Below are positions 1 to 64,000 of a stretch of DNA of 64,000 nucleotides, piece by piece. The notes beneath the pieces were generated by a model that saw only the letters and a list, made by a program, of their open reading frames with translations, was not told the DNA's origin and ran no database searches. How positions within the stretch are numbered: the stretch's first letter is position 1; each line of letters starts with the position of its first letter. The position numbers and the translations under genes were made by a program. Source of the stretch: Methanosarcinales archaeon (GTDB taxonomy: Archaea; Halobacteriota; Methanosarcinia; Methanosarcinales; Methanoperedenaceae); the NCBI GenBank assembly GCA_905339155.1, contig CAJPFJ010000016.1, positions 1 to 64,000 of the forward strand, written 5' to 3'.

Positions 1-504
1 AAAAGCCCGAAAACCGCTCTGTGTATCCGTTAATTGAAGTCCGCTGTTAAAGTTTGTAGCTTTATCCAATACATTCTGCCCCACACGGCGGTAAAATGGC
101 GTATTCCGGTCTTTTCCGTTCATATACCTGCTGCCATTCACAATATCAGCCTCACCTTGAAGTATCGGAGCCACAAGTTTTGGTATTTCTTCAGGGTCAT
201 GCTGGCCGTCTGTATCCATCGTTACAATGACCTTCGCGCCATTTCGTCCCGCTAGATCAAAACCGGTCTTAAGAGCCACGCCTTTCCCCATGTTCTTCGT
301 ATGGCGAATAACTTCAGCACCTGCAAACCCAGCGATCTCAGCAGTGCGGTCAGAGCTTCCATCATCGACAACGATCACCCTTTCTGCGTGATCTCTTGCG
401 TGAAGCACCATGCTGCCAATAGAGATTTCCTCATTAAATGCCGGGAGTATTGCAATTATTCCTTTGACTCCTAACTCTTTCTTTTTATTAAAACATACAT
501 TCAT
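1..504 (-). CDS. Family 2 glycosyltransferase, 3' end cut by window edge
   Basis: Likely transfers a sugar from a nucleotide donor to a lipid or glycan acceptor at the cytoplasmic membrane face, as dolichyl-phosphate-mannose/glucose synthase-like GT2 enzymes do. The visible 168 residues begin MNVCFNKKKELGVKGIIAIL and show the GT-A fold signatures PAFNEE (about 22-27), VVDDGSSDRT (about 46-55) and the metal-binding DTDGQHDPEE (about 99-108), then SRYMNGKD and a conserved TDTQSGFRAF just before the edge. The chosen ATG has GGTGGTT shortly upstream on the minus strand. The reading frame is still open at base 1. It lies 32 bp downstream of the repeat-rich secreted protein gene on the same strand, so the two may be co-transcribed. 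The acceptor cannot be deduced. Confidence 0.9.
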   Translation of the reverse strand, partial: MNVCFNKKKELGVKGIIAILPAFNEEISIGSMVLHARDHAERVIVVDDGSSDRTAEIAGFAGAEVIRHTKNMGKGVALKTGFDLAGRNGAKVIVTMDTDGQHDPEEIPKLVAPILQGEADIVNGSRYMNGKDRNTPFYRRVGQNVLDKATNFNSGLQLTDTQSGFRAF

Positions 505-536
505 TTGTAACCACCATATTATCCATAACTCCCCCC

Positions 537-2270
537 TCATTCCTGGGTTTGATTATCGTTTCCTTTGTCCTTGCCCTGGGTATTAGCATCTTGCTGATCC
601 CTGGTGTTCTCCGTCTCAAGTAATTTATCGGATTGATTCCCTAACTCTTCATCCTTAATATCTACTTTTGAGATCTTTGCCATCTCCTTCGCAAATTCGG
701 AATTATATTTTCCGTCAAGAGGAGCCCATTTCAAGACCCCAATATCTTCTTCAATTGTAATATCCCCGGATTGATTTCCGGCCACAGTATCTTTATTGTT
801 CTCTTCTACAGTCTCAGTAGGTTCTACAGTCTCTTCTACAGTCTCAGTAGGTTCTACAGTCTCTTCTACAGTCTCAGTAGGTTCTACAGTCTCTTCTACA
901 ATCTCAGTAGGTTCTACAGTCTCTTCTACAGTCTCAGTAGGTTCTACAGTCTCTTCTACAGTCTCAGTAGGTTCTACAGTTGAATTAGCAGTTTCAGTAG
1001 GTTCTACAGTTGCATTAGCAGTTTCAGTAGGTTCTACAGTTGCATTAGCAGTTTCAGTAGGTTCTACAGTTGAATTAGCAGTTTCAGTAGGTTCTACAGT
1101 TGCATTAGCAGTTTCAGTAGGTTCTACAGTTCCATTAGCAGTTTCAGTAGGTTCTACAGTTGCATTTGGTATTACATGCGTCGCAGACTCTTCCCTTTCT
1201 TTATCATCCTTGTTCACTTTCTCAGGTGATTTATCATATTTATTCCCTGATCCTTCATCCGTATTGCCTTCGACTGTATCTTCAGGGTATTCGACTGTAT
1301 CTTCATAGTCTTCGACTGTATCTTCATCGTCTTCTACAGCCACATTATATCTTACACGAGTTTCAAGGTCTTTCCTTTCCTGATCCAATTTGTTCTCTAT
1401 CTCAAGTAATTTTTTCAATATCTCCCCTGACTCTTCATCCTTCACATCTTCCGATGTATCTTTATGGTCTTCTTTTATAGTTACATTAGATTTTACTTGA
1501 GTCTCAGAGTCTTTCCTTTCCTGATCCTTGTTGTTCTCTATCTCAAGTAATTTATCGAATTTCTTCCCTGACTCTTCATCCTTTATGACTTCTTTTGAGA
1601 TAATCGCCATCTCTTTTGCTATTTTGGCATTATATTTTGCATCAAGCTGGGCGCGCTTCAAGGCCGCAACATCCTCTTCAATTGTTATATTCCCTGCTTT
1701 GAACTCAATTTTTAGATCTTCTAGAGTCATCTGACGCTTTGCTATCTCGTCGTGAAGCTGGTTTACCATCTGGACCGCAATGGCAGAATTACTCCCATGT
1801 TTTGCTATTTTGTCCTTGAACATACGGATCTTTATCTGTGCATAATGGTTCTCAAGAGTATTATCCATGACATCAAAGAGTTCGCCACCCCTGTATCCTT
1901 CAATCTCGTATACATTAACGTACCATTGGAATTCAATCTTAGTGCCAGAATTATTTCCTTTAAAGTTCACCTTATGGAATCCAATACTATCGTTATCCCA
2001 TGTATGCGTATAAAAATATATATTACCATCAACATCTCCATCCACCGGTTTTCCATCAACGCTCCAGTTGTAAACTGTTATCGATTCGGCAGTTGTAATA
2101 TAATATTCAATTGTTTCATTGACTGTGCTATTCACATATACATAGTCAGTGGCCTGCGGGGACCATTCCAGAATAGTTGCATTTGTTTTGTTGCCCCCTG
2201 ATATTATTTCTGATGCGCTTGCAGGCAATGCCAGTACGCCCAATAGAAGTAATATTATGATAAGTTTCAT
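537..2270 (-). CDS. Secreted repeat protein with 12 ten-residue repeats and a duplicated flanking module
   Basis: No family recognised. The 577-residue product starts with a signal peptide (LIIILLLLGVLALPASA, about 3-19). Residues 20-125 look like a beta-rich PKD/Ig-like domain. After that the protein is charged and probably helical or disordered. Residues 371-490 are twelve perfect-length ten-residue repeats: six of form TVEPTETANx, then six of form TVEPT(E)xVEE. In the first block each Asn is followed by A/S/G and Thr, giving N-x-T sequons at 369, 379, 389, 399, 409, 419 and 429. Residues about 195-250 (ITIEEDVAALKRAQLD...) recur in diverged form at about 504-559 (ITIEEDIGVLKWAPLD...), so a module was duplicated around the repeat tract. 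No C-terminal membrane anchor is visible. A surface or extracellular role is inferred; the next gene downstream is a glycosyltransferase. Confidence 0.75.
   Translation of the reverse strand: MKLIIILLLLGVLALPASASEIISGGNKTNATILEWSPQATDYVYVNSTVNETIEYYITTAESITVYNWSVDGKPVDGDVDGNIYFYTHTWDNDSIGFHKVNFKGNNSGTKIEFQWYVNVYEIEGYRGGELFDVMDNTLENHYAQIKIRMFKDKIAKHGSNSAIAVQMVNQLHDEIAKRQMTLEDLKIEFKAGNITIEEDVAALKRAQLDAKYNAKIAKEMAIISKEVIKDEESGKKFDKLLEIENNKDQERKDSETQVKSNVTIKEDHKDTSEDVKDEESGEILKKLLEIENKLDQERKDLETRVRYNVAVEDDEDTVEDYEDTVEYPEDTVEGNTDEGSGNKYDKSPEKVNKDDKEREESATHVIPNATVEPTETANGTVEPTETANATVEPTETANSTVEPTETANATVEPTETANATVEPTETANSTVEPTETVEETVEPTETVEETVEPTEIVEETVEPTETVEETVEPTETVEETVEPTETVEENNKDTVAGNQSGDITIEEDIGVLKWAPLDGKYNSEFAKEMAKISKVDIKDEELGNQSDKLLETENTRDQQDANTQGKDKGNDNQTQE
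801..1160 (-). repeat. Twelve 30-bp tandem repeats inside the secreted protein gene
   Basis: Twelve contiguous 30-bp units without spacers, each ending gttctacagt on the plus strand. Units 801-980 carry ctcttctaca at their start and encode VEE-type repeats. Units 981-1160 carry t(g/c)(a/c)attagca and encode TAN-type repeats. Within each block units are nearly identical (for example only a g-to-a change at 901), which suggests recent expansion by slippage or unequal recombination. The exact multiple of three keeps the frame. Confidence 0.95.
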
Positions 2271-2652
2271 TTATTTTACCTTAACCTTACATATTCTGCT
2301 ATTTAATTAAATACATCGGGAGTTTGGGGGTTCTGAAGAGTTTATCAAAACTTTATTGAATGTTTTTTTTAATTTTAAATCATCATTTTTCCTTATTTCA
2401 GTTCCATATTTGATATGAATTAATCTTTCTAAGATACAAGTAAAATAAACTATTTATGTATGCCTATCTCAGAAAACAAAGTATTCTATTTCGAAAAAAA
2501 CCCATTCTTAAATTAACGTGATTCAAAGAATTTATAATATGAAAGTATATTATTGTACCTGCTAAAATATTTGAAGCTATAATTAGAATAAAATAGGGTA
2601 AATATGTAACGTCAAGTTAATAGCAAATAAACTATATTAAAGCAAAATCCAA
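2271..2652. other. AT-rich intergenic stretch with possible tRNA promoter
   Basis: About 380 bp without a gene, rich in A/T runs. An AT-rich box actatattaa at 2631-2640 lies about 15-20 bp upstream of the tRNA gene and may be its TATA element, although it is closer than the usual spacing. The side adjoining 2270 should carry the promoter of the secreted protein gene on the minus strand. No ORF, hairpin or repeat stands out. Confidence 0.4.
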
Positions 2653-2738
2653 GCCGAGGTGGCAGAGCGGACTAACGCGGCAGGCTCGAGACCTGTTTTA
2701 CCTTCCGGTAAGCTAGGGTTCAAATCCCTACCTCGGCG
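2653..2738 (+). tRNA. tRNA-Ser (anticodon CGA)
   Basis: Cloverleaf seen directly. The acceptor arms GCCGAGG (2653-2659) and CCTCGGC (2731-2737) pair perfectly, with G73 at 2738. A D-arm follows (GGCAGAGCGGAC...). The anticodon loop CTCGAGA gives CGA, reading UCG serine codons. A long variable arm with a stem (TACCTTCCGGTA) identifies a class II tRNA. The T-arm is AGGGTTCAAATCCCT. No 3' CCA is encoded and no intron is seen. Confidence 0.95.
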
Positions 2739-2905
2739 TATTCATAATTATCAAGATCTGCATTTGAGACCCTTTTGTGTGCATTTTTTCACAAATATGT
2801 TTATCTTTATGTGATTAATAGTAGCCATGACTTTATTAATAAATTTGGAAGTCATTATTGGGGCAGTTAATTACGAAAACGAAGGGCACAATTAAAGGTG
2901 ATCTT

Positions 2906-3142
2906 ATGGAAAAAGAAAAATATTTAAAAATTGCAATGGATAACCTGATTAAGGTCTTTTCAGAAGCAGGCGCAAAAGCTACCATCGATGTGATGGCTAA
3001 ATTAAGGCTTAATGCAATATCGGATGTCAATCCAGATATGATGAAGGATTGCAATTCAGTCTTATATGAACGAGTAAGAATGCTAAAAGGAGATGCAAGC
3101 GCGGCGCAGTTCCTCACATCAATAAAAGCCGTATGCGGGTGA
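2906..3142 (+). CDS. Small unrecognised protein, first gene of a three-gene cluster
   Basis: 78 residues starting MEKEKYLKIAMDNLIKVFSE. I do not recognise the family. It is predicted soluble and mostly helical, with an alanine-rich centre (EAGAKATIDVMAKLRL) and two cysteines (one in MKDCNSVL, one near the end). The ATG at 2906 is chosen because AAAGGTGAT lies just upstream; an in-frame TTG at 2858 would add 16 residues but has no ribosome site. The stop is followed after 5 bp by the first of two membrane protein genes, so the three are probably translated from one message. It may be a soluble partner of those proteins. Confidence 0.65.
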   Translation: MEKEKYLKIAMDNLIKVFSEAGAKATIDVMAKLRLNAISDVNPDMMKDCNSVLYERVRMLKGDASAAQFLTSIKAVCG

Positions 3143-3147
3143 ATTAA

Positions 3148-3474
3148 ATGAGTGAAATAATAGATTTCCTTATAGAACCTGGAACACAGGCTGTATTCTG
3201 GCTAATATGCATAATATTTGCCATATTGTTTGCAAGGTTTGTGAAAAAATTAAGTTTCGGAGATGACACGGGTGCAAAGGCATGGACAATTATCGCAGCA
3301 GGATTATTTCTCATAGGGCTAAGGGTAAGCTTCAAACTGATCATCCCTGATTTCGAATCGAGTTATGATGCTCAGGTCGCCAGATATTCACTTGGGATTT
3401 TAGGCTCAATAATCTTGTTGTATGGGTTCTATAGCTACCATAAAGTGATAAACAATATGTACAGGGGTGTATAA
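3148..3474 (+). CDS. Small multi-pass membrane protein, second gene of three-gene cluster
   Basis: 108 residues. No family recognised. Three hydrophobic segments are visible: about 12-30 (AVFWLICIIFAILFARF), 44-65 (WTIIAAGLFLIGLRVSFKLII) and 82-100 (LGILGSIILLYGFYSYHKV). A polar loop with KLSFGDDTGAK lies between the first two. The protein starts 6 bp after the stop of the preceding gene and ends 2 bp before the next start. The size and arrangement recall accessory or sensory membrane subunits, but no catalytic motif is present, so no function is proposed. Confidence 0.65.
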   Translation: MSEIIDFLIEPGTQAVFWLICIIFAILFARFVKKLSFGDDTGAKAWTIIAAGLFLIGLRVSFKLIIPDFESSYDAQVARYSLGILGSIILLYGFYSYHKVINNMYRGV

Positions 3475-3476
3475 AC

Positions 3477-3839
3477 ATGTCATGCAATCTGGGTCCGGAT
3501 TTTCTTTGCAGCAGTATAACAAGCCTGCGTGGAGCTGAAGATAGTGTAGCGGCTTTAGTCATAGCGATGATCATTTATCTATTGATAGATCTGGGATATA
3601 ATACTATAAAAGAGGGTCCCTTATTTAAAAGAATAATGGTTTTCTCTATTGGTTTTGTGCCGTTCTTACTGTGGAAGGTAATGGGCGCATTCAGAAGGAT
3701 ATTCCTTGAAAAAAGCAGTGCATGGTACGGGCCTCTTAATGAGTTCGGTGAGGTCATGGAGGCTGTTTCAGCCTTTTGTATCATAATAGCGCTTGTTTAC
3801 ATGTATGTTATGCTGAAACCAAAGACGATAACAGCATAA
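3477..3839 (+). CDS. Small multi-pass membrane protein, third gene of three-gene cluster
   Basis: 120 residues starting MSCNLGPDFLCSSITSLRGA. No family recognised. Hydrophobic segments lie at about 23-38 (SVAALVIAMIIYLLIDL), 53-68 (IMVFSIGFVPFLLWKVM) and 93-112 (VSAFCIIIALVYMYVML), giving a topology similar to that of its upstream neighbour. The sequences are not obviously paralogous. GGGGTG a few bases upstream of the ATG can serve as ribosome site. A T-rich stretch follows the stop, marking the end of the transcription unit before a convergent gene. Confidence 0.65.
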   Translation: MSCNLGPDFLCSSITSLRGAEDSVAALVIAMIIYLLIDLGYNTIKEGPLFKRIMVFSIGFVPFLLWKVMGAFRRIFLEKSSAWYGPLNEFGEVMEAVSAFCIIIALVYMYVMLKPKTITA

Positions 3840-3840
3840 C

Positions 3841-3885
3841 TAAACTTTTTCTTTCAATTTTTCTAATTTTTTATTTAAAAAAAAA
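3841..3885 (+). terminator. T-rich archaeal-type terminator region
   Basis: Directly after the third cluster gene the plus strand runs through several T blocks (ctttttctttc, atttttctaattttttattt) before the convergent stop at 3889. Archaeal RNA polymerase stops at such T tracts without needing a hairpin. No strong hairpin is seen. The A-run at 3879-3889 may do the same for the opposite strand. Confidence 0.4.
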
Positions 3886-3888
3886 ATA

Positions 3889-5004
3889 TTATTTTTTAAT
3901 GTGTTTCAATATATATTCCGACAATCTCTTCTTTATCCTCATATATTCCACATCCGATAGGCCGCTGGATTCAAGTGCGGAATCCCTGAGATAACAGGGT
4001 TTTGTGATCTTGCAGCACCACGTCATGCTGCCAAAACATGTACCTTCACCATATTCAATGGGTGTTTTTCGTGCAAAATCGGTCTTGATCTTCATGAATT
4101 CTTCAGCATTGATACCTGCCTGTTTGAGCGCTCCATGAAGTGCGCAGGGTTTTACAGGAAGACAGCAAAAAGCAAGCGCTCTCAGGTCGCCGCCGCCGCA
4201 AATATGCTTGGGAGCATTGTACCAGCCAGTCATGGATTGGAGAGAGGTCACTTCGAAAACAAGCTGGTCTATGATCCGGGGATTTTTTAGGACTGCGCGC
4301 GCAACAGACACCATATCTGCGCCACGTGAGAACATTTCCTTCGCGGTTTCAAAATCAGTGATCGAATTATTGCCTATTATGAACAGGTTCGTTGAGTTCC
4401 TGATCCGTTTGATAACACCGACATCTACACCCTCAGGATGCATGGCATCTATATGTATAATATCAGCCCCGGCTTTTTCAATAGCTTTTGCAAGCTCGAC
4501 ATCATTCACAACATTGGCTCTCGTTTTAACAGAGAGAACGACGCCGGTTTTTTTGATCTCTTTGATATAATCGCAAAGTTGCGGTATGTTTCTTAATAAT
4601 GCCTCACCTGCTCCCAGTCCAACCATTTCAGGCTGTCTGCAATGCGCATTTAATTCAAGAATGGCACCATGTTCTTTTGTAATAACCGCGGCTTCTAAGA
4701 ACGGTCCAATGGATGCTGCGCGCACATTGACTGCTATAGTTGTGTATCCTTTTGCAGCAACAAGTTCTGACTTCAGGAATTCCAGGGGTTTATCAGATAC
4801 GAATTCAGTCCTGCCTCGTTCTATCTCTTTTCGCGCGGCTTCATTCGTTGGCTTATCGAGGTTATATCCGCCAAGAATGATCAATCCTGCATTCGCAAAA
4901 CCGATTGCGAATTTGCTATCGGTTATACCTGCCATTGAAGCAACTGCAATTGGATTCTTGGGTGATGCATAACATATCTTAATGTCAAATAATTTTTCTG
5001 TCAT
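3889..5004 (-). CDS. Methanogenesis marker protein 9 (Dus-like TIM barrel with Cys-rich C-terminus)
   Basis: A 371-residue member of the family named putative methanogenesis marker 9. Residues 1-240 resemble the FMN-binding TIM barrel of tRNA-dihydrouridine synthases (PIAVASMAGITDS near 17-29; AGADIIHIDAMHPEG and IIGNNSITDFETAKE later). The C-terminal 100 residues contain the two cysteine-rich blocks typical of this family: ICGGGDLRALAFCCLPVKPC and GEGTCFGSMTWCCKITKPC. These probably bind a metal or an iron-sulfur cluster. Family members are confined largely to methanogens and methane-oxidising archaea and their reaction is unknown. The gene is divergent from fpoA, with about 120 bp between the starts. 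Length agrees with the family. Confidence 0.85.
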   Translation of the reverse strand: MTEKLFDIKICYASPKNPIAVASMAGITDSKFAIGFANAGLIILGGYNLDKPTNEAARKEIERGRTEFVSDKPLEFLKSELVAAKGYTTIAVNVRAASIGPFLEAAVITKEHGAILELNAHCRQPEMVGLGAGEALLRNIPQLCDYIKEIKKTGVVLSVKTRANVVNDVELAKAIEKAGADIIHIDAMHPEGVDVGVIKRIRNSTNLFIIGNNSITDFETAKEMFSRGADMVSVARAVLKNPRIIDQLVFEVTSLQSMTGWYNAPKHICGGGDLRALAFCCLPVKPCALHGALKQAGINAEEFMKIKTDFARKTPIEYGEGTCFGSMTWCCKITKPCYLRDSALESSGLSDVEYMRIKKRLSEYILKHIKK

Positions 5005-5080
5005 GATTTATCCTAATTAATTATTTGCCTTCAGTTGTCGGAATCAGTAAAGAATTTTACGCTAAAACAATTTCATAAGG

Positions 5081-5090
5081 TTTTTATATC
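5081..5090 (+). promoter_or_regulatory. Likely TATA box of the fpo operon
   Basis: The sequence tttttatatc at 5081-5090 fits an archaeal TATA box, preceded by A/G-rich bases that could be the BRE. It lies about 37-46 bp upstream of the fpoA ATG, which would give a short leader. It is the best TATA-like match in the fpoA upstream gap. Confidence 0.5.
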
Positions 5091-5126
5091 AATAATCCTT
5101 TTCTAAGTTCTATAAATGGTGGTCCA

Positions 5127-5504
5127 ATGGTCACAAACGAAATTTTAGATAATTATTTGCCTGTCGTAATTCTTACGATCGTGAGTATTGTGTTCGTAGC
5201 AATCGCACTATTCATGTCCCTGATGGTTAGACCAATTAGCAATAAATCCAAGGAAAAACTATCTACATATGAATGCGCTGAAACGCCCATAGGAGATGCA
5301 AGGGTACATTTTAACATTCAATATTATCTTATTGTAATTGTTTTCCTTGTATTTGATGTTGAAGTCCTTTTCCTGTATCCCTGGGCTGTGCAATTCAGAA
5401 ACCTCGGTCCGCTGGGATTTTTCGAAATGATAATTTTTATTGAAGTTCTTATAATAGGCCTGGCTTATGCCTGGAGAAAGGAGGCTTTAGAGTGGATCCA
5501 TTAA
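5127..5504 (+). CDS. fpoA: F420H2 dehydrogenase subunit FpoA (NuoA-like)
   Basis: Small membrane subunit of the proton-pumping F420H2:quinone/methanophenazine oxidoreductase, homologous to NuoA of complex I. The 125 residues have three membrane segments (about 8-33, 67-87, 95-115). The family motif [20 protein letters not shown] (about 49-68) is present, as is the acidic [11 protein letters not shown] stretch in the second helix. This is the first gene of the operon. Its ATG follows GGTGGTCC, and its end overlaps the start of fpoB by 13 bp, which suggests translational coupling. Length matches NuoA/FpoA. Confidence 0.95.
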
Positions 5505-6085
5505 CGATTGATACTACAAAAATCAAAATAACCAGGAAGCAGCCTGTGACTGCAATTGATAAATTGAATGATACCGGCCTGATCAGTACGTTGCTTGCAG
5601 CAAGAGAACGCGAAGGGTTGATATTATTTTCAACAATTGACCAGGTTTTTAACTGGGCGCGTTTGAGTTCCCTGTGGCCTGTCACATCCGGTCTTGCCTG
5701 CTGCGCTATCGAAATGATGGCCACATCCATGGCGCATCATGATATTTCGCGCTTTGGCATGGAAATTTTCAGGGCAAGCCCCAGACAGGCTGATCTTATG
5801 TTCGTTGCCGGTACCGTAACCAAACGCATGGCTCCCAGGGTAAAAAAACTTTATGAAATGATGCCTGATCCCAAATGGGTCATTTCCGTGGGCAGCTGTG
5901 CAAATACAGGAGGGCCTTATCATGAATCATATTCGGTCTTAAAAGGCGTTGATCTGATACTACCCGTGGACGTTTATATTCCCGGATGTCCTCCCAGGCC
6001 AGAGGCATGGTTATATGGGATTATTCAGCTGAGGGAAAAAATCAAGAACCGTGGATATGGAGCAAAATGGGGGCTGAATAAATGA
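5492..6085 (+). CDS. fpoB: F420H2 dehydrogenase subunit FpoB (NuoB-like, N2 cluster)
   Basis: Peripheral subunit carrying the terminal [4Fe-4S] cluster (N2 equivalent) that hands electrons to the quinone or methanophenazine. The 197 residues contain the expected cysteines: the CC pair in [11 protein letters not shown] (about 66-76), [12 protein letters not shown] (about 133-144) and [11 protein letters not shown] (about 164-174). The start is a GTG at 5492 because a strong AAGGAGG lies 8 bp upstream, within the end of fpoA. The stop overlaps the fpoC start as ATGA. Length fits the family. Confidence 0.95.
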
Positions 6086-6588
6086 ATCCCGCTGAAGAAA
6101 TAAAGCAGTTATTTCCGGATTCTGTAGTAAGTGTAGGGCAACAGATAAAAAAACCTCTTGCGATCATAAAGAAAGAAGGGCTGCTGGAGGTGGCCCAGAA
6201 AGTGAAAGAAATGGGATTTGATAATCTTTCGGTGATTACAGGCATTGATTACGGGGACCGTTTCGAGGTAGTTTATAATTTCTTTTCGTATGTTAAAAAA
6301 CAGAATCTTGTCCTGAAAGTTGTCCTTGGCCATGAGAATCCGGAAGTCGCTTCGCTTGCATCTATCTGGAAAGTAGCAGATTGGCTTGAAAGGGAGACAT
6401 ATGACCTTGTAGGGATCAAGTTCCGGGGCCACCCGAATCTTAAAAGGATACTGTTGCCTGAAGGCTGGATCGGTCATCCTCTCAGAAAGGATTATGATAT
6501 GAATGTTGATCAGTTTGTAACTATCGGGGAAGATGGAGAAGATATTGTGAGCACTGACGGGTCGAACCTGTTGAGGGAGATAAAATGA
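6082..6588 (+). CDS. fpoC: F420H2 dehydrogenase subunit FpoC (NuoC-like)
   Basis: Peripheral-arm subunit homologous to NuoC (30 kDa subunit); it has no cofactor and stabilises the interface with FpoD. Among the 168 residues the family pattern appears in the second half: [21 protein letters not shown] (about 93-113), then [23 protein letters not shown] (about 114-136). It overlaps fpoB and fpoD by 4 bp each. The first 60 residues are less conserved, as is normal. Confidence 0.93.
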
Positions 6589-7733
6589 AAACAGATGAAC
6601 TTCTAATTAACATGGGTCCTGTTCATCCCAGTACACACGGCGTATTGAGGTTCAAGTTAACTATGGATGGGGAGATAATCAGAAATTGCGAAATCGTTAT
6701 GGGATATCTGCATCGGGGGACAGAAAAGCTGGGAGAGATGAAAACTTATATGCAGTTCGTTCCTTACACAGACAGGCTCGATTATATCTCAGCCTTTCCC
6801 AATAATTACGCTTATGTTAAGGCCGTGGAGGAACTTGCAGGCATAGAGGTCCCGTTGAGGGCTGAGTATATACGTGTTCTCACGCTTGAACTGAACAGGA
6901 TAGTGAACCATCTCGTAATGATTGGCTCTCTTCTTCTTGACCTTGGCGCATCTACTATGATAATGTACGGATTCAGGGAAAGAGAGAATGCCCTTGCGTT
7001 ATTTGATATGTTATGCGGCGCAAGGATGACTTTTAATTATATCAAGCCCGGAGGAGTAAGGGAAGACATGCCTGAGGGCTTCATACCAAAACTCAACGAG
7101 TTCATAAATGATATGGATATGCGCATTGACGATTACGAGCAGCTTGTCAGCGGTAATGAGATTTTCATGGGGAGAATGAAAAATATCGGTGTAATGAGTG
7201 CACAGGATGCTATAAATTATGGTATGACAGGTCCGTCGCTTCGTGGTCATGGGGTGAATTATGATATAAGGAAAATCGAACCATATTCCGTATATCCTGA
7301 CCTTGATTTCAAGGCATGCATGCGCCGTGAATGTGACAGCTTCGCCAGGTACATGGTAAGAATAGATGAAATGAGGGAAAGCCTGCATATTTTAAGACAG
7401 GTAGTTGATCAAATGCCCCAGGGGAAAGCCGCAACCCATGCAAAGTACGGGATAGCCCCGATGACGGGCGTTCCAACTTCGGTTTCCACATATTTCCCGA
7501 GGATATTCACTCCACCGCCCGGTGAGGTTTACAGCAGGATCGAGGCGCCTAAGGGTGAATTGGGTTTTTATATTGTAAGTGATGGGACCATTAAACCCTA
7601 CAGGATCAAAATACGTTCACCCTCTTTCTGCAATCTTACAGCTATACCTAAAATGGTGGAAGGACTTATGATCCCTGACCTGATAGCGGCCTTTGGTACC
7701 ATTGATGTTGTTCTTGGCGATGTGGACCGGTGA
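6585..7733 (+). CDS. fpoD: F420H2 dehydrogenase subunit FpoD (NuoD-like, 49 kDa)
   Basis: Peripheral subunit forming, with FpoB and FpoH, the site where quinone or methanophenazine is reduced. It is a 382-residue protein homologous to NuoD and to NiFe hydrogenase large subunits but without nickel-ligand cysteines. Visible motifs are GPVHPSTHGVLRFKL (about 11-25; the His of the HPSTHG loop lies at the quinone site), GYLHRGTEKL (about 45-54), YTDRLDY (about 64-70) and a C-terminal DVVLGDVDR. It starts inside the fpoC stop (ATGA) and is followed by fpoH after 4 bp. Full length. Confidence 0.96.
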   Translation: MKTDELLINMGPVHPSTHGVLRFKLTMDGEIIRNCEIVMGYLHRGTEKLGEMKTYMQFVPYTDRLDYISAFPNNYAYVKAVEELAGIEVPLRAEYIRVLTLELNRIVNHLVMIGSLLLDLGASTMIMYGFRERENALALFDMLCGARMTFNYIKPGGVREDMPEGFIPKLNEFINDMDMRIDDYEQLVSGNEIFMGRMKNIGVMSAQDAINYGMTGPSLRGHGVNYDIRKIEPYSVYPDLDFKACMRRECDSFARYMVRIDEMRESLHILRQVVDQMPQGKAATHAKYGIAPMTGVPTSVSTYFPRIFTPPPGEVYSRIEAPKGELGFYIVSDGTIKPYRIKIRSPSFCNLTAIPKMVEGLMIPDLIAAFGTIDVVLGDVDR

Positions 7734-7737
7734 TATA

Positions 7738-8844
7738 ATGTTTGCAAATGCTTACGAACTTATTGTGTTTATCTTGAATTTTATAGGGATTTATGAACCT
7801 ATAAACAACATATTCAAGACATTAGGAATCGAGTATGTTTTAAGGATCATCATAGTATTCATAGAGATTGCGGTCATGTTGGTTTTCGCACTTCTAACGA
7901 TCATGTTCCTTACATGGATGGAACGTAAAGTTGTCGCAATGGTGCAGGCAAGATACGGCCCCATGGTAACAGGCCCGAGAGGACTTCTCCAGCCAGTCAT
8001 GGATGGTATAAAACTCATAGGAAAAGAGGATATAATTCCTGCAAAAGCTGACAGGTGGGTTTTTACACTTGCGCCTTTTCTCGTATTCATACCAGCGCTC
8101 CTTATATTTATTCCACTGCCGTTCGGAGAGTCACTGATAATATCAGATCTAAAGGTTGGGCTTCTCTATTTGATTGCTATATCTGCCCTGTCACCAATTG
8201 CGATTTTGCTGGCAGGCTGGTCCTCAAATAATAAATATTCATTGATGGGAGCAATGAGGGCTGTTGCCCAGGATATAAGTTATACAATACCACTGGCCCT
8301 TTGTGCTATTGCTATTGTTTTGTTTACAGGCTCCCTTAGTACTGTTGATATTGTAACTGCTCAAAATGGCACATGGTTTGGCTTTATTCCAAAATGGTTC
8401 ATATTCCTGCAACCCCTCGGGTTCATTCTATTCCTCATTGCTTCTATTGCTGAAATGGGACGCATACCCTTTGATTTCCAGGAATCTGAACAGGAACTTG
8501 TTGCAGGATTCTTCACTGAATACAGCGGAATAAAATTTGCAATGTTCTTCCTTGCTGAGTATGCTCATTTATTCTCAGTCTCTGCAATTGTTGTCACACT
8601 GTTCCTTGGAGGATGGTCATTCCCGATTCTTCCCTATCTTCCGGCGGCATTGATTCCGCTGGTGTCGTTCGGAGTATTTCTTGTTAAAACGTATGCAGTA
8701 ATATTCTTTGCAATGTGGTTAAGACATACAGTACCCAGGGTAAGGATAGATCAACTCATGAACCTTGGATGGAAGATCATGATACCCCTGGCTTTACTTA
8801 ATTTACTGGTCACTGGTTTCCTTTTGACAGTAGGGGTGTTCTAA
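7738..8844 (+). CDS. fpoH: F420H2 dehydrogenase subunit FpoH (NuoH-like)
   Basis: Membrane subunit linking the quinone cavity to the proton-pumping arm. The protein has 368 residues from the ATG at 7738, chosen because it follows directly on the fpoD stop; an in-frame upstream codon at 7693 would lie inside fpoD. About eight or nine helices are visible. Family motifs include WMERKVVAMVQARYGP (about 60-75), GIKLIGKEDIIP (about 88-99) and the quinone-cavity loop GRIPFDFQESEQELVAGFFT (about 241-260). The stop overlaps the fpoI ATG (TAATG). Confidence 0.95.
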   Translation: MFANAYELIVFILNFIGIYEPINNIFKTLGIEYVLRIIIVFIEIAVMLVFALLTIMFLTWMERKVVAMVQARYGPMVTGPRGLLQPVMDGIKLIGKEDIIPAKADRWVFTLAPFLVFIPALLIFIPLPFGESLIISDLKVGLLYLIAISALSPIAILLAGWSSNNKYSLMGAMRAVAQDISYTIPLALCAIAIVLFTGSLSTVDIVTAQNGTWFGFIPKWFIFLQPLGFILFLIASIAEMGRIPFDFQESEQELVAGFFTEYSGIKFAMFFLAEYAHLFSVSAIVVTLFLGGWSFPILPYLPAALIPLVSFGVFLVKTYAVIFFAMWLRHTVPRVRIDQLMNLGWKIMIPLALLNLLVTGFLLTVGVF

Positions 8845-9260
8845 TGACCTGGATAAGCAAGAATTGGACTATGGTCGGAATCATTAAGGGGCTCATTCTT
8901 ACCATGAAACATATATTACGCATCGGTAACAGGCCAACAGTGACCGTTCAGTACCCATACCAGAAAATGAAAGTATCGCCAAGATACAGGGGACTGCATG
9001 CAGTTGATGAAAATGCCTGCATTGGCTGCGGGATATGTGAAGTGAATTGTCCGAATGCGACAATACAGATAGTAAAATATAAAGCCAAATGGTATCCGCA
9101 GGTCAATATCGGGATGTGCCTTTTTTGCGGCCTTTGTGTGGATGTATGCCCCATGAATGCAATGAAAATGACAGGGAATTATGAACTTGCGGATTACACC
9201 CGTGAGAGCCTCGTGTATGGTCCGGATAGATTATTATTCAACAAAGAGGTGAAACAATGA
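8844..9260 (+). CDS. fpoI: F420H2 dehydrogenase subunit FpoI (NuoI-like, two [4Fe-4S])
   Basis: Ferredoxin-like subunit carrying two [4Fe-4S] clusters (N6a/N6b equivalents), passing electrons toward FpoB. The protein has 138 residues. The two classical motifs are CIGCGICEVNCPN (about 54-66) and CLFCGLCVDVCPM (about 93-105), spaced as in NuoI. An N-terminal amphipathic helix contacts the membrane. The start overlaps the fpoH stop and the end overlaps the fpoJ start (ATGA). Confidence 0.95.
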   Translation: MTWISKNWTMVGIIKGLILTMKHILRIGNRPTVTVQYPYQKMKVSPRYRGLHAVDENACIGCGICEVNCPNATIQIVKYKAKWYPQVNIGMCLFCGLCVDVCPMNAMKMTGNYELADYTRESLVYGPDRLLFNKEVKQ

Positions 9261-9502
9261 TAGACATTGTATTTCTGGGTATTTCTGTGCTAACTATCAT
9301 ATCAACGATCATGGTGGTCAGGTCAAATAAATTAGTCCACAGCGCAATATATCTTGCAGGAACATTCATTGGAACCGCCGGTCTTTTCATATTGCTCCAG
9401 GCAGAGTTTCTTGCATGGGTACAGGTCCTTGTCTATGTTGGGGCGGTTATAACCCTGATATTATTCACTATCATGTTGACTAAGAAGGGGGAGGAAGAAT
9501 AA
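9257..9502 (+). CDS. fpoJ: F420H2 dehydrogenase subunit FpoJ, N-terminal half
   Basis: An 81-residue membrane protein corresponding to the first helices of NuoJ: about 2-20, 27-46 and 52-75, with the NuoJ-typical EFLAWVQVLVYVGAVITLIL. In Methanosarcina the NuoJ homologue is also split into two genes. The C-terminal half follows after one base. The split lies between helices and is not a recent frameshift: each half has its own start codon and the second has a ribosome site (GGGGAGG). Confidence 0.9.
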   Translation: MIDIVFLGISVLTIISTIMVVRSNKLVHSAIYLAGTFIGTAGLFILLQAEFLAWVQVLVYVGAVITLILFTIMLTKKGEEE

Positions 9503-9503
9503 T

Positions 9504-9755
9504 ATGATCAACAAGACATTCAATTTATTGATAGCATTACTGTTGTTTGTTGTAATGTTCATGGCCCTGGATAATAGTTATACGGATCTTGCAAAGAAAG
9601 AGGAAATAACTGCAATAAGTATAGAAAATATCGCAGGAAGTCCCGATATCAGGGGCGGGATATTCAGCGATTTTATTTTTTCCTTTGAATTGCTTTCACT
9701 GTTATTGTTAGCAGCATTGATCGGTGCCCTGTATGTCGCAAAAAAGGAGGCATAA
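9504..9755 (+). CDS. F420H2 dehydrogenase subunit FpoJ, C-terminal half
   Basis: 83 residues, equivalent to the rest of NuoJ. Two helices are visible, about 5-22 and 55-77 ([20 protein letters not shown]). The second carries the conserved E-x-x-S-x-x-L-L-x-A pattern of NuoJ. Between them lies a short periplasm-like loop ([16 protein letters not shown]). The ATG follows the stop of the N-terminal half by one base, and the stop (TAA) abuts the fpoK ATG. Together the halves form one NuoJ-like subunit of the membrane arm. Confidence 0.88.
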
Positions 9756-9756
9756 A

Positions 9757-10056
9757 ATGTCGTTATATTCATATCTCTTAATTTCGATAATAATATTCAC
9801 CATAGGTGTGTATGGAATAATTACACAAAGAAGCGGGATCAAAATCCTGATGTGCATAGAACTGCTTCTGAACTCGGCAAATCTTAACCTTGTTGCATTC
9901 TCAAGTTACAATGGCAATGCGACAGGCCAGGTATTTGCAATATTCTCAATAGCTATAGCAGCAGCAGAAGCAGCCATTGGATTTGCGATACTTGTGGCTT
10001 TGTTCAGGTTGAAGGATACTATCAATCTTGACAATATCAACATCCTGAGGTGGTAA
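9757..10056 (+). CDS. fpoK: F420H2 dehydrogenase subunit FpoK (NuoK-like)
   Basis: Small antiporter-arm subunit with three helices, carrying the buried glutamates used for proton transfer. The protein has 99 residues from the ATG at 9757, which sits 7 bp after AAAAGGAGG; a GTG at 9724 would lie within the preceding gene. Motifs: [20 protein letters not shown] (helix II with Glu) and [19 protein letters not shown] (helix III with Glu). Full length for NuoK/FpoK. Confidence 0.94.
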
Positions 10057-10057
10057 T

Positions 10058-12067
10058 ATGTTCAGTGAATACGCAGCGCTAATAGTATTATTGCCGGTCA
10101 TAGCATTTGTTTTTACGCTTTTCCTTGGTAAGAAGCTCTATTCAGGCGGAGCTTTGCTACCAATAGCGGCAATAGCAGGATCGTTTATCATCTCGCTCGG
10201 GATATTCCTTGAGATATATCCAGCTGATGGGATGGTACAGCAGTCATTCCCCTGGTTTGCGGGAATGAATCTTGGAATCTTGATTGATCCGCTGGCTGTA
10301 GTAATGCTGATGATGGTTTCATTTGTCAGTTTGCTTATACATATTTATGCGGTCGGGTATATGTCTCATGATCCTGCCAGACCACGGTATTTTGCAGAAA
10401 CATCACTGTTCACAGCAGCGATGTTAAGCGTAGTATTATCTGATAATATCCTCCAGTTCTTCGTTTCATGGGAACTTGTGGGCTTGTGTTCATTCCTCCT
10501 GATTGGGTTTTGGTATCATAAACCATCAGCAGCGGCAGCAGCAAAGAAGGCTTTCCTTGTTACCAGGGTCGGAGATGTGCTCTTCCTTGCAGGGATCGTG
10601 CTGCTCTATGTAAATATGAAATTGCTGGTAGATAATGGAACTCTTGTGGTAGAATCGCAAAGTTACATATTGCAGTTCAAGACAATGTTTGAAGCAATTA
10701 AGCTAATCGATGGGACACAATTAACTTATATCACACTTCTCTTCTTTGGCGGCGCCATAGGTAAAAGCGGCCAATTCCCTCTTCATGGCTGGTTGCCTGA
10801 TGCAATGGAAGGCCCGACCACAGTGTCTGCTCTTATTCATGCCGCAACAATGGTAACAGCAGGTGTTTACCTTGTTGCAAGAACATTCCCGATGTTTGTG
10901 GCAACCCCGTCAACAATATCTGCAGGTGTGCCGGATGCGCTTCTAATAGTTACTTACGTAGGCGGTTTCACTGCCATTTTTGCAGCAACGATGGGACTTG
11001 TAATGAATGATATTAAGAGAGTGCTTGCTTATTCAACTGTCAGCCAGCTTGGTTATATGATGCTGGCACTTGGGACTGCCGGAACTGTTCTTGGAGCTAA
11101 AGCCGTGGGAATATCCATGTTCCATCTTTTAAGCCACGCATTCTTTAAAGCGCTGCTTTTCCTGTGTGCCGGAAGCGTGATCCACGCAGTTGGCACAAAT
11201 GATATTCGTGAAATGGGTGGTTTATTCAAAAAGATGAAAATAACCGGTACCACTATGTTAATAGCGGCACTTGCACTGGCAGGTATTGGCTTTCCGTTTG
11301 CAGGTCTGGGTATGCCAATAATGAATATTGGAACGGCAGGGTTTTTCAGTAAGGATGCGATAATAGAAGGGGCATTAGAATATGGGGAAGTGACACATGA
11401 TATGATCCCTTACGGCTTTGCCATTATCGCCGCTCTTTTAACATCAATATACATATTCAGGCTGTGGTTCATGACATTTACAGGAAAGCCGCGTTCTGAA
11501 AGGCATTCCCATGAATCGCCGGGGGTAATGACCGGACCATTAATGATATTGGCAATATTTGCCCTATTGTTTGGTTTTTCCCAGCTTGGTTTCTATGGTT
11601 ATCTTGAGAAAAATTTTGAATTAATGGATGTAAACATAGCTGTCCATGAAGGTGAGGCATTCCACCCATCAGCATTCTTAATACTGCTGCCTGTGATCGT
11701 GGGAGTGTTGGGTTTCTTAATATCATATGCAATTTACAACAAACGAATGATCAATATGAGCAAGATCGTTTCATCCGGGAATCCGCTTTATAAACTGTTA
11801 TATAACAGGTATTATGAACCAAAGATAGGCGCAGACCTGATCGGAGTAAAATTGACTCATGATGTGGTAGCCCGGTCAGGAGAGTTCGTTGACCGTAAGA
11901 TCATTGACGGGCTTATAATAGACAATATTATCAGCAATACACTGCTTAAGCTTGGTGAAATAATCCGGAAATTGCAGACAGGAGTAGTCCAGAATTATGC
12001 TTCTATCACGATACTTGGAATAGTGTTGCTTTTAATTTTGCTTAAGCTTAAATTTGGAGGGACATAA
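10058..12067 (+). CDS. fpoL: F420H2 dehydrogenase subunit FpoL (NuoL-like)
   Basis: The largest Mrp antiporter-like subunit, at the distal end of the membrane arm, with the long lateral helix. It has 669 residues and about 16 helices. Signatures: SWELVGLCSFLLIGFW (about 138-153; Glu of the pump), GKSGQFPLHGWLPDAMEGPT (about 235-254), ALIHAATMVTAGVYLV (about 257-272) and SHAFFKALLFLCAGSVIHA. The C-terminal helical extension (about 560-669) fits the traverse helix HL. The stop overlaps the fpoM start by one base (TAATG). Confidence 0.96.
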   Translation: MFSEYAALIVLLPVIAFVFTLFLGKKLYSGGALLPIAAIAGSFIISLGIFLEIYPADGMVQQSFPWFAGMNLGILIDPLAVVMLMMVSFVSLLIHIYAVGYMSHDPARPRYFAETSLFTAAMLSVVLSDNILQFFVSWELVGLCSFLLIGFWYHKPSAAAAAKKAFLVTRVGDVLFLAGIVLLYVNMKLLVDNGTLVVESQSYILQFKTMFEAIKLIDGTQLTYITLLFFGGAIGKSGQFPLHGWLPDAMEGPTTVSALIHAATMVTAGVYLVARTFPMFVATPSTISAGVPDALLIVTYVGGFTAIFAATMGLVMNDIKRVLAYSTVSQLGYMMLALGTAGTVLGAKAVGISMFHLLSHAFFKALLFLCAGSVIHAVGTNDIREMGGLFKKMKITGTTMLIAALALAGIGFPFAGLGMPIMNIGTAGFFSKDAIIEGALEYGEVTHDMIPYGFAIIAALLTSIYIFRLWFMTFTGKPRSERHSHESPGVMTGPLMILAIFALLFGFSQLGFYGYLEKNFELMDVNIAVHEGEAFHPSAFLILLPVIVGVLGFLISYAIYNKRMINMSKIVSSGNPLYKLLYNRYYEPKIGADLIGVKLTHDVVARSGEFVDRKIIDGLIIDNIISNTLLKLGEIIRKLQTGVVQNYASITILGIVLLLILLKLKFGGT

Positions 12068-13584
12068 TGGCAGCTTTAATTTCATTAATGATCGCTATCT
12101 CTTTGCTGGGGGCGATCTTAACATTTTTAACAAAAACCCGTGAGCAGGCACGAACGATCGCTTTGATAACGTCATTGATATCATTTGCTTTGTCATTGAT
12201 ATTATTCTCAGGATTTGAAAGTAAGATATCCACAATGCAGTTCCTTGAAACATACTCCTGGATACCAAGTATCGGAGTGAACTTAAAGTTCGGTGTTGAT
12301 GGGATAGGTTTGCCGCTTGTGCTTTTATCGAATATAATTATCCCGCTTACAGTCATATTTGCATGGGGTGAAACACAACAGGCAAACAAGTTCTACGGTT
12401 TGATCCTCCTTGAACTGGTAGGTGTGATTGGAGTTTTCACTTCACTTGATTTCTTTGTGTTCTATATATTCTGGGAAATCGTTCTTATACCAATGTACTT
12501 CCTGATAAGCATCTGGGGAGGACCGAGAAAAGATTACGCCGCCATTAAGTTCTTTATATACACGCATGTGGCAAGTCTTGTCATGCTGCTTGCAATCTTT
12601 ACATTGTACTTCAATGCGCTGCATGTGACCGGGAAACCGAGTTTTGACATCTTTGAACTCCTGAAATCCTATCAGGTCATGGACGGATGGTTATTGAATG
12701 GTGTAATTTCTATAAAAGATGCGGTGTTTTTGGGATTACTATTTGGTTTTCTTGTCAAGATGCCAGCTGTGCCTTTCCATACCTGGCTGCCTGATGCGCA
12801 CGTGGAAGCCCCAACAGCGGGCAGTGTAATACTTGCTGCTTTGCTGCTCAAGATGGGTGGTTATGGCCTTTTCAGGGTGATACTTCCAATTCTGCCATAT
12901 TCTGATTCAACAGGAATAATGATCTCTATAATGGCAATAATTGGTGTGCTTAGCATACTCTACGGAACATTCCTGGCGCTTGCCCAGCGCGACCTCAAGA
13001 AGATGGTCGCTTATTCCAGTATAAGCCACATGGGTTATGTGACCCTTGGCGCTGCTGCACTAATTCCACTTTCCGTAAGCGGGGCTATGTACCAGCAATT
13101 CTCACATGGTCTCATAACAGGTATCCTGTTCATGTCTTGCGGTGTGATCCAGCATTCTGCAGGAACAAGGATAATTCATGACTTAGGAGGCATAGCGAAA
13201 TATATGCCAAAACTGACGTTTGTCATGCTGGCAGGGTTCCTTGCTTCACTGGGATTACCAGGAATGAGCGGATTCATAGCTGAATTCCTCATCCTTGTGA
13301 GCTCGTATTTCACGCTTCCAACATTTGTGATCCTGGCGCTATTTGGTATCGTATTCACAGCAGGATACCATCTCTGGGCGATGCAAAGGGCAGTATTCGG
13401 TACATATAATGAAAAACTGGGGCATATCCATGATGGGGCGAATTATGAAATAGCTTCCATGGCCATTCTTGTCCTTTTGGTAATATATTTCGGACTAAAT
13501 CCGAATCCTGTGCTTGATATGATGAATACGAGTTCAACTCAGCTGCTTCAGTTTGTTGCCGGAATGAAGGGAGTGATTACATGA
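12067..13584 (+). CDS. fpoM: F420H2 dehydrogenase subunit FpoM (NuoM-like)
   Basis: Antiporter-like proton-pumping subunit of 505 residues with 14 expected helices. Motifs: FYIFWEIVLIPMYFLI (about 130-145; conserved Glu), KMPAVPFHTWLPDAHVEAPT (about 235-254), AGSVILAALLLKMGGYGLFR and HMGYVTLGAA. It starts within the fpoL stop and ends in an ATGA overlap with fpoN. Length and motif order are standard for NuoM/FpoM. Confidence 0.96.
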   Translation: MAALISLMIAISLLGAILTFLTKTREQARTIALITSLISFALSLILFSGFESKISTMQFLETYSWIPSIGVNLKFGVDGIGLPLVLLSNIIIPLTVIFAWGETQQANKFYGLILLELVGVIGVFTSLDFFVFYIFWEIVLIPMYFLISIWGGPRKDYAAIKFFIYTHVASLVMLLAIFTLYFNALHVTGKPSFDIFELLKSYQVMDGWLLNGVISIKDAVFLGLLFGFLVKMPAVPFHTWLPDAHVEAPTAGSVILAALLLKMGGYGLFRVILPILPYSDSTGIMISIMAIIGVLSILYGTFLALAQRDLKKMVAYSSISHMGYVTLGAAALIPLSVSGAMYQQFSHGLITGILFMSCGVIQHSAGTRIIHDLGGIAKYMPKLTFVMLAGFLASLGLPGMSGFIAEFLILVSSYFTLPTFVILALFGIVFTAGYHLWAMQRAVFGTYNEKLGHIHDGANYEIASMAILVLLVIYFGLNPNPVLDMMNTSSTQLLQFVAGMKGVIT

Positions 13585-15056
13585 ATTTCAATTTACTTCT
13601 CCCTGAAATAGTGCTGACCTTACTGGCTTTTGTGATTATTTTAATGGGTTTATTGATCAGCAATAAATCCAAGAATATGCTTGGATATTTAAGCGCAGCG
13701 GGTCTTCTGGCTTCACTTGTTTATGTTCTTGGCAACGGGATGACTGAGAAGATGAGTTTCTTCTATGATTCCCTGGTTGTTGACCCATTGTCCCAGGTTT
13801 TCAAATTAATATTCCTGGTAGTTTCATTAATCACAGTCATTGCTTCTATCGAATATTTCAAGAATAATCGGAATCAGGATGAATATTATACTCTCATTCT
13901 CCTATCTACGGTTGGAATGATGATAGTAGCATCGGCAAATGACCTGATAGCCTTATTTGTAGGTTTTGAACTTGCAAGCATGTCAACATACGTACTTGCC
14001 GGTTTTGAGAAAAAGAACCCGGCTTCACTTGAAGCAGCGTTGAAATATTTCATAATAGGTTCTATATCCTCAGCTTTGATGTTATTTGGTATGTCGCTTG
14101 TATATGGAATAACCGGTTCGACCAATATTCCTGCGATAATTGAGTTCTTTAAGATCACCCACCTCAGTGCAGAAAGCTCACTTGGGATACTGGCAATGAT
14201 TTTCCTTGTTGCAGGATTTGGTTTCAAGATGGCGCTTGTGCCATTCCATATGTGGGCTCCGGATACATACGAAGGTTCACCCAGCGTTGTCTCTGCCATG
14301 CTTGCAGCCGGTTCAAAGAAGATGGGATTTGTTGCAGCATTCAGGGTTCTTATCCTGGCATTAGTGGCCATCAAAGTCGATATCCAATTAACCTTTGCAA
14401 TACTTGCAATAATAACCATGACTTATGGCAATGTTGTAGCAATTTCCCAGCGCAGCATCAAGAGGATGCTTGCATATTCATCCATCGCCCAGGCTGGATA
14501 TATTTCACTTGCTTTTGTTGCAATGACCCAGATGTCAATCGCAGGCGGCGTCCTTCTTGCTCTCGGCCATGCCCTCATGAAAGCAGGCGCATTTATTGCA
14601 GTGGCAGTTGTCAGCTATATGGTTTTGAATGATAATAAGAATGCCAGGAATACAGATGATTTAGGCAATTTTGCAGGGCTTGGAAAACGCGCACCAATAA
14701 CGGCATTGTCCCTGTTCATATTTTTCCTGGCCTTAGCAGGAATACCGCCATCAGCAGGATTCATCGGAAAATTCGTATTATTCTATTCAATAATGGTAGA
14801 AGCTTTAACGCCTGCAACCAGCTGGTTCTTAATTATAGTGATCATTGCAATTTTAAACAGCGCACTATCCATTTATTATTATGCCAGGGTCATAAGATAT
14901 ATGTATGTTTTACCTGCGAATGGCGAAAGAATTAAAGAACCTGTTCCTTATGTGATAGCACTCCTTATTGCAGTGATAGGTACGATAGGAATAGGCCTGT
15001 ACCCTGAACCCTTCATCCAGATGGCGATCAATGCGGCTCAAGTTCTAGGAGTGTGA
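13581..15056 (+). CDS. fpoN: F420H2 dehydrogenase subunit FpoN (NuoN-like)
   Basis: The third antiporter-like subunit, adjoining the FpoHAJK core. It has 491 residues. Motifs: FVGFELASMSTYVLAGFEKK (about 126-145), GFKMALVPFHMWAPDTYEGS (about 214-233), AGSKKMGFVAAFRVL and KRMLAYSSIAQAGY. It starts at ATGA inside the fpoM stop. The fpoO ATG follows 6 bp after its own stop. Nothing unusual. Confidence 0.96.
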   Translation: MNFNLLLPEIVLTLLAFVIILMGLLISNKSKNMLGYLSAAGLLASLVYVLGNGMTEKMSFFYDSLVVDPLSQVFKLIFLVVSLITVIASIEYFKNNRNQDEYYTLILLSTVGMMIVASANDLIALFVGFELASMSTYVLAGFEKKNPASLEAALKYFIIGSISSALMLFGMSLVYGITGSTNIPAIIEFFKITHLSAESSLGILAMIFLVAGFGFKMALVPFHMWAPDTYEGSPSVVSAMLAAGSKKMGFVAAFRVLILALVAIKVDIQLTFAILAIITMTYGNVVAISQRSIKRMLAYSSIAQAGYISLAFVAMTQMSIAGGVLLALGHALMKAGAFIAVAVVSYMVLNDNKNARNTDDLGNFAGLGKRAPITALSLFIFFLALAGIPPSAGFIGKFVLFYSIMVEALTPATSWFLIIVIIAILNSALSIYYYARVIRYMYVLPANGERIKEPVPYVIALLIAVIGTIGIGLYPEPFIQMAINAAQVLGV

Positions 15057-15061
15057 TAATT

Positions 15062-15412
15062 ATGGCAGATTGTGAATTATGCGGCGCAGCAAGACCAACC
15101 CTTTGTCCTGTAAAAGTATTAGACGAGCGTGTAATAGTCGCTTATCCGAAAGGGACATGGAGAGGCATAAATGAAGAATGTCTTAACAGGTGTCATGAAG
15201 GGAACATTAATCGTGTTCCCATAAAAGCAAAAAAATGTGATCTATGCGGCACAACGAATGTGCCCCTATTCCTGGTGACAGTACAGATACCCATATTCCA
15301 GGAACCCTATCACAGGGATTCAAACAAAGCGATATGCGAGAGTTGTTTTGAAGCCTGTGAAGATACGATAAAACGGCAAGTTGCTGAAAAAGAAGAGTCA
15401 CATCATCATTAA
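15062..15412 (+). CDS. fpoO: F420H2 dehydrogenase accessory subunit FpoO
   Basis: Small cysteine-rich protein found only at the end of archaeal fpo clusters; proposed from the family to bind an iron-sulfur centre, with an unclear role. The protein has 116 residues from the ATG at 15062 (AGGAGTG upstream); a GTG at 15053 would add three residues and overlap fpoN. Cysteines are arranged as CELCGAARPTLCP, CLNRCHEG, CDLCGTTN and CESCFEACED. Its presence closes the canonical gene order A-B-C-D-H-I-J-J-K-L-M-N-O. The F420-oxidising FpoF is not here and must lie elsewhere, as is usual. Confidence 0.9.
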   Translation: MADCELCGAARPTLCPVKVLDERVIVAYPKGTWRGINEECLNRCHEGNINRVPIKAKKCDLCGTTNVPLFLVTVQIPIFQEPYHRDSNKAICESCFEACEDTIKRQVAEKEESHHH

Positions 15413-15464
15413 ATTAGTTTTAACCTGACACCTCAACTTCACACTCTCATTTATATTTGTGTGA

Positions 15465-17375
15465 ATGCAAGAGAATTATATCTTGCCTTTAGATTACACT
15501 GATTTAAGAGAAATGAAAAAGCGTCAGGATATTGAAGGGTTGCTGAATATCCTTGAAACCGGCGATATAAAAGAATGCCGGGAAGCGATACGGATGCTAG
15601 GTGAACTGAGGACCAGGAAGGCAGTTTCTCCTCTTTTGGGATTTCTTGAGACCGATGATGTACACATCCGTTCAAACGCAGCCTGGTCTCTTGGTGAAAT
15701 AGGACATGTAAAAGCTGTTCTTCCCCTGATCGGGCTTTTGAATGACCCTGTTGAAAATGTTCGGATAAATGCGGCGTGGTCGCTGGGACGAATCGGCGAT
15801 AAACGCGCTTTATCGGTATTAAGGTCCGCAATGAAGAACGGTTCAACAGACCTTCGAAAACATGCCAGGGAAGCAATAGCCAGAATAGAATCTAATGAAA
15901 AAGATAAATGGCGCGAAGATGCTGACATTCCTGATATCGTAGACATTCCCCTGATTGAAATTGAAGTTCCATCAAATATGGAGTGTAATTATATATCAAG
16001 GGTAGAAGATGCTGACTCCCAGACAGATTATGAGAACCTGGCCAGGTTCTCAAGAAATGTCCAGATAAGAGATACAGGTGATTCATTTTCAGAAGAAGAT
16101 ACACGAAAGATCGTATTGGGATTAAAAGATGATTCCAAAGGCCTTGTATCAGTCGATATTATATTCAAGTATAAAGATAACACAAATGGCGAAAAAAAGT
16201 CAAGTTCCGTCTGGCTGCAAATGGCAAATGTAGGCACAAATGGCGATCACAAGACTGAACGGGAAATAGAAAGGATTGATTCCAGGCCAAAAAGAAGAAC
16301 TGCCGAAGGTAGCAAGAGAATAGCGAAAATAAAACGTTCAAGAAGGCCAAAGCCGGTTGAATATGATATACCTGACGAAGCAGGATCAGATCAATTAGAG
16401 AAATATCCTTCTGAAATTGATGACACTGATATAGAAGAGTACCCGGAAGAGAGGGCTAAGAAGATTATTACTCGCCGGGAGAAAAGACCAGTTGTCCGCG
16501 AAATACCAGAAGAACAAGAATACGGGTATGAAGAAGAAACTCAAGAAATTCCTGAACTGACAAGACCTGAACCAAAACTCAAAGAGACAAGACCTGAACC
16601 AAAACTCAAAGAGACAAAACCTGAAGTGCAAGCTGCCCCTCCAAAAATACCAGATAAGCCAAAACCGGAGCCAGAAATCAAGACCGAAATAGTCAAAGAG
16701 AAGGTAACGCCGGAAATAAAGCCGCCTGTAGAAGCCGTAATAGCAAAACCTGCAACCGTACCAACTGCAGGTGGAAATGTGAATTCGGCAGTCAAGCTCT
16801 TAAGTAATATAGGTATGTCAGGTATGACGAATGCGGCTTCAACTGTCACCCAGTTAGGAGGAGAAGAAGCAGAGTCGAAACATTCTCAACTGCGTACGAT
16901 TCCAATTGAAGAAATGAATGATGAAATAACAGGTCTTGGCGATAGTGTTGTGATGATCAGTGTAGAACTTCATGGGAATGGACAGGAAGGAGAAGTAAAA
17001 GGCGAGATGCAAATGTATATTTCAAGCCAGAATGCGCTTGAGATAGCTAATGAACTCCTTTGCAACACTCCGGATACTGCAATCAAGAAATTCAATGATG
17101 ACATTACTTCCACATTGAAGGAAACTGCCAATATTTACGGGGGGCAGTATATTAGCGCAATTTCCGAATATATTGGAGTGCCATTATCATTAAAAGCCCC
17201 GTCATTCAAGACAGGCCAATCTTCACAGGTCGCAGAATCCGTATTGAAGGATATTACCGGAAAAGTGGAGTTTGCCCTTGCTACCAATATTGAATTCGGG
17301 AATAACAGGATTGGCCGTTTGATAATGCTGGTTGACCCCAAATCGTTTGATATTATAATTTCTAAGTTATTTTAA
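15465..17375 (+). CDS. HEAT-repeat / charged linker / CheC-type phosphatase fusion
   Basis: A 636-residue protein with three parts. Residues about 15-145 are PBS-lyase-type HEAT repeats (NAAWSLGEIGHVKAVLPLIG, NAAWSLGRIGDKRALSVL). Residues about 150-430 are a long charged, proline-rich and probably disordered linker with a duplicated nine-residue unit (RPEPKLKET). Residues about 440-636 are a CheC/CheX-like domain: KLLSNIGMSGMTNAASTVTQ and then the phosphatase signature S549-x3-E553-x2-N556-x22-P579 in TSTLKETANIYGG. In CheC this motif removes phosphate from CheY-P. No chemotaxis gene is nearby. The gene begins 52 bp after fpoO on the same strand. The combination suggests a signalling phosphatase with a protein-binding N-terminus. 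Domain calls are from motif reading only. Confidence 0.8.
   Translation: MQENYILPLDYTDLREMKKRQDIEGLLNILETGDIKECREAIRMLGELRTRKAVSPLLGFLETDDVHIRSNAAWSLGEIGHVKAVLPLIGLLNDPVENVRINAAWSLGRIGDKRALSVLRSAMKNGSTDLRKHAREAIARIESNEKDKWREDADIPDIVDIPLIEIEVPSNMECNYISRVEDADSQTDYENLARFSRNVQIRDTGDSFSEEDTRKIVLGLKDDSKGLVSVDIIFKYKDNTNGEKKSSSVWLQMANVGTNGDHKTEREIERIDSRPKRRTAEGSKRIAKIKRSRRPKPVEYDIPDEAGSDQLEKYPSEIDDTDIEEYPEERAKKIITRREKRPVVREIPEEQEYGYEEETQEIPELTRPEPKLKETRPEPKLKETKPEVQAAPPKIPDKPKPEPEIKTEIVKEKVTPEIKPPVEAVIAKPATVPTAGGNVNSAVKLLSNIGMSGMTNAASTVTQLGGEEAESKHSQLRTIPIEEMNDEITGLGDSVVMISVELHGNGQEGEVKGEMQMYISSQNALEIANELLCNTPDTAIKKFNDDITSTLKETANIYGGQYISAISEYIGVPLSLKAPSFKTGQSSQVAESVLKDITGKVEFALATNIEFGNNRIGRLIMLVDPKSFDIIISKLF
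16559..16625 (+). repeat. 27-bp tandem repeat in the linker of the HEAT-CheC gene
   Basis: Two identical 27-bp copies (16559-16585 and 16586-16612), beginning gacaagacctgaacc, plus a partial third copy (16613-16625). They encode TRPEPKLKE-type nine-residue units in the disordered linker. This is consistent with length variation of a flexible tether. Confidence 0.85.
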
Positions 17376-17422
17376 TATTCATCGGCCCTATACAAGCGTT
17401 GCTGCAACCAGGTGGGGTAAAG

Positions 17423-19042
17423 CTATGTCCGGTTCTCTAAATCCGTGGTATAGTTCCTTCGTGAGATGCTCTTTAAACGCTTTTTGAATGCAGACCTGAA
17501 TATAGTACTTTTAATTACCCGTCTTCTATTGAGACTGCACAGCGAACTTTTAAAATCATTCAGAACCCTTACATTCTCAATGGTGCTCCTCAAAACAGAA
17601 AATGGAAACTGGATCGTGCTTCGCAAACCGCTTGCAGTGGAAAATGACCTCATATCCCTTCTTACTTCTGAAATAAGTTCATTTATTACTATCTTCTCCT
17701 CGACTTCTCCGACTTCTTTTACCAGTGCCAGTCTATGTATGGAATAAAAACCGATCAGGAATGCAAAAAGAAAAAAGAAATCCCATGATTGGAAATACAG
17801 GGCATCAAAACCACCAGTACTTACCGGGCTTTGCCATCTAACGCTGGCCCAGAGTTTGCTGGCTTCGAAAAAATCTGCAAATAAACCGCCAAGTACTGGT
17901 GCAATCCCTGCTGCTAACGAATTAACAAAACTGCTTGCTGCTAAATATGACGTGGCCTGTCCTTTTGGTGCTAATTTGAGCCCGATATTTCCTGATGAAA
18001 GAGTTATTCCTGCTGTGGAAATACCCATCAGGATATGTATGATCACCAATAATGGCATTGTAAATATATACTTCTCGGGTCTTGCCGTGAAAGTCCATGC
18101 AAGAATGCATACTATGAACAAAGGACCGTTTATGCTGAGTATAGATTTATTGCTGTATCTATCAGAATATTTTCCCCACAAATGTAAGAATGCCATACTA
18201 ATAACCTGATTCAATACCATGAGAATTATAATAGTTGACATATCAAGATTTAATCTTCTAAGCATGTAAACAGTGAAAAAAGGAGCTGCCAGGTTTACCG
18301 CAAAATTCCACGATCCAAGGAAAATGATAAGGTTTTTAAAATTGGAATCCTTGAAAGGCTGCAAAAGCAGCCTGGAGAAATTGATCTTTTCTTCCGGGAC
18401 CACCATACGAGGCTCAGGTGTCTTTGAAAGAAAATACAATCCAAACATACCTGCCACGAATCCGATGAAAAAAATATATGAATATGCATATAACTCATTG
18501 CCAGGATGTAGTTGTTTCCAGTAATCTATAAAAATTCCAGCAGCAAGACTGAATAGAATTCCCACTATACTTGCATAGATCATTCGTTTACCGAAAAAAG
18601 ATCCCATTTGATTCACGGGAACAAGGTCGCGCATCCATGAGTTCCAGCTGCAGGCTCCGATGGCTGAGAAAGCTCCATTTAATATTAAAGCGATGATGAG
18701 CAGATTAATGGGATTTTTGATAAAAAATAAGAAAGGAATCATAGCTATAAGCAGCCAGAATGACCTGCTCACTGCCGTACTCAGGATACAAATCTCCCTT
18801 CTGACCCTGTATTTCTCCACAATATATATTGCAGGCAGCTGGATCAGCTGTCCAAGAGGCGGGATGGCTGCAAGAATACCTATAGTCAGGTTTGAAGCTC
18901 CAAGTTTTAACGCAAAAGCCACAAGGAACACTCCACCTGTCAATGTTGCGATCGCCTGTGTTGTGAGGCCGTCCATTATCACATTCTTGAGGCCGGATTT
19001 CAATTCGCCTTCGGATAACGAATCTTTAACTGGGAATTTCAT
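17423..19042 (-). CDS. Major facilitator superfamily transporter
   Basis: A 539-residue membrane carrier with about 12 helices. An amphipathic start (LKSGLKNVIMDGLTTQAIAT) is followed by the conserved first helix, FALKLGASNLTIGILAAIPPLGQLIQLP. The loop between helices 2 and 3 has the basic pattern typical of MFS proteins. The C-terminal 90 residues are a polar, basic tail. The substrate is unknown. Its start lies 17 bp inside the end of the trehalose-6-phosphate synthase/phosphatase gene on the same strand, so they are co-transcribed and translationally coupled. A role in moving trehalose or a related solute is a guess from this context only. Confidence 0.85.
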   Translation of the reverse strand: MKFPVKDSLSEGELKSGLKNVIMDGLTTQAIATLTGGVFLVAFALKLGASNLTIGILAAIPPLGQLIQLPAIYIVEKYRVRREICILSTAVSRSFWLLIAMIPFLFFIKNPINLLIIALILNGAFSAIGACSWNSWMRDLVPVNQMGSFFGKRMIYASIVGILFSLAAGIFIDYWKQLHPGNELYAYSYIFFIGFVAGMFGLYFLSKTPEPRMVVPEEKINFSRLLLQPFKDSNFKNLIIFLGSWNFAVNLAAPFFTVYMLRRLNLDMSTIIILMVLNQVISMAFLHLWGKYSDRYSNKSILSINGPLFIVCILAWTFTARPEKYIFTMPLLVIIHILMGISTAGITLSSGNIGLKLAPKGQATSYLAASSFVNSLAAGIAPVLGGLFADFFEASKLWASVRWQSPVSTGGFDALYFQSWDFFFLFAFLIGFYSIHRLALVKEVGEVEEKIVINELISEVRRDMRSFSTASGLRSTIQFPFSVLRSTIENVRVLNDFKSSLCSLNRRRVIKSTIFRSAFKKRLKSISRRNYTTDLENRT

Positions 19043-21284
19043 TATGAATCCCTTTATTAATGCAATCAGATATTACATTTACTTCAACCATTTGCCTGAG
19101 AAGTTCTATAACTTCCATATAATTATGAAGATTAAACCTTGCATATGATTGAATAATCCCAACCCTGATTGAATAAGCAGTATCAGGAAGGATTTTGAAT
19201 AGATCCTCATCTGTGAAATCGTCGCCAATCGCAAGTATAAAATCATATTCGTTTTTAGAAATCCATTGCATTCCAGCTGTGCCTTTATTAAAACCTGCAT
19301 TCCTGACTTCCACAACTTTATTGCCCTGCATTACCTGAACATTAATATTTGCAGTAAGATTTACGAGAGTATCCATCAGTTCTTTTGCTTGCACAGAACT
19401 CTGTTCAGGGTCAGCTTTGCGATAATGCCACGCCAAGGAAAAACCTTTTTCCTCTATGAAGGATCCGGGGACCCTGTCCACATATAACCTGAGCAAAGGA
19501 AGTATTCTGGGTTTCCATTGATCATTCAATTTGTTAGCTACGCTCCAATCACAATTTTTTTCCTTGATCAATATCCCATGCTCAGCCACAATGTTTATGT
19601 TCGGCAATCCAAACCATCGATCAAGCGTATCTTTATCCCGGCCGCTTAACAGAACAATTTCATTTCGCAGATCAGCTAAATAACTCATAAGAATGTTCAG
19701 AGTGTCCCCGTTCGGTACTGCCATCTCAGGGCTTGGAGCAAAGGGAACTAGTGTTCCATCATAATCCAATAAGATAAGCCTCCTTCTGGCTTTATTGAAA
19801 TCCAGTTTCATCTCTTCCTTGACTTTTCGAGTTAATAATCTTGCATCAAATCTTTTTTGTTCCTCACCTACGGAAATCAGATCATGAATGAAATCATGCG
19901 CCCATTTCACAACATCATAACATTTGAGCCTTTCCTGCATGATCCCGTTTCTCCTGATCTGTTCTTGCTCTGGCATTTCCAGCGCTTCTCTTAATGCTTC
20001 AGTTATCTCTTCGGTATTATTGGGATTTATAATGATGGCTTCTCCGAGTTCTTTTGATGCCCCTGCCATTTCGCTGAGTATGAGAACACCAGTCTTATCG
20101 GTTCTTGCTGCAATATATTCTTTTGATATTAGATTCATACCATCTCTTAAAGGCGTAATCAAGGCAATGTCGCTTCTTTTATAAAGGGCGATAAGAGAAC
20201 TGAATGGCAGGAACTTGTATTGGTAGGATATTGGCGTCCAGTCGATGCTGCCGAACCTTCCATTTATCCTGCCAACAAGTTCGTCTATTTCTTTTTTATT
20301 CTGCTGATAATGTTCTACTCCTATACGTGAAGGAACAACTATTAATAGAAGCATTAATTTTTTATGCCATTGTTTATATCTCTCAAGGAAGATTTCATAG
20401 CTAAGAAGACGGTTGATAAGACCTTTAGTATAATCCAATCTGTCGATAGAAAGAATTATTCTGTAGTTTGCAAGCGCCCTGTCAAATTTATCTTCTTCTT
20501 TCTGAACCTGCGGACTGTTTATATGACTATGGAATCTCGGGAAATCAATACCCATGGGAAATGTATCAGCTCTTATGATCTTGTTCTCTGTGATAATCTT
20601 GCCCATATTGTTCTCATAACCCAATATGCGCAGAACACATCTTAAGAAATATTGGGTATATTCATGAGTATGGAATCCGACCAGATCAGCTCCCAGTATC
20701 CCTTCCAGTAATTCCTTCTGCCACTTTTTGGGAAGCATCCTGAATATTTCAAACGAAGGAAAAGGAATATGGAGAAAAAATCCAACTGGATTATCAGGAG
20801 ACTTTTTTTTCAGGAGTCCGGGAAGAAGCATGAGATGATAATCATGTATCCAGACAATATCACCCGGTTTTATGATTTCCATAATAGCTTCGCAGAACAT
20901 TTCATTTACATGCTTGTAATATCTCCATGATTCCTCATCATATACAGTATAGGATGGGAAATAGTGAAATAGCGGCCAGATGGTTTTGTTGCAGAATCCA
21001 TAGTAGAATTTATCCATGGTTTTTCTTGAAAGAAAAATGGGATATGCATGGAAATCAGAAAGCGCTTTTGATTTTAATTGTTCTTTCTGTTTTATATCTT
21101 CAACTGTTATCCCCGGCCATCCAATCCAGATATATTTTGACTTTGTAAACGAAGAGGTCTTCATTGAATTAATATATGCTGAAAGACCCGACACCATGCC
21201 GCCTACGCTTTCCTGAAACCGGAACGTACCTTCTTTTTCAACAACAGTGAAAGGCAGCCGATTTGAAACTATGAGCATTCTCAT
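19026..21284 (-). CDS. Bifunctional trehalose-6-phosphate synthase/phosphatase (OtsA-OtsB fusion)
   Basis: Makes trehalose from UDP-glucose and glucose-6-phosphate, then removes the phosphate. The protein has 752 residues. The N-terminal GT20 domain (about 1-480) shows RMLIVSNRLPFTV, the acceptor-site WIHDYHLMLLPGLL, FLHIPFPSFEIFRMLP, SIDRLDYTKGL and RDGMNLISKEYIAA. The C-terminal HAD phosphatase (about 490-740) shows the nucleophile motif LILLDYDGTLVPFA (Asp near 504), LLSGRDKDTL and GDDFTDEDLFKILP. Both active sites look complete. The product is a compatible solute, so the gene points to osmotic or desiccation protection. It overlaps the downstream MFS gene. Confidence 0.94.
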   Translation of the reverse strand: MRMLIVSNRLPFTVVEKEGTFRFQESVGGMVSGLSAYINSMKTSSFTKSKYIWIGWPGITVEDIKQKEQLKSKALSDFHAYPIFLSRKTMDKFYYGFCNKTIWPLFHYFPSYTVYDEESWRYYKHVNEMFCEAIMEIIKPGDIVWIHDYHLMLLPGLLKKKSPDNPVGFFLHIPFPSFEIFRMLPKKWQKELLEGILGADLVGFHTHEYTQYFLRCVLRILGYENNMGKIITENKIIRADTFPMGIDFPRFHSHINSPQVQKEEDKFDRALANYRIILSIDRLDYTKGLINRLLSYEIFLERYKQWHKKLMLLLIVVPSRIGVEHYQQNKKEIDELVGRINGRFGSIDWTPISYQYKFLPFSSLIALYKRSDIALITPLRDGMNLISKEYIAARTDKTGVLILSEMAGASKELGEAIIINPNNTEEITEALREALEMPEQEQIRRNGIMQERLKCYDVVKWAHDFIHDLISVGEEQKRFDARLLTRKVKEEMKLDFNKARRRLILLDYDGTLVPFAPSPEMAVPNGDTLNILMSYLADLRNEIVLLSGRDKDTLDRWFGLPNINIVAEHGILIKEKNCDWSVANKLNDQWKPRILPLLRLYVDRVPGSFIEEKGFSLAWHYRKADPEQSSVQAKELMDTLVNLTANINVQVMQGNKVVEVRNAGFNKGTAGMQWISKNEYDFILAIGDDFTDEDLFKILPDTAYSIRVGIIQSYARFNLHNYMEVIELLRQMVEVNVISDCINKGIHNEIPS

Positions 21285-21335
21285 TTATATCCCACTTACC
21301 ATAACATATTTTCCGATATTAATATACCTATCTGG

Positions 21336-21647
21336 TTAATCCTCTACCGACTCATCTATCCAGTTAAGATATTGCGCAGAACCTTCATCGATCTTAAACG
21401 CCAGAACGCATGGAACCTCATAGCTGTGGATCTCTTTTACCCTCTTCTCGATTTCCTTTACTTTATCTGATCTTGTTTTTATGATAATCCCGAACTCATT
21501 GGCCTGGTCTATGCTTCCTTTCCATCTGAAAATAGAAGTGATCGGGAAAATATTCACGCAGGCGGCAAGCCGCTCCTCAACAAGTTTGCAACCGATCATC
21601 CGGGCTTGTGCCATATCCCCGGCGGTTATATATATTATTGAAAACAT
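21336..21647 (-). CDS. cutA: CutA family protein
   Basis: A 103-residue trimeric ferredoxin-like protein historically linked to divalent cation tolerance; the exact role is unsettled in archaea. The core is visible: FSIIYITAGDMAQARMIG, LVEERLAACVNIFPITSIFRW, EFGIIIKTRSDKVKEIEKRV and SYEVPCVLAFKIDEGSAQYL. The ATG at 21647 is chosen because GGTGAC lies a few bases upstream; an in-frame TTG at 21659 would add four residues across that site. Divergent from the site-2 protease gene. Confidence 0.9.
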   Translation of the reverse strand: MFSIIYITAGDMAQARMIGCKLVEERLAACVNIFPITSIFRWKGSIDQANEFGIIIKTRSDKVKEIEKRVKEIHSYEVPCVLAFKIDEGSAQYLNWIDESVED

Positions 21648-21717
21648 TAAGTCACCCAAAGCTTAATATGTATAATGAGTTTAATAATTTACTGATATTG
21701 CTTCCGGAGACAAATTT

Positions 21718-23415
21718 TTGAATTACACTGATCTTTTATTGCCACTGTTCTTATTCTACTGGCTTATTGTCATGATCCTTAACAGACGCGGGACACTGGC
21801 AAAACATAATATTACTGCATGGGGCCCAATACTGATGATCCGCACCACGAAAGGCCAGGAATTCCTTGACAGGCTTGCCGTTCATAAAAGATTCTGGAGA
21901 ACATTTGCAAATATAGGCCTTCCAGCTATGCTTATCGGTATGCTGATGATGTTCCTGCTTATTGTGTTCATCGATTACTCACTAATAAATTCATTCCAGA
22001 CGCAAACTGTACCCCAGCCCACCAAATTCAATGAACCCCGCAATATTTTCCTGATCCCCGGACTTAATGAATTTATTCCTTTGATCTGGGGGGCCATTGC
22101 ATTGATCGTAACGCTCATGGTACATGAGTTTTCCCATGCAATCCTTTGCAAAGTGGAAGGTATCAAGGTAAAATCCATGGGAATATTGCTGGCTCTTGTC
22201 CCTGTGGGTGGTTTTGCAGAACCGGACGAAGAACAGCTTCTGGGGAAAAAGGAAGAGAGAACCGATATAGAAGAAACCGAAGGGACAGAAGAACCTCCAA
22301 AGCGGTTAGCCACCCGCGCCGAGCGTGTGCGAGTGCTTACGGCAGGAGTAATGGCTAATTTTGTCACGGCAGTCATTGCTTTTGTCCTGTTTTTCTTATT
22401 GCTCGGTTCAATTTCGACAGTAGGAGAAGTAATGATAACAACCGTTGTCCCCGGATCTCCAGCTGACCTTGCCGGCGTTAACCAGAGCATGATATTGACA
22501 GGAATAAATGATAATAAAATAAATAATGCATCCGATTTTCTCTTCCTTGCCAATACGATCACCTATGGCAGCAACATAAAGTTAAACCTCGTTGAGAACG
22601 GCGTACAAAAAGAAATACATCTGGCTGCAACCGGGAAAAACGTTACGCATGCAGGTGTTAATGTATCTCAAGTGACAGAAGGTTCGGCTGCCGAAGCCGC
22701 TGGAATAAAGGCAGGCATGATAATAGTCAGGATTGATGACACGCAAATCAAAGAACTCAAAGATTTTATTACTTTCATGAATTCCACAAAAGAAGGTCAG
22801 AAAATCGATGTTTACCTATTAAGCAGCAGCTCTCTTAATGCTTCAACACAAGTGTTTAAAGCTATTGAATTAAGAAAAAACCCCTCCCCTATGAATGCGA
22901 ATAAAGGTTTCCTGGGTGTTTCCTATTCACCGGAAGCTGTAATTTATTCCCTTGGGATAGGGATAGGTGAATTCCCGGCAAAAACATACCTTCATATGTT
23001 GAAGAGTATTCCATCGTTAATGACCGGGATCACAGGATGGGTAATAATATTTGGCCTTCCGATATATGGTTTTGGCGGTGAGGGATTCCCCGGCTTTAGT
23101 GGCATACTTATGAATTTTTACGAGCCCACAGGTTGGGTGGCAGTGTTTGGTGTCGTTGTGTTCTGGGTATTAAATGCCCTGTTATGGATCGGCTGGATGA
23201 ATTTATATGCCGGGCTATTTAATTGTCTCCCTGCAGTACCTCTTGATGGAGGACATGTGTTCCGCGATGTTATGGCTTCATTCCTGACAAAAGTTTTCGG
23301 AGATGGCGAGAAAGTGGAACGGATATCCAATGCGATCGTGCTGGTATTTGCATTATTGATCCTTTTGTCTTTTGTGTTCGTTATGATCGCGCCATTCGCA
23401 GCGCATGGGTTTTAA
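21718..23415 (+). CDS. Membrane site-2 zinc metalloprotease with PDZ domains (M50)
   Basis: An intramembrane protease of 565 residues. Helices lie near 5-20 and 58-88, with a third carrying LMVHEFSHAILCKVEG (about 139-154), where HEFSH is the zinc site. A cytosolic charged loop (about 178-205) follows, then two PDZ-like units (about 240-300 and 305-370, e.g. GSAAEAAGIKAGMIIVRID). C-terminal helices contain NCLPAVPLDGGHVFRD with the third zinc ligand Asp. The start is taken as TTG at 21718 with GGAG upstream; no in-frame ATG precedes the first helix. The family acts in regulated intramembrane proteolysis; the target is unknown. Confidence 0.88.
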   Translation: MNYTDLLLPLFLFYWLIVMILNRRGTLAKHNITAWGPILMIRTTKGQEFLDRLAVHKRFWRTFANIGLPAMLIGMLMMFLLIVFIDYSLINSFQTQTVPQPTKFNEPRNIFLIPGLNEFIPLIWGAIALIVTLMVHEFSHAILCKVEGIKVKSMGILLALVPVGGFAEPDEEQLLGKKEERTDIEETEGTEEPPKRLATRAERVRVLTAGVMANFVTAVIAFVLFFLLLGSISTVGEVMITTVVPGSPADLAGVNQSMILTGINDNKINNASDFLFLANTITYGSNIKLNLVENGVQKEIHLAATGKNVTHAGVNVSQVTEGSAAEAAGIKAGMIIVRIDDTQIKELKDFITFMNSTKEGQKIDVYLLSSSSLNASTQVFKAIELRKNPSPMNANKGFLGVSYSPEAVIYSLGIGIGEFPAKTYLHMLKSIPSLMTGITGWVIIFGLPIYGFGGEGFPGFSGILMNFYEPTGWVAVFGVVVFWVLNALLWIGWMNLYAGLFNCLPAVPLDGGHVFRDVMASFLTKVFGDGEKVERISNAIVLVFALLILLSFVFVMIAPFAAHGF

Positions 23416-23417
23416 CA

Positions 23418-24062
23418 TTACAGGTTTTTGATCAACTTCGATGGATTCGTGATCGTGGCGATCTTTGCACCTTTTTCATCAAGACCAGCACCCATCGCGA
23501 TCTTAAATGCTGTTTCATCGTTTATCAGATCATGCGGCGAATGTGAATCCGTATCTACGATAAGTTCTGCGCCAATTTCCTGTGCGATCCTTGCTACATG
23601 ACCGTTCGTCCTGTTGTGGCCGTTTCTTGATGTGATCTCAAGACATATTCCGTTTTCCTTTGCAGTCCGGGCGTCTTCAAGTGTAATAAAACCGGGATGC
23701 GCAAGAATATCAATATCAAGCGACACTGCTACATGATTTGTTCCCTGAGGTACCGGCTCAACTGATGTCTCACCGTGAACAACAATGACCTCAGCTCCCA
23801 GTTTTCTTGCCATCCTGACAAGCTGGGGCATTTTTGAAGGAGGAACATGGGTGATTTCAACTCCTGAAAAAATCCTGATATCATAATCGTTTTCCAGGCT
23901 CTTCACGTGGCAAACGCTTGAAAGGATATGTTCGATATTGGTATAATCGACATGGTCTGTTATTGCTATTGCCGTATATCCAAGCACAACGGCCCGGCGC
24001 ACAAGTTCGCTTGGTATGAGTTCTCCATCGCTGAAGGATGAATGTGTATGGAGGTCTATCAT
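23418..24062 (-). CDS. PHP-domain metal-dependent hydrolase
   Basis: A 214-residue protein of the PHP superfamily (polymerase/histidinol phosphatase), which hydrolyses phosphoesters with a cluster of metals. Visible ligand motifs: MIDLHTHSSFSDGELIP (residues 1-17), AITDHVDYTN (about 33-42), HGETSVEPVP, ILAHPGFITLEDA and DTDSHSPHDL. All five PHP motifs are in order, so the site is probably active. The substrate is unknown. The start codon overlaps the stop of the srp19 gene (ATGA), giving a two-gene unit. Confidence 0.9.
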   Translation of the reverse strand: MIDLHTHSSFSDGELIPSELVRRAVVLGYTAIAITDHVDYTNIEHILSSVCHVKSLENDYDIRIFSGVEITHVPPSKMPQLVRMARKLGAEVIVVHGETSVEPVPQGTNHVAVSLDIDILAHPGFITLEDARTAKENGICLEITSRNGHNRTNGHVARIAQEIGAELIVDTDSHSPHDLINDETAFKIAMGAGLDEKGAKIATITNPSKLIKNL

Positions 24063-24352
24063 TTCTGTCCCCGTATCTTGCTTATATGCTGCGCTATCTG
24101 TTTTGTGATCACCGATTTTGGTCCTTTCTTATCAACAAGCACTCTTCCACCTGTAACCCACCATGATTGCGGGTGGGCTTTATCGGATTCCACAACAGGA
24201 GCAAGATCCAGTTCAAGAGCCGCTTTCTCGATCTCTTTTAATACAGGTGATTTTACAGAATCTTTCAATGAAAGAATCCGCCCTTCTCCCCTTGATTTTG
24301 TGGCATCAAGATATATAGGCCAGATGACAAGCTTGGTTTTATCTTTTAACAT
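24059..24352 (-). CDS. srp19: Signal recognition particle 19 kDa protein
   Basis: Binds the tips of helices 6 and 8 of SRP RNA so that SRP54 can assemble; acts in co-translational targeting of membrane proteins. The 97 residues show the SRP19 pattern: LVIWPIYLDATKSRGEGR (about 8-25), KAHPQSWWVTGGRVLVDK (about 58-75) and a basic tail KSVITKQIAQHISKIRGQK. Standard archaeal length. It is the first gene of a pair with the PHP hydrolase. Confidence 0.93.
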   Translation of the reverse strand: MLKDKTKLVIWPIYLDATKSRGEGRILSLKDSVKSPVLKEIEKAALELDLAPVVESDKAHPQSWWVTGGRVLVDKKGPKSVITKQIAQHISKIRGQK

Positions 24353-24392
24353 TATATTCCTTTTATCTTTTTAAAAAGTAATAAGACTTTTC

Positions 24393-25409
24393 TTAAAACC
24401 GGAATATGGTTTTCATTGCTAAAAAAGCCATTCCTGAGATGATCGCAGTTACAGGAATTGTCAATATCCATGCACCAACGATCTTTCGCGCGATACCCCA
24501 CCTTACCGCAGAAAGTTTATCTGTAGCTCCTACGCCCATTATTGAAGCTGATATTACATGCGTTGTGCTTACAGGTATGCCAAATGCCGCCATGCTCGCA
24601 AGCACAATGCCACCTGATGTCTCAGCACAAAAACCCTGGTAAGGTCTCAGTTTTGTTATTTTTTGTGCCATGGTCTTAACTATTCTCCATCCTCCGAGGA
24701 AAGTCCCGAGAGAAATAGATATATGGGCTGCCAGTATTACCCATAAAGGCACGTTGAAAGTTGTAAGTGAACCATACGTTACGAGCAGAACTGTGATAAT
24801 TCCCATTGTTTTTTGTGCATCGTTCGTACCGTGCGTCACAGAATAAAAAAAAGCTGAAAATAGTTGCAGGCGCTTGAAATATATGTTGATCCTGGAAGGA
24901 GAAACACGATAAAACGCCCTGATAACCAATGTTGTTAGTATAAACGCTGCGACCAATCCGATAATCGGAGATATTACCATGAAGGCAACGACTTTTTCCA
25001 CGCCGACAGGATTTATGGAACTGCTGCCTATTGCGGCTAATCCTGCGCCCACAAGACCGCCAACAAGTGCATGACTACTTGAGGTAGGAAGCCCGTAATA
25101 CCATGTGATCAGGTCCCATAGAATAGCTCCGACCAGCGCCGAAAATATCATGAATACAAGGAGTTCTTTATCCTGAACGAGTTCAATTTTTATTATTCCT
25201 TTCCCTATGGTGGCAGCTATTGCGGTTGAAAAGAAAAGGGGCCCTATGAGATTGCCCACAGCAGCCATTCCAACTGCCTTTATAGGTGATAATACCTTGG
25301 TCGCAACGACTGTGGAGATAGCGTTAGCCGAGTCATGAAAACCATTTATGAAATCAAAGAACAAAGCCAGAACTATTGTAAATATTATGAATTCCTGTAA
25401 GAATACCAA
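24393..25409 (-). CDS. Pit-type inorganic phosphate transporter
   Basis: A 338-residue permease of the PiT family, driving phosphate uptake by cation symport. The two signature repeats are present: FFDFINGFHDSANAISTVVA (about 18-37) and VTHGTNDAQKTMGIIT (about 192-207). GLPTSSSHALVGGLVGA (about 109-125) and its second-half counterpart GIPVSTTHVISASIMGVGA are also present. About 10 helices are expected. It lies 11 bp downstream of a DUF47 protein gene, its usual regulatory partner. Confidence 0.93.
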   Translation of the reverse strand: MVFLQEFIIFTIVLALFFDFINGFHDSANAISTVVATKVLSPIKAVGMAAVGNLIGPLFFSTAIAATIGKGIIKIELVQDKELLVFMIFSALVGAILWDLITWYYGLPTSSSHALVGGLVGAGLAAIGSSSINPVGVEKVVAFMVISPIIGLVAAFILTTLVIRAFYRVSPSRINIYFKRLQLFSAFFYSVTHGTNDAQKTMGIITVLLVTYGSLTTFNVPLWVILAAHISISLGTFLGGWRIVKTMAQKITKLRPYQGFCAETSGGIVLASMAAFGIPVSTTHVISASIMGVGATDKLSAVRWGIARKIVGAWILTIPVTAIISGMAFLAMKTIFRF

Positions 25410-25420
25410 AATATCACCTT

Positions 25421-26050
25421 TTAACTGTTCTTTACCACTATATCACTGATGACGTTCGCAGCATCCTCGCATTTGTCAGTAGCAAACTCAAGCCTTTCAT
25501 AAATTTCTTTCAATTTCATTATCTCAATGGCGTCTTTTTGCTTGAAAAGCTGGGCAACCGAAGATTTATAAATATCATCTGCCACATTTTCAAGCCTGTT
25601 GACTTCAATGCATCTCTTTTCAATATCTTTTGGGTTCTTGATATTTCGAAGCCCGCATATGGCAATATTTAATTCAGTAGACTGCTTCAATATCACTTCG
25701 GCTAATTTTATCATATTCTCCTCAGGCTTTTTTATCTCGTAAAGGACAAAACGTGTTGCTGTGCCATCAATATAATCAAGGACATCATCAAAAGCAGAGG
25801 CAAGCGCCGATATATCCTCATGGTCGATAGGAGTTATAAATGTTTTATTCAATTCCTCAAATATCTCGTGGACAAAATCATCTCCCTGATGCTCAATATC
25901 CTTTATTTTTAGCTGCTTTTCCTTTACATTTTCATAATTGTTAAGCATTTCAAGAAAAACCTTCGAACCATCCAGAACATTACTTGATTCGTTCTCTAGC
26001 ATATTAAAAAAGTGCTTATCCTGCGGAATAAGCCATTCTTTCAATCCCAT
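25421..26050 (-). CDS. DUF47/PhoU-like protein partner of the phosphate transporter
   Basis: A 209-residue all-helical protein of the DUF47 family (TIGR00153), related to PhoU. Pattern: FFNMLENESSNVLDGSKVFL at the start, IEHQGDDFVHEIFEELNKTF (about 47-66), then TPIDHEDISALASAFDDVLD (about 67-86) with acidic metal-binding residues. These proteins are nearly always paired with Pit transporters and are thought to restrain them. It is the first gene of the pair; its start is an ATG at 26050. Confidence 0.9.
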   Translation of the reverse strand: MGLKEWLIPQDKHFFNMLENESSNVLDGSKVFLEMLNNYENVKEKQLKIKDIEHQGDDFVHEIFEELNKTFITPIDHEDISALASAFDDVLDYIDGTATRFVLYEIKKPEENMIKLAEVILKQSTELNIAICGLRNIKNPKDIEKRCIEVNRLENVADDIYKSSVAQLFKQKDAIEIMKLKEIYERLEFATDKCEDAANVISDIVVKNS

Positions 26051-26154
26051 AGTTCTATCTCCATTTATACATTTTATTTGTTATTATTCTTAATTCTTAC
26101 AGTTTTCGATTTAGTTATCTTATTGTTTTCTATTTTGTCCGGTGGAGATTGGTC

Positions 26155-27420
26155 TTAAAACAAAGATTTTAAAGTATTGAATCCAGTTTCAAATGCCAGC
26201 TTGAGTATATCAAGGGGATTTGTTATTCCAAGATAATAAACCATAAGAGGTATCGCCACAAAAGTCCCTGCCATACTTCCAAGATTAGCCAATCCTGCCA
26301 CCAGAATGATACGGAATAACCTGTTGTGCATTAATTCACTCATGGTATCATCTGTCATTATTCTCTTAAAATCCTCTGTCGTGGGTGGACGAAAATGTGC
26401 TTCTACAAGACCGGCCAGCCAGCCTACTGCAAGAAATGGATGCAGGAAGCCGAACCATGCAAGGCCAAAAGCCGTCAAAGCGGATAGTGGATGACCCCTG
26501 GCAATCAGTACGCCAATTGCAGATAGTATTCCCTGGGCTAAAAAAAGATATAGCATTGCTACAAGAAGTTTCTCGAGGGGATAGCCACCGAAAACCAGGA
26601 GAGCAAGCACCCCGACGATCATTAAGATGATTGCAATAGTTAGGGTCTTTAACCAATTAAAACCTTTTTTTGGAATAGTTGTGAGTTGTTCCAATGGCGG
26701 TAAGGTTTCAGGATTATCGAGATATTTCTGTATTCCCTCCCTGTGGCCTGCACCAACCACTGCTACTACTTTTCCCTGGTTGGATAGGTCAATCAGGTTC
26801 TTTGCCATGAAGGCATCCCTTTCATCGATCAGGACTGTTGCCGCACTGGGAGCAAGTTTTCTTAATTCACCAACAAGCTGGGTCACAACATCCTCATTTG
26901 TAACCGTTTCCATATCTATTTCCCGCGAACCGAAACCAAACGAAGCGCCGATAAGGGAACCAAAAAGCTTCAATTTTTCGAAAAAGGACATTTTGTTCCA
27001 GAAACGTGACAGTGTAAGCTGGATATCCCTGTCAATGAGCGCGATCTTTGCCCCCGACTTTTCTGCCTGTTCAATTGCCGCCATCATTTCAGCGCCAGGC
27101 TTGACCCCTGTGTCGGCGCCAATTTTTTTCTGCACATATGCAAGAAGCCAGTGAAGCATGAAATAATAGAATTTGCCTTCACTGAGGAGGTCTTTTACAT
27201 TTATTTCTTTTACCTGCTCTTCACCCTTGATCGCCTTGAACCTTGCACTATCAAGTTCAACGGCCACGATATCGGGTTTTTCACGTTCTATTACTTCATT
27301 GACCTGGGCAATGCTTTTTTCAGAAACATGAGCTGTCCCCACAATTATTATCCTGCCACCCGGTGCGGCCGGATTCTGGATATTAAAATTGCAGCTTATT
27401 TTATAAATGCCGTTATTCAT
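26155..27420 (-). CDS. TraB/PrgY family membrane protein
   Basis: A 421-residue member of the TraB family, first known for pheromone shutdown in enterococci and of unproven biochemistry in archaea. The N-terminal 240 residues form the Tiki-like domain with IIIVGTAHVSEKSIAQVNEV (about 24-43) and IVAVELDSARFKAI, plus the second GxxH-type motif VAVVGAGHREGIQKYL (about 217-232). The C-terminal half has four to six helices (about 255-400). Tiki relatives are metalloproteases, so a peptidase role is conceivable. It starts one base downstream of the M50-CBS protease gene stop, in the same direction. Confidence 0.87.
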   Translation of the reverse strand: MNNGIYKISCNFNIQNPAAPGGRIIIVGTAHVSEKSIAQVNEVIEREKPDIVAVELDSARFKAIKGEEQVKEINVKDLLSEGKFYYFMLHWLLAYVQKKIGADTGVKPGAEMMAAIEQAEKSGAKIALIDRDIQLTLSRFWNKMSFFEKLKLFGSLIGASFGFGSREIDMETVTNEDVVTQLVGELRKLAPSAATVLIDERDAFMAKNLIDLSNQGKVVAVVGAGHREGIQKYLDNPETLPPLEQLTTIPKKGFNWLKTLTIAIILMIVGVLALLVFGGYPLEKLLVAMLYLFLAQGILSAIGVLIARGHPLSALTAFGLAWFGFLHPFLAVGWLAGLVEAHFRPPTTEDFKRIMTDDTMSELMHNRLFRIILVAGLANLGSMAGTFVAIPLMVYYLGITNPLDILKLAFETGFNTLKSLF

Positions 27421-27421
27421 G

Positions 27422-28534
27422 TTATTCCAGTAATTGTACAGACCTCAGGAGGTCTGTTCTTGAAACAATACCAATCATTTTCTTATCCTGTATTATAATT
27501 ATCCTTCCTATATTATTTGTGGTCATAATTTTTAATGCTTTTACTGCATCATCATCTTCCTTCAGGGTGATAATCTCTTTGGTCATTATATTTGAAACAT
27601 TAATGATTTTTCGCTCTTCCCTGGGAACATTTTGGACATCTGTAAAAGTTACTATGCCTTTTATTTCAGTCCCGTCCACAACAGGATATCCCATATGTTT
27701 GTGCTTGAACATGAAATCCACCAGTTCTTCGACAGACATTCCAAAGGGGACGCTTGTCACATCCCTTGACATTATATCCCTGATTTTCATACCTTCAAGT
27801 GTAACACTGACCTGTGTGGATTTTTCCTCTTCCGATGCACCAATGTAGATAAAAAATGCTATGAGCATGAACCATACTCCACCTGGAACAGTCAAAAATC
27901 CAAAGATGCCCAAAAATATTGCAAACATCTTACCCACATATGCAGCAGTCCGCGTTGCTTTCAGGTACGACATCCTGCCTGCAAGCACTGCTCTTAACAC
28001 CCTTCCTCCATCCATTGGAAATGCCGGAAGGAGATTGAAAATAGAAAGGGTCACGTTAATGAGACCCATCATCCAGACAAGTCGTAGAAAAGGGTTACTC
28101 ATCGGTGAATCCGGGTTACCCATGGATATATATGCCTCAAGAATTCCATAAAAAATTATCAGTGTAGAACCGATTAAAAGGCTAACAGCGGGTCCTGCCA
28201 ATGCCATCTTGAACTCTATTTTTGGATTCCTGGGGATATCTTCAAGCGAAGAAACGCCACCAAAAAGGAAAAGTGTAATTCCCTGGATATTGGAGCCGTG
28301 TTTCTTAGCTACATAGGAATGACCCAATTCATGTAAGAGAACACAGGCGAAAAGAAGGATCGCTACGGATAAACCCAGGACATATCGCAGCAATAATTGT
28401 TCAACATCGGAAAAACCAAAACTGGGAGGGTTATTCGCAAAAATGTATCCGAATACAGGTATTATTAGTAAGAATGTTATATGCAATTTTATCGGGATGC
28501 CCATTATTTTTCCTATCTGGATCGATGAATTCAT
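27422..28534 (-). CDS. Site-2 protease (M50) with C-terminal CBS pair
   Basis: A 370-residue intramembrane metalloprotease. HELGHSYVAKKHGS (zinc site, about 67-80) and NLLPAFPMDGGRVLRAVLAG (about 167-186, third ligand Asp) are both intact. About six helices span residues 13-230. Two CBS domains follow (about 250-305 and 310-368: IRDIMSRDVTSVPFGMSV, GYPVVDGTEIKGIVTF, MTTNNIGRIIIIQDKKMIGI), which in other proteins sense adenine nucleotides. Activity may therefore respond to energy charge. This is the family of SpoIVFB-like enzymes. It is immediately upstream of the TraB gene. Confidence 0.92.
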   Translation of the reverse strand: MNSSIQIGKIMGIPIKLHITFLLIIPVFGYIFANNPPSFGFSDVEQLLLRYVLGLSVAILLFACVLLHELGHSYVAKKHGSNIQGITLFLFGGVSSLEDIPRNPKIEFKMALAGPAVSLLIGSTLIIFYGILEAYISMGNPDSPMSNPFLRLVWMMGLINVTLSIFNLLPAFPMDGGRVLRAVLAGRMSYLKATRTAAYVGKMFAIFLGIFGFLTVPGGVWFMLIAFFIYIGASEEEKSTQVSVTLEGMKIRDIMSRDVTSVPFGMSVEELVDFMFKHKHMGYPVVDGTEIKGIVTFTDVQNVPREERKIINVSNIMTKEIITLKEDDDAVKALKIMTTNNIGRIIIIQDKKMIGIVSRTDLLRSVQLLE

Positions 28535-28716
28535 GAAGTCCTCTCTTCTTTAATTAAGCTTGATATGAGTTAAAATTTACTTTTTCAATAGTTTTCAATA
28601 CTATATCCTTGATTTGATTTATTATTTGTTATACGTTTTGTAAAATAAAAGAATTGCTGGTCCTTAATTTGCTTATAGTTTAAGAATGAACCATATTCCG
28701 GAACAGTACATCTCTT

Positions 28717-30912
28717 TTATCGATCCCAGAAACGATGTTGCGCTATAGCTCTAATAAAGTCCCTTGATGTTGCTCTTTTTGCATGTACGTTCACGATTAT
28801 TCCCTTTGCTGCAAGATCAGTTTCTTGCAAGGTATCTGAAAGCATTTTATTACCAGGATATAATACCCTCAATAACCCGGCACTCTCATCATCCATAGCA
28901 ATGGCTTTGCCGTGTTTATAAGCCTCATAAACGAACTGTAGCGCCCGGGCATTTTCTTTTAAGGATGCCGAACTTTTAGCCCCTCCAGGCACATATACCG
29001 CATCGAATAGAACTGAAGCTGCCGTTAAGAAACTCTGATCAACTTTAATTTCTTTTCCTGTTGCGCTTTTTATATATCCAAATTTGGGAGCTATTATTTT
29101 TGTTTTTGCGCCTTCGGCTGCCAATGCAGATCTCATTTGACTGATCGAAGCTTCATCCACGCCATCTGCGGCAAGTATAGCTATTTGTCTTGTCTTGATT
29201 GTATTTTTTATGGTGTTAACCATGCTCAATGCATCCGATTTTTTGATTGACTGCTTTACTTTTATAGGTTGATATTCCTTCGGGTCGCCATCCGCGGGAA
29301 TGATGTGGTTCATCGGGTATTCGGGTTGCTTGCGTACAGGCATTCCAAGAGTATTTGCAACGTTTGTAGCCAGCGTTTCATCAACCTGGGTGAGTAATCC
29401 CACCATACGCTGGCGGATTTCAACACTCTTTACTTTTTCTAATTCAAAACTCAAAGCATCAGTCAGGTGTTTTTTTTCTGCATCTGACTGGCTATTGTAA
29501 AACAACGTTGCCTGGCTGAAATGGTCAAAGAAACTGCGGCTTCTGCCGCGAATTTTATTTGCGTCAATCCGCTCGGTGTAACTGGTAAATCCGCCTTCTG
29601 CAGCTTTTGCCTGAATGGGATATCCGCCTTCAATAGTATTGGGTTGATAACTGGTGTTACCGCGATTAATGGTTTGCCTCATGTGCCCGTCGCGTTGATT
29701 ATTATGTACAGGGGCTATCGGGCGGTTAATTGGAATTTCATGAAAATTCGGACCCCCTAAACGAGAAAGTTGCGTATCAATATAAGAGAACAACCGTCCC
29801 TGCAAAAGCGGGTCATTGGTCAAATCGATACCGGGCACAACATTTCCAGGATGAAAGGCAACCTGTTCGGTTTCAGCAAAGAAATTGGAAGGGTTCCGGT
29901 TGAGCGTCATTTTACCGATACGTTGCACAGGAACTAATTCTTCGGGAATTATTTTAGTGGGGTCGAGCAAATCAAATTCATATTTATGTTCATCTTCTTC
30001 AGGAACTATCTGCACACCTAATTCCCATTCAGGAAACGCACCTGTTTCAATAGCTTCCCACAAATCCCTTCGATGGAAGTCCGGGTCTTTACTCGATATT
30101 ATTTGAGCTTCCTCCCAGGCTACCGAATGAACACCCAGCAGGGGTTTCCAATGGAATTTGACGAAAACTGATTTCCCATCTTCATTGATAAAGCGAAATG
30201 TATGCACCCCAAAGCCTTCCATCATACGAAAGCTGCGTGGAATCGCACGGTCGGACATTACCCACATGATCATATGCATCGATTCAGGTGTCAATGATAT
30301 AAAATCCCAAAAAGTGTCATGTGCAGAAGACGCCTGTGGGATTTCATTGTGAGGTTCAGGTTTGACAGCATGAACAAAATCAGGAAATTTTATTGCATCC
30401 TGAATAAAAAAGACAGGCATATTATTAGCCACTAAATCGTAATTGCCCTCTTTTGTATAAAATTTTACGGCAAATCCTCTTGCGTCTCTTGCCAGGTCAG
30501 AAGAACCGCGAGAACCGGCTACTGTCGAAAAACGCACAAATACAGGCGTTTTTTCCGAGGGATCTGTCAGGAATTTTGCCTTCGTATATTTAGCCATTGA
30601 TTCATACACCTGGAAGTAACCGTGTGCTGCTGTACCGCGGGCATGCACAACCCGTTCAGGAATGCGTTCATGGTCAAAATGAGTAATTTTTTCACGAAGT
30701 AGAAAATCTTCTAAAAGGGTTGGGCCTCTTTCCCCGGCTTTCAGAGAGTTCTGGTTATCATTAATGCGTGTACCCTGGTTGGTTGTGAGAAATTCTTCAG
30801 CGGCAGATTCAGTATGATACGCTAAGCTGCTAATTTTTTCATTGATGATATCCTTTTCAATTTTTTTTTCATCCCGACGTGCACCTGATGTCTTCCCAAC
30901 TTTCACTCCCAT
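28717..30912 (-). CDS. katE: Large-subunit catalase HPII (KatE type)
   Basis: Heme catalase that disproportionates H2O2. The 731-residue protein shows the catalytic His in RVVHARGTAAHGYFQV (His90), the conserved Asn region NNMPVFFIQDAIKFPDF, and the heme-ligand Tyr in RLFSYIDTQLSRLGGPNF. The C-terminal 170 residues form the class I glutamine-amidotransferase-like (DJ-1/PfpI-type) domain of large catalases (RQIAILAADGVDEASI, DAVYVPGGAKSS). The length and domain order match E. coli HPII. The ATG has GGAGG 7 bp upstream and a TATA-like ctataaataa on the minus strand at 30944-30953. A large catalase is unusual for a strict methanogen but known in Methanosarcinales relatives; transfer is possible. 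Confidence 0.95.
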   Translation of the reverse strand: MGVKVGKTSGARRDEKKIEKDIINEKISSLAYHTESAAEEFLTTNQGTRINDNQNSLKAGERGPTLLEDFLLREKITHFDHERIPERVVHARGTAAHGYFQVYESMAKYTKAKFLTDPSEKTPVFVRFSTVAGSRGSSDLARDARGFAVKFYTKEGNYDLVANNMPVFFIQDAIKFPDFVHAVKPEPHNEIPQASSAHDTFWDFISLTPESMHMIMWVMSDRAIPRSFRMMEGFGVHTFRFINEDGKSVFVKFHWKPLLGVHSVAWEEAQIISSKDPDFHRRDLWEAIETGAFPEWELGVQIVPEEDEHKYEFDLLDPTKIIPEELVPVQRIGKMTLNRNPSNFFAETEQVAFHPGNVVPGIDLTNDPLLQGRLFSYIDTQLSRLGGPNFHEIPINRPIAPVHNNQRDGHMRQTINRGNTSYQPNTIEGGYPIQAKAAEGGFTSYTERIDANKIRGRSRSFFDHFSQATLFYNSQSDAEKKHLTDALSFELEKVKSVEIRQRMVGLLTQVDETLATNVANTLGMPVRKQPEYPMNHIIPADGDPKEYQPIKVKQSIKKSDALSMVNTIKNTIKTRQIAILAADGVDEASISQMRSALAAEGAKTKIIAPKFGYIKSATGKEIKVDQSFLTAASVLFDAVYVPGGAKSSASLKENARALQFVYEAYKHGKAIAMDDESAGLLRVLYPGNKMLSDTLQETDLAAKGIIVNVHAKRATSRDFIRAIAQHRFWDR

Positions 30913-31241
30913 AAATTTTCCTCCAATTCGTGGAACACTACTATTATTTATAGTAATCCTTACTCCCTATTGTGTAAACATGCAAGTGATGGTATTTATA
31001 ATTATAGTCCAGGTCGGCTGTATGTAGTTTGAAACCTTTGGCCTTATATACCCATCTTCCCGACAGGGGAAAACGGAATGATGAATTCCTTGAGAACTCA
31101 AACTTAATATAAGTTAAATCATATAGACTTTTTGGATGGAGGGGCGAAAAAGATTTAAAGGGCATATACTAATAACCATCATTTCCCTAAATACGATAAT
31201 CTTAAGTCTAATAAACCAATTACTTATATATCAGGTAAAAT
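30913..31241. other. Intergenic region between divergent katE and lonB
   Basis: About 330 bp without a convincing gene. It holds the katE ribosome site (complement of cctcc, 30920-30924) and a TATA-like element for katE at 30944-30953. An inverted repeat AACTTA-ATA-TAAGTT at 31101-31115 could bind a dimeric regulator. Toward lonB there is an AT-rich cttatatat at 31223-31231, which is too near the ATG to be its TATA box unless the message is very short. The longest ORF here (minus strand) has no recognisable feature. Confidence 0.5.
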
Positions 31242-33155
31242 ATGGAAAATACTGAAAACGAAGTGAAGAACCAGGAACTTCTTGGCGGATTAGAAATAAT
31301 ATCCACCAAAGATATTGAGGTTCCCAAAAAATTGATCGAACAGGTCATTGGCCAGGAACATGCCGTGGAAGTAGTACGAAAAGCGGCAAATCAGCGAAGG
31401 CATGTAATGATGCTTGGAACACCGGGCACTGGAAAATCAATGCTCGCAAAAGCAATGGCTGAATTGCTTCCCAAAGAGGAATTACAGGATGTACTGGTTT
31501 ATAACAATCCTGATGATTCCAATAATCCAAAGATACGAATAGTACCTGCTGGAAAAGGCAAAGAGATCACCGATGCCCACAAAGTGGAAGCGCAAAAAAG
31601 AACAACAGCGCGTAATATGTTCATCATGCTTCTTGTCCTTGGCATCGTAGGATATTCATTTTTCGTTGGGGAATATCTCATGGGAATCATAGCAGCGGTT
31701 TTAATAGCTATGATGATGCGCCAGTTCATGCCAAAAGAAACTACTTTGATCCCCAAACTTCTCGTTTCAAACAAGAGCAAGGAGATCGCTCCTTATATTG
31801 ATGCCACTGGTGCGCACGCAGGCGCGCTTCTTGGCGATGTGCGCCACGACCCGTTCCAGTCAGGCGGACTTGAAACGCCAGCACATGACAGAGTCGAGAG
31901 CGGGGCTATCCATAAAGCCCATAAGGGCGTACTGTTCATCGACGAAATAAATACTCTCAGGATCGAATCCCAGCAGAGTCTTTTGACCGCACTCCAGGAA
32001 AAAGAATTTGCAATTACAGGACAATCTGAACGTTCAAGCGGCGCAATGGTTAAAACAGACCCCGTCCCATGTGATTTTATAATGGTGGCAGCTGGAAACC
32101 TTGATGCTATCAAAGGCATGCATCCTGCGCTTCGCTCACGTGTTAAGGGCTATGGATACGAAGTATATATGAGCGATACCATAGAGGATACGCCTGAGAA
32201 CAGGCAAAAGCTTGTCAGATTCGTTGCCCAGGAAGTAGTAAGAGATGGTAAGATACCGCATTTTGACAGTGGCGCTGTTGAAGAGATTATACGCGAAGCG
32301 CGCCGCCGCGCAGGAAGAAAAGGGCATCTGACACTTAAACTCAGGGACCTTGGAGGTCTTGTTCGTGTTGCAGGTGATATTGCACACGGGGAAAATGCAC
32401 CGCTCACCACAGCCGCACATGTTTTGAAAGCAAAGAGCATTGCCCGTTCAGTTGAACAGCAACTTGCGCACCAGTATCTTGAGCGAAGAAAAGATTATAA
32501 GCTCTATATAAAGGAGGGTGCACAGGTTGGAAGAGTAAATGGTCTAGCTGTTATGGGTGAGGATTCAGGTATAGTCCTTCCGATAATAGCTGAGGTCACA
32601 CCAACCCAATCCACATCCGAAGGCCATATAATAGCCACAGGAATGCTGAAAAATATAGCACGAGAGGCTGTGCAGAATGTATCCGCCCTTATCAAGAAGA
32701 CCACAGGCAAGGATATATCCAAAATGGATGTCCATATCCAGTTCGTGGGTACTTATGAGGGCGTAGAAGGCGATTCGGCAAGCATTTCCATAGCCACAGC
32801 GGTACTCTCCGCGATCCAGGGAATACCGGTAGACCAGACCGTAGCAATGACCGGTTCACTTTCGGTCAGGGGCGATGTGTTGCCTGTAGGAGGCGTTACA
32901 TACAAGATAGAAGCAGCAGCATTGGCTGGAATAAAAACTGTCCTCATTCCAAAATCAAATATGGGCGATGTACTCATAGAAGATGAATACAAAGATCAGA
33001 TTAGAATAATCCCTGTATCAAATATTGAAGAGGTATTGGAATACAGTCTTGTTGGTGTGGAAAAAGATGGTCTTATAGCTACCCTGAAGAAATTTGCTTC
33101 AAGAACAAAATTCGCTCTTCCTATCCCTGAACCAAAGCCTTTGAGCGTAGTGTGA
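31242..33155 (+). CDS. Membrane-anchored archaeal Lon protease (LonB)
   Basis: ATP-dependent AAA+ protease that degrades damaged and regulatory proteins at the membrane. It has 637 residues. Walker A is GTPGTGKS (59-66). Two membrane helices, about 125-143 and 145-163, are inserted in the AAA+ domain; this insertion defines LonB. Walker B is GVLFIDEIN (about 229-237). The C-terminal protease domain has the Ser-Lys dyad: Ser512 in EGDSASISIA and Lys555 in GGVTYKIEAA. All catalytic parts are intact. It is followed after 7 bp by tldD, suggesting one transcript for two proteases. Confidence 0.95.
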   Translation: MENTENEVKNQELLGGLEIISTKDIEVPKKLIEQVIGQEHAVEVVRKAANQRRHVMMLGTPGTGKSMLAKAMAELLPKEELQDVLVYNNPDDSNNPKIRIVPAGKGKEITDAHKVEAQKRTTARNMFIMLLVLGIVGYSFFVGEYLMGIIAAVLIAMMMRQFMPKETTLIPKLLVSNKSKEIAPYIDATGAHAGALLGDVRHDPFQSGGLETPAHDRVESGAIHKAHKGVLFIDEINTLRIESQQSLLTALQEKEFAITGQSERSSGAMVKTDPVPCDFIMVAAGNLDAIKGMHPALRSRVKGYGYEVYMSDTIEDTPENRQKLVRFVAQEVVRDGKIPHFDSGAVEEIIREARRRAGRKGHLTLKLRDLGGLVRVAGDIAHGENAPLTTAAHVLKAKSIARSVEQQLAHQYLERRKDYKLYIKEGAQVGRVNGLAVMGEDSGIVLPIIAEVTPTQSTSEGHIIATGMLKNIAREAVQNVSALIKKTTGKDISKMDVHIQFVGTYEGVEGDSASISIATAVLSAIQGIPVDQTVAMTGSLSVRGDVLPVGGVTYKIEAAALAGIKTVLIPKSNMGDVLIEDEYKDQIRIIPVSNIEEVLEYSLVGVEKDGLIATLKKFASRTKFALPIPEPKPLSVV

Positions 33156-33162
33156 GAAATCC

Positions 33163-34491
33163 ATGGATTTTTATGATACACGTATTATAAAGAGTGTCAG
33201 CACTTCTATTGTTCTTGATAATGGAGAGATACGTGAGATCTCGAATAATTTCTCAAGTGGAGGAGCTGTACGAGTTCTAAACGGGGGTTCATGGGGATTC
33301 GTTTCCCTCGATGGTGTTTGTGGGAATCTCGATGCTGTGATCTCATCTGCAGGAAGGCTTGCTGAGTCTGCAAGAAACAGAAGTCCAAGGCCCCCAATCG
33401 ATCTTGCCCCCATAACCGGACCCGGTCTTAAGGATCTTCCGGAGATAAAGGAAAAACCCCAGGATATTCCAATCGAAGATAAAGTCAAATTACTTCTGGA
33501 AATTGAAAAAAGTGCAAAAAAAACCGGGATACAAAGTACAAATGCCGTATATTCCGAAGCACTGATAAATGTCAAATATTCGAGTTCCGAAGGGCTTGAT
33601 TGCGAATATACTTTAACCCGTATTGGTTTTGCGATAAGTTCAATTGCGCAGTCAGAAGGCGTTTACCAGATCGGAAGGGAATCCAGGTTTGGAGTAATGG
33701 GATTTGAGATATTTAAAAAACATGATGCTTTCGCACTTGCAGAAAAAGCAGCTAATACTGCAATAGAGCTTCTATCTGCGAAAACGCCAAAAGCAGGAAC
33801 CTACCCGGTGATCCTTGACCAGGAACTTGCAGGTGTTTTTATACATGAAGCGGTCGGTCATGCAGTAGAAGCAGACCATGTTCTTGAGGGAAATTCTATC
33901 CTTTCAGGAAAAATTGGGGAACAAATAGCATCTCCCCTTATTACGGTTTATGATGACCCGTCACTTCACGAATATGGATACTATCCTTTTGATGACGAGG
34001 GCGCAGAATCAAAGAGAACCACATTAATACAGAATGGCGTGCTAAAATCCTTTATCCATTCAAGGGAAACTGCAGGCAAACTTGGCGGTGAATCCAGGAA
34101 TTCACGTGCCCAGGGGTATTCAAGACCCGTTATCAGGATGAGCAATACCTTCATAGCCCCGGACGGGATGAAATTTGATGAAATGCTCGCAGAATTAAAG
34201 GACGGGATTTATCTTAAAGGCTCACGCGGAGGCCAGGTGAATCCCGGCGAAGGAGTTTTCCAGTTCAATGCAGAGAGCGGGTTCATCGTAAAAAACGGGG
34301 AGCTGACAACATCACTCAGGGATGTTTCCCTGTCAGGGAATACTCTTGAAATATTAAATAATGTATCAGCAGTTGGAAATGACCTGGAGATGAATTCCGG
34401 ACGATGCGGTAAAGCCGGTCAGCTTGTTCCTGTTAGCGACGGTGCGCCGCATGTGCTTGTTAATAAAGCGATGGTCGGGGGAAGTGGGTAG
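33163..34491 (+). CDS. tldD: TldD metalloprotease subunit
   Basis: A 442-residue zinc protease of the TldD/TldE (PmbA) family, which cleaves unfolded peptides inside a heterodimer. The zinc motif HEAVGH is at 228-233 in GVFIHEAVGHAVEADHVLEG, followed by the GNSILSGK loop and by NPGEGVFQFNAESGF near 350-370. The motif marks this as the catalytic TldD rather than the inactive TldE partner, which is not in the window. The ATG follows lonB by 7 bp. Confidence 0.93.
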   Translation: MDFYDTRIIKSVSTSIVLDNGEIREISNNFSSGGAVRVLNGGSWGFVSLDGVCGNLDAVISSAGRLAESARNRSPRPPIDLAPITGPGLKDLPEIKEKPQDIPIEDKVKLLLEIEKSAKKTGIQSTNAVYSEALINVKYSSSEGLDCEYTLTRIGFAISSIAQSEGVYQIGRESRFGVMGFEIFKKHDAFALAEKAANTAIELLSAKTPKAGTYPVILDQELAGVFIHEAVGHAVEADHVLEGNSILSGKIGEQIASPLITVYDDPSLHEYGYYPFDDEGAESKRTTLIQNGVLKSFIHSRETAGKLGGESRNSRAQGYSRPVIRMSNTFIAPDGMKFDEMLAELKDGIYLKGSRGGQVNPGEGVFQFNAESGFIVKNGELTTSLRDVSLSGNTLEILNNVSAVGNDLEMNSGRCGKAGQLVPVSDGAPHVLVNKAMVGGSG

Positions 34492-34495
34492 CTGT

Positions 34496-35359
34496 TCACT
34501 TTCCCTTACCAGGCGGAGCATGCGGCATATATGGGGTGGGAATGAACTCAACAGATGGTCGACGCATGCCCGATTGCTGGTATAGTTCCATAAGATCATA
34601 GACTTCTATGGGCATCTGGTCATTAACTGGCAAACCCAGTCCTTTTGCCTGCTCAAAATCAATGGGATAAACATGCGTCCACCGCCCTTCGCTGAGCATT
34701 CTTGCAAGTTCTGCAGCTTTTTCAGGAGTATTGTGCTCAAGCAGCAGGGAATATACGGCTTCATATACCTGGACAATAGCCTTTCTTGCCACATCACCAA
34801 GAATAAGAGTCGCGTCATCCCTGTTAGGATTTGGCTGCTCCAGTGCCCTAAGTATGGAAACCGCGGGATAGTATCCTTGAGGTCCGCCGAGCTGCGGATC
34901 GACCGGGCCCAGGACTGCATTTGGATCCATGACGATCTCATCAGCTGCCATGGCTATCAGCGAACCTCCTGACATTGCATAATGTGGGATGAACACAGTT
35001 ATTTTTCCTTTGTGACGTTTAAGAGCACAGGCTATCTGTTCCGCGGCAAGTACAAGTCCTCCGGGCGTATGGAGCACAAGGTCTATTTGCATTTCATGCG
35101 GTGTCATGCGTATGGCTCGAAGCACAGCCTCCGAATCCTCAATATCTATGTATCGAGCAAGTGGAAAACCGAAGAAACTCATGACCTCCTGCCTGTGTAT
35201 CATACTGATCACGCGGCTATTGCGCTTTGTCTCAATCGAACGCATAATCATTTGACGCTTTGACAACAGCATTCGCTTTTGGATCAATGGTATGAAGAAT
35301 GAAATAAGTACCAGTATCCACAGGATGTCCGTGATATTAAGACTGCCCAGAATCGCCAT
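34496..35359 (-). CDS. SDH-type membrane serine protease (ClpP-class, DUF114)
   Basis: A 287-residue ClpP-fold protein of the SDH protease family (PF01972), related to SppA. One N-terminal helix (about 10-28, DILWILVLISFFIPLI) anchors it. The catalytic region is visible: VLHTPGGLVLAAEQIACALK, FIPHYAMSGGSLIAMAADEI (Ser in the MSGGS turn) and the Lys/Asp loop DPNAVLGPVDPQLGG. The ATG at 35359 is preferred over that at 35374 because GGTGAC lies 6 bp before it. Likely function: cleaving membrane or signal peptides. Convergent with tldD (4 bp between stops). Confidence 0.88.
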   Translation of the reverse strand: MAILGSLNITDILWILVLISFFIPLIQKRMLLSKRQMIMRSIETKRNSRVISMIHRQEVMSFFGFPLARYIDIEDSEAVLRAIRMTPHEMQIDLVLHTPGGLVLAAEQIACALKRHKGKITVFIPHYAMSGGSLIAMAADEIVMDPNAVLGPVDPQLGGPQGYYPAVSILRALEQPNPNRDDATLILGDVARKAIVQVYEAVYSLLLEHNTPEKAAELARMLSEGRWTHVYPIDFEQAKGLGLPVNDQMPIEVYDLMELYQQSGMRRPSVEFIPTPYMPHAPPGKGK

Positions 35360-35414
35360 ATAGTCACCTATCATTTGTTACATGATTCTGTGAAGTATTA
35401 ATAATTTCTAAGTG

Positions 35415-37031
35415 CTAATCAAGGTCACTCAAATCAGGTTTTTTCTTTGGGTTTGCGTCCTTTGCAGATGAGATCACATCGTCGATACGCAATATCATAG
35501 AAGCTGCCTCTGTTGCCGAACTTATCGCCTGGGTCTTAACACGAAGAGGTTCGATAACACCGATTTTAAGCATATCTACAGTTTTTCCTTCATAGACATC
35601 AAGGCCAACTGTTTTATTTCCCTGCTCATGCGAGCTTCGAAGTTCAACAAGCATATCAATAGCGTCAAGCCCCGCATTTTCCGCAAGTGTCTTGGGTATA
35701 ATCTCAAGTGCCTGGGCAAATTTACTGACTGCAAGCTGTTCCCTGCCCTCAAGCGTTGAAGCATATTCCCTTAAGCGAAGCGAAAGTTCTATCTCTGGTG
35801 AGCCGCCGCCGGCCAGTATTTTCTCATCTTCGATGGCCACACCTACGACCCTGAGGGCGTCATGCATAGCCCTTGCAAGGCTTGTTACAACATGTTCCGA
35901 GCCGCCGCGCAATAATATTGAATAGGTGTCGGGGTTCTTGCAGCCAGTGATGAATATCATTTCTCCATTCCCCACCATTTTTTCTTCAACAAGCGCTGCA
36001 TCGCCAAGAGTGTCGGGTTTTATCTCATCAAGGCTTGTGATGATTTTTCCTCCGGTTGCTCTTGATAATTTTAAAAGGTCGTTCTTCTTGACCCTGTGGG
36101 TTACAAAAATACCTGCTTTTGCAAGGAAATACCTGGCCATGTCATCAACGCCTTTCTGGCAGAAAACTACATTAGCGCCACTTTTTATTACCTTATCAGC
36201 CGCCGCACGTACAAGGTTTTCTTCCTGTTCAAGGAACATCCTGGTCTGTCCTATCGATTCAATAGATATCTCGGATTTTGTTTCAGTTTTCCTGACTTCA
36301 ATCGGTGTAGCAAGAATTGCTATTTTTGCGTTCTCTATCTTTGATGGCATGCTCTGGTGGGTCTTTGTCCTATCAAGGATAATACCCTCCACCAGTTCAC
36401 TGTCCTCAATGTTTCCCTCGCCGCGGCGCTCAATAGAAATGTCCTTTATGTTTACGGTCTTCTTGCCGTTTTCCTTTTTTACTATTGATTTTACAGCCGT
36501 TACTACAAGGTCTGATAATTTTTCCCTTGAAAATTCAACGCCTTTTCCTGTAAGCGCCGTTTCGGCTATCTTTCTGAGATGATCATCTGTTGAATGAACC
36601 GCAATATCTGCAAGTATTTCTTTTGATCTATGAGATGCAAGGTTATACCCATGGATAATAGTTGTTGGATGAACCCCGATTTCCATGAGCTCCTGAGCGC
36701 CTTTTAAGAATTCACCGGTCAATACTGCCGCTGTTGTAGTGCCATCGCCGACTTCGTCATCCTGTGTCTTTGCAACTTCAGCGACAAGTTTAGCGGCCGG
36801 ATGTTTTATTTTCATTTCATCAAGGATAGTGGCGCCATCGTTTGTAATTATAACAAGTCCGGCTGGGTCTGTTATCATCTTATCCATTCCCTTTGGACCA
36901 AGGGTTGTCCGCACGGCTTCAGCTACAGCGCGCGCCGCCATGATATTGCTTCTTTTTGCTTCGTCTCCTCTTGTTTCTTCCGTTCCCTGTCTTAAAATGA
37001 TGATCGGCTGTCCGCCGGTTTGGCCTTGCAT
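35415..37031 (-). CDS. Thermosome subunit (group II chaperonin)
   Basis: A 538-residue subunit of the archaeal eight-membered ring chaperonin, which folds proteins by ATP hydrolysis. Motifs: [16 protein letters not shown] (about 43-58), [13 protein letters not shown], the nucleotide-binding [16 protein letters not shown] (about 91-106), [19 protein letters not shown] (about 402-420) and the C-terminal [12 protein letters not shown]. The last residues are charged ([15 protein letters not shown]) instead of the Gly-Gly-Met tail of many thermosomes. Whether other subunits exist elsewhere is unknown. An AT-rich upstream region (37085-37140) carries the promoter. Confidence 0.96.
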
Positions 37032-37264
37032 AGATATTCTCCTGTATCAGATAATTAAATGAAATACGTCCATGGTTCCAATGATGGATTTTCCCTTGAC
37101 GTTTGGTTGTTTCATGTTTATAGTTCTATAAAAAGATTTCGCACAACCGGTTCTGTGTAGTCTTCGGAGGCTATGAATGTATGTAAATTTTCGGTTGCTG
37201 AATATAATCATACAAAACTTTTTCGAAAACTTAAAGTTCTATATTAATGGATTAACGGTTTGGT

Positions 37265-37966
37265 ATGAAGCTAAAGTGGATATGGTTGATAATTGCATTG
37301 GAATTATTTATAACTCTGCTGTTTATACTTCACTTATCGAATCTATTAGACTTAAAAACGGGTGTTACGGTGGGGGTAATTGAAATGGCAGTGGCAATTT
37401 TGGCTTGGTGGTTAAATGAACAAAGTGAGGGGAGAAGGATTGAAAGAGAAGAGAAAAGCAGACAAAAAGAAAACGAAAAAGAAAAGATGCAACTATGTAA
37501 AATTATTATATCAGAAGTAAAAATAAATCAAAGTCGGATAAAACCATTATATGATAGTGCCAACAAAATTTTATTTATGTCATGGTATGATTGGGCTAAT
37601 GTTGGGTTACAACAACATAACAGAGATGAAAAATATAGACTACCAAATAGGCTGAAATTTGATAAAGACATTTATTCTAGTTTATCGGATAAATTAGGGA
37701 CATTAGATGATGATTGTAGGAATAAATTAGTTAATTATTATTCTGAATTCGAATATATCGAAGAAGAATATAAAAGATTAGATATTAATGGTGGTTCTTA
37801 CTTATATTTAGTATATCCTCTGTTGAGAGATTATGATAAATCAATCTCTAAATCTAAATGGGATGAAATAGATAGTTTTCTTATAAAAACAAAAAAAGAA
37901 TATAATTTGGGTGAAGAACTGGTAAACGATTTAAATGCTTTTGCTTGCATTTTGAATCAGCGTTAG
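37265..37966 (+). CDS. Unrecognised protein with two membrane helices and a coiled coil
   Basis: 233 residues, no known family. Two N-terminal helices (about 6-25, WLIIALELFITLLFILHL; about 32-51, GVTVGVIEMAVAILAWWL) precede a strongly charged coiled-coil stretch (about 54-76, RRIEREEKSRQKENEKEK). The rest is a cytosolic domain rich in Lys, Asn, Tyr and Ile. Base composition is clearly more AT-rich than the core genes around it. It opens the accessory island and ends with a 4-bp tail-to-tail overlap with a transposase gene, so the last codons could derive from the insertion. Membrane-helix-plus-coiled-coil proteins of this size occur among defence and accessory genes, but no specific role can be assigned. 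Confidence 0.6.
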   Translation: MKLKWIWLIIALELFITLLFILHLSNLLDLKTGVTVGVIEMAVAILAWWLNEQSEGRRIEREEKSRQKENEKEKMQLCKIIISEVKINQSRIKPLYDSANKILFMSWYDWANVGLQQHNRDEKYRLPNRLKFDKDIYSSLSDKLGTLDDDCRNKLVNYYSEFEYIEEEYKRLDINGGSYLYLVYPLLRDYDKSISKSKWDEIDSFLIKTKKEYNLGEELVNDLNAFACILNQR

Positions 37967-39060
37967 CCACTTATTCTCCCCTTCAACCTTAATACACAAG
38001 CTTCTGCTGGTGTTTTGCCTTCAAGACCTTCATGGGTTCGGATAAAGTTATGGAATATCTGATATCCCGGTAGGATTGGGGTATCTGTTTTCTTAAGTCC
38101 ACGCATGACCTTTTCTCTATCCCTAATCTCTCCGTTTATCCTTTCCTGCTTATTGTTATTCATATCTCCGTCTAGCTTTATAGAACTGATATGCTTTGAT
38201 CGTGGACTTGAATTTTGATAGAATTCTCTGTTGAAAGCATCATGATAAGCTCTCAATCCATCGGTTATTAAGACATTAGGTCGCTTTCCCGCGATTAATT
38301 TAGCCTCATGGAATAATGTTTGTGCATCGTGTTTAAACTTCGTATCAGCGACTTCCTGAGCAATCCAGTATCTTGTTTCATCGTCCATCAATGCAAAGAG
38401 GTATTTCATATCACCACTGAATTTTATGAATACCTCATCGGCTCTCCATGTGTCGCCTACATTTGGTTTTAGCTTATCCACATACCTTTTCATTAAGAGT
38501 GTATATTTCCCAATCCAATTATGAAATGTCTTATGCGATACATCAATACCTAAGAATCGAAGTGATTTCTCCGTATTCCTGAGCGATTCACCACTAAAAT
38601 ACAATTGCATAGCTGTAGTTATGGCTTTTGGATTATGCTTCATTTTTTCAAATCCAATATTGATACTGAATGTTCTATGACAATCCAAACACTCGAACCT
38701 TTGAATATCACCGCTTTTATTATGCCGAATACCATTTTTCTTAAGTTTTGTAGAATGACAGAAAATACAATCTGAAAGCACGATTGATTGAATTACAATA
38801 TTCTTTTTGACCTGTTCCCTCAAGTTAAAGCTGAATATAACTGAGAAAATATGTTTGCATTGGACACCTCTTGTTTCATGATCGGGACAATTGCATCTCC
38901 ATCCTATTTCAGAGGATGTTACATTATACCATTTATCTCTTGATTGGAATTTTACTTTGTAAGAACGATCACTCATTCTCATGATTTGTCTATCTTTTTC
39001 CGCGATTGCTCTTCCCCTATCCTCTCTTGTGCCAATCATTTTTGGATAATTTGTATTCAT
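37963..39060 (-). CDS. DDE transposase with SWIM zinc finger (IS6/IS240-like)
   Basis: A 365-residue transposase. The N-terminus has a SWIM-type finger (CNCPDHETRGVQCKHIFSV, about 55-73), then a zinc ribbon (CIFC...CLDC, about 97-130). An IS6-like catalytic core follows: the helix-turn-helix YFSGESLRNTEKSLRFLGID, D in TWRADEVFIKFSGDMKYLF, D in VLITDGLRAYHDAF, and E in NNKQERINGEIRDREKVMRG. The DDE triad looks intact. I could not find inverted repeats around it, so element ends are undefined. The 5' flank (39061 onward) carries a divergent 44-codon zinc-ribbon gene. Confidence 0.85.
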   Translation of the reverse strand: MNTNYPKMIGTREDRGRAIAEKDRQIMRMSDRSYKVKFQSRDKWYNVTSSEIGWRCNCPDHETRGVQCKHIFSVIFSFNLREQVKKNIVIQSIVLSDCIFCHSTKLKKNGIRHNKSGDIQRFECLDCHRTFSINIGFEKMKHNPKAITTAMQLYFSGESLRNTEKSLRFLGIDVSHKTFHNWIGKYTLLMKRYVDKLKPNVGDTWRADEVFIKFSGDMKYLFALMDDETRYWIAQEVADTKFKHDAQTLFHEAKLIAGKRPNVLITDGLRAYHDAFNREFYQNSSPRSKHISSIKLDGDMNNNKQERINGEIRDREKVMRGLKKTDTPILPGYQIFHNFIRTHEGLEGKTPAEACVLRLKGRISG

Positions 39061-39079
39061 TGATAATATACCATATGAT

Positions 39080-39214
39080 ATGGCAAAAATAACACTTGGT
39101 GGTTACAGATGTGAACGGTGTGGGCATGAATGGGTAGCGAGAGGTAAAGAAGAACCAAGAGTGTGCCCGAAATGTAAGAACCCTTATTGGAATGTTCCTA
39201 AAAAACAATCATAA
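39080..39214 (+). CDS. 44-residue zinc-ribbon protein
   Basis: Short ORF MAKITLGGYRCERCGHEWVA... with CERCGH and CPKCK, a complete four-cysteine zinc ribbon, followed by NPYWNVP. Such mini zinc ribbons are widespread in methanogen genomes and often adjoin transposases. Here it starts 19 bp from the divergent transposase start. Function unknown; nucleic-acid binding is likely. The IS3 element begins 22 bp after its stop. Confidence 0.65.
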   Translation: MAKITLGGYRCERCGHEWVARGKEEPRVCPKCKNPYWNVPKKQS

Positions 39215-39236
39215 ACTATATAAAAAAATCAAGATT

Positions 39237-39274
39237 TGGAGTGCGCCCCTCAAAGTAGACAGGTAGTTAAGGTG
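39237..39274 (+). repeat. Left terminal inverted repeat of the IS3 element
   Basis: 38 bp, starting TGGAGTGCGCCCCT and ending GTTAAGGTG. Pairs with 40485-40522 with seven mismatches, at repeat positions 5, 15-17, 21, 26 and 27. Confidence 0.9.
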
Positions 39275-39293
39275 TGTCTCAGAGAGGGAAACC

Positions 39294-39617
39294 ATGGGAA
39301 AAACATCAAGAAAAAGATATACACGTGAATTCAAACTCTCCCTAATCAGGGAGCTTGAAAGTGGAAAAAAATTAGGGCAACTCAGTCGTGAGAACAATAT
39401 TCATCCGAATATGATTTCCAGATGGAAATTGGAATACGATAAGGATCCAGGATCAGCCTTCAAGGGAAACGGGAATACATACAAGGACGCTGCTCGAAAT
39501 GAAGAACTGGAAAGGCTTGTGGGTAAACTGTATGCGGAGAATGATTTTTTAAAAAAAGCCTTAAATATCCTGGAAAAGAGAGTGCAAGAAGAGAAGGAGA
39601 GATCGAAAGCAGGGTGA
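39294..39617 (+). CDS. IS3-family transposase OrfA
   Basis: 107-residue DNA-binding half of the transposase. A helix-turn-helix of the IS3/IS911 type is visible (TREFKLSLIRELESGKKLGQ, then LSRENNIHPNMISRWKLEYD, about 8-48). A C-terminal leucine-zipper-like coiled coil follows (ERLVGKLYAENDFLKKALNI, about 74-93). It overlaps orfB by 4 bp. Near its end TTA AAA AAA G offers a site for -1 frameshifting, which would yield the fused OrfAB transposase. Confidence 0.92.
   Translation: MGKTSRKRYTREFKLSLIRELESGKKLGQLSRENNIHPNMISRWKLEYDKDPGSAFKGNGNTYKDAARNEELERLVGKLYAENDFLKKALNILEKRVQEEKERSKAG
39551..39558 (+). promoter_or_regulatory. Probable programmed -1 frameshift site (A7G)
   Basis: A run of seven A followed by G, read in orfA as TTA AAA AAA GCC. 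The -1 frame is open from here to the orfB start at 39614 with no stop codon, so slippage would make an OrfAB fusion, as in IS3 relatives. Confidence 0.6.
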
Positions 39618-40492
39618 AATTCATGATAATTTCTGAAAAATCGGATTGCATCTCTGTCAATCGAGCTGCAGAATTGCTTGACGCCAGCAGATCTGGATAT
39701 TACAAATGGCGGGCCAAATCACATGATACAGACGAAGAGAAAAACTCTGATGTGGCCATCAAAGAAGAAATGCAAAAAATAGTAATCGAGTTCCCTGGAT
39801 ATGGTTACAGAAGGGTCAAAGTGGAGCTTCGGAATAGAAACCATGTAGTTAACCAGAAAAAAGTTCGACGCTTAATGAAAGAAGACAATCTCATTTGTGT
39901 AAAAAAGAGATTCAAATTGCAGACCACAGATTCAAATCATGGAGAAAAAATCTATCCGAATCTCGCCAAAACGCTTAAAGTCACAGATATAAATCAACTC
40001 TGGGTTGCTGATATTACATATATCCAGTTATCGAAAGAATTCGTATACTTGGCTGTGATAATAGATGTTTTCAGCAGGCGTTGCGTTGGTTGGGATCTCA
40101 GTCGCAATATTGATACACAACTCACATTGAATGCTTTGCTTAAGGCTCTTCAAATACGAAATAAAGATGATCTGAAGTTTCTTATTCATCATTCCGACCA
40201 GGGCGTTCAATATGCATCAATGGATTATGTGAACTATCTGAAGGATATTGGTATTCAGATCAGCATGAGCCGCAAGGGTAATCCTTACGACAATGCATTT
40301 GCTGAGAGCTTCATGAAGACTCTGAAATATGAAGAAGTCTACTTAAACGAATACGGGAGATTTAATGACGCACTCCAGAACATTGAATATTTTATTGAAG
40401 AGGTCTACAATTTAAAACGCTTACATTCATCGATCGGTTACAAATCGCCAATCGATTTTGAGAAGACGAAAAGTTTAAATATGCCACCTTAA
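39614..40492 (+). CDS. IS3-family transposase OrfB (rve integrase core)
   Basis: 292-residue catalytic half. The HTH_21-like start (RAAELLDASRSGYYKWRAKS) is followed by YGYRRVKVELRNRNHVVNQK. The DDE core is complete: D in LWVADITYIQLSKEFVYLAV, D in LIHHSDQGVQYAS and E in NPYDNAFAESFMKTLKYEEV. It ends with HSSIGYKSPIDFE. The start is a GTG in a GTGA overlap with the orfA stop; it can also be read by frameshifting from orfA. Confidence 0.94.
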   Translation: MKFMIISEKSDCISVNRAAELLDASRSGYYKWRAKSHDTDEEKNSDVAIKEEMQKIVIEFPGYGYRRVKVELRNRNHVVNQKKVRRLMKEDNLICVKKRFKLQTTDSNHGEKIYPNLAKTLKVTDINQLWVADITYIQLSKEFVYLAVIIDVFSRRCVGWDLSRNIDTQLTLNALLKALQIRNKDDLKFLIHHSDQGVQYASMDYVNYLKDIGIQISMSRKGNPYDNAFAESFMKTLKYEEVYLNEYGRFNDALQNIEYFIEEVYNLKRLHSSIGYKSPIDFEKTKSLNMPP

Positions 40493-40522
40493 CTAATTGT
40501 CCACTCGAAGGGGCGCAGTCCA
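40485..40522 (-). repeat. Right terminal inverted repeat of the IS3 element
   Basis: 38 bp, complementary to the left end. The orfB stop codon (40490-40492) lies within it. Confidence 0.9.
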
Positions 40523-40635
40523 ATTAGAAACCATTATACATACATATTTATATCCACAAAACTAAAAGATTAGTATAATGTATATACCATATGTAGGCAT
40601 GTTTATTCATAAATTATCTTTTGTAAGGAGGATAC

Positions 40636-40977
40636 ATGGATTCAACTAAAAAACCTAAAGAAATTCCAAATAGAGTTAGATTTGTTCATAAGAAACCTGA
40701 AAATTACCAATCATATTATTCTAACGGTGTTTTTGGGTCAGTTACTGGTCGTGGGGATTTTGATATGAATTTCTTTTTTGAACATGTAGATATTCCCGAA
40801 GAGGAAGTAATGAACGTTGAAGAAGGTGAACTTAAACCTGAGGAACAAAACAATACAGAAGTCATAGTAATAAGGGATTTTAAAGTCGGTATTATCATGT
40901 CACCACAACAAGCTGAAGGTTTAAGTAACTGGCTAATTAACGCGTTAAAAGAATTTAAAGGAAGACAAGTTAAATAA
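40636..40977 (+). CDS. DUF3467-like protein, first gene of accessory cassette
   Basis: 113 residues. The layout resembles DUF3467 proteins: VRFVHKKPENYQSYYSNGVF, GRGDFDMNFFFEHVDIPEEE, then a strand pair and GIIMSPQQAEGLSNWLINAL near the C-terminus. DUF3467 members are small proteins of unknown function in bacteria and archaea. A strong ribosome site (AAGGAGG) lies just upstream of the ATG, and a TATA-like gtataatgtatata at about 40571-40584 precedes it. The next gene begins 5 bp after its stop. Composition is AT-rich like the rest of the island. Confidence 0.6.
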   Translation: MDSTKKPKEIPNRVRFVHKKPENYQSYYSNGVFGSVTGRGDFDMNFFFEHVDIPEEEVMNVEEGELKPEEQNNTEVIVIRDFKVGIIMSPQQAEGLSNWLINALKEFKGRQVK

Positions 40978-40982
40978 TAATT

Positions 40983-41588
40983 ATGACTAATATAAGCTCG
41001 TTTCAATACCCACAAGCATCTCCCTTAAAACAGTTTCATCTATCAGAAGAGAGTTCCTCAATTGATAAAAAAATGATTTACACTAAAGGGACTGCTTCAT
41101 ATGCAGCATCGATACAAAAGCATCAAGGAAAAGAGATGATGGGATTTATTTCAGGACAACCACGTCAGGTAACGGCGACAGATTTTAAGGGATTAGAGCA
41201 ACTCCATTATGGTATACCTCATGCAAGTATTGAAATTAGTGTTTGGACTTATCCTAAAAGTATTCCAATTGAATTATTATTAGTATCTGACAAACTTACG
41301 CTGAAAAACCAACCAGAGCAATTTCCTTTATCTGAATTTTTCATAAATAGGAAAAGGGTTACACTATCTAAACCACTTTTACTAGATATTCAATTAGAAG
41401 ATAAACGATATATCGTTTCTTACAATGATTTGGGCTTATTAGCAATAAGCAGTTCGCGTAAACAAGCATTACAGGAGATCCAAGAAGAATTTTCAGAACT
41501 TTGGGAAGAATATGTAATCTGCCCAGAGAACGAACTTACAGAAGGAGCTAAAAGACTTAAAGCTAAATTAAAAGGTCTTGTTGAATGA
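40983..41588 (+). CDS. Unrecognised protein with HicB-like C-terminus
   Basis: 201 residues. The first 130 are unassigned; they contain ASIEISVWTYPKSIPIELLL. The last 70 look like a HicB-type antitoxin fold: DIQLEDKRYIVSYNDLGLLA followed by SSSRKQALQEIQEEFSELWE, a strand-strand-helix pattern with the typical EAL-like helix. The stop overlaps the start of a HicA-like gene by 4 bp (ATGA), the coupling common in toxin-antitoxin pairs. The HicB assignment is inference from pattern and context; it could instead be an ordinary DUF. Confidence 0.5.
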   Translation: MTNISSFQYPQASPLKQFHLSEESSSIDKKMIYTKGTASYAASIQKHQGKEMMGFISGQPRQVTATDFKGLEQLHYGIPHASIEISVWTYPKSIPIELLLVSDKLTLKNQPEQFPLSEFFINRKRVTLSKPLLLDIQLEDKRYIVSYNDLGLLAISSSRKQALQEIQEEFSELWEEYVICPENELTEGAKRLKAKLKGLVE

Positions 41589-41872
41589 CTGCATATAAAA
41601 CCAAAGATATCTGCTCCTCTCTCAAAAAGAAAGGATTTTCTGAAACACCTAAAAATCGCCATATACATTATATCCTTTATGAAAATGGGAAAAAGACAGA
41701 AGTTTTTACTTTTATAAGTCGTGGAATAGCTGAATATAATGATAATTTGCTTGGTTCTATGAAGAAACAATTACATCTTGAATCGAAAACTGAGCTTAAA
41801 AATTTTATTGAATGTCCAATGGCTAAAGAACAATATCATGACTTATTGATTGAACGAGGTTGTATTGAGTAG
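41585..41872 (+). CDS. HicA-like small protein (candidate toxin)
   Basis: 95 residues. The first 60 follow the HicA double-stranded-RNA-binding fold: KTKDICSSLKKKGFSETPKN, then RHIHYILYENGKKTEVFTFI with a histidine at the position of the HicA catalytic His, then NDNLLGSMKKQLHL. A 30-residue C-terminal extension contains one Cys (ECPMAKEQYHDLLIERG). HicA toxins cleave mRNA. Identity is low by eye and the GSHH signature is not exact (RHIH here), so this remains a candidate. Confidence 0.5.
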   Translation: MTAYKTKDICSSLKKKGFSETPKNRHIHYILYENGKKTEVFTFISRGIAEYNDNLLGSMKKQLHLESKTELKNFIECPMAKEQYHDLLIERGCIE

Positions 41873-41915
41873 TCTAAGTTAGATATTGTGTTTTCATATA
41901 CATATTTATTTCACC

Positions 41916-41963
41916 TATCAACCGCGTTTTGACAGCTATTTATATCAACCGACAACTTGACAG
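41916..41963 (+). promoter_or_regulatory. Two direct operator-like repeats upstream of gfcR
   Basis: TATCAACCG followed by TTGACAG occurs at 41916-41935 and again at 41943-41963, starts 27 bp apart. Each copy contains an inverted TCAA...TTGA with a 7- or 8-bp centre, so each could bind a dimer. They sit just upstream of a TATA-like element (tattaaat, 41977-41984) of gfcR, an activator-type location. A binding site for GfcR itself or another regulator is plausible. Confidence 0.5.
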
Positions 41964-42024
41964 AACCCGCACAACCTATTAAATAGAAAGAAAAAGTATT
42001 ATTATCATTTCCGGTGAATTCCTT

Positions 42025-42651
42025 ATGAAAACAATCGATGAATTAATTCAAAAAGCTGTAGAACTCCAGGCTGGCGGACTCTTAACAGGCCAGATCGCTG
42101 ATGAATTGAATGTTTCCCGTGAAACAGCAACATGGCTTCTTGTCCATTCCAAAAAGGGCGATGCTACCGCAGCTCCCAAGGATATTTATATTGATTGGAG
42201 CAACATTGGGCGAAGCTCAAAAAGGCAAAGACTGATCGCAAGCTCATTGACTGATATGGTTATTGAATGCCTCAGCAGGTCAGGATCTGATATTGACGTT
42301 ATCGTAGGGGTTGCGCTTTCAGGAATACCACTTGCTAACCTTATAGCAGATGAATTGGGGGTTGAATTTGCCACATATCATCCGAATAAGCAAAAATGGA
42401 CGCCGGAATCAAAGGATATTGGCGGAACAATTAGCCAGAATTTTGCAAAAGTCGCTGGAAAGAGTTGCGTGGTTATAGATGATGTTGTAACATCAGGAAC
42501 GACTCTTATAGAAGCCGTATCGGTTCTTGAGGGCCTTGGGGCAAAACCAGTAGCTATAGCTGTACTCATTGATAAGAAAGGATTTGATGAGATATCAGGT
42601 GTTCCTCTTAATGCATTGCTGCGCGTTACAAGGGTTGACAAAACCGAATGA
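42025..42651 (+). CDS. gfcR: GfcR-type regulator (HTH plus phosphoribosyltransferase-like domain)
   Basis: 208 residues. An N-terminal helix-turn-helix (AGGLLTGQIADELNVSRETA, about 16-35) is fused to a type I PRTase-like domain with VGVALSGIPLANLIADELG and the PRPP loop VVIDDVVTSGTTLIEAVSVL (about 150-169). In haloarchaea the homologue GfcR activates sugar-catabolic genes; in methanogens it is annotated as orotate phosphoribosyltransferase-like. The ATG has GGTGAATT upstream. The neighbouring repeats suggest self-regulation. It starts a run of co-directional genes through to 45559. Confidence 0.9.
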   Translation: MKTIDELIQKAVELQAGGLLTGQIADELNVSRETATWLLVHSKKGDATAAPKDIYIDWSNIGRSSKRQRLIASSLTDMVIECLSRSGSDIDVIVGVALSGIPLANLIADELGVEFATYHPNKQKWTPESKDIGGTISQNFAKVAGKSCVVIDDVVTSGTTLIEAVSVLEGLGAKPVAIAVLIDKKGFDEISGVPLNALLRVTRVDKTE

Positions 42652-42660
42652 TCAGGTAAA

Positions 42661-43176
42661 ATGCCAAATTGGGCGATACATTTAATTGTTCCTCTTCTTG
42701 CTCTTTTAATTGTAGGCAGGAAAGAGGATCACAAATATATACTTTTGCTGTTGCCACTTGCAGTTTTGCCTGATATTGACACTTTTGTGATTGAACACAG
42801 GGCGCTTTTACATAATATTTTTATTCCTGCAATACTCTTTTTTATTGGCCTGTCAATAAAGAAAATGAGGTCTATTTTTTTCATAGCTGGTGTGTATTTC
42901 GTCTCCCATGTTATTCTTGATCTGTTCGCAGGTGGAGTGGTACTTTTTTATCCGGTTTACAATCAAATGGCATTTATTGATGCAAGCCTTGAAATGAGCC
43001 GGACAAATCAATTATTATGGACATTTGATTACGGTTTCAACGATTATAGCGAGGGATGGAAGATCGCACAGGGGTATATTTCTGATAGTGTTGGCACAGG
43101 TTCCCTGGTTATTGTATTGGTGGCAGGTATCTGGGCATCTTACCGGAACAGAATGGTTGGAAAAGAGGATAAATGA
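42661..43176 (+). CDS. YdjM-like membrane-bound metal-dependent hydrolase family protein
   Basis: 171 residues with four to five helices (about 6-20, 29-42, 55-68, 76-98, 141-158). The motif PDIDTFVIEHRALLHNIFIP (about 40-59) carries the Asp/His pattern of the PF04307 family (YdjM, LexA-binding or membrane-bound hydrolase); VSHVILDLFAGG provides another His-Asp pair. The activity is unproven. It begins 10 bp after gfcR and overlaps the cobQ start by 4 bp. Confidence 0.8.
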   Translation: MPNWAIHLIVPLLALLIVGRKEDHKYILLLLPLAVLPDIDTFVIEHRALLHNIFIPAILFFIGLSIKKMRSIFFIAGVYFVSHVILDLFAGGVVLFYPVYNQMAFIDASLEMSRTNQLLWTFDYGFNDYSEGWKIAQGYISDSVGTGSLVIVLVAGIWASYRNRMVGKEDK

Positions 43177-44630
43177 AAAAAATGACAAAAACCCTGATGA
43201 TCGTGGGTACAGGGTCACACGTGGGCAAAAGCATACTTGTGACCGCCCTTTGCAGGATACTCTCAAAAAGATATTCTGTTGCCCCATTTAAGGCGCAGAA
43301 TATGAGCCTTAACTCCTGGGTAACGCGGGATGGCAGCGAAATCGGGATTGCACAGGCAATACAAGCAAAAGCGGCAGGGATTGAACCAACGGCAGACATG
43401 AATCCAGTGTTATTGAAGCCTAAAGGAGATCACAGGTCACAGGTGATAATCCTTGGAAAGCCTGTAGTTGATAAGGAAGCAGGGGATTATTATGATTCGA
43501 TAGATGATGTCATGTCAACTGTTTCCGGAGCTTTTATGCGTCTTTGCTCTGTGCACGAATTAATAATAATAGAAGGAGCAGGCGGAGCAGCCGAAATAAA
43601 CCTGTATCATCGGGATATCGTGAACACGGGTATGGCAAGACTTGTTAAACCTCCGATAATACTTGTAGGGGATATCGAGCGAGGCGGGGTTTTTGCAAGT
43701 ATTTATGGAACCCTGCAATTGATGCCTGTTGATATCAAGCCCCTTGTTGTTGGTCTTATAATAAACAAATTCCGGGGAGATTTAAAGATCCTTGAGCCGG
43801 GAATAAAACAGCTTGAAGAAATCACAGGACTCCCTGTGCTGGGTGTAATTCCTTATACCAATATGAGGGTACCATCTGAGGATTCTGTTTCCATCAAAGA
43901 TAAAACCCATAACAGCAATCCGGTTAAGATAGTAGTGATACGATTACCCCATATATCCAATTTTACTGATTTTGAGCCTCTTGAACATTGCGCAGATATT
44001 GAATATGTTGAACCTGGTGAAGAACTCTCAGGATCAGATGCGATCATATTGCCTGGAACAAAAAACACAATGGATGATATGAAAGTCCTTTTATCAAGCG
44101 GAATGGGACAAAAGATCATCATTGAGGCCAAAAAAGGAATCCCTGTGATCGGTATATGCGGCGGTTACCAGATGCTTGGTACCGAAATAATAGACAGCGG
44201 CATAGAAGGAACTGGCGGCGCAAGTTCTATAAATGGACTTGGACTTCTCAATGTTGCTACCCAATTTGCAAAATATGAGAAACAAACACGGCAGGTTGAA
44301 AAACCCATTACGGGAAATGGACTGATACTCGGGCCGATAAAAGAGCAGCGCGTTACAGGATATGAGATCCATATGGGTAAAACAGAAGGAGGAGAGCCCG
44401 CTTTCGGGGATGACGGAAGCGTGAGTGAAAATGGGATTATTATAGGCACATATCTTCACGGGCTATTTGAGAACGATAATTTCAGGAATTCTTTCCTTAG
44501 CTATTTATATCATCAAAAAGGATTGATATATGAAAATAAAACCCGGAGCGATGGCATTGAGGAGCTTTCTGCAATTATTAAATCCCATGTGAATATGGAT
44601 TCGATATATCGAATGCTGGGGGAACGATGA
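43173..44630 (+). CDS. cobQ: Cobyric acid synthase CobQ/CbiP
   Basis: Amidates side chains b, d, e and g of adenosyl-cobyrinate diamide in B12 synthesis, using glutamine and ATP. The 485-residue protein has the P-loop GTGSHVGKS at 12-20, the substrate region LNSWVTRDGSEIGIAQAIQA (about 46-65) and a type 1 glutaminase domain with the nucleophile Cys near 329 in GICGGYQMLGTE. YEIHMGKT and GTYLHGLFEN supply the His of the catalytic triad. Corrinoids are needed for methyltransferases such as Mtr. No other B12 genes are adjacent. Confidence 0.95.
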   Translation: MKKMTKTLMIVGTGSHVGKSILVTALCRILSKRYSVAPFKAQNMSLNSWVTRDGSEIGIAQAIQAKAAGIEPTADMNPVLLKPKGDHRSQVIILGKPVVDKEAGDYYDSIDDVMSTVSGAFMRLCSVHELIIIEGAGGAAEINLYHRDIVNTGMARLVKPPIILVGDIERGGVFASIYGTLQLMPVDIKPLVVGLIINKFRGDLKILEPGIKQLEEITGLPVLGVIPYTNMRVPSEDSVSIKDKTHNSNPVKIVVIRLPHISNFTDFEPLEHCADIEYVEPGEELSGSDAIILPGTKNTMDDMKVLLSSGMGQKIIIEAKKGIPVIGICGGYQMLGTEIIDSGIEGTGGASSINGLGLLNVATQFAKYEKQTRQVEKPITGNGLILGPIKEQRVTGYEIHMGKTEGGEPAFGDDGSVSENGIIIGTYLHGLFENDNFRNSFLSYLYHQKGLIYENKTRSDGIEELSAIIKSHVNMDSIYRMLGER

Positions 44631-45559
44631 AACAGCTTTCAGAAACGGCGCAAAAGATCAAAAGCATGGAGATACGGGGCGCGGGAAGGATTGCGCGAGC
44701 AGCGGCAGCCGAACTTCGTGAATATAGCGGGCGAATTCGAACACGAAAGCTTGAAGAATTCAATACAAAGATGATTGAGGCTGCCCAACTTCTTATCAGC
44801 ACGCGCCCCACAGCAGTATCACTGCCAAATGCGGTTCGTGCTGTGATGAGATATAAAGGCGATAGCGTCGATGAAGCAAAAGCAAAAATCAAGGAACTTG
44901 CGGATGGATTTATCCGGAATTCAGAAAGTGCTGTGCTAAAAATTGGCGAAATAGGCGCACACAGGATCCGCGATGGCGACACAATAATGACGCACTGCAA
45001 TTCAAATGCCGCAATTTCAATAATGGCTGCCGCGCATAAGGATGGGAAAAATATCAATGTCATAGCTACAGAATCCCGCCCAAGATGGCAGGGACATCTG
45101 ACCATCAGGCAACTTGATGAAATCGGGATAAAAACATCATTAATAGTAGACTCTGCTGTTCGATATTTCATGAAGGAAGTTGACCTTGTTGTGATGGGCG
45201 CAGATGCAGTTATGGCTAATGGTTCAGTCATAAATAAAATTGGCACCTCCCAGCTCGCCCTTGCTGCGCATGAAGCAAGGAAAAACGTAATAATTGCAGC
45301 CGAGACCTATAAATTCAGCCCAAAATCATTATTGGGTGAGCTTATTGAAATAGAAGAACGAAATAGTTCTGAAGTAATAGCAGATGAAAAATTAAGGGAA
45401 TTCTCAAATGTATCTGTAAAAAACCCGGCTTTTGATGTAACGCCGCGTGAATATATAGATCTTATATGCACGGAGGCCGGGGCGATCCCTCCTGAAATGG
45501 CATACATTATAATAAAGGAATACCTGGGCTGGGAATTAGGGGATATGGGAGTAAAATAA
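44627..45559 (+). CDS. Ribose-1,5-bisphosphate isomerase (eIF2B-alpha-like)
   Basis: A 310-residue member of the eIF2B/MtnA superfamily, in the clade that converts ribose 1,5-bisphosphate to ribulose 1,5-bisphosphate in the archaeal AMP pathway feeding type III RuBisCO. Seen: MEIRGAGRIARAAAAELREY (about 14-33), RPTAVSLPNAVRAVMRYK, the catalytic Cys in IMTHCNSNAAISIM (about Cys125), ESRPRWQGHLT and the Asp in VMGADAVMANGSVINKIGT. Start in an ATGA overlap with cobQ. RuBisCO and AMP phosphorylase are not in the window. Confidence 0.88.
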   Translation: MKQLSETAQKIKSMEIRGAGRIARAAAAELREYSGRIRTRKLEEFNTKMIEAAQLLISTRPTAVSLPNAVRAVMRYKGDSVDEAKAKIKELADGFIRNSESAVLKIGEIGAHRIRDGDTIMTHCNSNAAISIMAAAHKDGKNINVIATESRPRWQGHLTIRQLDEIGIKTSLIVDSAVRYFMKEVDLVVMGADAVMANGSVINKIGTSQLALAAHEARKNVIIAAETYKFSPKSLLGELIEIEERNSSEVIADEKLREFSNVSVKNPAFDVTPREYIDLICTEAGAIPPEMAYIIIKEYLGWELGDMGVK

Positions 45560-45635
45560 TTGTATGTTCGTATGATGTTTTGCAATCAAAAGAATTAAAT
45601 ATCATTATAATTATCATATATATTATGGAGATGTC

Positions 45636-46286
45636 ATGAGTACAGAGGGAATCGCGCTTTTCATAATTATTGTTTTTCTTTTTATTATTGCGATTTATCA
45701 ATTTATTTTGCTCAGGAAATCACATGAAAAAAAGCAACGACAGGAACCAAAGAAATTTGAATATAAGGATATCGTTGATATAACCCCGGAATTTAAGTTT
45801 GAAACATCCGATAACGTAGAGATCCACCCGATCAAGGACCTGATAAAACCCGTGACGGATGTTGGTATAGCAGAAACTGACGCGGAAACAATCAGTATAG
45901 AAGAGAAAATCCGGAGGCAAAAAAGATTTCCGGAACTGGAAAATAAAACACAGGAGATTATAGATGAAATCCCGAAAACAACACTAAATATGATGGAATC
46001 TCATTCAAAAGAAATCGAATCTCATGTGAAAGAAGACCTTAATGTACCGCTGGTAATGATGGAAGATGTTTCAGGGCTTAAGCTTGAAGACACGTTGATT
46101 GAAGAAGAAAAAAAGAAACGAAGAAAAACTGTTACGAAGAAATCAGATCCGAACATTAAGACAGCGATAGTACCACAGGCTAAACCATTGATCGGGGAAA
46201 AAAGAGTACGAAAGAAAAAATCGGTAAAAGAAGAACCTGTGGAAGTTGAACATGGAAAAAGAACACCAGGAAAGCCGATGAAATAA
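45636..46286 (+). CDS. Unrecognised single-pass membrane protein with charged tail
   Basis: 216 residues. One N-terminal helix (about 5-27, GIALFIIIVFLFIIAIYQFI) is followed by a highly charged cytosolic region, rich in Lys and Glu, with a very basic end (KKKRRKTVTKKSD; EKRVRKKKSVKEE). Probably largely disordered. No domain recognised. It follows the isomerase gene by 76 bp, with its own AT-rich leader, and its stop overlaps a tiny ORF (TAATG). Confidence 0.6.
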   Translation: MSTEGIALFIIIVFLFIIAIYQFILLRKSHEKKQRQEPKKFEYKDIVDITPEFKFETSDNVEIHPIKDLIKPVTDVGIAETDAETISIEEKIRRQKRFPELENKTQEIIDEIPKTTLNMMESHSKEIESHVKEDLNVPLVMMEDVSGLKLEDTLIEEEKKKRRKTVTKKSDPNIKTAIVPQAKPLIGEKRVRKKKSVKEEPVEVEHGKRTPGKPMK

Positions 46287-46393
46287 TGAAATCAATTTAC
46301 ATTTTTCTCTTTATATCTATTTTATTAGTAATCAGTTCAGGAAGTATTGGATCAGTCGTTGAAAAATCCGGTATTAATGGAACACAATTTTGA
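46286..46393 (+). CDS. Possible 35-residue secreted peptide or gene remnant
   Basis: ORF MKSIYIFLFISILLVISSGS... ending in GINGTQF. It looks like a signal peptide followed by about 15 residues. Its ATG overlaps the stop of the preceding gene (TAATG), which favours translation. It may equally be the 5' stub of a decayed secreted-protein gene, since nothing downstream to 46484 continues it. Confidence 0.3.
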   Translation: MKSIYIFLFISILLVISSGSIGSVVEKSGINGTQF

Positions 46394-46484
46394 CCTGGCA
46401 TCAAATCTTTCCTGATATTTTGAAAAATATTTTAAATGTCTCGACCTCATCCTAATATACTCCTCAATCCAATCTTAGGCTATA

Positions 46485-47927
46485 ATGCCTGCAATATTCG
46501 AAATTCTCCATAAGGACTGTGCCGGTCGAATCGGACGGCTCAAAACATGTCACGGGATCATCGAGACACCCACCATTATGCCTGTTGTTAATCCCAACAT
46601 ACAGACCATCAAGCCCTGGGAACTTCGAAAGTTCGGCGCCCAGATCATCATAACAAACTCATATATTATTTACCGAAAGCCTGAACTGAGGGAACGTGCC
46701 CTGCAGGAGGGGCTGCATTCGCTTATCGGGTTTGATGGTCCGATAATGACTGACTCTGGCTCATACCAGTTATCAATATACGGGGAGGTGGAAGTAAATA
46801 ATAAGCAAATTGTTGAATTCCAGCAAAATATAGGTTCAGACATTGGCGTACCTCTGGATATTCCAACGCCTCCGGACGTTTCAAGAATGCGGGCTGAGTC
46901 TGAACTTGAACAGACAATAGCCAGGGAAAAAGAGGCATTATTATCAAGAAAAGACATGCTTCTTGCTGCGCCCGTCCAGGGTTCTAATTTTGCCGACCTC
47001 AGGGAGAGATGTGCGCGTGAGTTGAGCGTACTTGGTTTTGATGTTTATCCTCTTGGGGCGGTTGTACCTCTTATGGAATCATACCGCTATTCAGAGCTTG
47101 TGGATGTTATTGTAGCCTCAAAAAAAGGGTTATCTCCGGCAGCGCCTGTGCATCTTTTCGGGGCAGGGCACCCAATGATGTTCTCTCTTGCGGTGGCTTT
47201 AGGCTGCGATCTTTTTGATTCTGCGTCTTATGCCCTGTATGCCAAAGATGGAAGATACATGACAACGCGGGGGACGTATCATATTGAAAATATCCAGTAC
47301 CTTCCCTGTTCCTGCCCGATATGCAGTTCGTTAACTGTGCAGGAATTGTTTGAAAGCGAAAAGCGTGAAGAACTGCTCTCGCGCCACAATCTCTATGTGA
47401 CCTTTGAGGAAATTCGAGTTGTAAAACAGGCAATACAGGAAGGAAGCCTGTGGGAACTTGTAGAAAATCGATGCAGGGCGCATCCTCAACTGTTATCCGG
47501 GCTAAAGAGGACGCTATCACAGCATTCAGGATGGATCGAAACGATCCAGCCTCTATCAAGGTCAACATTCTTTTACAGTGGACCGGAATCATGCTTGAGG
47601 CCGGAAGTTTTAAGGCACAGGAATAAGCTCAAGAATTTGGATATTAATGGAAAGGTTCTTATCAGGAATAAAAGACTTGAAAATGAGGATGAATTTGACT
47701 GGGTGTTTGATTTTAAGCCCCCGTTTGGCCCCTACCCATTGGAACTCAAGGAAACATTTCCTTTTAATGCAGAAGTGGTTGATGATCCTGATCATGAATC
47801 CCTGACTGTGGCGCTTTCAAATTTAATCGAATTAATAAAATTAAATCCCGGTTGTGAATTTACAATGGCTTTAGATAGTTTTTCAAAACATGCATTAATG
47901 AAAGAAATACACAACCTTTCTTCTTAA
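46485..47927 (+). CDS. tgtA: tRNA-guanine(15) transglycosylase (archaeosine synthesis)
   Basis: Exchanges guanine-15 of archaeal tRNAs for preQ0, the first tRNA step to archaeosine. The 480 residues show the catalytic barrel: TPTIMPVVNPNIQTIKPWEL near the start, GFDGPIMTDSGSYQLSIYG (about 83-101, active-site Asp) and the nucleophile loop DIGVPLDIPTPPDVSRMR. The zinc site is built from CSCPICSS near 275. The C-terminal 140 residues match the C1-C2 domains, but a PUA domain is not evident. This fits the split form, where the PUA-bearing part is encoded elsewhere. Confidence 0.93.
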   Translation: MPAIFEILHKDCAGRIGRLKTCHGIIETPTIMPVVNPNIQTIKPWELRKFGAQIIITNSYIIYRKPELRERALQEGLHSLIGFDGPIMTDSGSYQLSIYGEVEVNNKQIVEFQQNIGSDIGVPLDIPTPPDVSRMRAESELEQTIAREKEALLSRKDMLLAAPVQGSNFADLRERCARELSVLGFDVYPLGAVVPLMESYRYSELVDVIVASKKGLSPAAPVHLFGAGHPMMFSLAVALGCDLFDSASYALYAKDGRYMTTRGTYHIENIQYLPCSCPICSSLTVQELFESEKREELLSRHNLYVTFEEIRVVKQAIQEGSLWELVENRCRAHPQLLSGLKRTLSQHSGWIETIQPLSRSTFFYSGPESCLRPEVLRHRNKLKNLDINGKVLIRNKRLENEDEFDWVFDFKPPFGPYPLELKETFPFNAEVVDDPDHESLTVALSNLIELIKLNPGCEFTMALDSFSKHALMKEIHNLSS

Positions 47928-48140
47928 ATTCTACTACTTTCGCAAGTTCTGGGCATAATCATAAGATATTTATTGTAATAAAATTAGATATATGTAGGTC
48001 TTCTGAACAGAGGGGGACTTCAGGGAAATCGGGAAGTGAAACAACATATATTTTTAGAGGATGGCTTTGCTATTTATGATGTTACTTTCTTGATTTCTTT
48101 ACATAAAACAGATAAATGATAAAAGGAGGAATTCAACGGT

Positions 48141-49373
48141 ATGTTAAGTAAAAGAATATGGATGTGTGCTGTAATCCTGATGTTGACCACAGCTATAGGA
48201 ACAGCAGCAGAATTATCGGATAAAGAAAAGCTAGGAAAGTATGTATTCTATGACAAAGAATTATCGATAAATAAAAACCAGGCATGTGCCGCCTGCCATG
48301 CACCACAAGTTGGATTTACAGGACCTGACTCGATAATAAATGTATTAGGATCTGTATATGAAGGATCTGTTCCTGGAAGATTCGGGAACCGTAAACCTCC
48401 AACAGCCGCATATGCAGGAGATAGTCCTGTCCTTAATAATGATACGGGTACCTGGATCGGCGGTATGTTCTGGGATGGAAGAGCAACGGGGCAGACATTG
48501 GGCGACCCTCTCGCGGAGCAGGCCAAAGGACCATTCCTTAATCCTATGGAACAGGGTTTGCCTGATGCTGCATGCGTTGTTTATCGGGTTGTCACCTCAG
48601 ACTATAAAGATCTCTATCAACAGGTTTGGGGGAAATTGAATATCCAATGGCCAAAGAAAGTCTGTTCTGAGGCTGTTACACTTTCCTCTGGAGATCAGGA
48701 CAAAATTAACACTGCCTATAACAATATTGCCAGGTCGATTGCAGCTTATGAAAGGTCAAAAGAAGTGAACTCATTCACCTCCAAATACGATGACTATCTC
48801 AAAGGCAGGAAGGCGCTGACACCGCAGGAAATGCGCGGACTTGAGTTGTTCAATGGCTCAGCCATGTGTGCTAATTGCCATGTGCCACCGTTGTTCACTG
48901 ACTTTACATATGATAATCTGGGAATCCCGAAGAACCTCATGAACCCTTTCTATTATGAATCAGCCTGGAATGGATTGGGAGGAGGAATAAATTGGATCGA
49001 TTATGGATTTGGAGGGTTCTTTAACATTGAAACAGAAAATGGCAAGCACAAGGTTCCAACTCTTCGAAACGTGGACAAAAAACCGTATCCGTCCTTTATA
49101 AAAGCTTACGGGCACAATGGATACTTCAAATCTTTAAAAGAGATTGTACATTTCTATAACACGAGAGATTCGTTGGATAAATGCAGTGATATTGTTCCTC
49201 CCCAGGATCCAAAACCTGGCCTGAATTGTTGGCCAGATCCGGAAGTCCTCGATAACATGAACACATTAGAGATGGGAGACCTTGGTTTGACCGATAGCCA
49301 GGAGGATGATATTGTGGCCTTCTTAAAGACACTGACAGACAGATATGAAAGTCACGAGGAAAATAGGCATTGA
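48141..49373 (+). CDS. MauG/CcpA-like di-heme cytochrome c peroxidase
   Basis: An exported 410-residue protein with a signal peptide (about 1-22, IWMCAVILMLTTAIGTAAEL). Two heme c sites are present: CAACHAP (about 50-56) and CANCHVP (about 249-255). The order of motifs (AELSDKEKLGKYVFYDKELS; TPTLRN-like KVPTLRNVDKKP; YGHNGYFKSLKEIVHFYNTR) is that of bacterial di-heme peroxidases and MauG. It may remove H2O2 outside the membrane or oxidise a protein partner. Such genes are rare in archaea and recur in methane-oxidising Methanoperedenaceae. AAAGGAGG precedes the ATG. A hairpin terminator follows. Confidence 0.92.
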   Translation: MLSKRIWMCAVILMLTTAIGTAAELSDKEKLGKYVFYDKELSINKNQACAACHAPQVGFTGPDSIINVLGSVYEGSVPGRFGNRKPPTAAYAGDSPVLNNDTGTWIGGMFWDGRATGQTLGDPLAEQAKGPFLNPMEQGLPDAACVVYRVVTSDYKDLYQQVWGKLNIQWPKKVCSEAVTLSSGDQDKINTAYNNIARSIAAYERSKEVNSFTSKYDDYLKGRKALTPQEMRGLELFNGSAMCANCHVPPLFTDFTYDNLGIPKNLMNPFYYESAWNGLGGGINWIDYGFGGFFNIETENGKHKVPTLRNVDKKPYPSFIKAYGHNGYFKSLKEIVHFYNTRDSLDKCSDIVPPQDPKPGLNCWPDPEVLDNMNTLEMGDLGLTDSQEDDIVAFLKTLTDRYESHEENRH

Positions 49374-49429
49374 TTACATAATAACATAATTCAAAAAAAT
49401 ATAAAAAAACATTATAAAAAAATCAATCA

Positions 49430-49470
49430 GGAGGGCACCCGGCTATTCCGCCATATGCTCTCCTTTTTTT
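49430..49470 (+). terminator. Hairpin plus T7 terminator after the peroxidase gene
   Basis: GGAGGGC (49430-49436) pairs with GCTCTCC (49457-49463) over 7 bp with one G-T pair, and is followed at once by seven T (49464-49470). This is the form of a Rho-independent terminator. A-rich DNA before it (49392-49422) would give T tracts for the convergent hppA transcript, so it may work in both directions. Confidence 0.6.
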
Positions 49471-49472
49471 AT

Positions 49473-51527
49473 TTATCCCATCAGGCTGTATTTCAATATC
49501 AGAGCTGCGAACAATATTGCAACGATATTCATGACCTTTATCAATGGGTTGATGGCTGGTCCTGCTGTGTCTTTTGTCGGATCGCCAACTGTATCGCCGA
49601 CAACCGCTGCTGCATGTGTTGGGTTTTTGCTTCCATCAGGCAATCTCTTTCCCCCAAGGTTTCCTGATTCAATGTATTTCTTGGCATTATCCCATGCTGC
49701 TCCTCCTGTTGTCATCATAAGTGCAAGAAGCAATCCTGAGATTATAACACCAATAAGGAGACCTCCCAATGCCACAGGGCCAAGGATAAAACCTACTACG
49801 AGGGGAGAAAGTACTGCAAGAAGGCCTGGTATGATCATTTCTTTCTGTGCTGCAATGGTAACGATATCTACACAGCGCCCGTAATCCGGTTTTGCTGTTC
49901 CTTCCATGATGCCTTTTATTTCCCTGAACTGACGCCTGATCTCTGTAACTATGGTCGTTGCCGCCCTTCCAACAGCCCCCATCAAGAAGCTTGCAAAAAG
50001 GAATGGTATCATGCCGCCGATGAGCAATCCAACCAGTACCATCGGATCTGAAAGCTTGAGTTCTAATGGACTTCCACGCAGTTTGGTTATCTCGCTGCTA
50101 TATGCTGCATAAAGCGCAAGGGCGCCCAATGCAGCTGAGCCTATGGCATAACCTTTAGTTACTGCTTTTGTTGTGTTGCCAACTGCATCCAGCGGATCTG
50201 TAATATCCCTTACTTCCTTTGGAAGTTCGGCCATTTCAGCAATCCCGCCTGCATTATCAGTGATCGGACCATAGGAGTCTATTGCAATTATGATGCCTGT
50301 CACTGACAGCATTGCTGCTGCTGCTATTGCAATTCCATATAAACCGAGTGTTCCTCCACCCATAACCATGTATGAAGTGAGTATCCCTGCACATATTACG
50401 ATCACTGGCAAAGCCGTGCTCTGAAGACCAATTCCAAGACCAGTAATAATATTTGTTCCAGGACCGGTTACAGATGCATTAGCTATCTGCCTGACCGGGC
50501 TGTGTTCAGTTGCCGTATAATATTCAGTTATTATTATCATGGCTGCGGTTACACCAAGACCAACAAGGGCGCTTATAAATAAACCCGTATCACCATTCAT
50601 CAACTGCCGGGTAATAAAATAGAATAGTATCAGAGATATTATTCCTGCAACGATCGCTCCGTTATACATAGCGCCCATGATATTTCCTGATTTTCCGAGT
50701 TTTACGAATAATACACCGATTATGGAAGCAATAATGGCCGCTGCTCCAAGCACTAATGGATAAATGACCGCATTCGGATATTTATCGATAACAGTAACTC
50801 CGATAAGCATTGCTCCAAGAGCAGTTACCGCATAAGTTTCAAAAAGGTCTGCTGCCATTCCGGCGCAGTCACCTACATTATCCCCGACATTGTCTGCAAT
50901 AACACCAGGATTGCGAGGATCGTCCTCAGGTATCCCGGCTTCAACTTTTCCTACAAGGTCTGTCCCTACATCTGCTGCTTTGGTATAAATTCCGCCGCCT
51001 ATCCTTGCAAAAAGACTGATAAGTGAAGCGCCAAACCCGAATCCCACGATTTTATCTACTGCATCAACTTTACCGCCAAAGGCTATGAATAATCCGCTGA
51101 CGCCAAGAAGCGCAAAGCTTGCAACAGATATCCCTGTTACAGCGCCGCCCTTAAAAGCCACATCAAGGGCTTTTTTCATTCCCTCTTTAGCAGCATTGGC
51201 ACAGCGCACATTGGCCCGGACAGATATGTTCATGCCCAGGTATCCTGCTGCCGCCGACATTACTGCCCCGAGGACAAATGCTAAAGCAGTGGCTGTATTT
51301 ATTGCATAAGCGATCACTATAGTGAGTATGACAGCGATCACTGCGACTGTCTTATACTGCCTGTTAAGGTAGGCCATAGCGCCTTCCTGTATAGCAGCTG
51401 CAATCTCTTTCATTTTATCTGTTCCGGCATCAAGTTTCAAAATATACAAAACAAGATACACGGCAAATAATAAACCGATAATTCCCGCAAGCGGGGCTGA
51501 ATACAACATTAAATTCGTACTGTCCAT
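49473..51527 (-). CDS. hppA: Membrane-bound H+-pumping pyrophosphatase
   Basis: Couples pyrophosphate hydrolysis to ion pumping. It has 684 residues and about 16 helices. The catalytic signature [20 protein letters not shown] is present, with [20 protein letters not shown] before it and [20 protein letters not shown] later. The Lys in GNTTKA replaces the Ala of K+-dependent enzymes, so this is the K+-independent, proton-pumping type by the known rule. The ATG at 51527 is chosen because GGAGGA sits 5 bp upstream; a start at 51554 would add nine residues through that site. It contributes to the same membrane gradient as Fpo. Confidence 0.95.
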
Positions 51528-51574
51528 AATTCCTCCAAATATTGCTTCGCCCAAGTGGGTTCTAACTGTATATA

Positions 51575-53254
51575 TTATTTACCTTTTGGAATCCCTTTTT
51601 GCCCGATATAAAGTTGTTCTATCCTTTCTATTGAATCAGCTTCCTCTATTGATTTATCGCTCCTTACATTGACAAGCCTTGGAAAGCGAAGCGCATACCC
51701 TGATCCATAATTAGGGCTCTTCTGGATCTCCTCGAAAGCAACTTCAAAAACGATTTTTGGTTCAAAATCCATATGAATCCCATTTTCTAAAATTATCAGG
51801 TCCTTGAATAATTTTGTGAGCTCTTCCAGTTGCTCATCTGTAATACCTGTTGCCACCCTTCCAATGGGGAGGAATCTTTCAGTGTCAGGATCATGGCAAG
51901 CCAGTAAATATGAACCAATGAATTTAGTACGTCTTCCCTCACCCCATTCTCCCCCGATAACCACAAGGTCAAGAGTCTCCATGATGGGTTTTAATTTAAG
52001 CCAGTTCTTTCCCCGTTTTCCAGGAGAATAGGATGATCCGGGATTTTTAAGCATTACACCTTCATGTCCCGCAGCAAGCGCTTCTTTATATATACGTTCA
52101 ATAACAGCCGTATCGTCTGTTATCGTCTGTTTTGCAACAATGCTCTTATCACAAACTTCCTCAAGCTTTTCCCGCCTCCCGGTCAATGGAATATCGATAA
52201 GACTTTCCCCATTTAAATAAAGTATATCAAAAAGATTAAGGTAAAGAGGAATTTCAATTGCAGTGGTTGAGATATCATATTTCCTGCGAAAACGCCGCAG
52301 TATTTCCTGGAATGGCTTCGGCCTATTATCTTTTCCGATAGCTACAGCTTCACCATCCAGAATAACACTTTTAGCCGAAACATTTGATCTTATGGATTTT
52401 GCAAGATCCGGCAGCGAAGAAGTGACGTCCTCAAGCTTACGCGAATATATCGTAATATCATTTTCGTTCTTATGGATCTGGACGCGCGCGCCATCAAATT
52501 TCCATTCCACTGCCACAAGCCCCATTTCTTTTACAGTTTCATTAATGCCAGGACCAATTTGCGCAAGCATCATCCTCAGCGGGCGATTTATCATAACTCC
52601 AAGCTTTAGAAGGCCCGACCTTCCTTCTTTTTTTGCGGTAATTGCGACAAGGCCTGGATCATTTGTCAGCAAAATTCCACGCTCTACAAGTTCAGAAGGT
52701 ACATCAAATGCCTCTGCTATTGCATTTCGTACTAATCCCTCACCCACGCCGATACGCAGCTCCTCGATCGATAACCGTGAAAGATAAACAATTTCTGTGG
52801 GCCTGGCCAGGCTGAAGAGATACTGGAGGTTTTTGATTTTGGCATCCTGTGATCCTTTTCCACTTAATTCCGAGATTTTTTCAAACCGTAAATAAACTTC
52901 TTTGATGGAAAGCTGCTCGTCTATCGAAAAGAAACTGAGATGGGTTTTGCCCGACAGGATGGCTTTTTCTAAAGCCAATCCTACATCCCCTGTTTCTTTG
53001 ATAAGCTCTTCAATTCGTTTTACAGGCAAGGAGGATGTTCTGGATATTGCAGAGTATAAAAGATTTGGTCCTATCCCGAGCTCTTTGTTGCTCCATACAG
53101 GGAACACATGTCCCATAATGAAACGCGTAACAATAGGAAGCTCCTCATCGCTTACTTCTTTAAGGAAATTCGAAACATTCGTGGTAATTTCAAGAGAACC
53201 CGAAATATGTTCTATCGTGCTGCATACTTTTGCAAAATCTTCAAAAAAAGTCAT
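51575..53254 (-). CDS. lig: ATP-dependent DNA ligase
   Basis: The archaeal replicative ligase of 559 residues that seals nicks, as in Okazaki fragments. The N-terminal DNA-binding helical domain (about 1-200) is followed by the adenylation domain with the active Lys252 in [14 protein letters not shown], motif III ([13 protein letters not shown]), motif IV ([15 protein letters not shown]) and motif V ([10 protein letters not shown]). The OB fold has [15 protein letters not shown] and the end [12 protein letters not shown]. All nucleotidyltransferase motifs are intact. Downstream of no obvious operon partner. Confidence 0.95.
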
Positions 53255-53317
53255 ATTAATAGAACAACCTGAAACTCAAAAAATACTGAAATAATAAAAG
53301 GGTGCTGACCCTTTTAT

Positions 53318-53929
53318 TTATTTTTTAGTCGCGTTTGCCAATGATGCTGCATGAATGACACCGATGTCGGTTCCATGACAGTTGGTACAATATTTCCCTC
53401 TTGAAAGGTGAATTCCTACGAGGTCACCATTACTTGGTTTAAGTGAATCGGGTGGTGGAGCATGGCAATTTTCACATACTGAATAATGACCGGGTCCGTC
53501 TGCAGATTTATCAACGACAGGGATCTTTGGCGGGGAACCGTGACAGGTATCACATTCCAGACCAACTGTTCCTGGCCCTATATGGATATTATGCACCTGG
53601 CTTCCGTGGCATGTTACACAGAGCTTACCTCCATTTACATGAGGTGCTAAGTTTTGCGGTTCTGTATGGCATAATTCGCATTTTATCGTTTCAACTTTTA
53701 CCGGACTTGCTACTACGACAGGAGTTTCTCCTGCAGTTGTTGTATTTACCGGGGTCTCTTCTCCTGCCAATGTTGTCTCTTTTGCAGTTGGAACAGGAGT
53801 CGTTTCGCTTTCTCCGGGTTTTCCAGGGGCAATTTTACCACCCAGGACATAATAACCACCGGCTGCAATCAGGATGACGGCCACCGCGATCGCAATAAAA
53901 ATAGGAGCCTTCGAATCTTTATCACTCAT
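53318..53929 (-). CDS. Membrane-anchored five-heme c-type cytochrome
   Basis: 203 residues. A single N-terminal helix (about 9-30, IFIAIAVAVILIAAGGYYVL) anchors a Thr/Pro/Glu-rich linker (about 35-85). An outside domain follows with five CxxCH sites: CELCH, CVTCH, CDTCH, CENCH and CTNCH. Extra histidines (HVNGG, HNIHIGPG, GHYS, GIHLS) could be the distal heme ligands. It is likely an electron carrier between the membrane and an extracellular or pseudoperiplasmic acceptor. Multi-heme c cytochromes of this kind are characteristic of methane-oxidising archaea. No cytochrome maturation genes are nearby. Confidence 0.92.
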   Translation of the reverse strand: MSDKDSKAPIFIAIAVAVILIAAGGYYVLGGKIAPGKPGESETTPVPTAKETTLAGEETPVNTTTAGETPVVVASPVKVETIKCELCHTEPQNLAPHVNGGKLCVTCHGSQVHNIHIGPGTVGLECDTCHGSPPKIPVVDKSADGPGHYSVCENCHAPPPDSLKPSNGDLVGIHLSRGKYCTNCHGTDIGVIHAASLANATKK

Positions 53930-54123
53930 TAAATAATCACCACGCTAATTAAAGTATTATATAGTTTTAAATGTTTTGGTTTATATCTATCGTTTCGATC
54001 CGAACATAAATAGAATCTCTTTTTATCTCCATACGAAAGGATGAATAATAATAACATCATAATGAGGATATCTTGACCAAAACTTATATATCACGAATAA
54101 CCATTATGAATTTGGAGAACTAA

Positions 54124-56466
54124 ATGCGAATAGGTGTTTACATCTGCCATTGCGGGTCAAATATTGCAGGGACTATAGACGTTGAAGAAGTAAGGAAACA
54201 TGCCTCATTGTTAAAAGACGTAGTTATCGCCCGTGATTTACAATTTGCATGCGGGGATTCGGGGCAGGAACAGGTAAAAAAAGACATCCTTGAAGAAAAA
54301 CTTGACCGTATAGTAATGGCGGCATGCTCACCTCGCCTCCATGAAGTCACATTCAGGCGCGTACTTTCGCAATCCGGCCTGAATAAACATCTCCTTGAAA
54401 TGGTAAATATCAGGGAACAGGGCTCCTGGGTACATACAAACCAGAATGCACTGGCAACCCAGAAGGCAAAAGAATTAGTGGCTATGGGGGTTGCAAAAGT
54501 AGCGCTTTTATCTCCACTTGAAAAGAGGACTGTTCCGGCAAATAAGGATGTCCTGGTGATAGGCGCAGGCGTAGCAGGGATCGAGGCCGCATTGACACTT
54601 GCAAATATGGGGATCAAAGTCCATCTTATCGAGAGAGAACCAACGATCGGCGGTAAAATGGCCTTACTTAATGAAGTTTTTACCAATAATGACTGTTCCC
54701 TGTGCGTTCTTGCTCCTAAGATGTCGGATGTCCAGAACCACACAAATATCACGCTTTATACAAATTCTGAAATAACAGGGATAAGAGGAAGAGCAGGGAA
54801 TTACAGGATAACAGGTGAGAAAAAACCGCGATACGTAGATCCCACGAAGTGCAAAGGCTGCATTGATATCTGCGCAAAGGTCTGCCCGATTGATGTTCCG
54901 AACCAGTTCGATTATGGGATAGGTGCACGAAAATCCATATATATTCCCTTTGCCCAGGCTGTTCCTCTTGTGGCATGCATTGATGAGAACTGTGTGGGCT
55001 GCGACCTTTGCAGGCTTGCATGTCCTGCTGAGGCTGTTGATTTTGACCAGAAAATAGAAGAATTCAAGTTCGATGTTGGCGCAATTATAGTTGCCACAGG
55101 ATACCAGCCATTTGATGCAAGAAGAAAGGAAGAATACGGATATGGGCGATACAAAAATGTTGTAACCAACCTTGAAGTTGAACGAATGCTAAGTGCCGCA
55201 GGCCCCACACATGGAAGAGTGGTATCGCCATCAACGGGTGCGGATATAAAAAGCGCGGCTTTTATCCTCTGTGTGGGCTCGCGTGATGAACAGGTGGGAA
55301 ATCCTTACTGCTCAAAGGTATGCTGTATGGCTTCGATAAAAAATGCCATGAAACTTGCTGAAAAATATCCGGATGCAAAGATATCGATACATTATATCGA
55401 CATACGCGCAGGTGGAGAGATGTATGAGGAATACTACAAACGGGCACAGGAACTGGGCGTAACATTTGTACGCGGACGGGTTGCAGAAGTTGAAGAATCA
55501 GACGGGAAAACATTAATTCATTATGAGGATACTCTTTCTGGTGAGAAATGCAGCGACGCCATAGATCTTGTGGTGCTTGCCATTGGTATGGAAGCTGATA
55601 AGGATTCTTCACAAATAGGCAAGATGTTGAACCTCTCCACGCGTCCTGACCGATTCTTCCAGAGCGCCCATCCAAAGATGCGCCCGGTGGAAACCCACAC
55701 GAAAGGTATTTTCATTGCAGGATGCGCAAGCGGTCCCAAGGAAATCCAGGTTTCGATCGAACAGGGAACTGCCGCTGCTGCGAAAGCCTCAAGCCTTCTT
55801 CATAAAGGTGAAATAGAGATAGAACCAACGAGCGCTTACGTTCTCCCCGACCTTTGTGACGGGTGCGGGATTTGTGAAAAAGTATGTGATTTCGGACGCA
55901 TCAAGGTAAAAGACAAGAAATCAAGCGTTGATGAAGTGGCATGCCGGGGATGCGGCGCATGCACGGCAGCCTGCCCTAACAGCGCCATCCAGGTGAGGAA
56001 TTATACGGATGAACAGATCATGGCGCAAATAAGAGAAGCAACAAAAGAGAAGAGCGAATTCCCGTTGATCATCGGATTCCTTTGCCACTGGTGCAGTTAT
56101 GCTGCAGCTGACCTTGCAGGAAGTCTGCGCATCCAGTATCCAACCAACATGCGAAATATCAGGATATTATGCGCTGGCAGGGTAAATCCATCTTTTGTCC
56201 TTGAAGCCCTGCGCCAGGGAGCTGATGGCGTGCTTGTTGCCGGATGCAGGCTGGGGGAATGCCATTACACTATTGGGAACATTTGTGCAGTCCAGAGGTT
56301 GAACGTACTTGAAAAGGTACTTGTCGATCTTGGTTTTGATGAGCGGCGTTTCCGCGCGGCATGGATAGCTGCAAGCGAAGGCGAGAAGTTCGCCGGTATA
56401 GTGAAGGACTTCGTAAAGCAGTTAAAAGAAATTGGACCAATAGGCAGCGAGCTTAAGCAGGAATAG
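54124..56466 (+). CDS. hdrA: HdrA-MvhD fusion (heterodisulfide reductase-like electron-bifurcating subunit)
   Basis: A 780-residue flavo-iron-sulfur protein. Residues 1-135 are the HdrA N-terminus (YICHCGSNIAGTIDVEEV). The FAD site is DVLVIGAGVAGIEAALTLAN (about 142-161), followed by NNDCSLCVLAPKM (about 188-200). Ferredoxin-type sites lie at Cys243-Cys254 and Cys290-Cys300, with two more near 578-620 (CDGCGICEKVCD; CRGCGACTAACP). Residues about 640-780 are an MvhD domain: GFLCHWCSYAAADLAGSL, RILCAGRVNP, GCRLGECHYTIGN. In the HdrABC-MvhADG complex, HdrA bifurcates electrons and MvhD links it to the hydrogenase. Here the two are one chain, with no hdrBC or hydrogenase genes beside it. The partner downstream is a polyferredoxin. 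Confidence 0.92.
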   Translation: MRIGVYICHCGSNIAGTIDVEEVRKHASLLKDVVIARDLQFACGDSGQEQVKKDILEEKLDRIVMAACSPRLHEVTFRRVLSQSGLNKHLLEMVNIREQGSWVHTNQNALATQKAKELVAMGVAKVALLSPLEKRTVPANKDVLVIGAGVAGIEAALTLANMGIKVHLIEREPTIGGKMALLNEVFTNNDCSLCVLAPKMSDVQNHTNITLYTNSEITGIRGRAGNYRITGEKKPRYVDPTKCKGCIDICAKVCPIDVPNQFDYGIGARKSIYIPFAQAVPLVACIDENCVGCDLCRLACPAEAVDFDQKIEEFKFDVGAIIVATGYQPFDARRKEEYGYGRYKNVVTNLEVERMLSAAGPTHGRVVSPSTGADIKSAAFILCVGSRDEQVGNPYCSKVCCMASIKNAMKLAEKYPDAKISIHYIDIRAGGEMYEEYYKRAQELGVTFVRGRVAEVEESDGKTLIHYEDTLSGEKCSDAIDLVVLAIGMEADKDSSQIGKMLNLSTRPDRFFQSAHPKMRPVETHTKGIFIAGCASGPKEIQVSIEQGTAAAAKASSLLHKGEIEIEPTSAYVLPDLCDGCGICEKVCDFGRIKVKDKKSSVDEVACRGCGACTAACPNSAIQVRNYTDEQIMAQIREATKEKSEFPLIIGFLCHWCSYAAADLAGSLRIQYPTNMRNIRILCAGRVNPSFVLEALRQGADGVLVAGCRLGECHYTIGNICAVQRLNVLEKVLVDLGFDERRFRAAWIAASEGEKFAGIVKDFVKQLKEIGPIGSELKQE

Positions 56467-56467
56467 C

Positions 56468-57775
56468 ATGAGCGAAGAAGAACTCAATGTTATAGTGGAA
56501 AGCGATGTCAAAGAATCGCATTTCCTCTTTACACAGAAAACTGCAAAATCAAAGAAACTCCTTGATTATGATTATAAACGCTGCAATGGCTGCGGTTTAT
56601 GTGTCCAGGTATGTCCCAAAAAAGCAATTGAGCCCGGGCCGCTTATAGAAATAGCAACAGGATTGGACGCACCGCCTGTAATCATTGACCATACAAGATG
56701 TTCATTTTGCGGCATGTGCGCAGCGTTTTGTCCTGTCAGGTCGATCAGGATGACCGTGAATGAGAAAGATATTCTTGAGCTTACAGAGTTTCCGCATCTT
56801 GATTCAAAAGTTGTGTTCAATGATAAGTGTCTCCCTTGCCTGATATGTGAAAAATCATGTCCGGAAGAAGCTATCAGGGTTGATTTTAGTTTTTCGAAAA
56901 AAGAGGCCATTGCCCCGTTCAAAGAGGGAAAGACCGGAGAGATCATAGTGGACATGGAAAAATGCACCTTATGCGGCGCCTGTGCGGTGCTTTGCCCTGC
57001 TTTTATCCTTGTTGAGAAAAAAGCAAAGGCAGATGACCTCATGCCTTTTGATGATCTTGTTGTTGATAAGACAAAATGCGATTATTGTGGCATCTGTGTG
57101 CCTTTTTGTCCTGAAGAGGCAATAAAAGTAAAAGGAGATTTCAGCGAGGAAGAAATCCAAAAAATTGCCCCCAGGATCACAGGTACCATCAGGGTGGATG
57201 ATGACAAATGCACCCGCTGCGGCTGGTGTGAGGCGGTTTGCCCGTATGATGCGGCGCAAGTTTCAAAACCTTTTGAGGGAGAAATAGAGCTGATCGATGA
57301 AAAACTCAAAGGCTGCGACCCTGTTGGCTGCCACGGATGCTTCAATGTATGTCCCTCGAAAGCATGGATCATCCCGAAGGATAAGAAAATAGATGTGGTG
57401 AAGGATTTTTGCACTTACTGCGGCGCCTGTGAGAAGGCATGTCATGTAAAAGCAATAGGAGTAAAGCGAAAATTGGCAAAATATACTCCTGTAGCCGATA
57501 CGGCCTGGGCTGATGATTGGAAAAAAGCAATCGCCAGCCTTACTTCGGAAGAAAGAGAGCGTCCTGATGTATCACGCTCGCTGCATGTGGAAAAAGAAGA
57601 AAAGAGGGTTGAACCGGCAATAGTAAAGCCTGTTAATGATCCCCAGTTGAGGAAACTTGTGAATGAAAGGATTGAAAAGATGTCATCCATTCTTGGAAAC
57701 AAACAGGTAAGGTTTGCATGGGAAAGAAAAGACCTTGAGACAACCCTCGCAGAAATAAAGAAACGGATGAAATAA
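56468..57775 (+). CDS. Polyferredoxin with eight [4Fe-4S] sites
   Basis: 435 residues. Eight cysteine clusters are visible: CNGCGLCVQVCP, CSFCGMCAAFCP, CLPCLICEKSCP, CTLCGACAVLCP, CDYCGICVPFCP, CTRCGWCEAVCP, CDPVGCHGCFNVCP (wider first spacing) and CTYCGACEKACH (His instead of Pro). The C-terminal 110 residues lack cysteines. Predicted to carry electrons to or from the HdrA-MvhD protein, whose stop lies 1 bp before this start, so they form one operon. It resembles MvhB/VhuB-type polyferredoxins. Confidence 0.92.
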   Translation: MSEEELNVIVESDVKESHFLFTQKTAKSKKLLDYDYKRCNGCGLCVQVCPKKAIEPGPLIEIATGLDAPPVIIDHTRCSFCGMCAAFCPVRSIRMTVNEKDILELTEFPHLDSKVVFNDKCLPCLICEKSCPEEAIRVDFSFSKKEAIAPFKEGKTGEIIVDMEKCTLCGACAVLCPAFILVEKKAKADDLMPFDDLVVDKTKCDYCGICVPFCPEEAIKVKGDFSEEEIQKIAPRITGTIRVDDDKCTRCGWCEAVCPYDAAQVSKPFEGEIELIDEKLKGCDPVGCHGCFNVCPSKAWIIPKDKKIDVVKDFCTYCGACEKACHVKAIGVKRKLAKYTPVADTAWADDWKKAIASLTSEERERPDVSRSLHVEKEEKRVEPAIVKPVNDPQLRKLVNERIEKMSSILGNKQVRFAWERKDLETTLAEIKKRMK

Positions 57776-57804
57776 GATGAAAAATGATTGATCCTTTAAT
57801 TGTT

Positions 57805-57882
57805 TTATTCACCTGATTTTCCAAAGACCAGCAAATAATTATATGGTCCGGCATACGATTGTTCAAGAATCATGAATCCACT
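57805..57882 (-). pseudogene. C-terminal 25 codons of the methyltransferase split by the TnpB element
   Basis: Read on the minus strand this gives SGFMILEQSYAGPYNYLLVF and five more residues to a TAA stop, the usual ending of class I methyltransferases of the neighbouring type (beta strands 6-7 with AGPYxYxLVFxK). It continues the N-terminal part (59318-59836) exactly in frame if the sequence between is removed: ...VIDICFN + SGFMILEQ. It has no start of its own and is presumably not translated. Confidence 0.85.
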
Positions 57883-57935
57883 TGTGAATCAATCCCACCC
57901 TTTCGGGCTGGGGCTTCCTACGAGTATGCTGATGG
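57883..57935 (-). ncRNA. Candidate omega (guide) RNA end at the right end of the tnpB element
   Basis: TnpB proteins use a guide RNA transcribed from the 3' part of tnpB through the element's right end. Here the minus strand after and around the tnpB stop has a stable hairpin (GGGTGGG with CCCAGCCC, loop GAAA; plus-strand 57894-57912). The guide would be the bases just beyond the element end, i.e. the methyltransferase tail (from about 57882 downward). Its 5' end cannot be placed from sequence alone. Confidence 0.45.
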
Positions 57936-59189
57936 TGCTTGTTTCGGCAGCATCAGACCTGTTTTTCGTAGATTATCAACAAATTGTTGATAGCCAGACC
58001 ACATGGCATTTTGTGATAGAAATCGCAACATGATAAAGATAGCACTATTTCTGTCCCTACCAATCACGTTCCCGCAATCACATTCCATAGTACGCTTCCA
58101 AAGAGGCATGTCATGTTTTGTTCCACAAACATAGCATTTCTTTGAAGTGTATCGTTCATCGACTTCTATTACTTTTTTACCTATAAGTGCTGCCTTATAG
58201 GTTAGAAATCCTACAAACTGAGATAAGTATCCATTATTTTGAGTTGATCGGTTGAGGCTCTTCTTAGCCTTTTTTGATAATTTTGTATTCTTGGATTGAG
58301 CCATTTCCTTGACATCAAGATCACCAACAATAATTGTATTGGCTTTAGTATTATCAACCATTTTTCGTGTGAGTTTATGCTGAATATCTTTTATCTGGTT
58401 GCTGCATTTGCTGGTAAGTTTATTCTTTGCCCGATTGAGTCTGTGCCAGTGCTTGCTTCCTTTTATACAATGATCTCTTCTTGCCTGAATAGCATCAACT
58501 TTCGGATTCCAGTATTGATCCGGTCTTGAATTGGAAGTCTCATAGAATTTTCCCTGTGTATTTATAGCGGTTGCTGTTTTGGTCACTCCAAGATCAATCG
58601 CCTGATACAATCCATTATCAACATACGGTTTTTCAGGAACTTCATGAACTATTCCGAGATAATATTTTCCTTTTTTTTGATAAACATTTACTTGATATAC
58701 TTTATCATATTTTCTCAATAATTCAAATACAAGAGGTACTTCATTGTAAAAGTGGGATAAGGATATTTCTTGACCTTTGATAGAGAACCCGGATTGATTA
58801 TACATCATTGTGGTAAAATGATCTTTGCCCTTGAATCCCGGTGGATGTGCGTTAAGATCACCATTTTTTCTTTGCTCAAAAAATGAATTGTAATCAGCAT
58901 TGAGTGTTCGAATAGCCATCTGCAAAACTTTTGAATATACAGCTTTATATTTTGGATACTTTTCTTTTGTCTTCGGCAATTCATTTTGCTGTTTCTTCAT
59001 ATCAACTTCATAATAGGGTTCTCCCCAAGGGAATAATTCAAAATCTGCTCTAAGGTTATTGAGAATCCATTCTCTTTCACGTTCTGCAAGTGCAAAATTG
59101 TATATTAGTCTGCATCGCTCTGAAAGATACCACAGTACATCTTCCTGTTCCTGTGTTGGATATATCCTGATTCTTTCAGTTAGCTGCAT
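57918..59189 (-). CDS. tnpB: TnpB RNA-guided nuclease with relocated RuvC glutamate
   Basis: A 423-residue TnpB of IS200/IS605 elements, ancestor-like to Cas12. The N-terminal region QLTERIRIYPTQEQEDVLWY is followed by the RuvC-like core. Asp199 in LYQAIDLGVTKTATAI is RuvC-I. The RuvC-II strand reads TIIVGDLDVKEM, with Gly289 where the catalytic Glu normally stands. Instead Glu345 lies in VIEVDERYTSKKCYVCG, just before the zinc finger (C352, C355, C370, C372). Asp379 in IGRDRNSAIFI is RuvC-III. TnpBs with a moved RuvC-II glutamate have been described as active, so this need not be dead. Full length, no frameshift. Confidence 0.92.
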   Translation of the reverse strand: MQLTERIRIYPTQEQEDVLWYLSERCRLIYNFALAEREREWILNNLRADFELFPWGEPYYEVDMKKQQNELPKTKEKYPKYKAVYSKVLQMAIRTLNADYNSFFEQRKNGDLNAHPPGFKGKDHFTTMMYNQSGFSIKGQEISLSHFYNEVPLVFELLRKYDKVYQVNVYQKKGKYYLGIVHEVPEKPYVDNGLYQAIDLGVTKTATAINTQGKFYETSNSRPDQYWNPKVDAIQARRDHCIKGSKHWHRLNRAKNKLTSKCSNQIKDIQHKLTRKMVDNTKANTIIVGDLDVKEMAQSKNTKLSKKAKKSLNRSTQNNGYLSQFVGFLTYKAALIGKKVIEVDERYTSKKCYVCGTKHDMPLWKRTMECDCGNVIGRDRNSAIFIMLRFLSQNAMWSGYQQFVDNLRKTGLMLPKQAPSAYS

Positions 59190-59191
59190 AA

Positions 59192-59836
59192 CTATTCTTT
59201 ACCTTGGTTTCTCAACATATTTCTTCGTTGTTCTATAGTTGTTTTGGTCATGTTACAGGGGGTACGATTCATCCCCTCCCTCTCAGAAGGGGACTTCTCT
59301 ACCCCTTGACCCCACGAGTTAAAGCATATGTCAATTACTTCTTTTTCATCTAATCGTTCTTCAAGTGGGGGGCCAGTATCCATTTCAATTTTTTTCCAGT
59401 CAATGATCATCAGTCGGCCTTTCATGGTAAGAACACGTTTTACTTCTCTTAATAAGGACAACTTATCGTGGAGCTCATGGAAAACATTGACCATTAAAAG
59501 GATGTCGCTAGAATTATCAGCTAGCAGGATGAAAGATTCTTGTGATAGCCGGACCTCAATGTTTGTGATTTTTTCTTTTTTTATTTTATCCAGTAGGATG
59601 TCAAGCATTTCCTGCTGGATATCGAGTGCGAATACCTTTTTAACACGCTTTGATGCAGGAATGGAAAAAAATCCTGAACCGCAACCAAGATCTGCAATCA
59701 CCATTTCTCTCGTCAGATTCAAATTATTAAGGATACTTTCGGGATTTAAGAATTGCAGTCTTTCAGGGCTATCAAGAATCTTGGCTTTTTTTACATCGAA
59801 TTTATGGACCATATTTTGATTAAAATGAGCAGGCAT
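59192..59836 (-). pseudogene. Class I SAM methyltransferase, 3' end replaced by TnpB element
   Basis: The authentic part is 59318-59836, 173 codons: a Rossmann fold with the SAM motif MVIADLGCGSGFFSIPAS (about 45-62), FALDIQQEML (about 69-78), LMVNVFHELHDKLSLLREVK and MKGRLMIIDWKKIEMDTGPP. After ...EVIDICFN the frame enters the element and reads on for about 41 foreign residues (SWGQGVEKSPSEREGMNRTP...) to a stop at 59192. The missing last strands survive at 57805-57882. The original protein would be about 198 residues. The truncated form lacks the last beta strands and is probably inactive. Substrate unknown. Confidence 0.87.
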
Positions 59837-60066
59837 GTGACTTAATGGTTTCTAAAAAAAGAACTTTTGACAAGTGTTTGACAAAAATATAATGAGTGAA
59901 CGTTTACGAGAAATTACGATTCATTTATATAACTTATTCTAAATATCATTTAAATAACGAAGATTATTTATAGGGTGAAATTGCAATATAGATATTGTGT
60001 GATGGATTTATTTTCATACAATATGATAACGTGATTGTATATCCAAAAACATAGAGGTATAATAAT

Positions 60067-60477
60067 ATGAGGATTCGAGTTGTAAGTTCAAAAGAAGAAA
60101 TAGATACACTAGGAGCTGGGGAAAAAATTATTCATCTTGCTTTCAGGCCATCAAATAAAGATATTTTTACATTGGTTCAAACATGCCCGAACGTTAAAGC
60201 AATTCATGTGCCAAGTTCATACATTAAGACTATTTCAGGCTCAACAAGGATGTTCCTGGAAATGCAGGGGATTTCCCTTCTTGAAGGAGATGTATGGGGA
60301 CACAGGAAAGACATCAATGAATATTCTGAAGTCAAACCGGCAGTATTTGAAAGAATGGAGGAGCTTAAATCCGAAGGTCTATCAGAATCTGCGGTACTGG
60401 ACAGGCTTGGACGGGAAACACGCCTCAGTAAAGACCTTTTAAAATTCCTGTTAAAAGAGAAGGGTAAAAAGAAATAA
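60067..60477 (+). CDS. DUF1699 family protein
   Basis: A 136-residue protein of a family known mainly from Methanosarcinales and relatives, function unknown. Conserved stretches: MRIRVVSSKEEIDTLGAGEK, IIHLAFRPSNKDIFTLVQTC, PNVKAIHVPSSYIKTISGST and EGDVWGHRKDINEYSEV. The C-terminal 45 residues look like a small winged-helix-like unit (MEELKSEGLSESAVLDRLGR). It is a useful taxonomic hint for the window. Convergent with the tat genes (7 bp between stops). Confidence 0.85.
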   Translation: MRIRVVSSKEEIDTLGAGEKIIHLAFRPSNKDIFTLVQTCPNVKAIHVPSSYIKTISGSTRMFLEMQGISLLEGDVWGHRKDINEYSEVKPAVFERMEELKSEGLSESAVLDRLGRETRLSKDLLKFLLKEKGKKK

Positions 60478-60484
60478 GAAATCT

Positions 60485-60796
60485 TTAAACCTTTTTTTCT
60501 ATTTTTATCGTCTTTTTCTGTATTTCATCAAGTAATTGCTCATCGCTTTTGCCTTCAGTCGCAATTCCAAGATCTTTCGCTATTGTTTTTATCCTGGATG
60601 ATGAATTTTCAGCTGGTTTACTTTCTTTGATGGGTTTACCGATCTCACTTAATTCATTCTCGATCTCATTCTTTCCTTTTTTGAATTCACCTGTCGCTTT
60701 GCCAAGTGACCTGGCAAGCTCAGGGATTTTGCTTGCTCCAAACAATACGATAATAATCAAAACGATTAATGCTATTTCCAGTGGACCAATTGCCAT
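60485..60796 (-). CDS. tatA: TatA/TatB-like twin-arginine translocase protein (copy 2)
   Basis: 103 residues. A short N-terminal helix (IGPLEIALIVLIIIVLFGAS), the hinge SKIPELARSLGKATGEFKKG and a polar amphipathic tail are the TatA/B pattern. The C-terminal module IAKDLGIATEGKSDEQLLDE is shared with the upstream copy and typical of archaeal forms. It lies 2 bp downstream of that copy and probably makes the pore of the folded-protein exporter, used for cofactor-bearing enzymes. TatC is not in the window. Confidence 0.92.
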   Translation of the reverse strand: MAIGPLEIALIVLIIIVLFGASKIPELARSLGKATGEFKKGKNEIENELSEIGKPIKESKPAENSSSRIKTIAKDLGIATEGKSDEQLLDEIQKKTIKIEKKV

Positions 60797-60798
60797 AA

Positions 60799-61113
60799 TT
60801 ATCCTGCAATATTTGATGCGGTTTTTGTTTCTTTTGATCTGATCTTCGAGCGTATCTCTTCAACAAGCTGCTCACTGGTCTTGTTTTGTACATCCACGCC
60901 CATTTCAATTGCCAAATTGTGGATCTTTGTATCTCTCTCATCCGTCGGTTCGTCAACCTTTTTGATCTCTCGTTCTGTTTCCATCTGAGCTTTCTTGAAT
61001 TCACCTGTTGCTTTTCCCAGCGATCTGGCCAATTCCGGAATTTTATCCGGCCCGAAAAAAAATATGGCTACTGCCAATATCAAAATGATTTCAGGAAGTC
61101 CGATTAGTCCCAT
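60799..61113 (-). CDS. tatA: TatA/TatB-like twin-arginine translocase protein (copy 1)
   Basis: 104 residues starting MGLIGLPEIILILAVAIFFF, followed by GPDKIPELARSLGKATGEFK, the TatA/B signature (FGxxKxPELxRSLGKA). The tail ends with a module (IEMGVDVQNKTSEQLVEEIR) matching that of the other copy. The two are tandem paralogues (2 bp apart), about half identical in the first 45 residues. One may have the TatA and one the TatB role, but the sequences do not decide which. Confidence 0.92.
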   Translation of the reverse strand: MGLIGLPEIILILAVAIFFFGPDKIPELARSLGKATGEFKKAQMETEREIKKVDEPTDERDTKIHNLAIEMGVDVQNKTSEQLVEEIRSKIRSKETKTASNIAG

Positions 61114-61308
61114 AAATATTAATGTTATTTGTTAAACACTTAAATCTTTGCATCCATTTTTACAATCTATTAGTGAATTTAATATATCATGTTATTGGTG
61201 ATCATGATAACGATTGTAAGCATTATTTTAATAATTTAACAGAAATTAATATATATCCAAAATTGCTATAATAGTTTATCCGATAATAATCAAAAAAGAG
61301 GATACAAC

Positions 61309-61449
61309 ATGGAAATAATTGAAGTAAAATGTAAAAATTGCCATACAGGAATATACATACAGAATGACCATGTCAGAGAAAAGATGTTCTGCACATTGGG
61401 ATGCATGAATTCATACAAAACCCATCACCAAAAAACGGAATCCAAGTGA
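61309..61449 (+). CDS. 46-residue Cys-rich protein (zinc ribbon-like)
   Basis: ORF MEIIEVKCKNCHTGIYIQND... with CKNCH and, 17 residues later, FCTLGCMNSYKTHH. Four cysteines in a CxxC...CxxxC arrangement could hold zinc. The CxxCH alone might suggest heme, but there is no signal peptide. GAGG lies upstream of the ATG and an AT-rich promoter region precedes it. Family not recognised. Confidence 0.55.
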   Translation: MEIIEVKCKNCHTGIYIQNDHVREKMFCTLGCMNSYKTHHQKTESK

Positions 61450-61575
61450 TGGCATTTTTTTCAGGTTTTAAAATGGTAGGTTCAATATTAAGTATATATG
61501 GGGACTTTTATTTATTTATATATAATTATAAAATATCTGTACTGAAAAAACGACTGAATAAAAAATTATGGTCAC

Positions 61576-61836
61576 CTATATTTCATAGAAAATATTAAGC
61601 TGGAAATTATATTTTCTCAGCTTTCCACCGGCTATTTGTCCTGCAATATCTGATAGAACAAGCAAGGGAATTACAGTCCAGTTGAGTCCTGAAAATATTC
61701 TTAATAGAAATACGAATGGAACAGGGATATGTATGGCCATTATCCATTTCCTGGAGAACCTTGCAGCATTTCCCCGGATATATCCGAAAGGAATGTTAAG
61801 TAAAAATACTGCTAACATTATTTCATTAATAGACAT
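61576..61836 (-). CDS. Small membrane protein of unknown function
   Basis: 86 residues from the ATG at 61836, chosen because AGGAGC lies 7 bp upstream; an earlier start at 61863 would add nine residues. Three hydrophobic segments are visible: about 6-19 (MLAVFLLNIPFGYI), 31-48 (IMAIHIPVPFVFLLRIFS) and 50-69 (LNWTVIPLLVLSDIAGQIAG). The RGNAARFSRKW loop is basic. It looks like a conserved hypothetical of methanogens, without catalytic motifs. Confidence 0.65.
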   Translation of the reverse strand: MSINEIMLAVFLLNIPFGYIRGNAARFSRKWIMAIHIPVPFVFLLRIFSGLNWTVIPLLVLSDIAGQIAGGKLRKYNFQLNIFYEI

Positions 61837-61961
61837 TTTTATTGCTCCTATCCTTATCCACATAAATTATATTATGCTTATCCTATTATTTACATACTAT
61901 GCTTTGTTTATGTAGTTTGCGGTCAGAAAAAGATAGTCAGGAATGACATCATATTCTTAAT

Positions 61962-62747
61962 TTAATCCATGATGTTATTCAGGAATTTCAAACTTGCCGT
62001 TCCTTCTTCAACTGTTCTTGCCTCGGCAACGAACCTTCCTTTATATCCTTTGAATTTCGGCATGACATCTTTCCATTTTATAGTCCCTTTCCCAAGCTCA
62101 AGATGCTCATCGCTTCTTCCTTTATTATCATGCAAGTGAACATGTATCACTTTTCCGAGGTCCGCCAGGAAATCAAGAACAAGTCCGTTTGTGTTGGCAT
62201 GCCCCATATCAAGCGTTAATCCTGCATTCTCACGATCAAGGGATTCTATCATACCCAATATCTCACCGGGATGTCTTCCGAAAATATGCTGCATATTGGG
62301 CATATTTTCAACTCCTATCTTAATTCCAAAATCATCTGCAAAATCACATATCGCCCTCAGGCCTTCAATACTTTGCTGCCAGGCCATGTCGGGAAGCTGC
62401 ATCCCCAGAGGCGAAAGATGACCGGGATGAACCACAGCAAGCTCAATGAAATCCGATGCCCTTTCAAGACATTTTTTCATCTGCCTTATGCTCTCATTCC
62501 AGATAGGGTGGTTGAGGCTTCCAAGATTAAGGTCTGAGAATGGAAGATGAAGTGTAAGAACAAGATCTGTTGTTTCGATAATGTTTTTTATCTGTGACAG
62601 CGTCCCGTCATTTAATTGCTGTTTTCCTTCACTTACCACTTCCCAGCCTGTAAATCCCAGTTCTTCAAGGCCATAAGCCCAATCAAACGGATTATTTACA
62701 AGAGCAAGGGAAGAGAAACTAATTTGCATGAAGGAGCTTATTTGCAT
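61962..62747 (-). CDS. Xylose isomerase-like TIM barrel protein (AP endonuclease 2 family)
   Basis: 261 residues with a TIM barrel of the sugar phosphate isomerase/AP endonuclease IV-like superfamily. Likely metal ligands and strands are visible: LTLHLPFSDLNLGS (about 59-72), ELAVVHPGHLSPLGM (about 97-111), KIGVENMPNMQHIFGR (about 142-157; Glu), AGLTLDMGHANTNG (Asp/His), HVHLHDNKGRSDEH and RFVAEAR near the end. Substrate unknown: an isomerase or epimerase acting on a sugar or inositol is likely. The start is taken at the first ATG; one six codons later is possible. Related proteins are common in methanogens. Confidence 0.85.
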   Translation of the reverse strand: MQISSFMQISFSSLALVNNPFDWAYGLEELGFTGWEVVSEGKQQLNDGTLSQIKNIIETTDLVLTLHLPFSDLNLGSLNHPIWNESIRQMKKCLERASDFIELAVVHPGHLSPLGMQLPDMAWQQSIEGLRAICDFADDFGIKIGVENMPNMQHIFGRHPGEILGMIESLDRENAGLTLDMGHANTNGLVLDFLADLGKVIHVHLHDNKGRSDEHLELGKGTIKWKDVMPKFKGYKGRFVAEARTVEEGTASLKFLNNIMD

Positions 62748-62802
62748 TCATAATATAAGGAAGTTGCTTTTAACAAAGTTAAGATCAAATACGAAACGGC
62801 TT

Positions 62803-64000
62803 TCACCCCGAAAGCACTACTTTCTCAATGAAAAGATTTGTATCCCCTAATAATTGAAGATATTTATCATTTTTTAAACTTATACTTAAGTTATGATTGC
62901 CCGCAGGAAGCGTTGTTTGTTGGAATGTCCTGGAAATAGTTGACTCACCGTCAATCATTTCCTCACCAAGTTGTATCCCATCTATCTCCATGCTTGCGTT
63001 AGGCCACCATACATCTATCAAAGGCACTGAAAATTTTGTTCCATATCCCGTAAATAGGATATTGTATTTTGATTCCTGGTTCGTGAAAAATTGTACGTTG
63101 ATCTTATCACTTTCATTATAAATCCACTGGTTAAATTCAAAGATTATTGGTTTTTGCGTTATTGTCAAATGAGCTGATCCAGGATTTAATCCTGGAGAAG
63201 TTGCGGTTATTAAAGAGGTCCCAACTAAATCCGAATAAATAGTTGCAGTGGCTTTTCCCTTCGCCGTTGTCAGGTTAAATGAAGAGAGATTACCAAGCGA
63301 TGCTGACAGGTTTATGCTTGCTCCATCACGTGGCGCATCCCTTCCTTTTTTATCTTTTAACTTAATCAGTATTTCCGCATTAGTAACCCCATCTGCCGGT
63401 ATGGAAACCGGATTTACGGAAACCCATAAGTTATTAGGCAGAACTGTCGGGTCATAAGGATTTATATAGGCATTTAAATTATCTGTCAGGTGAACCAGTG
63501 AATATTTTTCTTTTAAGATCGGGTCATAAACCAGTTCAAATGTCAATTCATAATTTCCTTTTCCTGAAATGACCGCACCATATTGTTTTCCTCCAATATT
63601 ATTAACGACCCATCTCCCATTCTCAAGCCTTCCTTCGCGAAGGTCGATAAATTCATCAAGGGGGATTCTTATCTTCCCGATGGCTCCGGAACTGTAATAA
63701 ATAACATTTCCTTTCTCGGTAATAAGCCCCTCAGGAGTGTTTGTCAGGTTAAGGTCATTATCAGGGTCAGGGTCTGCCCCCAAAGCAAGATAATCTACAT
63801 CTTCGGGGATAGTTATCATAAGAGTGCGGATATTTCCCGCTGGTGAATCAGGTTCGATCAAATTGCGCGCGCCCGAGCTTTGCATCGTGCTTAATGAAGA
63901 TTTTATCTCACCTACCTGCTTTTCCATGATATTTGTGGTCATGCAAGGCCAGATATGTGAAAGCCCGATTGCGGTAACGGCTACTATCGCTGCTGTCAGG
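62803..64000 (-). CDS. Secreted Ig-like domain protein, 5' end cut by window edge
   Basis: Visible for 399 codons; the frame stays open to the right edge. The most upstream part is hydrophobic (LTAAIVAVTAIGLSHIWPCM), like a signal or pilin-type helix, followed by a polar helix (EKQVGEIKSSLSTMQSSGAR), so an ATG outside the window is likely. Residues in the middle include a bacterial Ig-like (invasin-type) unit: NLWVSVNPVSIPADGVTNAE, RDGASINLSASLGNLSSFNL, KGKATATIYSDLVGTSLITA. The remainder is beta-rich and ends in LFIEKVVLSG. Several N-x-S/T sequons suit a glycosylated surface protein. The pilin-like N-terminus suggests an assembled or membrane-held protein. Confidence 0.75.
   Translation of the reverse strand, partial: LTAAIVAVTAIGLSHIWPCMTTNIMEKQVGEIKSSLSTMQSSGARNLIEPDSPAGNIRTLMITIPEDVDYLALGADPDPDNDLNLTNTPEGLITEKGNVIYYSSGAIGKIRIPLDEFIDLREGRLENGRWVVNNIGGKQYGAVISGKGNYELTFELVYDPILKEKYSLVHLTDNLNAYINPYDPTVLPNNLWVSVNPVSIPADGVTNAEILIKLKDKKGRDAPRDGASINLSASLGNLSSFNLTTAKGKATATIYSDLVGTSLITATSPGLNPGSAHLTITQKPIIFEFNQWIYNESDKINVQFFTNQESKYNILFTGYGTKFSVPLIDVWWPNASMEIDGIQLGEEMIDGESTISRTFQQTTLPAGNHNLSISLKNDKYLQLLGDTNLFIEKVVLSG

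Follow-up and report, generated by a model that had tools for sequence, protein, structure and literature searches.

A HEAT-repeat protein with a predicted CheC-type phosphatase domain is linked to the chemotaxis system of Methanoperedenaceae

Architecture of the HEAT–CheC fusion gene

The DNA analysed here (the window, a stretch of 64,000 nucleotides) carries, 52 bp past fpoO, an open reading frame in which HEAT repeats are joined to a C-terminal CheC-type domain (Table 1). This fusion had been recognized in a preliminary description made from the letters alone, and it is borne out by the fold, the profile matches and the invariant catalytic residues. Judged by a GAGG-type ribosome-binding site that is common to the orthologues, translation probably starts at the TTG codon that corresponds to residue 7 of the window frame, six codons inside the annotated ATG. 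All residue numbers given here are counted from the ATG and will drop by six if the TTG is the start.

Table 1. Coordinates of the fusion gene, its parts and its upstream neighbour in the window
Feature	Position	Strand	Residues or length	Remarks
fpoO	15053..15412	+		Upstream neighbour, Pfam FpoO; context only, not part of the system
HEAT–CheC fusion ORF	15465..17375	+	636 aa from ATG	
Probable true start (TTG)	15483	+	630 aa	TTG with GAGG-type ribosome-binding site conserved in orthologues
HEAT repeats	15531..15884	+	~23-140	Pfam HEAT_2 / HEAT_PBS; conserved in orthologues
Middle all-beta domain	15942..16229	+	~160-255	Conserved; six predicted strands, no helix
Variable charged/proline-rich linker	16248..16775	+	~262-437	Low conservation, many gaps
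CheC-fold domain	16776..17372	+	438-636	Profile, PDB, orthologue and structure-model evidence
Degenerate first CheC site	16785..16844	+	441-460 (SAVKLLSNIGMSGMTNAAST)	Catalytic D/E/N now K/N/M
Active second site	17109..17132	+	S549, E553, N556	Invariant in 19 sequences
Proline of the signature	17199..17201	+	P579	Invariant

From the alignment of 18-19 orthologous sequences, it is clear that the HEAT repeats, a middle block and the C-terminal domain are conserved, and that there is one highly variable part, the linker. The HEAT half is matched by HEAT_2 (Pfam, 1e-25, best stretch residues 23-100) and by HEAT_PBS (residues 99-124). The 280-residue charged linker proposed earlier is thus correct for its distal part, but its first part had concealed the conserved all-beta domain. 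The model of this middle domain, of modest confidence (pLDDT 67), has six strands and is free of helices, and in a class-wide search its profile was confined to the HEAT–CheC protein family. Foldseek comparison with solved structures returned no convincing match (best E 0.04, TM about 0.3), and a PH domain was rejected. A relationship to CheF was likewise rejected by hhalign, with no CheF among the Foldseek matches listed. A 290-aa form that comprises the HEAT repeats and the beta domain and lacks the CheC part is encoded in one chemotaxis-positive genome (G002, L013:1516-2388), where the next gene is unrelated.

The C-terminal domain has a CheC fold with one intact site

The C-terminal domain is matched by the NCBIfam CheC model across residues 443-635 (3e-13) and, among PDB sequences, by Thermotoga maritima CheC (1xkr, 2.4e-5). 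Its Pfam scores stay just below the curated cut-offs, both for CheX (24.2 bits for the whole protein and 26.7 for the isolated domain, cut-off 27) and for CheC (15.2 and 19.0 bits, cut-off 22). With the NCBIfam Thermotogales CheC model (cut-off 250 bits) the fusion protein scores 50-54 bits; the canonical CheC of the same genome fails this model too (163.7), while passing in Pfam (74.9).

The AlphaFold2 model of residues 432-636 (pLDDT 81.8, pTM 0.80) gave T. maritima CheC as the best Foldseek match in the PDB (E 4e-11), with TM values of 0.65-0.68. The other top matches were the Haloarcula CheC-like protein 3qta, FliY (4hyn) and CheX, and then the middle domains of FliM, which have the CheC fold, and no unrelated fold was returned below 1e-3. 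As modelled, then, the C-terminal domain has the CheC fold.

The signature S549-x3-E553-x2-N556-x22-P579 had been placed correctly, and its four residues are invariant in the 19 aligned Methanoperedenaceae domains, where mean column identity is 77%. Since this invariance extends across 18-19 orthologues, the signature is not a chance match; its Glu–Asn pair is present in every homologue that keeps the CheC domain. Neither of the two outcomes named beforehand as refuting the assignment, a fold unlike CheC or homologues devoid of this pair, was therefore observed. The preceding pseudo-repeat helix noted earlier does represent the first CheC site, but it is degenerate: compared with the canonical CheC of the genome, the catalytic Asp is changed to Lys or Arg, the Glu to Asn or Asp, and the Asn to Met. 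Residue comparison thus shows a dead first pseudo-site and an intact second site in all orthologues that have the domain.

By its fold and its catalytic S/D-x3-E-x2-N motif, the fusion protein belongs to the CheC-type phosphatase superfamily (CheC/CheX/FliY), its catalysis being predicted. It does not qualify as CheC proper by sequence, having neither two catalytic sites nor scores above the curated cut-offs.

The source genome carries a complete arl/che operon

The named orthologues of the fusion come from Ca. Methanoperedens or Methanoperedenaceae, and the source genome is that of a Methanoperedens, a methane-oxidising archaeon. The window contains no gene for a receiver, CheA, CheY, ArlI or an archaellin, so the earlier statement that chemotaxis genes are lacking holds for the window; it fails for the genome. 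Contig 17 carries, in order, genes for a receiver protein, archaellins, ArlI (708 bits, cut-off 550), ArlJ (618 bits, cut-off 550), CheY, CheB, CheA with a P2 response-regulator-binding domain, CheR, canonical two-site CheC and CheD, the CheC gene lying beside cheD and apart from the fusion. ArlCE (FlaC plus FlaD/E domains), a KaiC-like ATPase, MCPs and CheWs are encoded on contig 24. A short second protein with a FlaD/E domain (about 200 aa) is encoded away from ArlCE at L061:7561-8181 and in about 20 other genomes, many of them Methanoperedens.

A 210-aa receiver protein (RR210) is encoded just ahead of the archaellin genes (L055:8550-9182 and L053:17890-18522), and is a second candidate substrate of the phosphatase. 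Since the genome has 29 receiver domains in all, CheY is not the sole possible substrate.

The fusion gene is linked to archaellum and chemotaxis genes in relatives

In the source strain the fusion gene lies by fpo, outside the arl/che cluster. Among 18 named relatives, however, ArlCE is encoded within 6 kb of the fusion in 11, and in six of them the two genes are convergent and 5-54 bp apart. The fusion of Ca. M. nitroreducens (L054/L055) stands at the end of one continuous archaellum–chemotaxis supercluster, in the order HEAT–CheC, ArlCE, KaiC, a 144-aa protein, CheW, MCP, a zinc ribbon, the receiver protein, archaellins, ArlI, ArlJ, CheY, CheB, CheA, CheR, CheC and CheD. At four loci (L037, L038, L039 and L041) the fusion separates the fpo operon from ArlCE. 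Of this fpo–fusion–ArlCE arrangement the window retains the fpo flank, the arl flank being gone. A link to fpo as the main function was rejected, as fpo is one flank of the cluster only and is absent beside the gene in several relatives.

The fusion co-occurs with the chemotaxis system

The presence of the fusion was scored against that of CheD in 34 Methanoperedenaceae genomes, the main count being limited to genomes at least 90% complete. Both are present in 18 of these and both absent from 7, with no discordant genome (Fisher p 2e-6, with genomes treated as independent and shared ancestry ignored); G002 is counted among the 18 though it has the HEAT and beta part only. Over all 34 genomes, 20 have both, 9 have neither, one has the fusion without CheD and four have CheD without the fusion. 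These four are 63-87% complete, and the single genome with the fusion alone (G023) is 74% complete and carries cheB-cheY-receiver and MCP genes beside the fusion on the same short contig (L050).

The che-less genomes that were checked retain ArlI, ArlJ and ArlCE. Because the motor genes ArlI and ArlCE are kept there, the fusion tracks chemotaxis and not the motor as such, and the gene marks the environmental methanotrophs of this family as chemotactic or non-chemotactic kinds. An FpoL tree meant to count losses gave no resolved branching at the genus base and among the che-less lineages.

Two further observations were made in these genomes. Che-less Methanoperedens carry, ahead of ArlJ and with ArlCE nearby, two distinct ArlI genes (about 540 and 531 aa) that adjoin each other with a gap of 6 bp (L154:6110-9334, L155:7569-10784, L156:3204-6428 and L157:8156-11380), whereas the che-positive genomes examined have a single full-length ArlI in the arl/che operon. 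One genome (G008) has two diverged FpoL and two HEAT–CheC genes, as though two strains had been assembled together.

These results bear directly on the proposal, made with the preliminary description, of a stand-alone phosphatase for a response regulator recruited by way of HEAT contacts. We take this to mean a regulator outside chemotaxis, perhaps one connected with fpo and energy metabolism. The proximity to fpoO in the window, the fpo flank retained in 6 of the 18 named relatives and the many receiver domains of the genome would fit such a role. However, none of the seven near-complete genomes without che genes has the fusion, and these include four in which fpoL was found (G001, G012, G013 and G016). 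Moreover, linkage to arl/che genes is found in most relatives, even where fpo lies elsewhere (L043). Co-occurrence and synteny have already largely refuted this proposal, which we now consider highly improbable. The CheC-type domain it contained is upheld; as for the substrate, the complete arl/che operon of the genome, the co-occurrence and the synteny point to the CheY of the chemotaxis system, or to a response regulator encoded in that cluster, and not to an unrelated one.

The architecture is so far confined to Methanoperedenaceae

A search for the same architecture elsewhere in archaea found none beyond Methanoperedenaceae in the 238 class genomes or 394 phylum genomes sampled, and an IMG/VR search returned no HEAT–CheC protein. 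The matches of a GTDB scan, with patterns that reach close relatives only, came from Ca. Methanoperedens, Methanoperedenaceae and archaeal MAGs. Apart from these, a single long frame turned up (G419, 408 aa), and it was excluded because it encodes a tandem CheC and lies beside a CheY gene. HEAT–CheC is thus a new domain architecture in the CheC-type phosphatase superfamily, known so far only from Methanoperedenaceae, although a rare remote case could escape such sampling. A literature search on Methanoperedens with archaellum and chemotaxis found nothing among the papers covered.

CheF (PF04283, at the Pfam cut-off) was detected in none of the 34 Methanoperedenaceae genomes and is present in other members of the class. 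This could be read to mean that the fusion is a switch adaptor replacing CheF, in which the CheC-fold domain takes CheY-P, the HEAT/beta half signals to ArlCE and catalysis is secondary; the gene adjoining ArlCE and the FliM middle domains among the Foldseek matches agree with such a role. A pure adaptor, however, would have no need for a strictly conserved active site, and the fusion has no sequence similarity to CheF. Furthermore, other genomes of the same order that have both che and archaellum genes (among them G037, G045, G049 and G053) also lack detectable CheF and yet have no HEAT–CheC protein, which weakens CheF loss as proof of replacement. We therefore hold the adaptor role to be unlikely.

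Proposed role of the fusion protein

Co-occurrence with che genes, together with linkage to ArlCE, KaiC, CheW and MCP genes, is strong evidence that the fusion is a member of the Che system. Catalysis, CheY as the substrate and docking to ArlCE we infer. Our preferred reading, with a probability of about 0.6, is that the fusion is the chemotaxis-system CheY-P phosphatase of Methanoperedenaceae, tethered by its HEAT/beta half, most likely at the ArlCE ring. The CheC-type domain would strip the phosphate from CheY-P, or from the sister receiver encoded upstream of the archaellin genes, and would be tied by the flexible linker to a scaffold of HEAT repeats and beta domain that most likely docks at the archaellum, on its cytoplasmic ArlCE ring. 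The switching signal would then be ended where it acts, as with FliY at the bacterial C-ring and, as has been proposed, with CheC2–CheF in Halobacterium. Docking to ArlCE is suggested by the gene neighbourhood and by analogy, the middle domain having neither a convincing structure match nor similarity to CheF.

A more specific version would have a single protein both receive and dephosphorylate CheY-P at the ArlCE ring, as a fused switch-and-phosphatase in the place of CheF. The lack of a CheF match in Methanoperedenaceae allows, and does not prove, that the fusion took over this role, and we regard this version as rather doubtful.

The fusion could instead act in adaptation at the receptor array, where its CheC domain would sense CheY-P or dephosphorylate CheB-P and control CheD, with the HEAT half near CheW and MCP. 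The same cluster does contain CheW and MCP genes, CheC–CheD binding and a CheC1–CheB interaction have been reported for other organisms (PMC3579733), and the Halobacterium HEAT_PBS protein OE2401F, which is essential for archaellar switching, binds CheD as well as CheF (PMC2666748). Yet the canonical two-site CheC beside cheD is already the expected adaptation partner, and among conserved neighbours it is ArlCE, and not cheD, that lies nearest to the fusion. An array role is thus a possibility that we take seriously, though not a likely one.

These findings bear on two general problems, the removal of CheY-P at the archaellum and the coupling of chemotaxis to the motor in archaea that lack CheF. 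A covalent HEAT–CheC fusion whose gene is linked to that of ArlCE offers a concrete and directly testable candidate; the interaction data from Halobacterium suggest a motor-located CheC.

Comparison with known systems

Like CheC from T. maritima (1xkr/2f9z), B. subtilis and archaea, the fusion has the full-length fold with both pseudo-repeats and, at site 2, S/D-x3-E-x2-N with the distal Pro. It differs from CheC in its dead site 1, in the HEAT and beta domains joined by a long linker, in scores below the Pfam and NCBIfam cut-offs, and in coexisting with a canonical CheC in the same genome. With CheX it shares one working site, and Pfam CheX is its best curated profile match (just below the cut-off), but its domain spans the ~200-residue CheC layout, in contrast to CheX chains of about 150 aa. 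Unlike CheF, it has no PF04283 match, and the profile–profile probability is 0.1%.

Two further parallels are Halobacterium and FliY. In Halobacterium, CheC2 binds CheF1/CheF2, and dephosphorylation of CheY-P at the archaellar switch was proposed (PMC3579733). CheF, which is located on ArlCDE, contains no bona fide phosphatase domain (PMC9126983). The Halobacterium set of CheC2, CheF and OE2401F resembles the fusion in having a single CheC, a HEAT_PBS protein and a link to FlaCE/FlaD (PMC2666748, PMC3579733), but consists of separate proteins instead of one fused chain, and CheF is undetected in Methanoperedenaceae. Similar to FliY, the CheY-P phosphatase of the flagellar C-ring, the fusion carries a CheC-like phosphatase on another module and is tied by genome context to a motor ring. 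Unlike FliY, it has no FliN domain in Pfam, its chain ends with the CheC domain, its context is the archaellum and not the flagellum, and its scaffold is made of HEAT repeats and a beta domain. By this analogy, the fusion may work at the archaellum much as FliY does at the flagellum.
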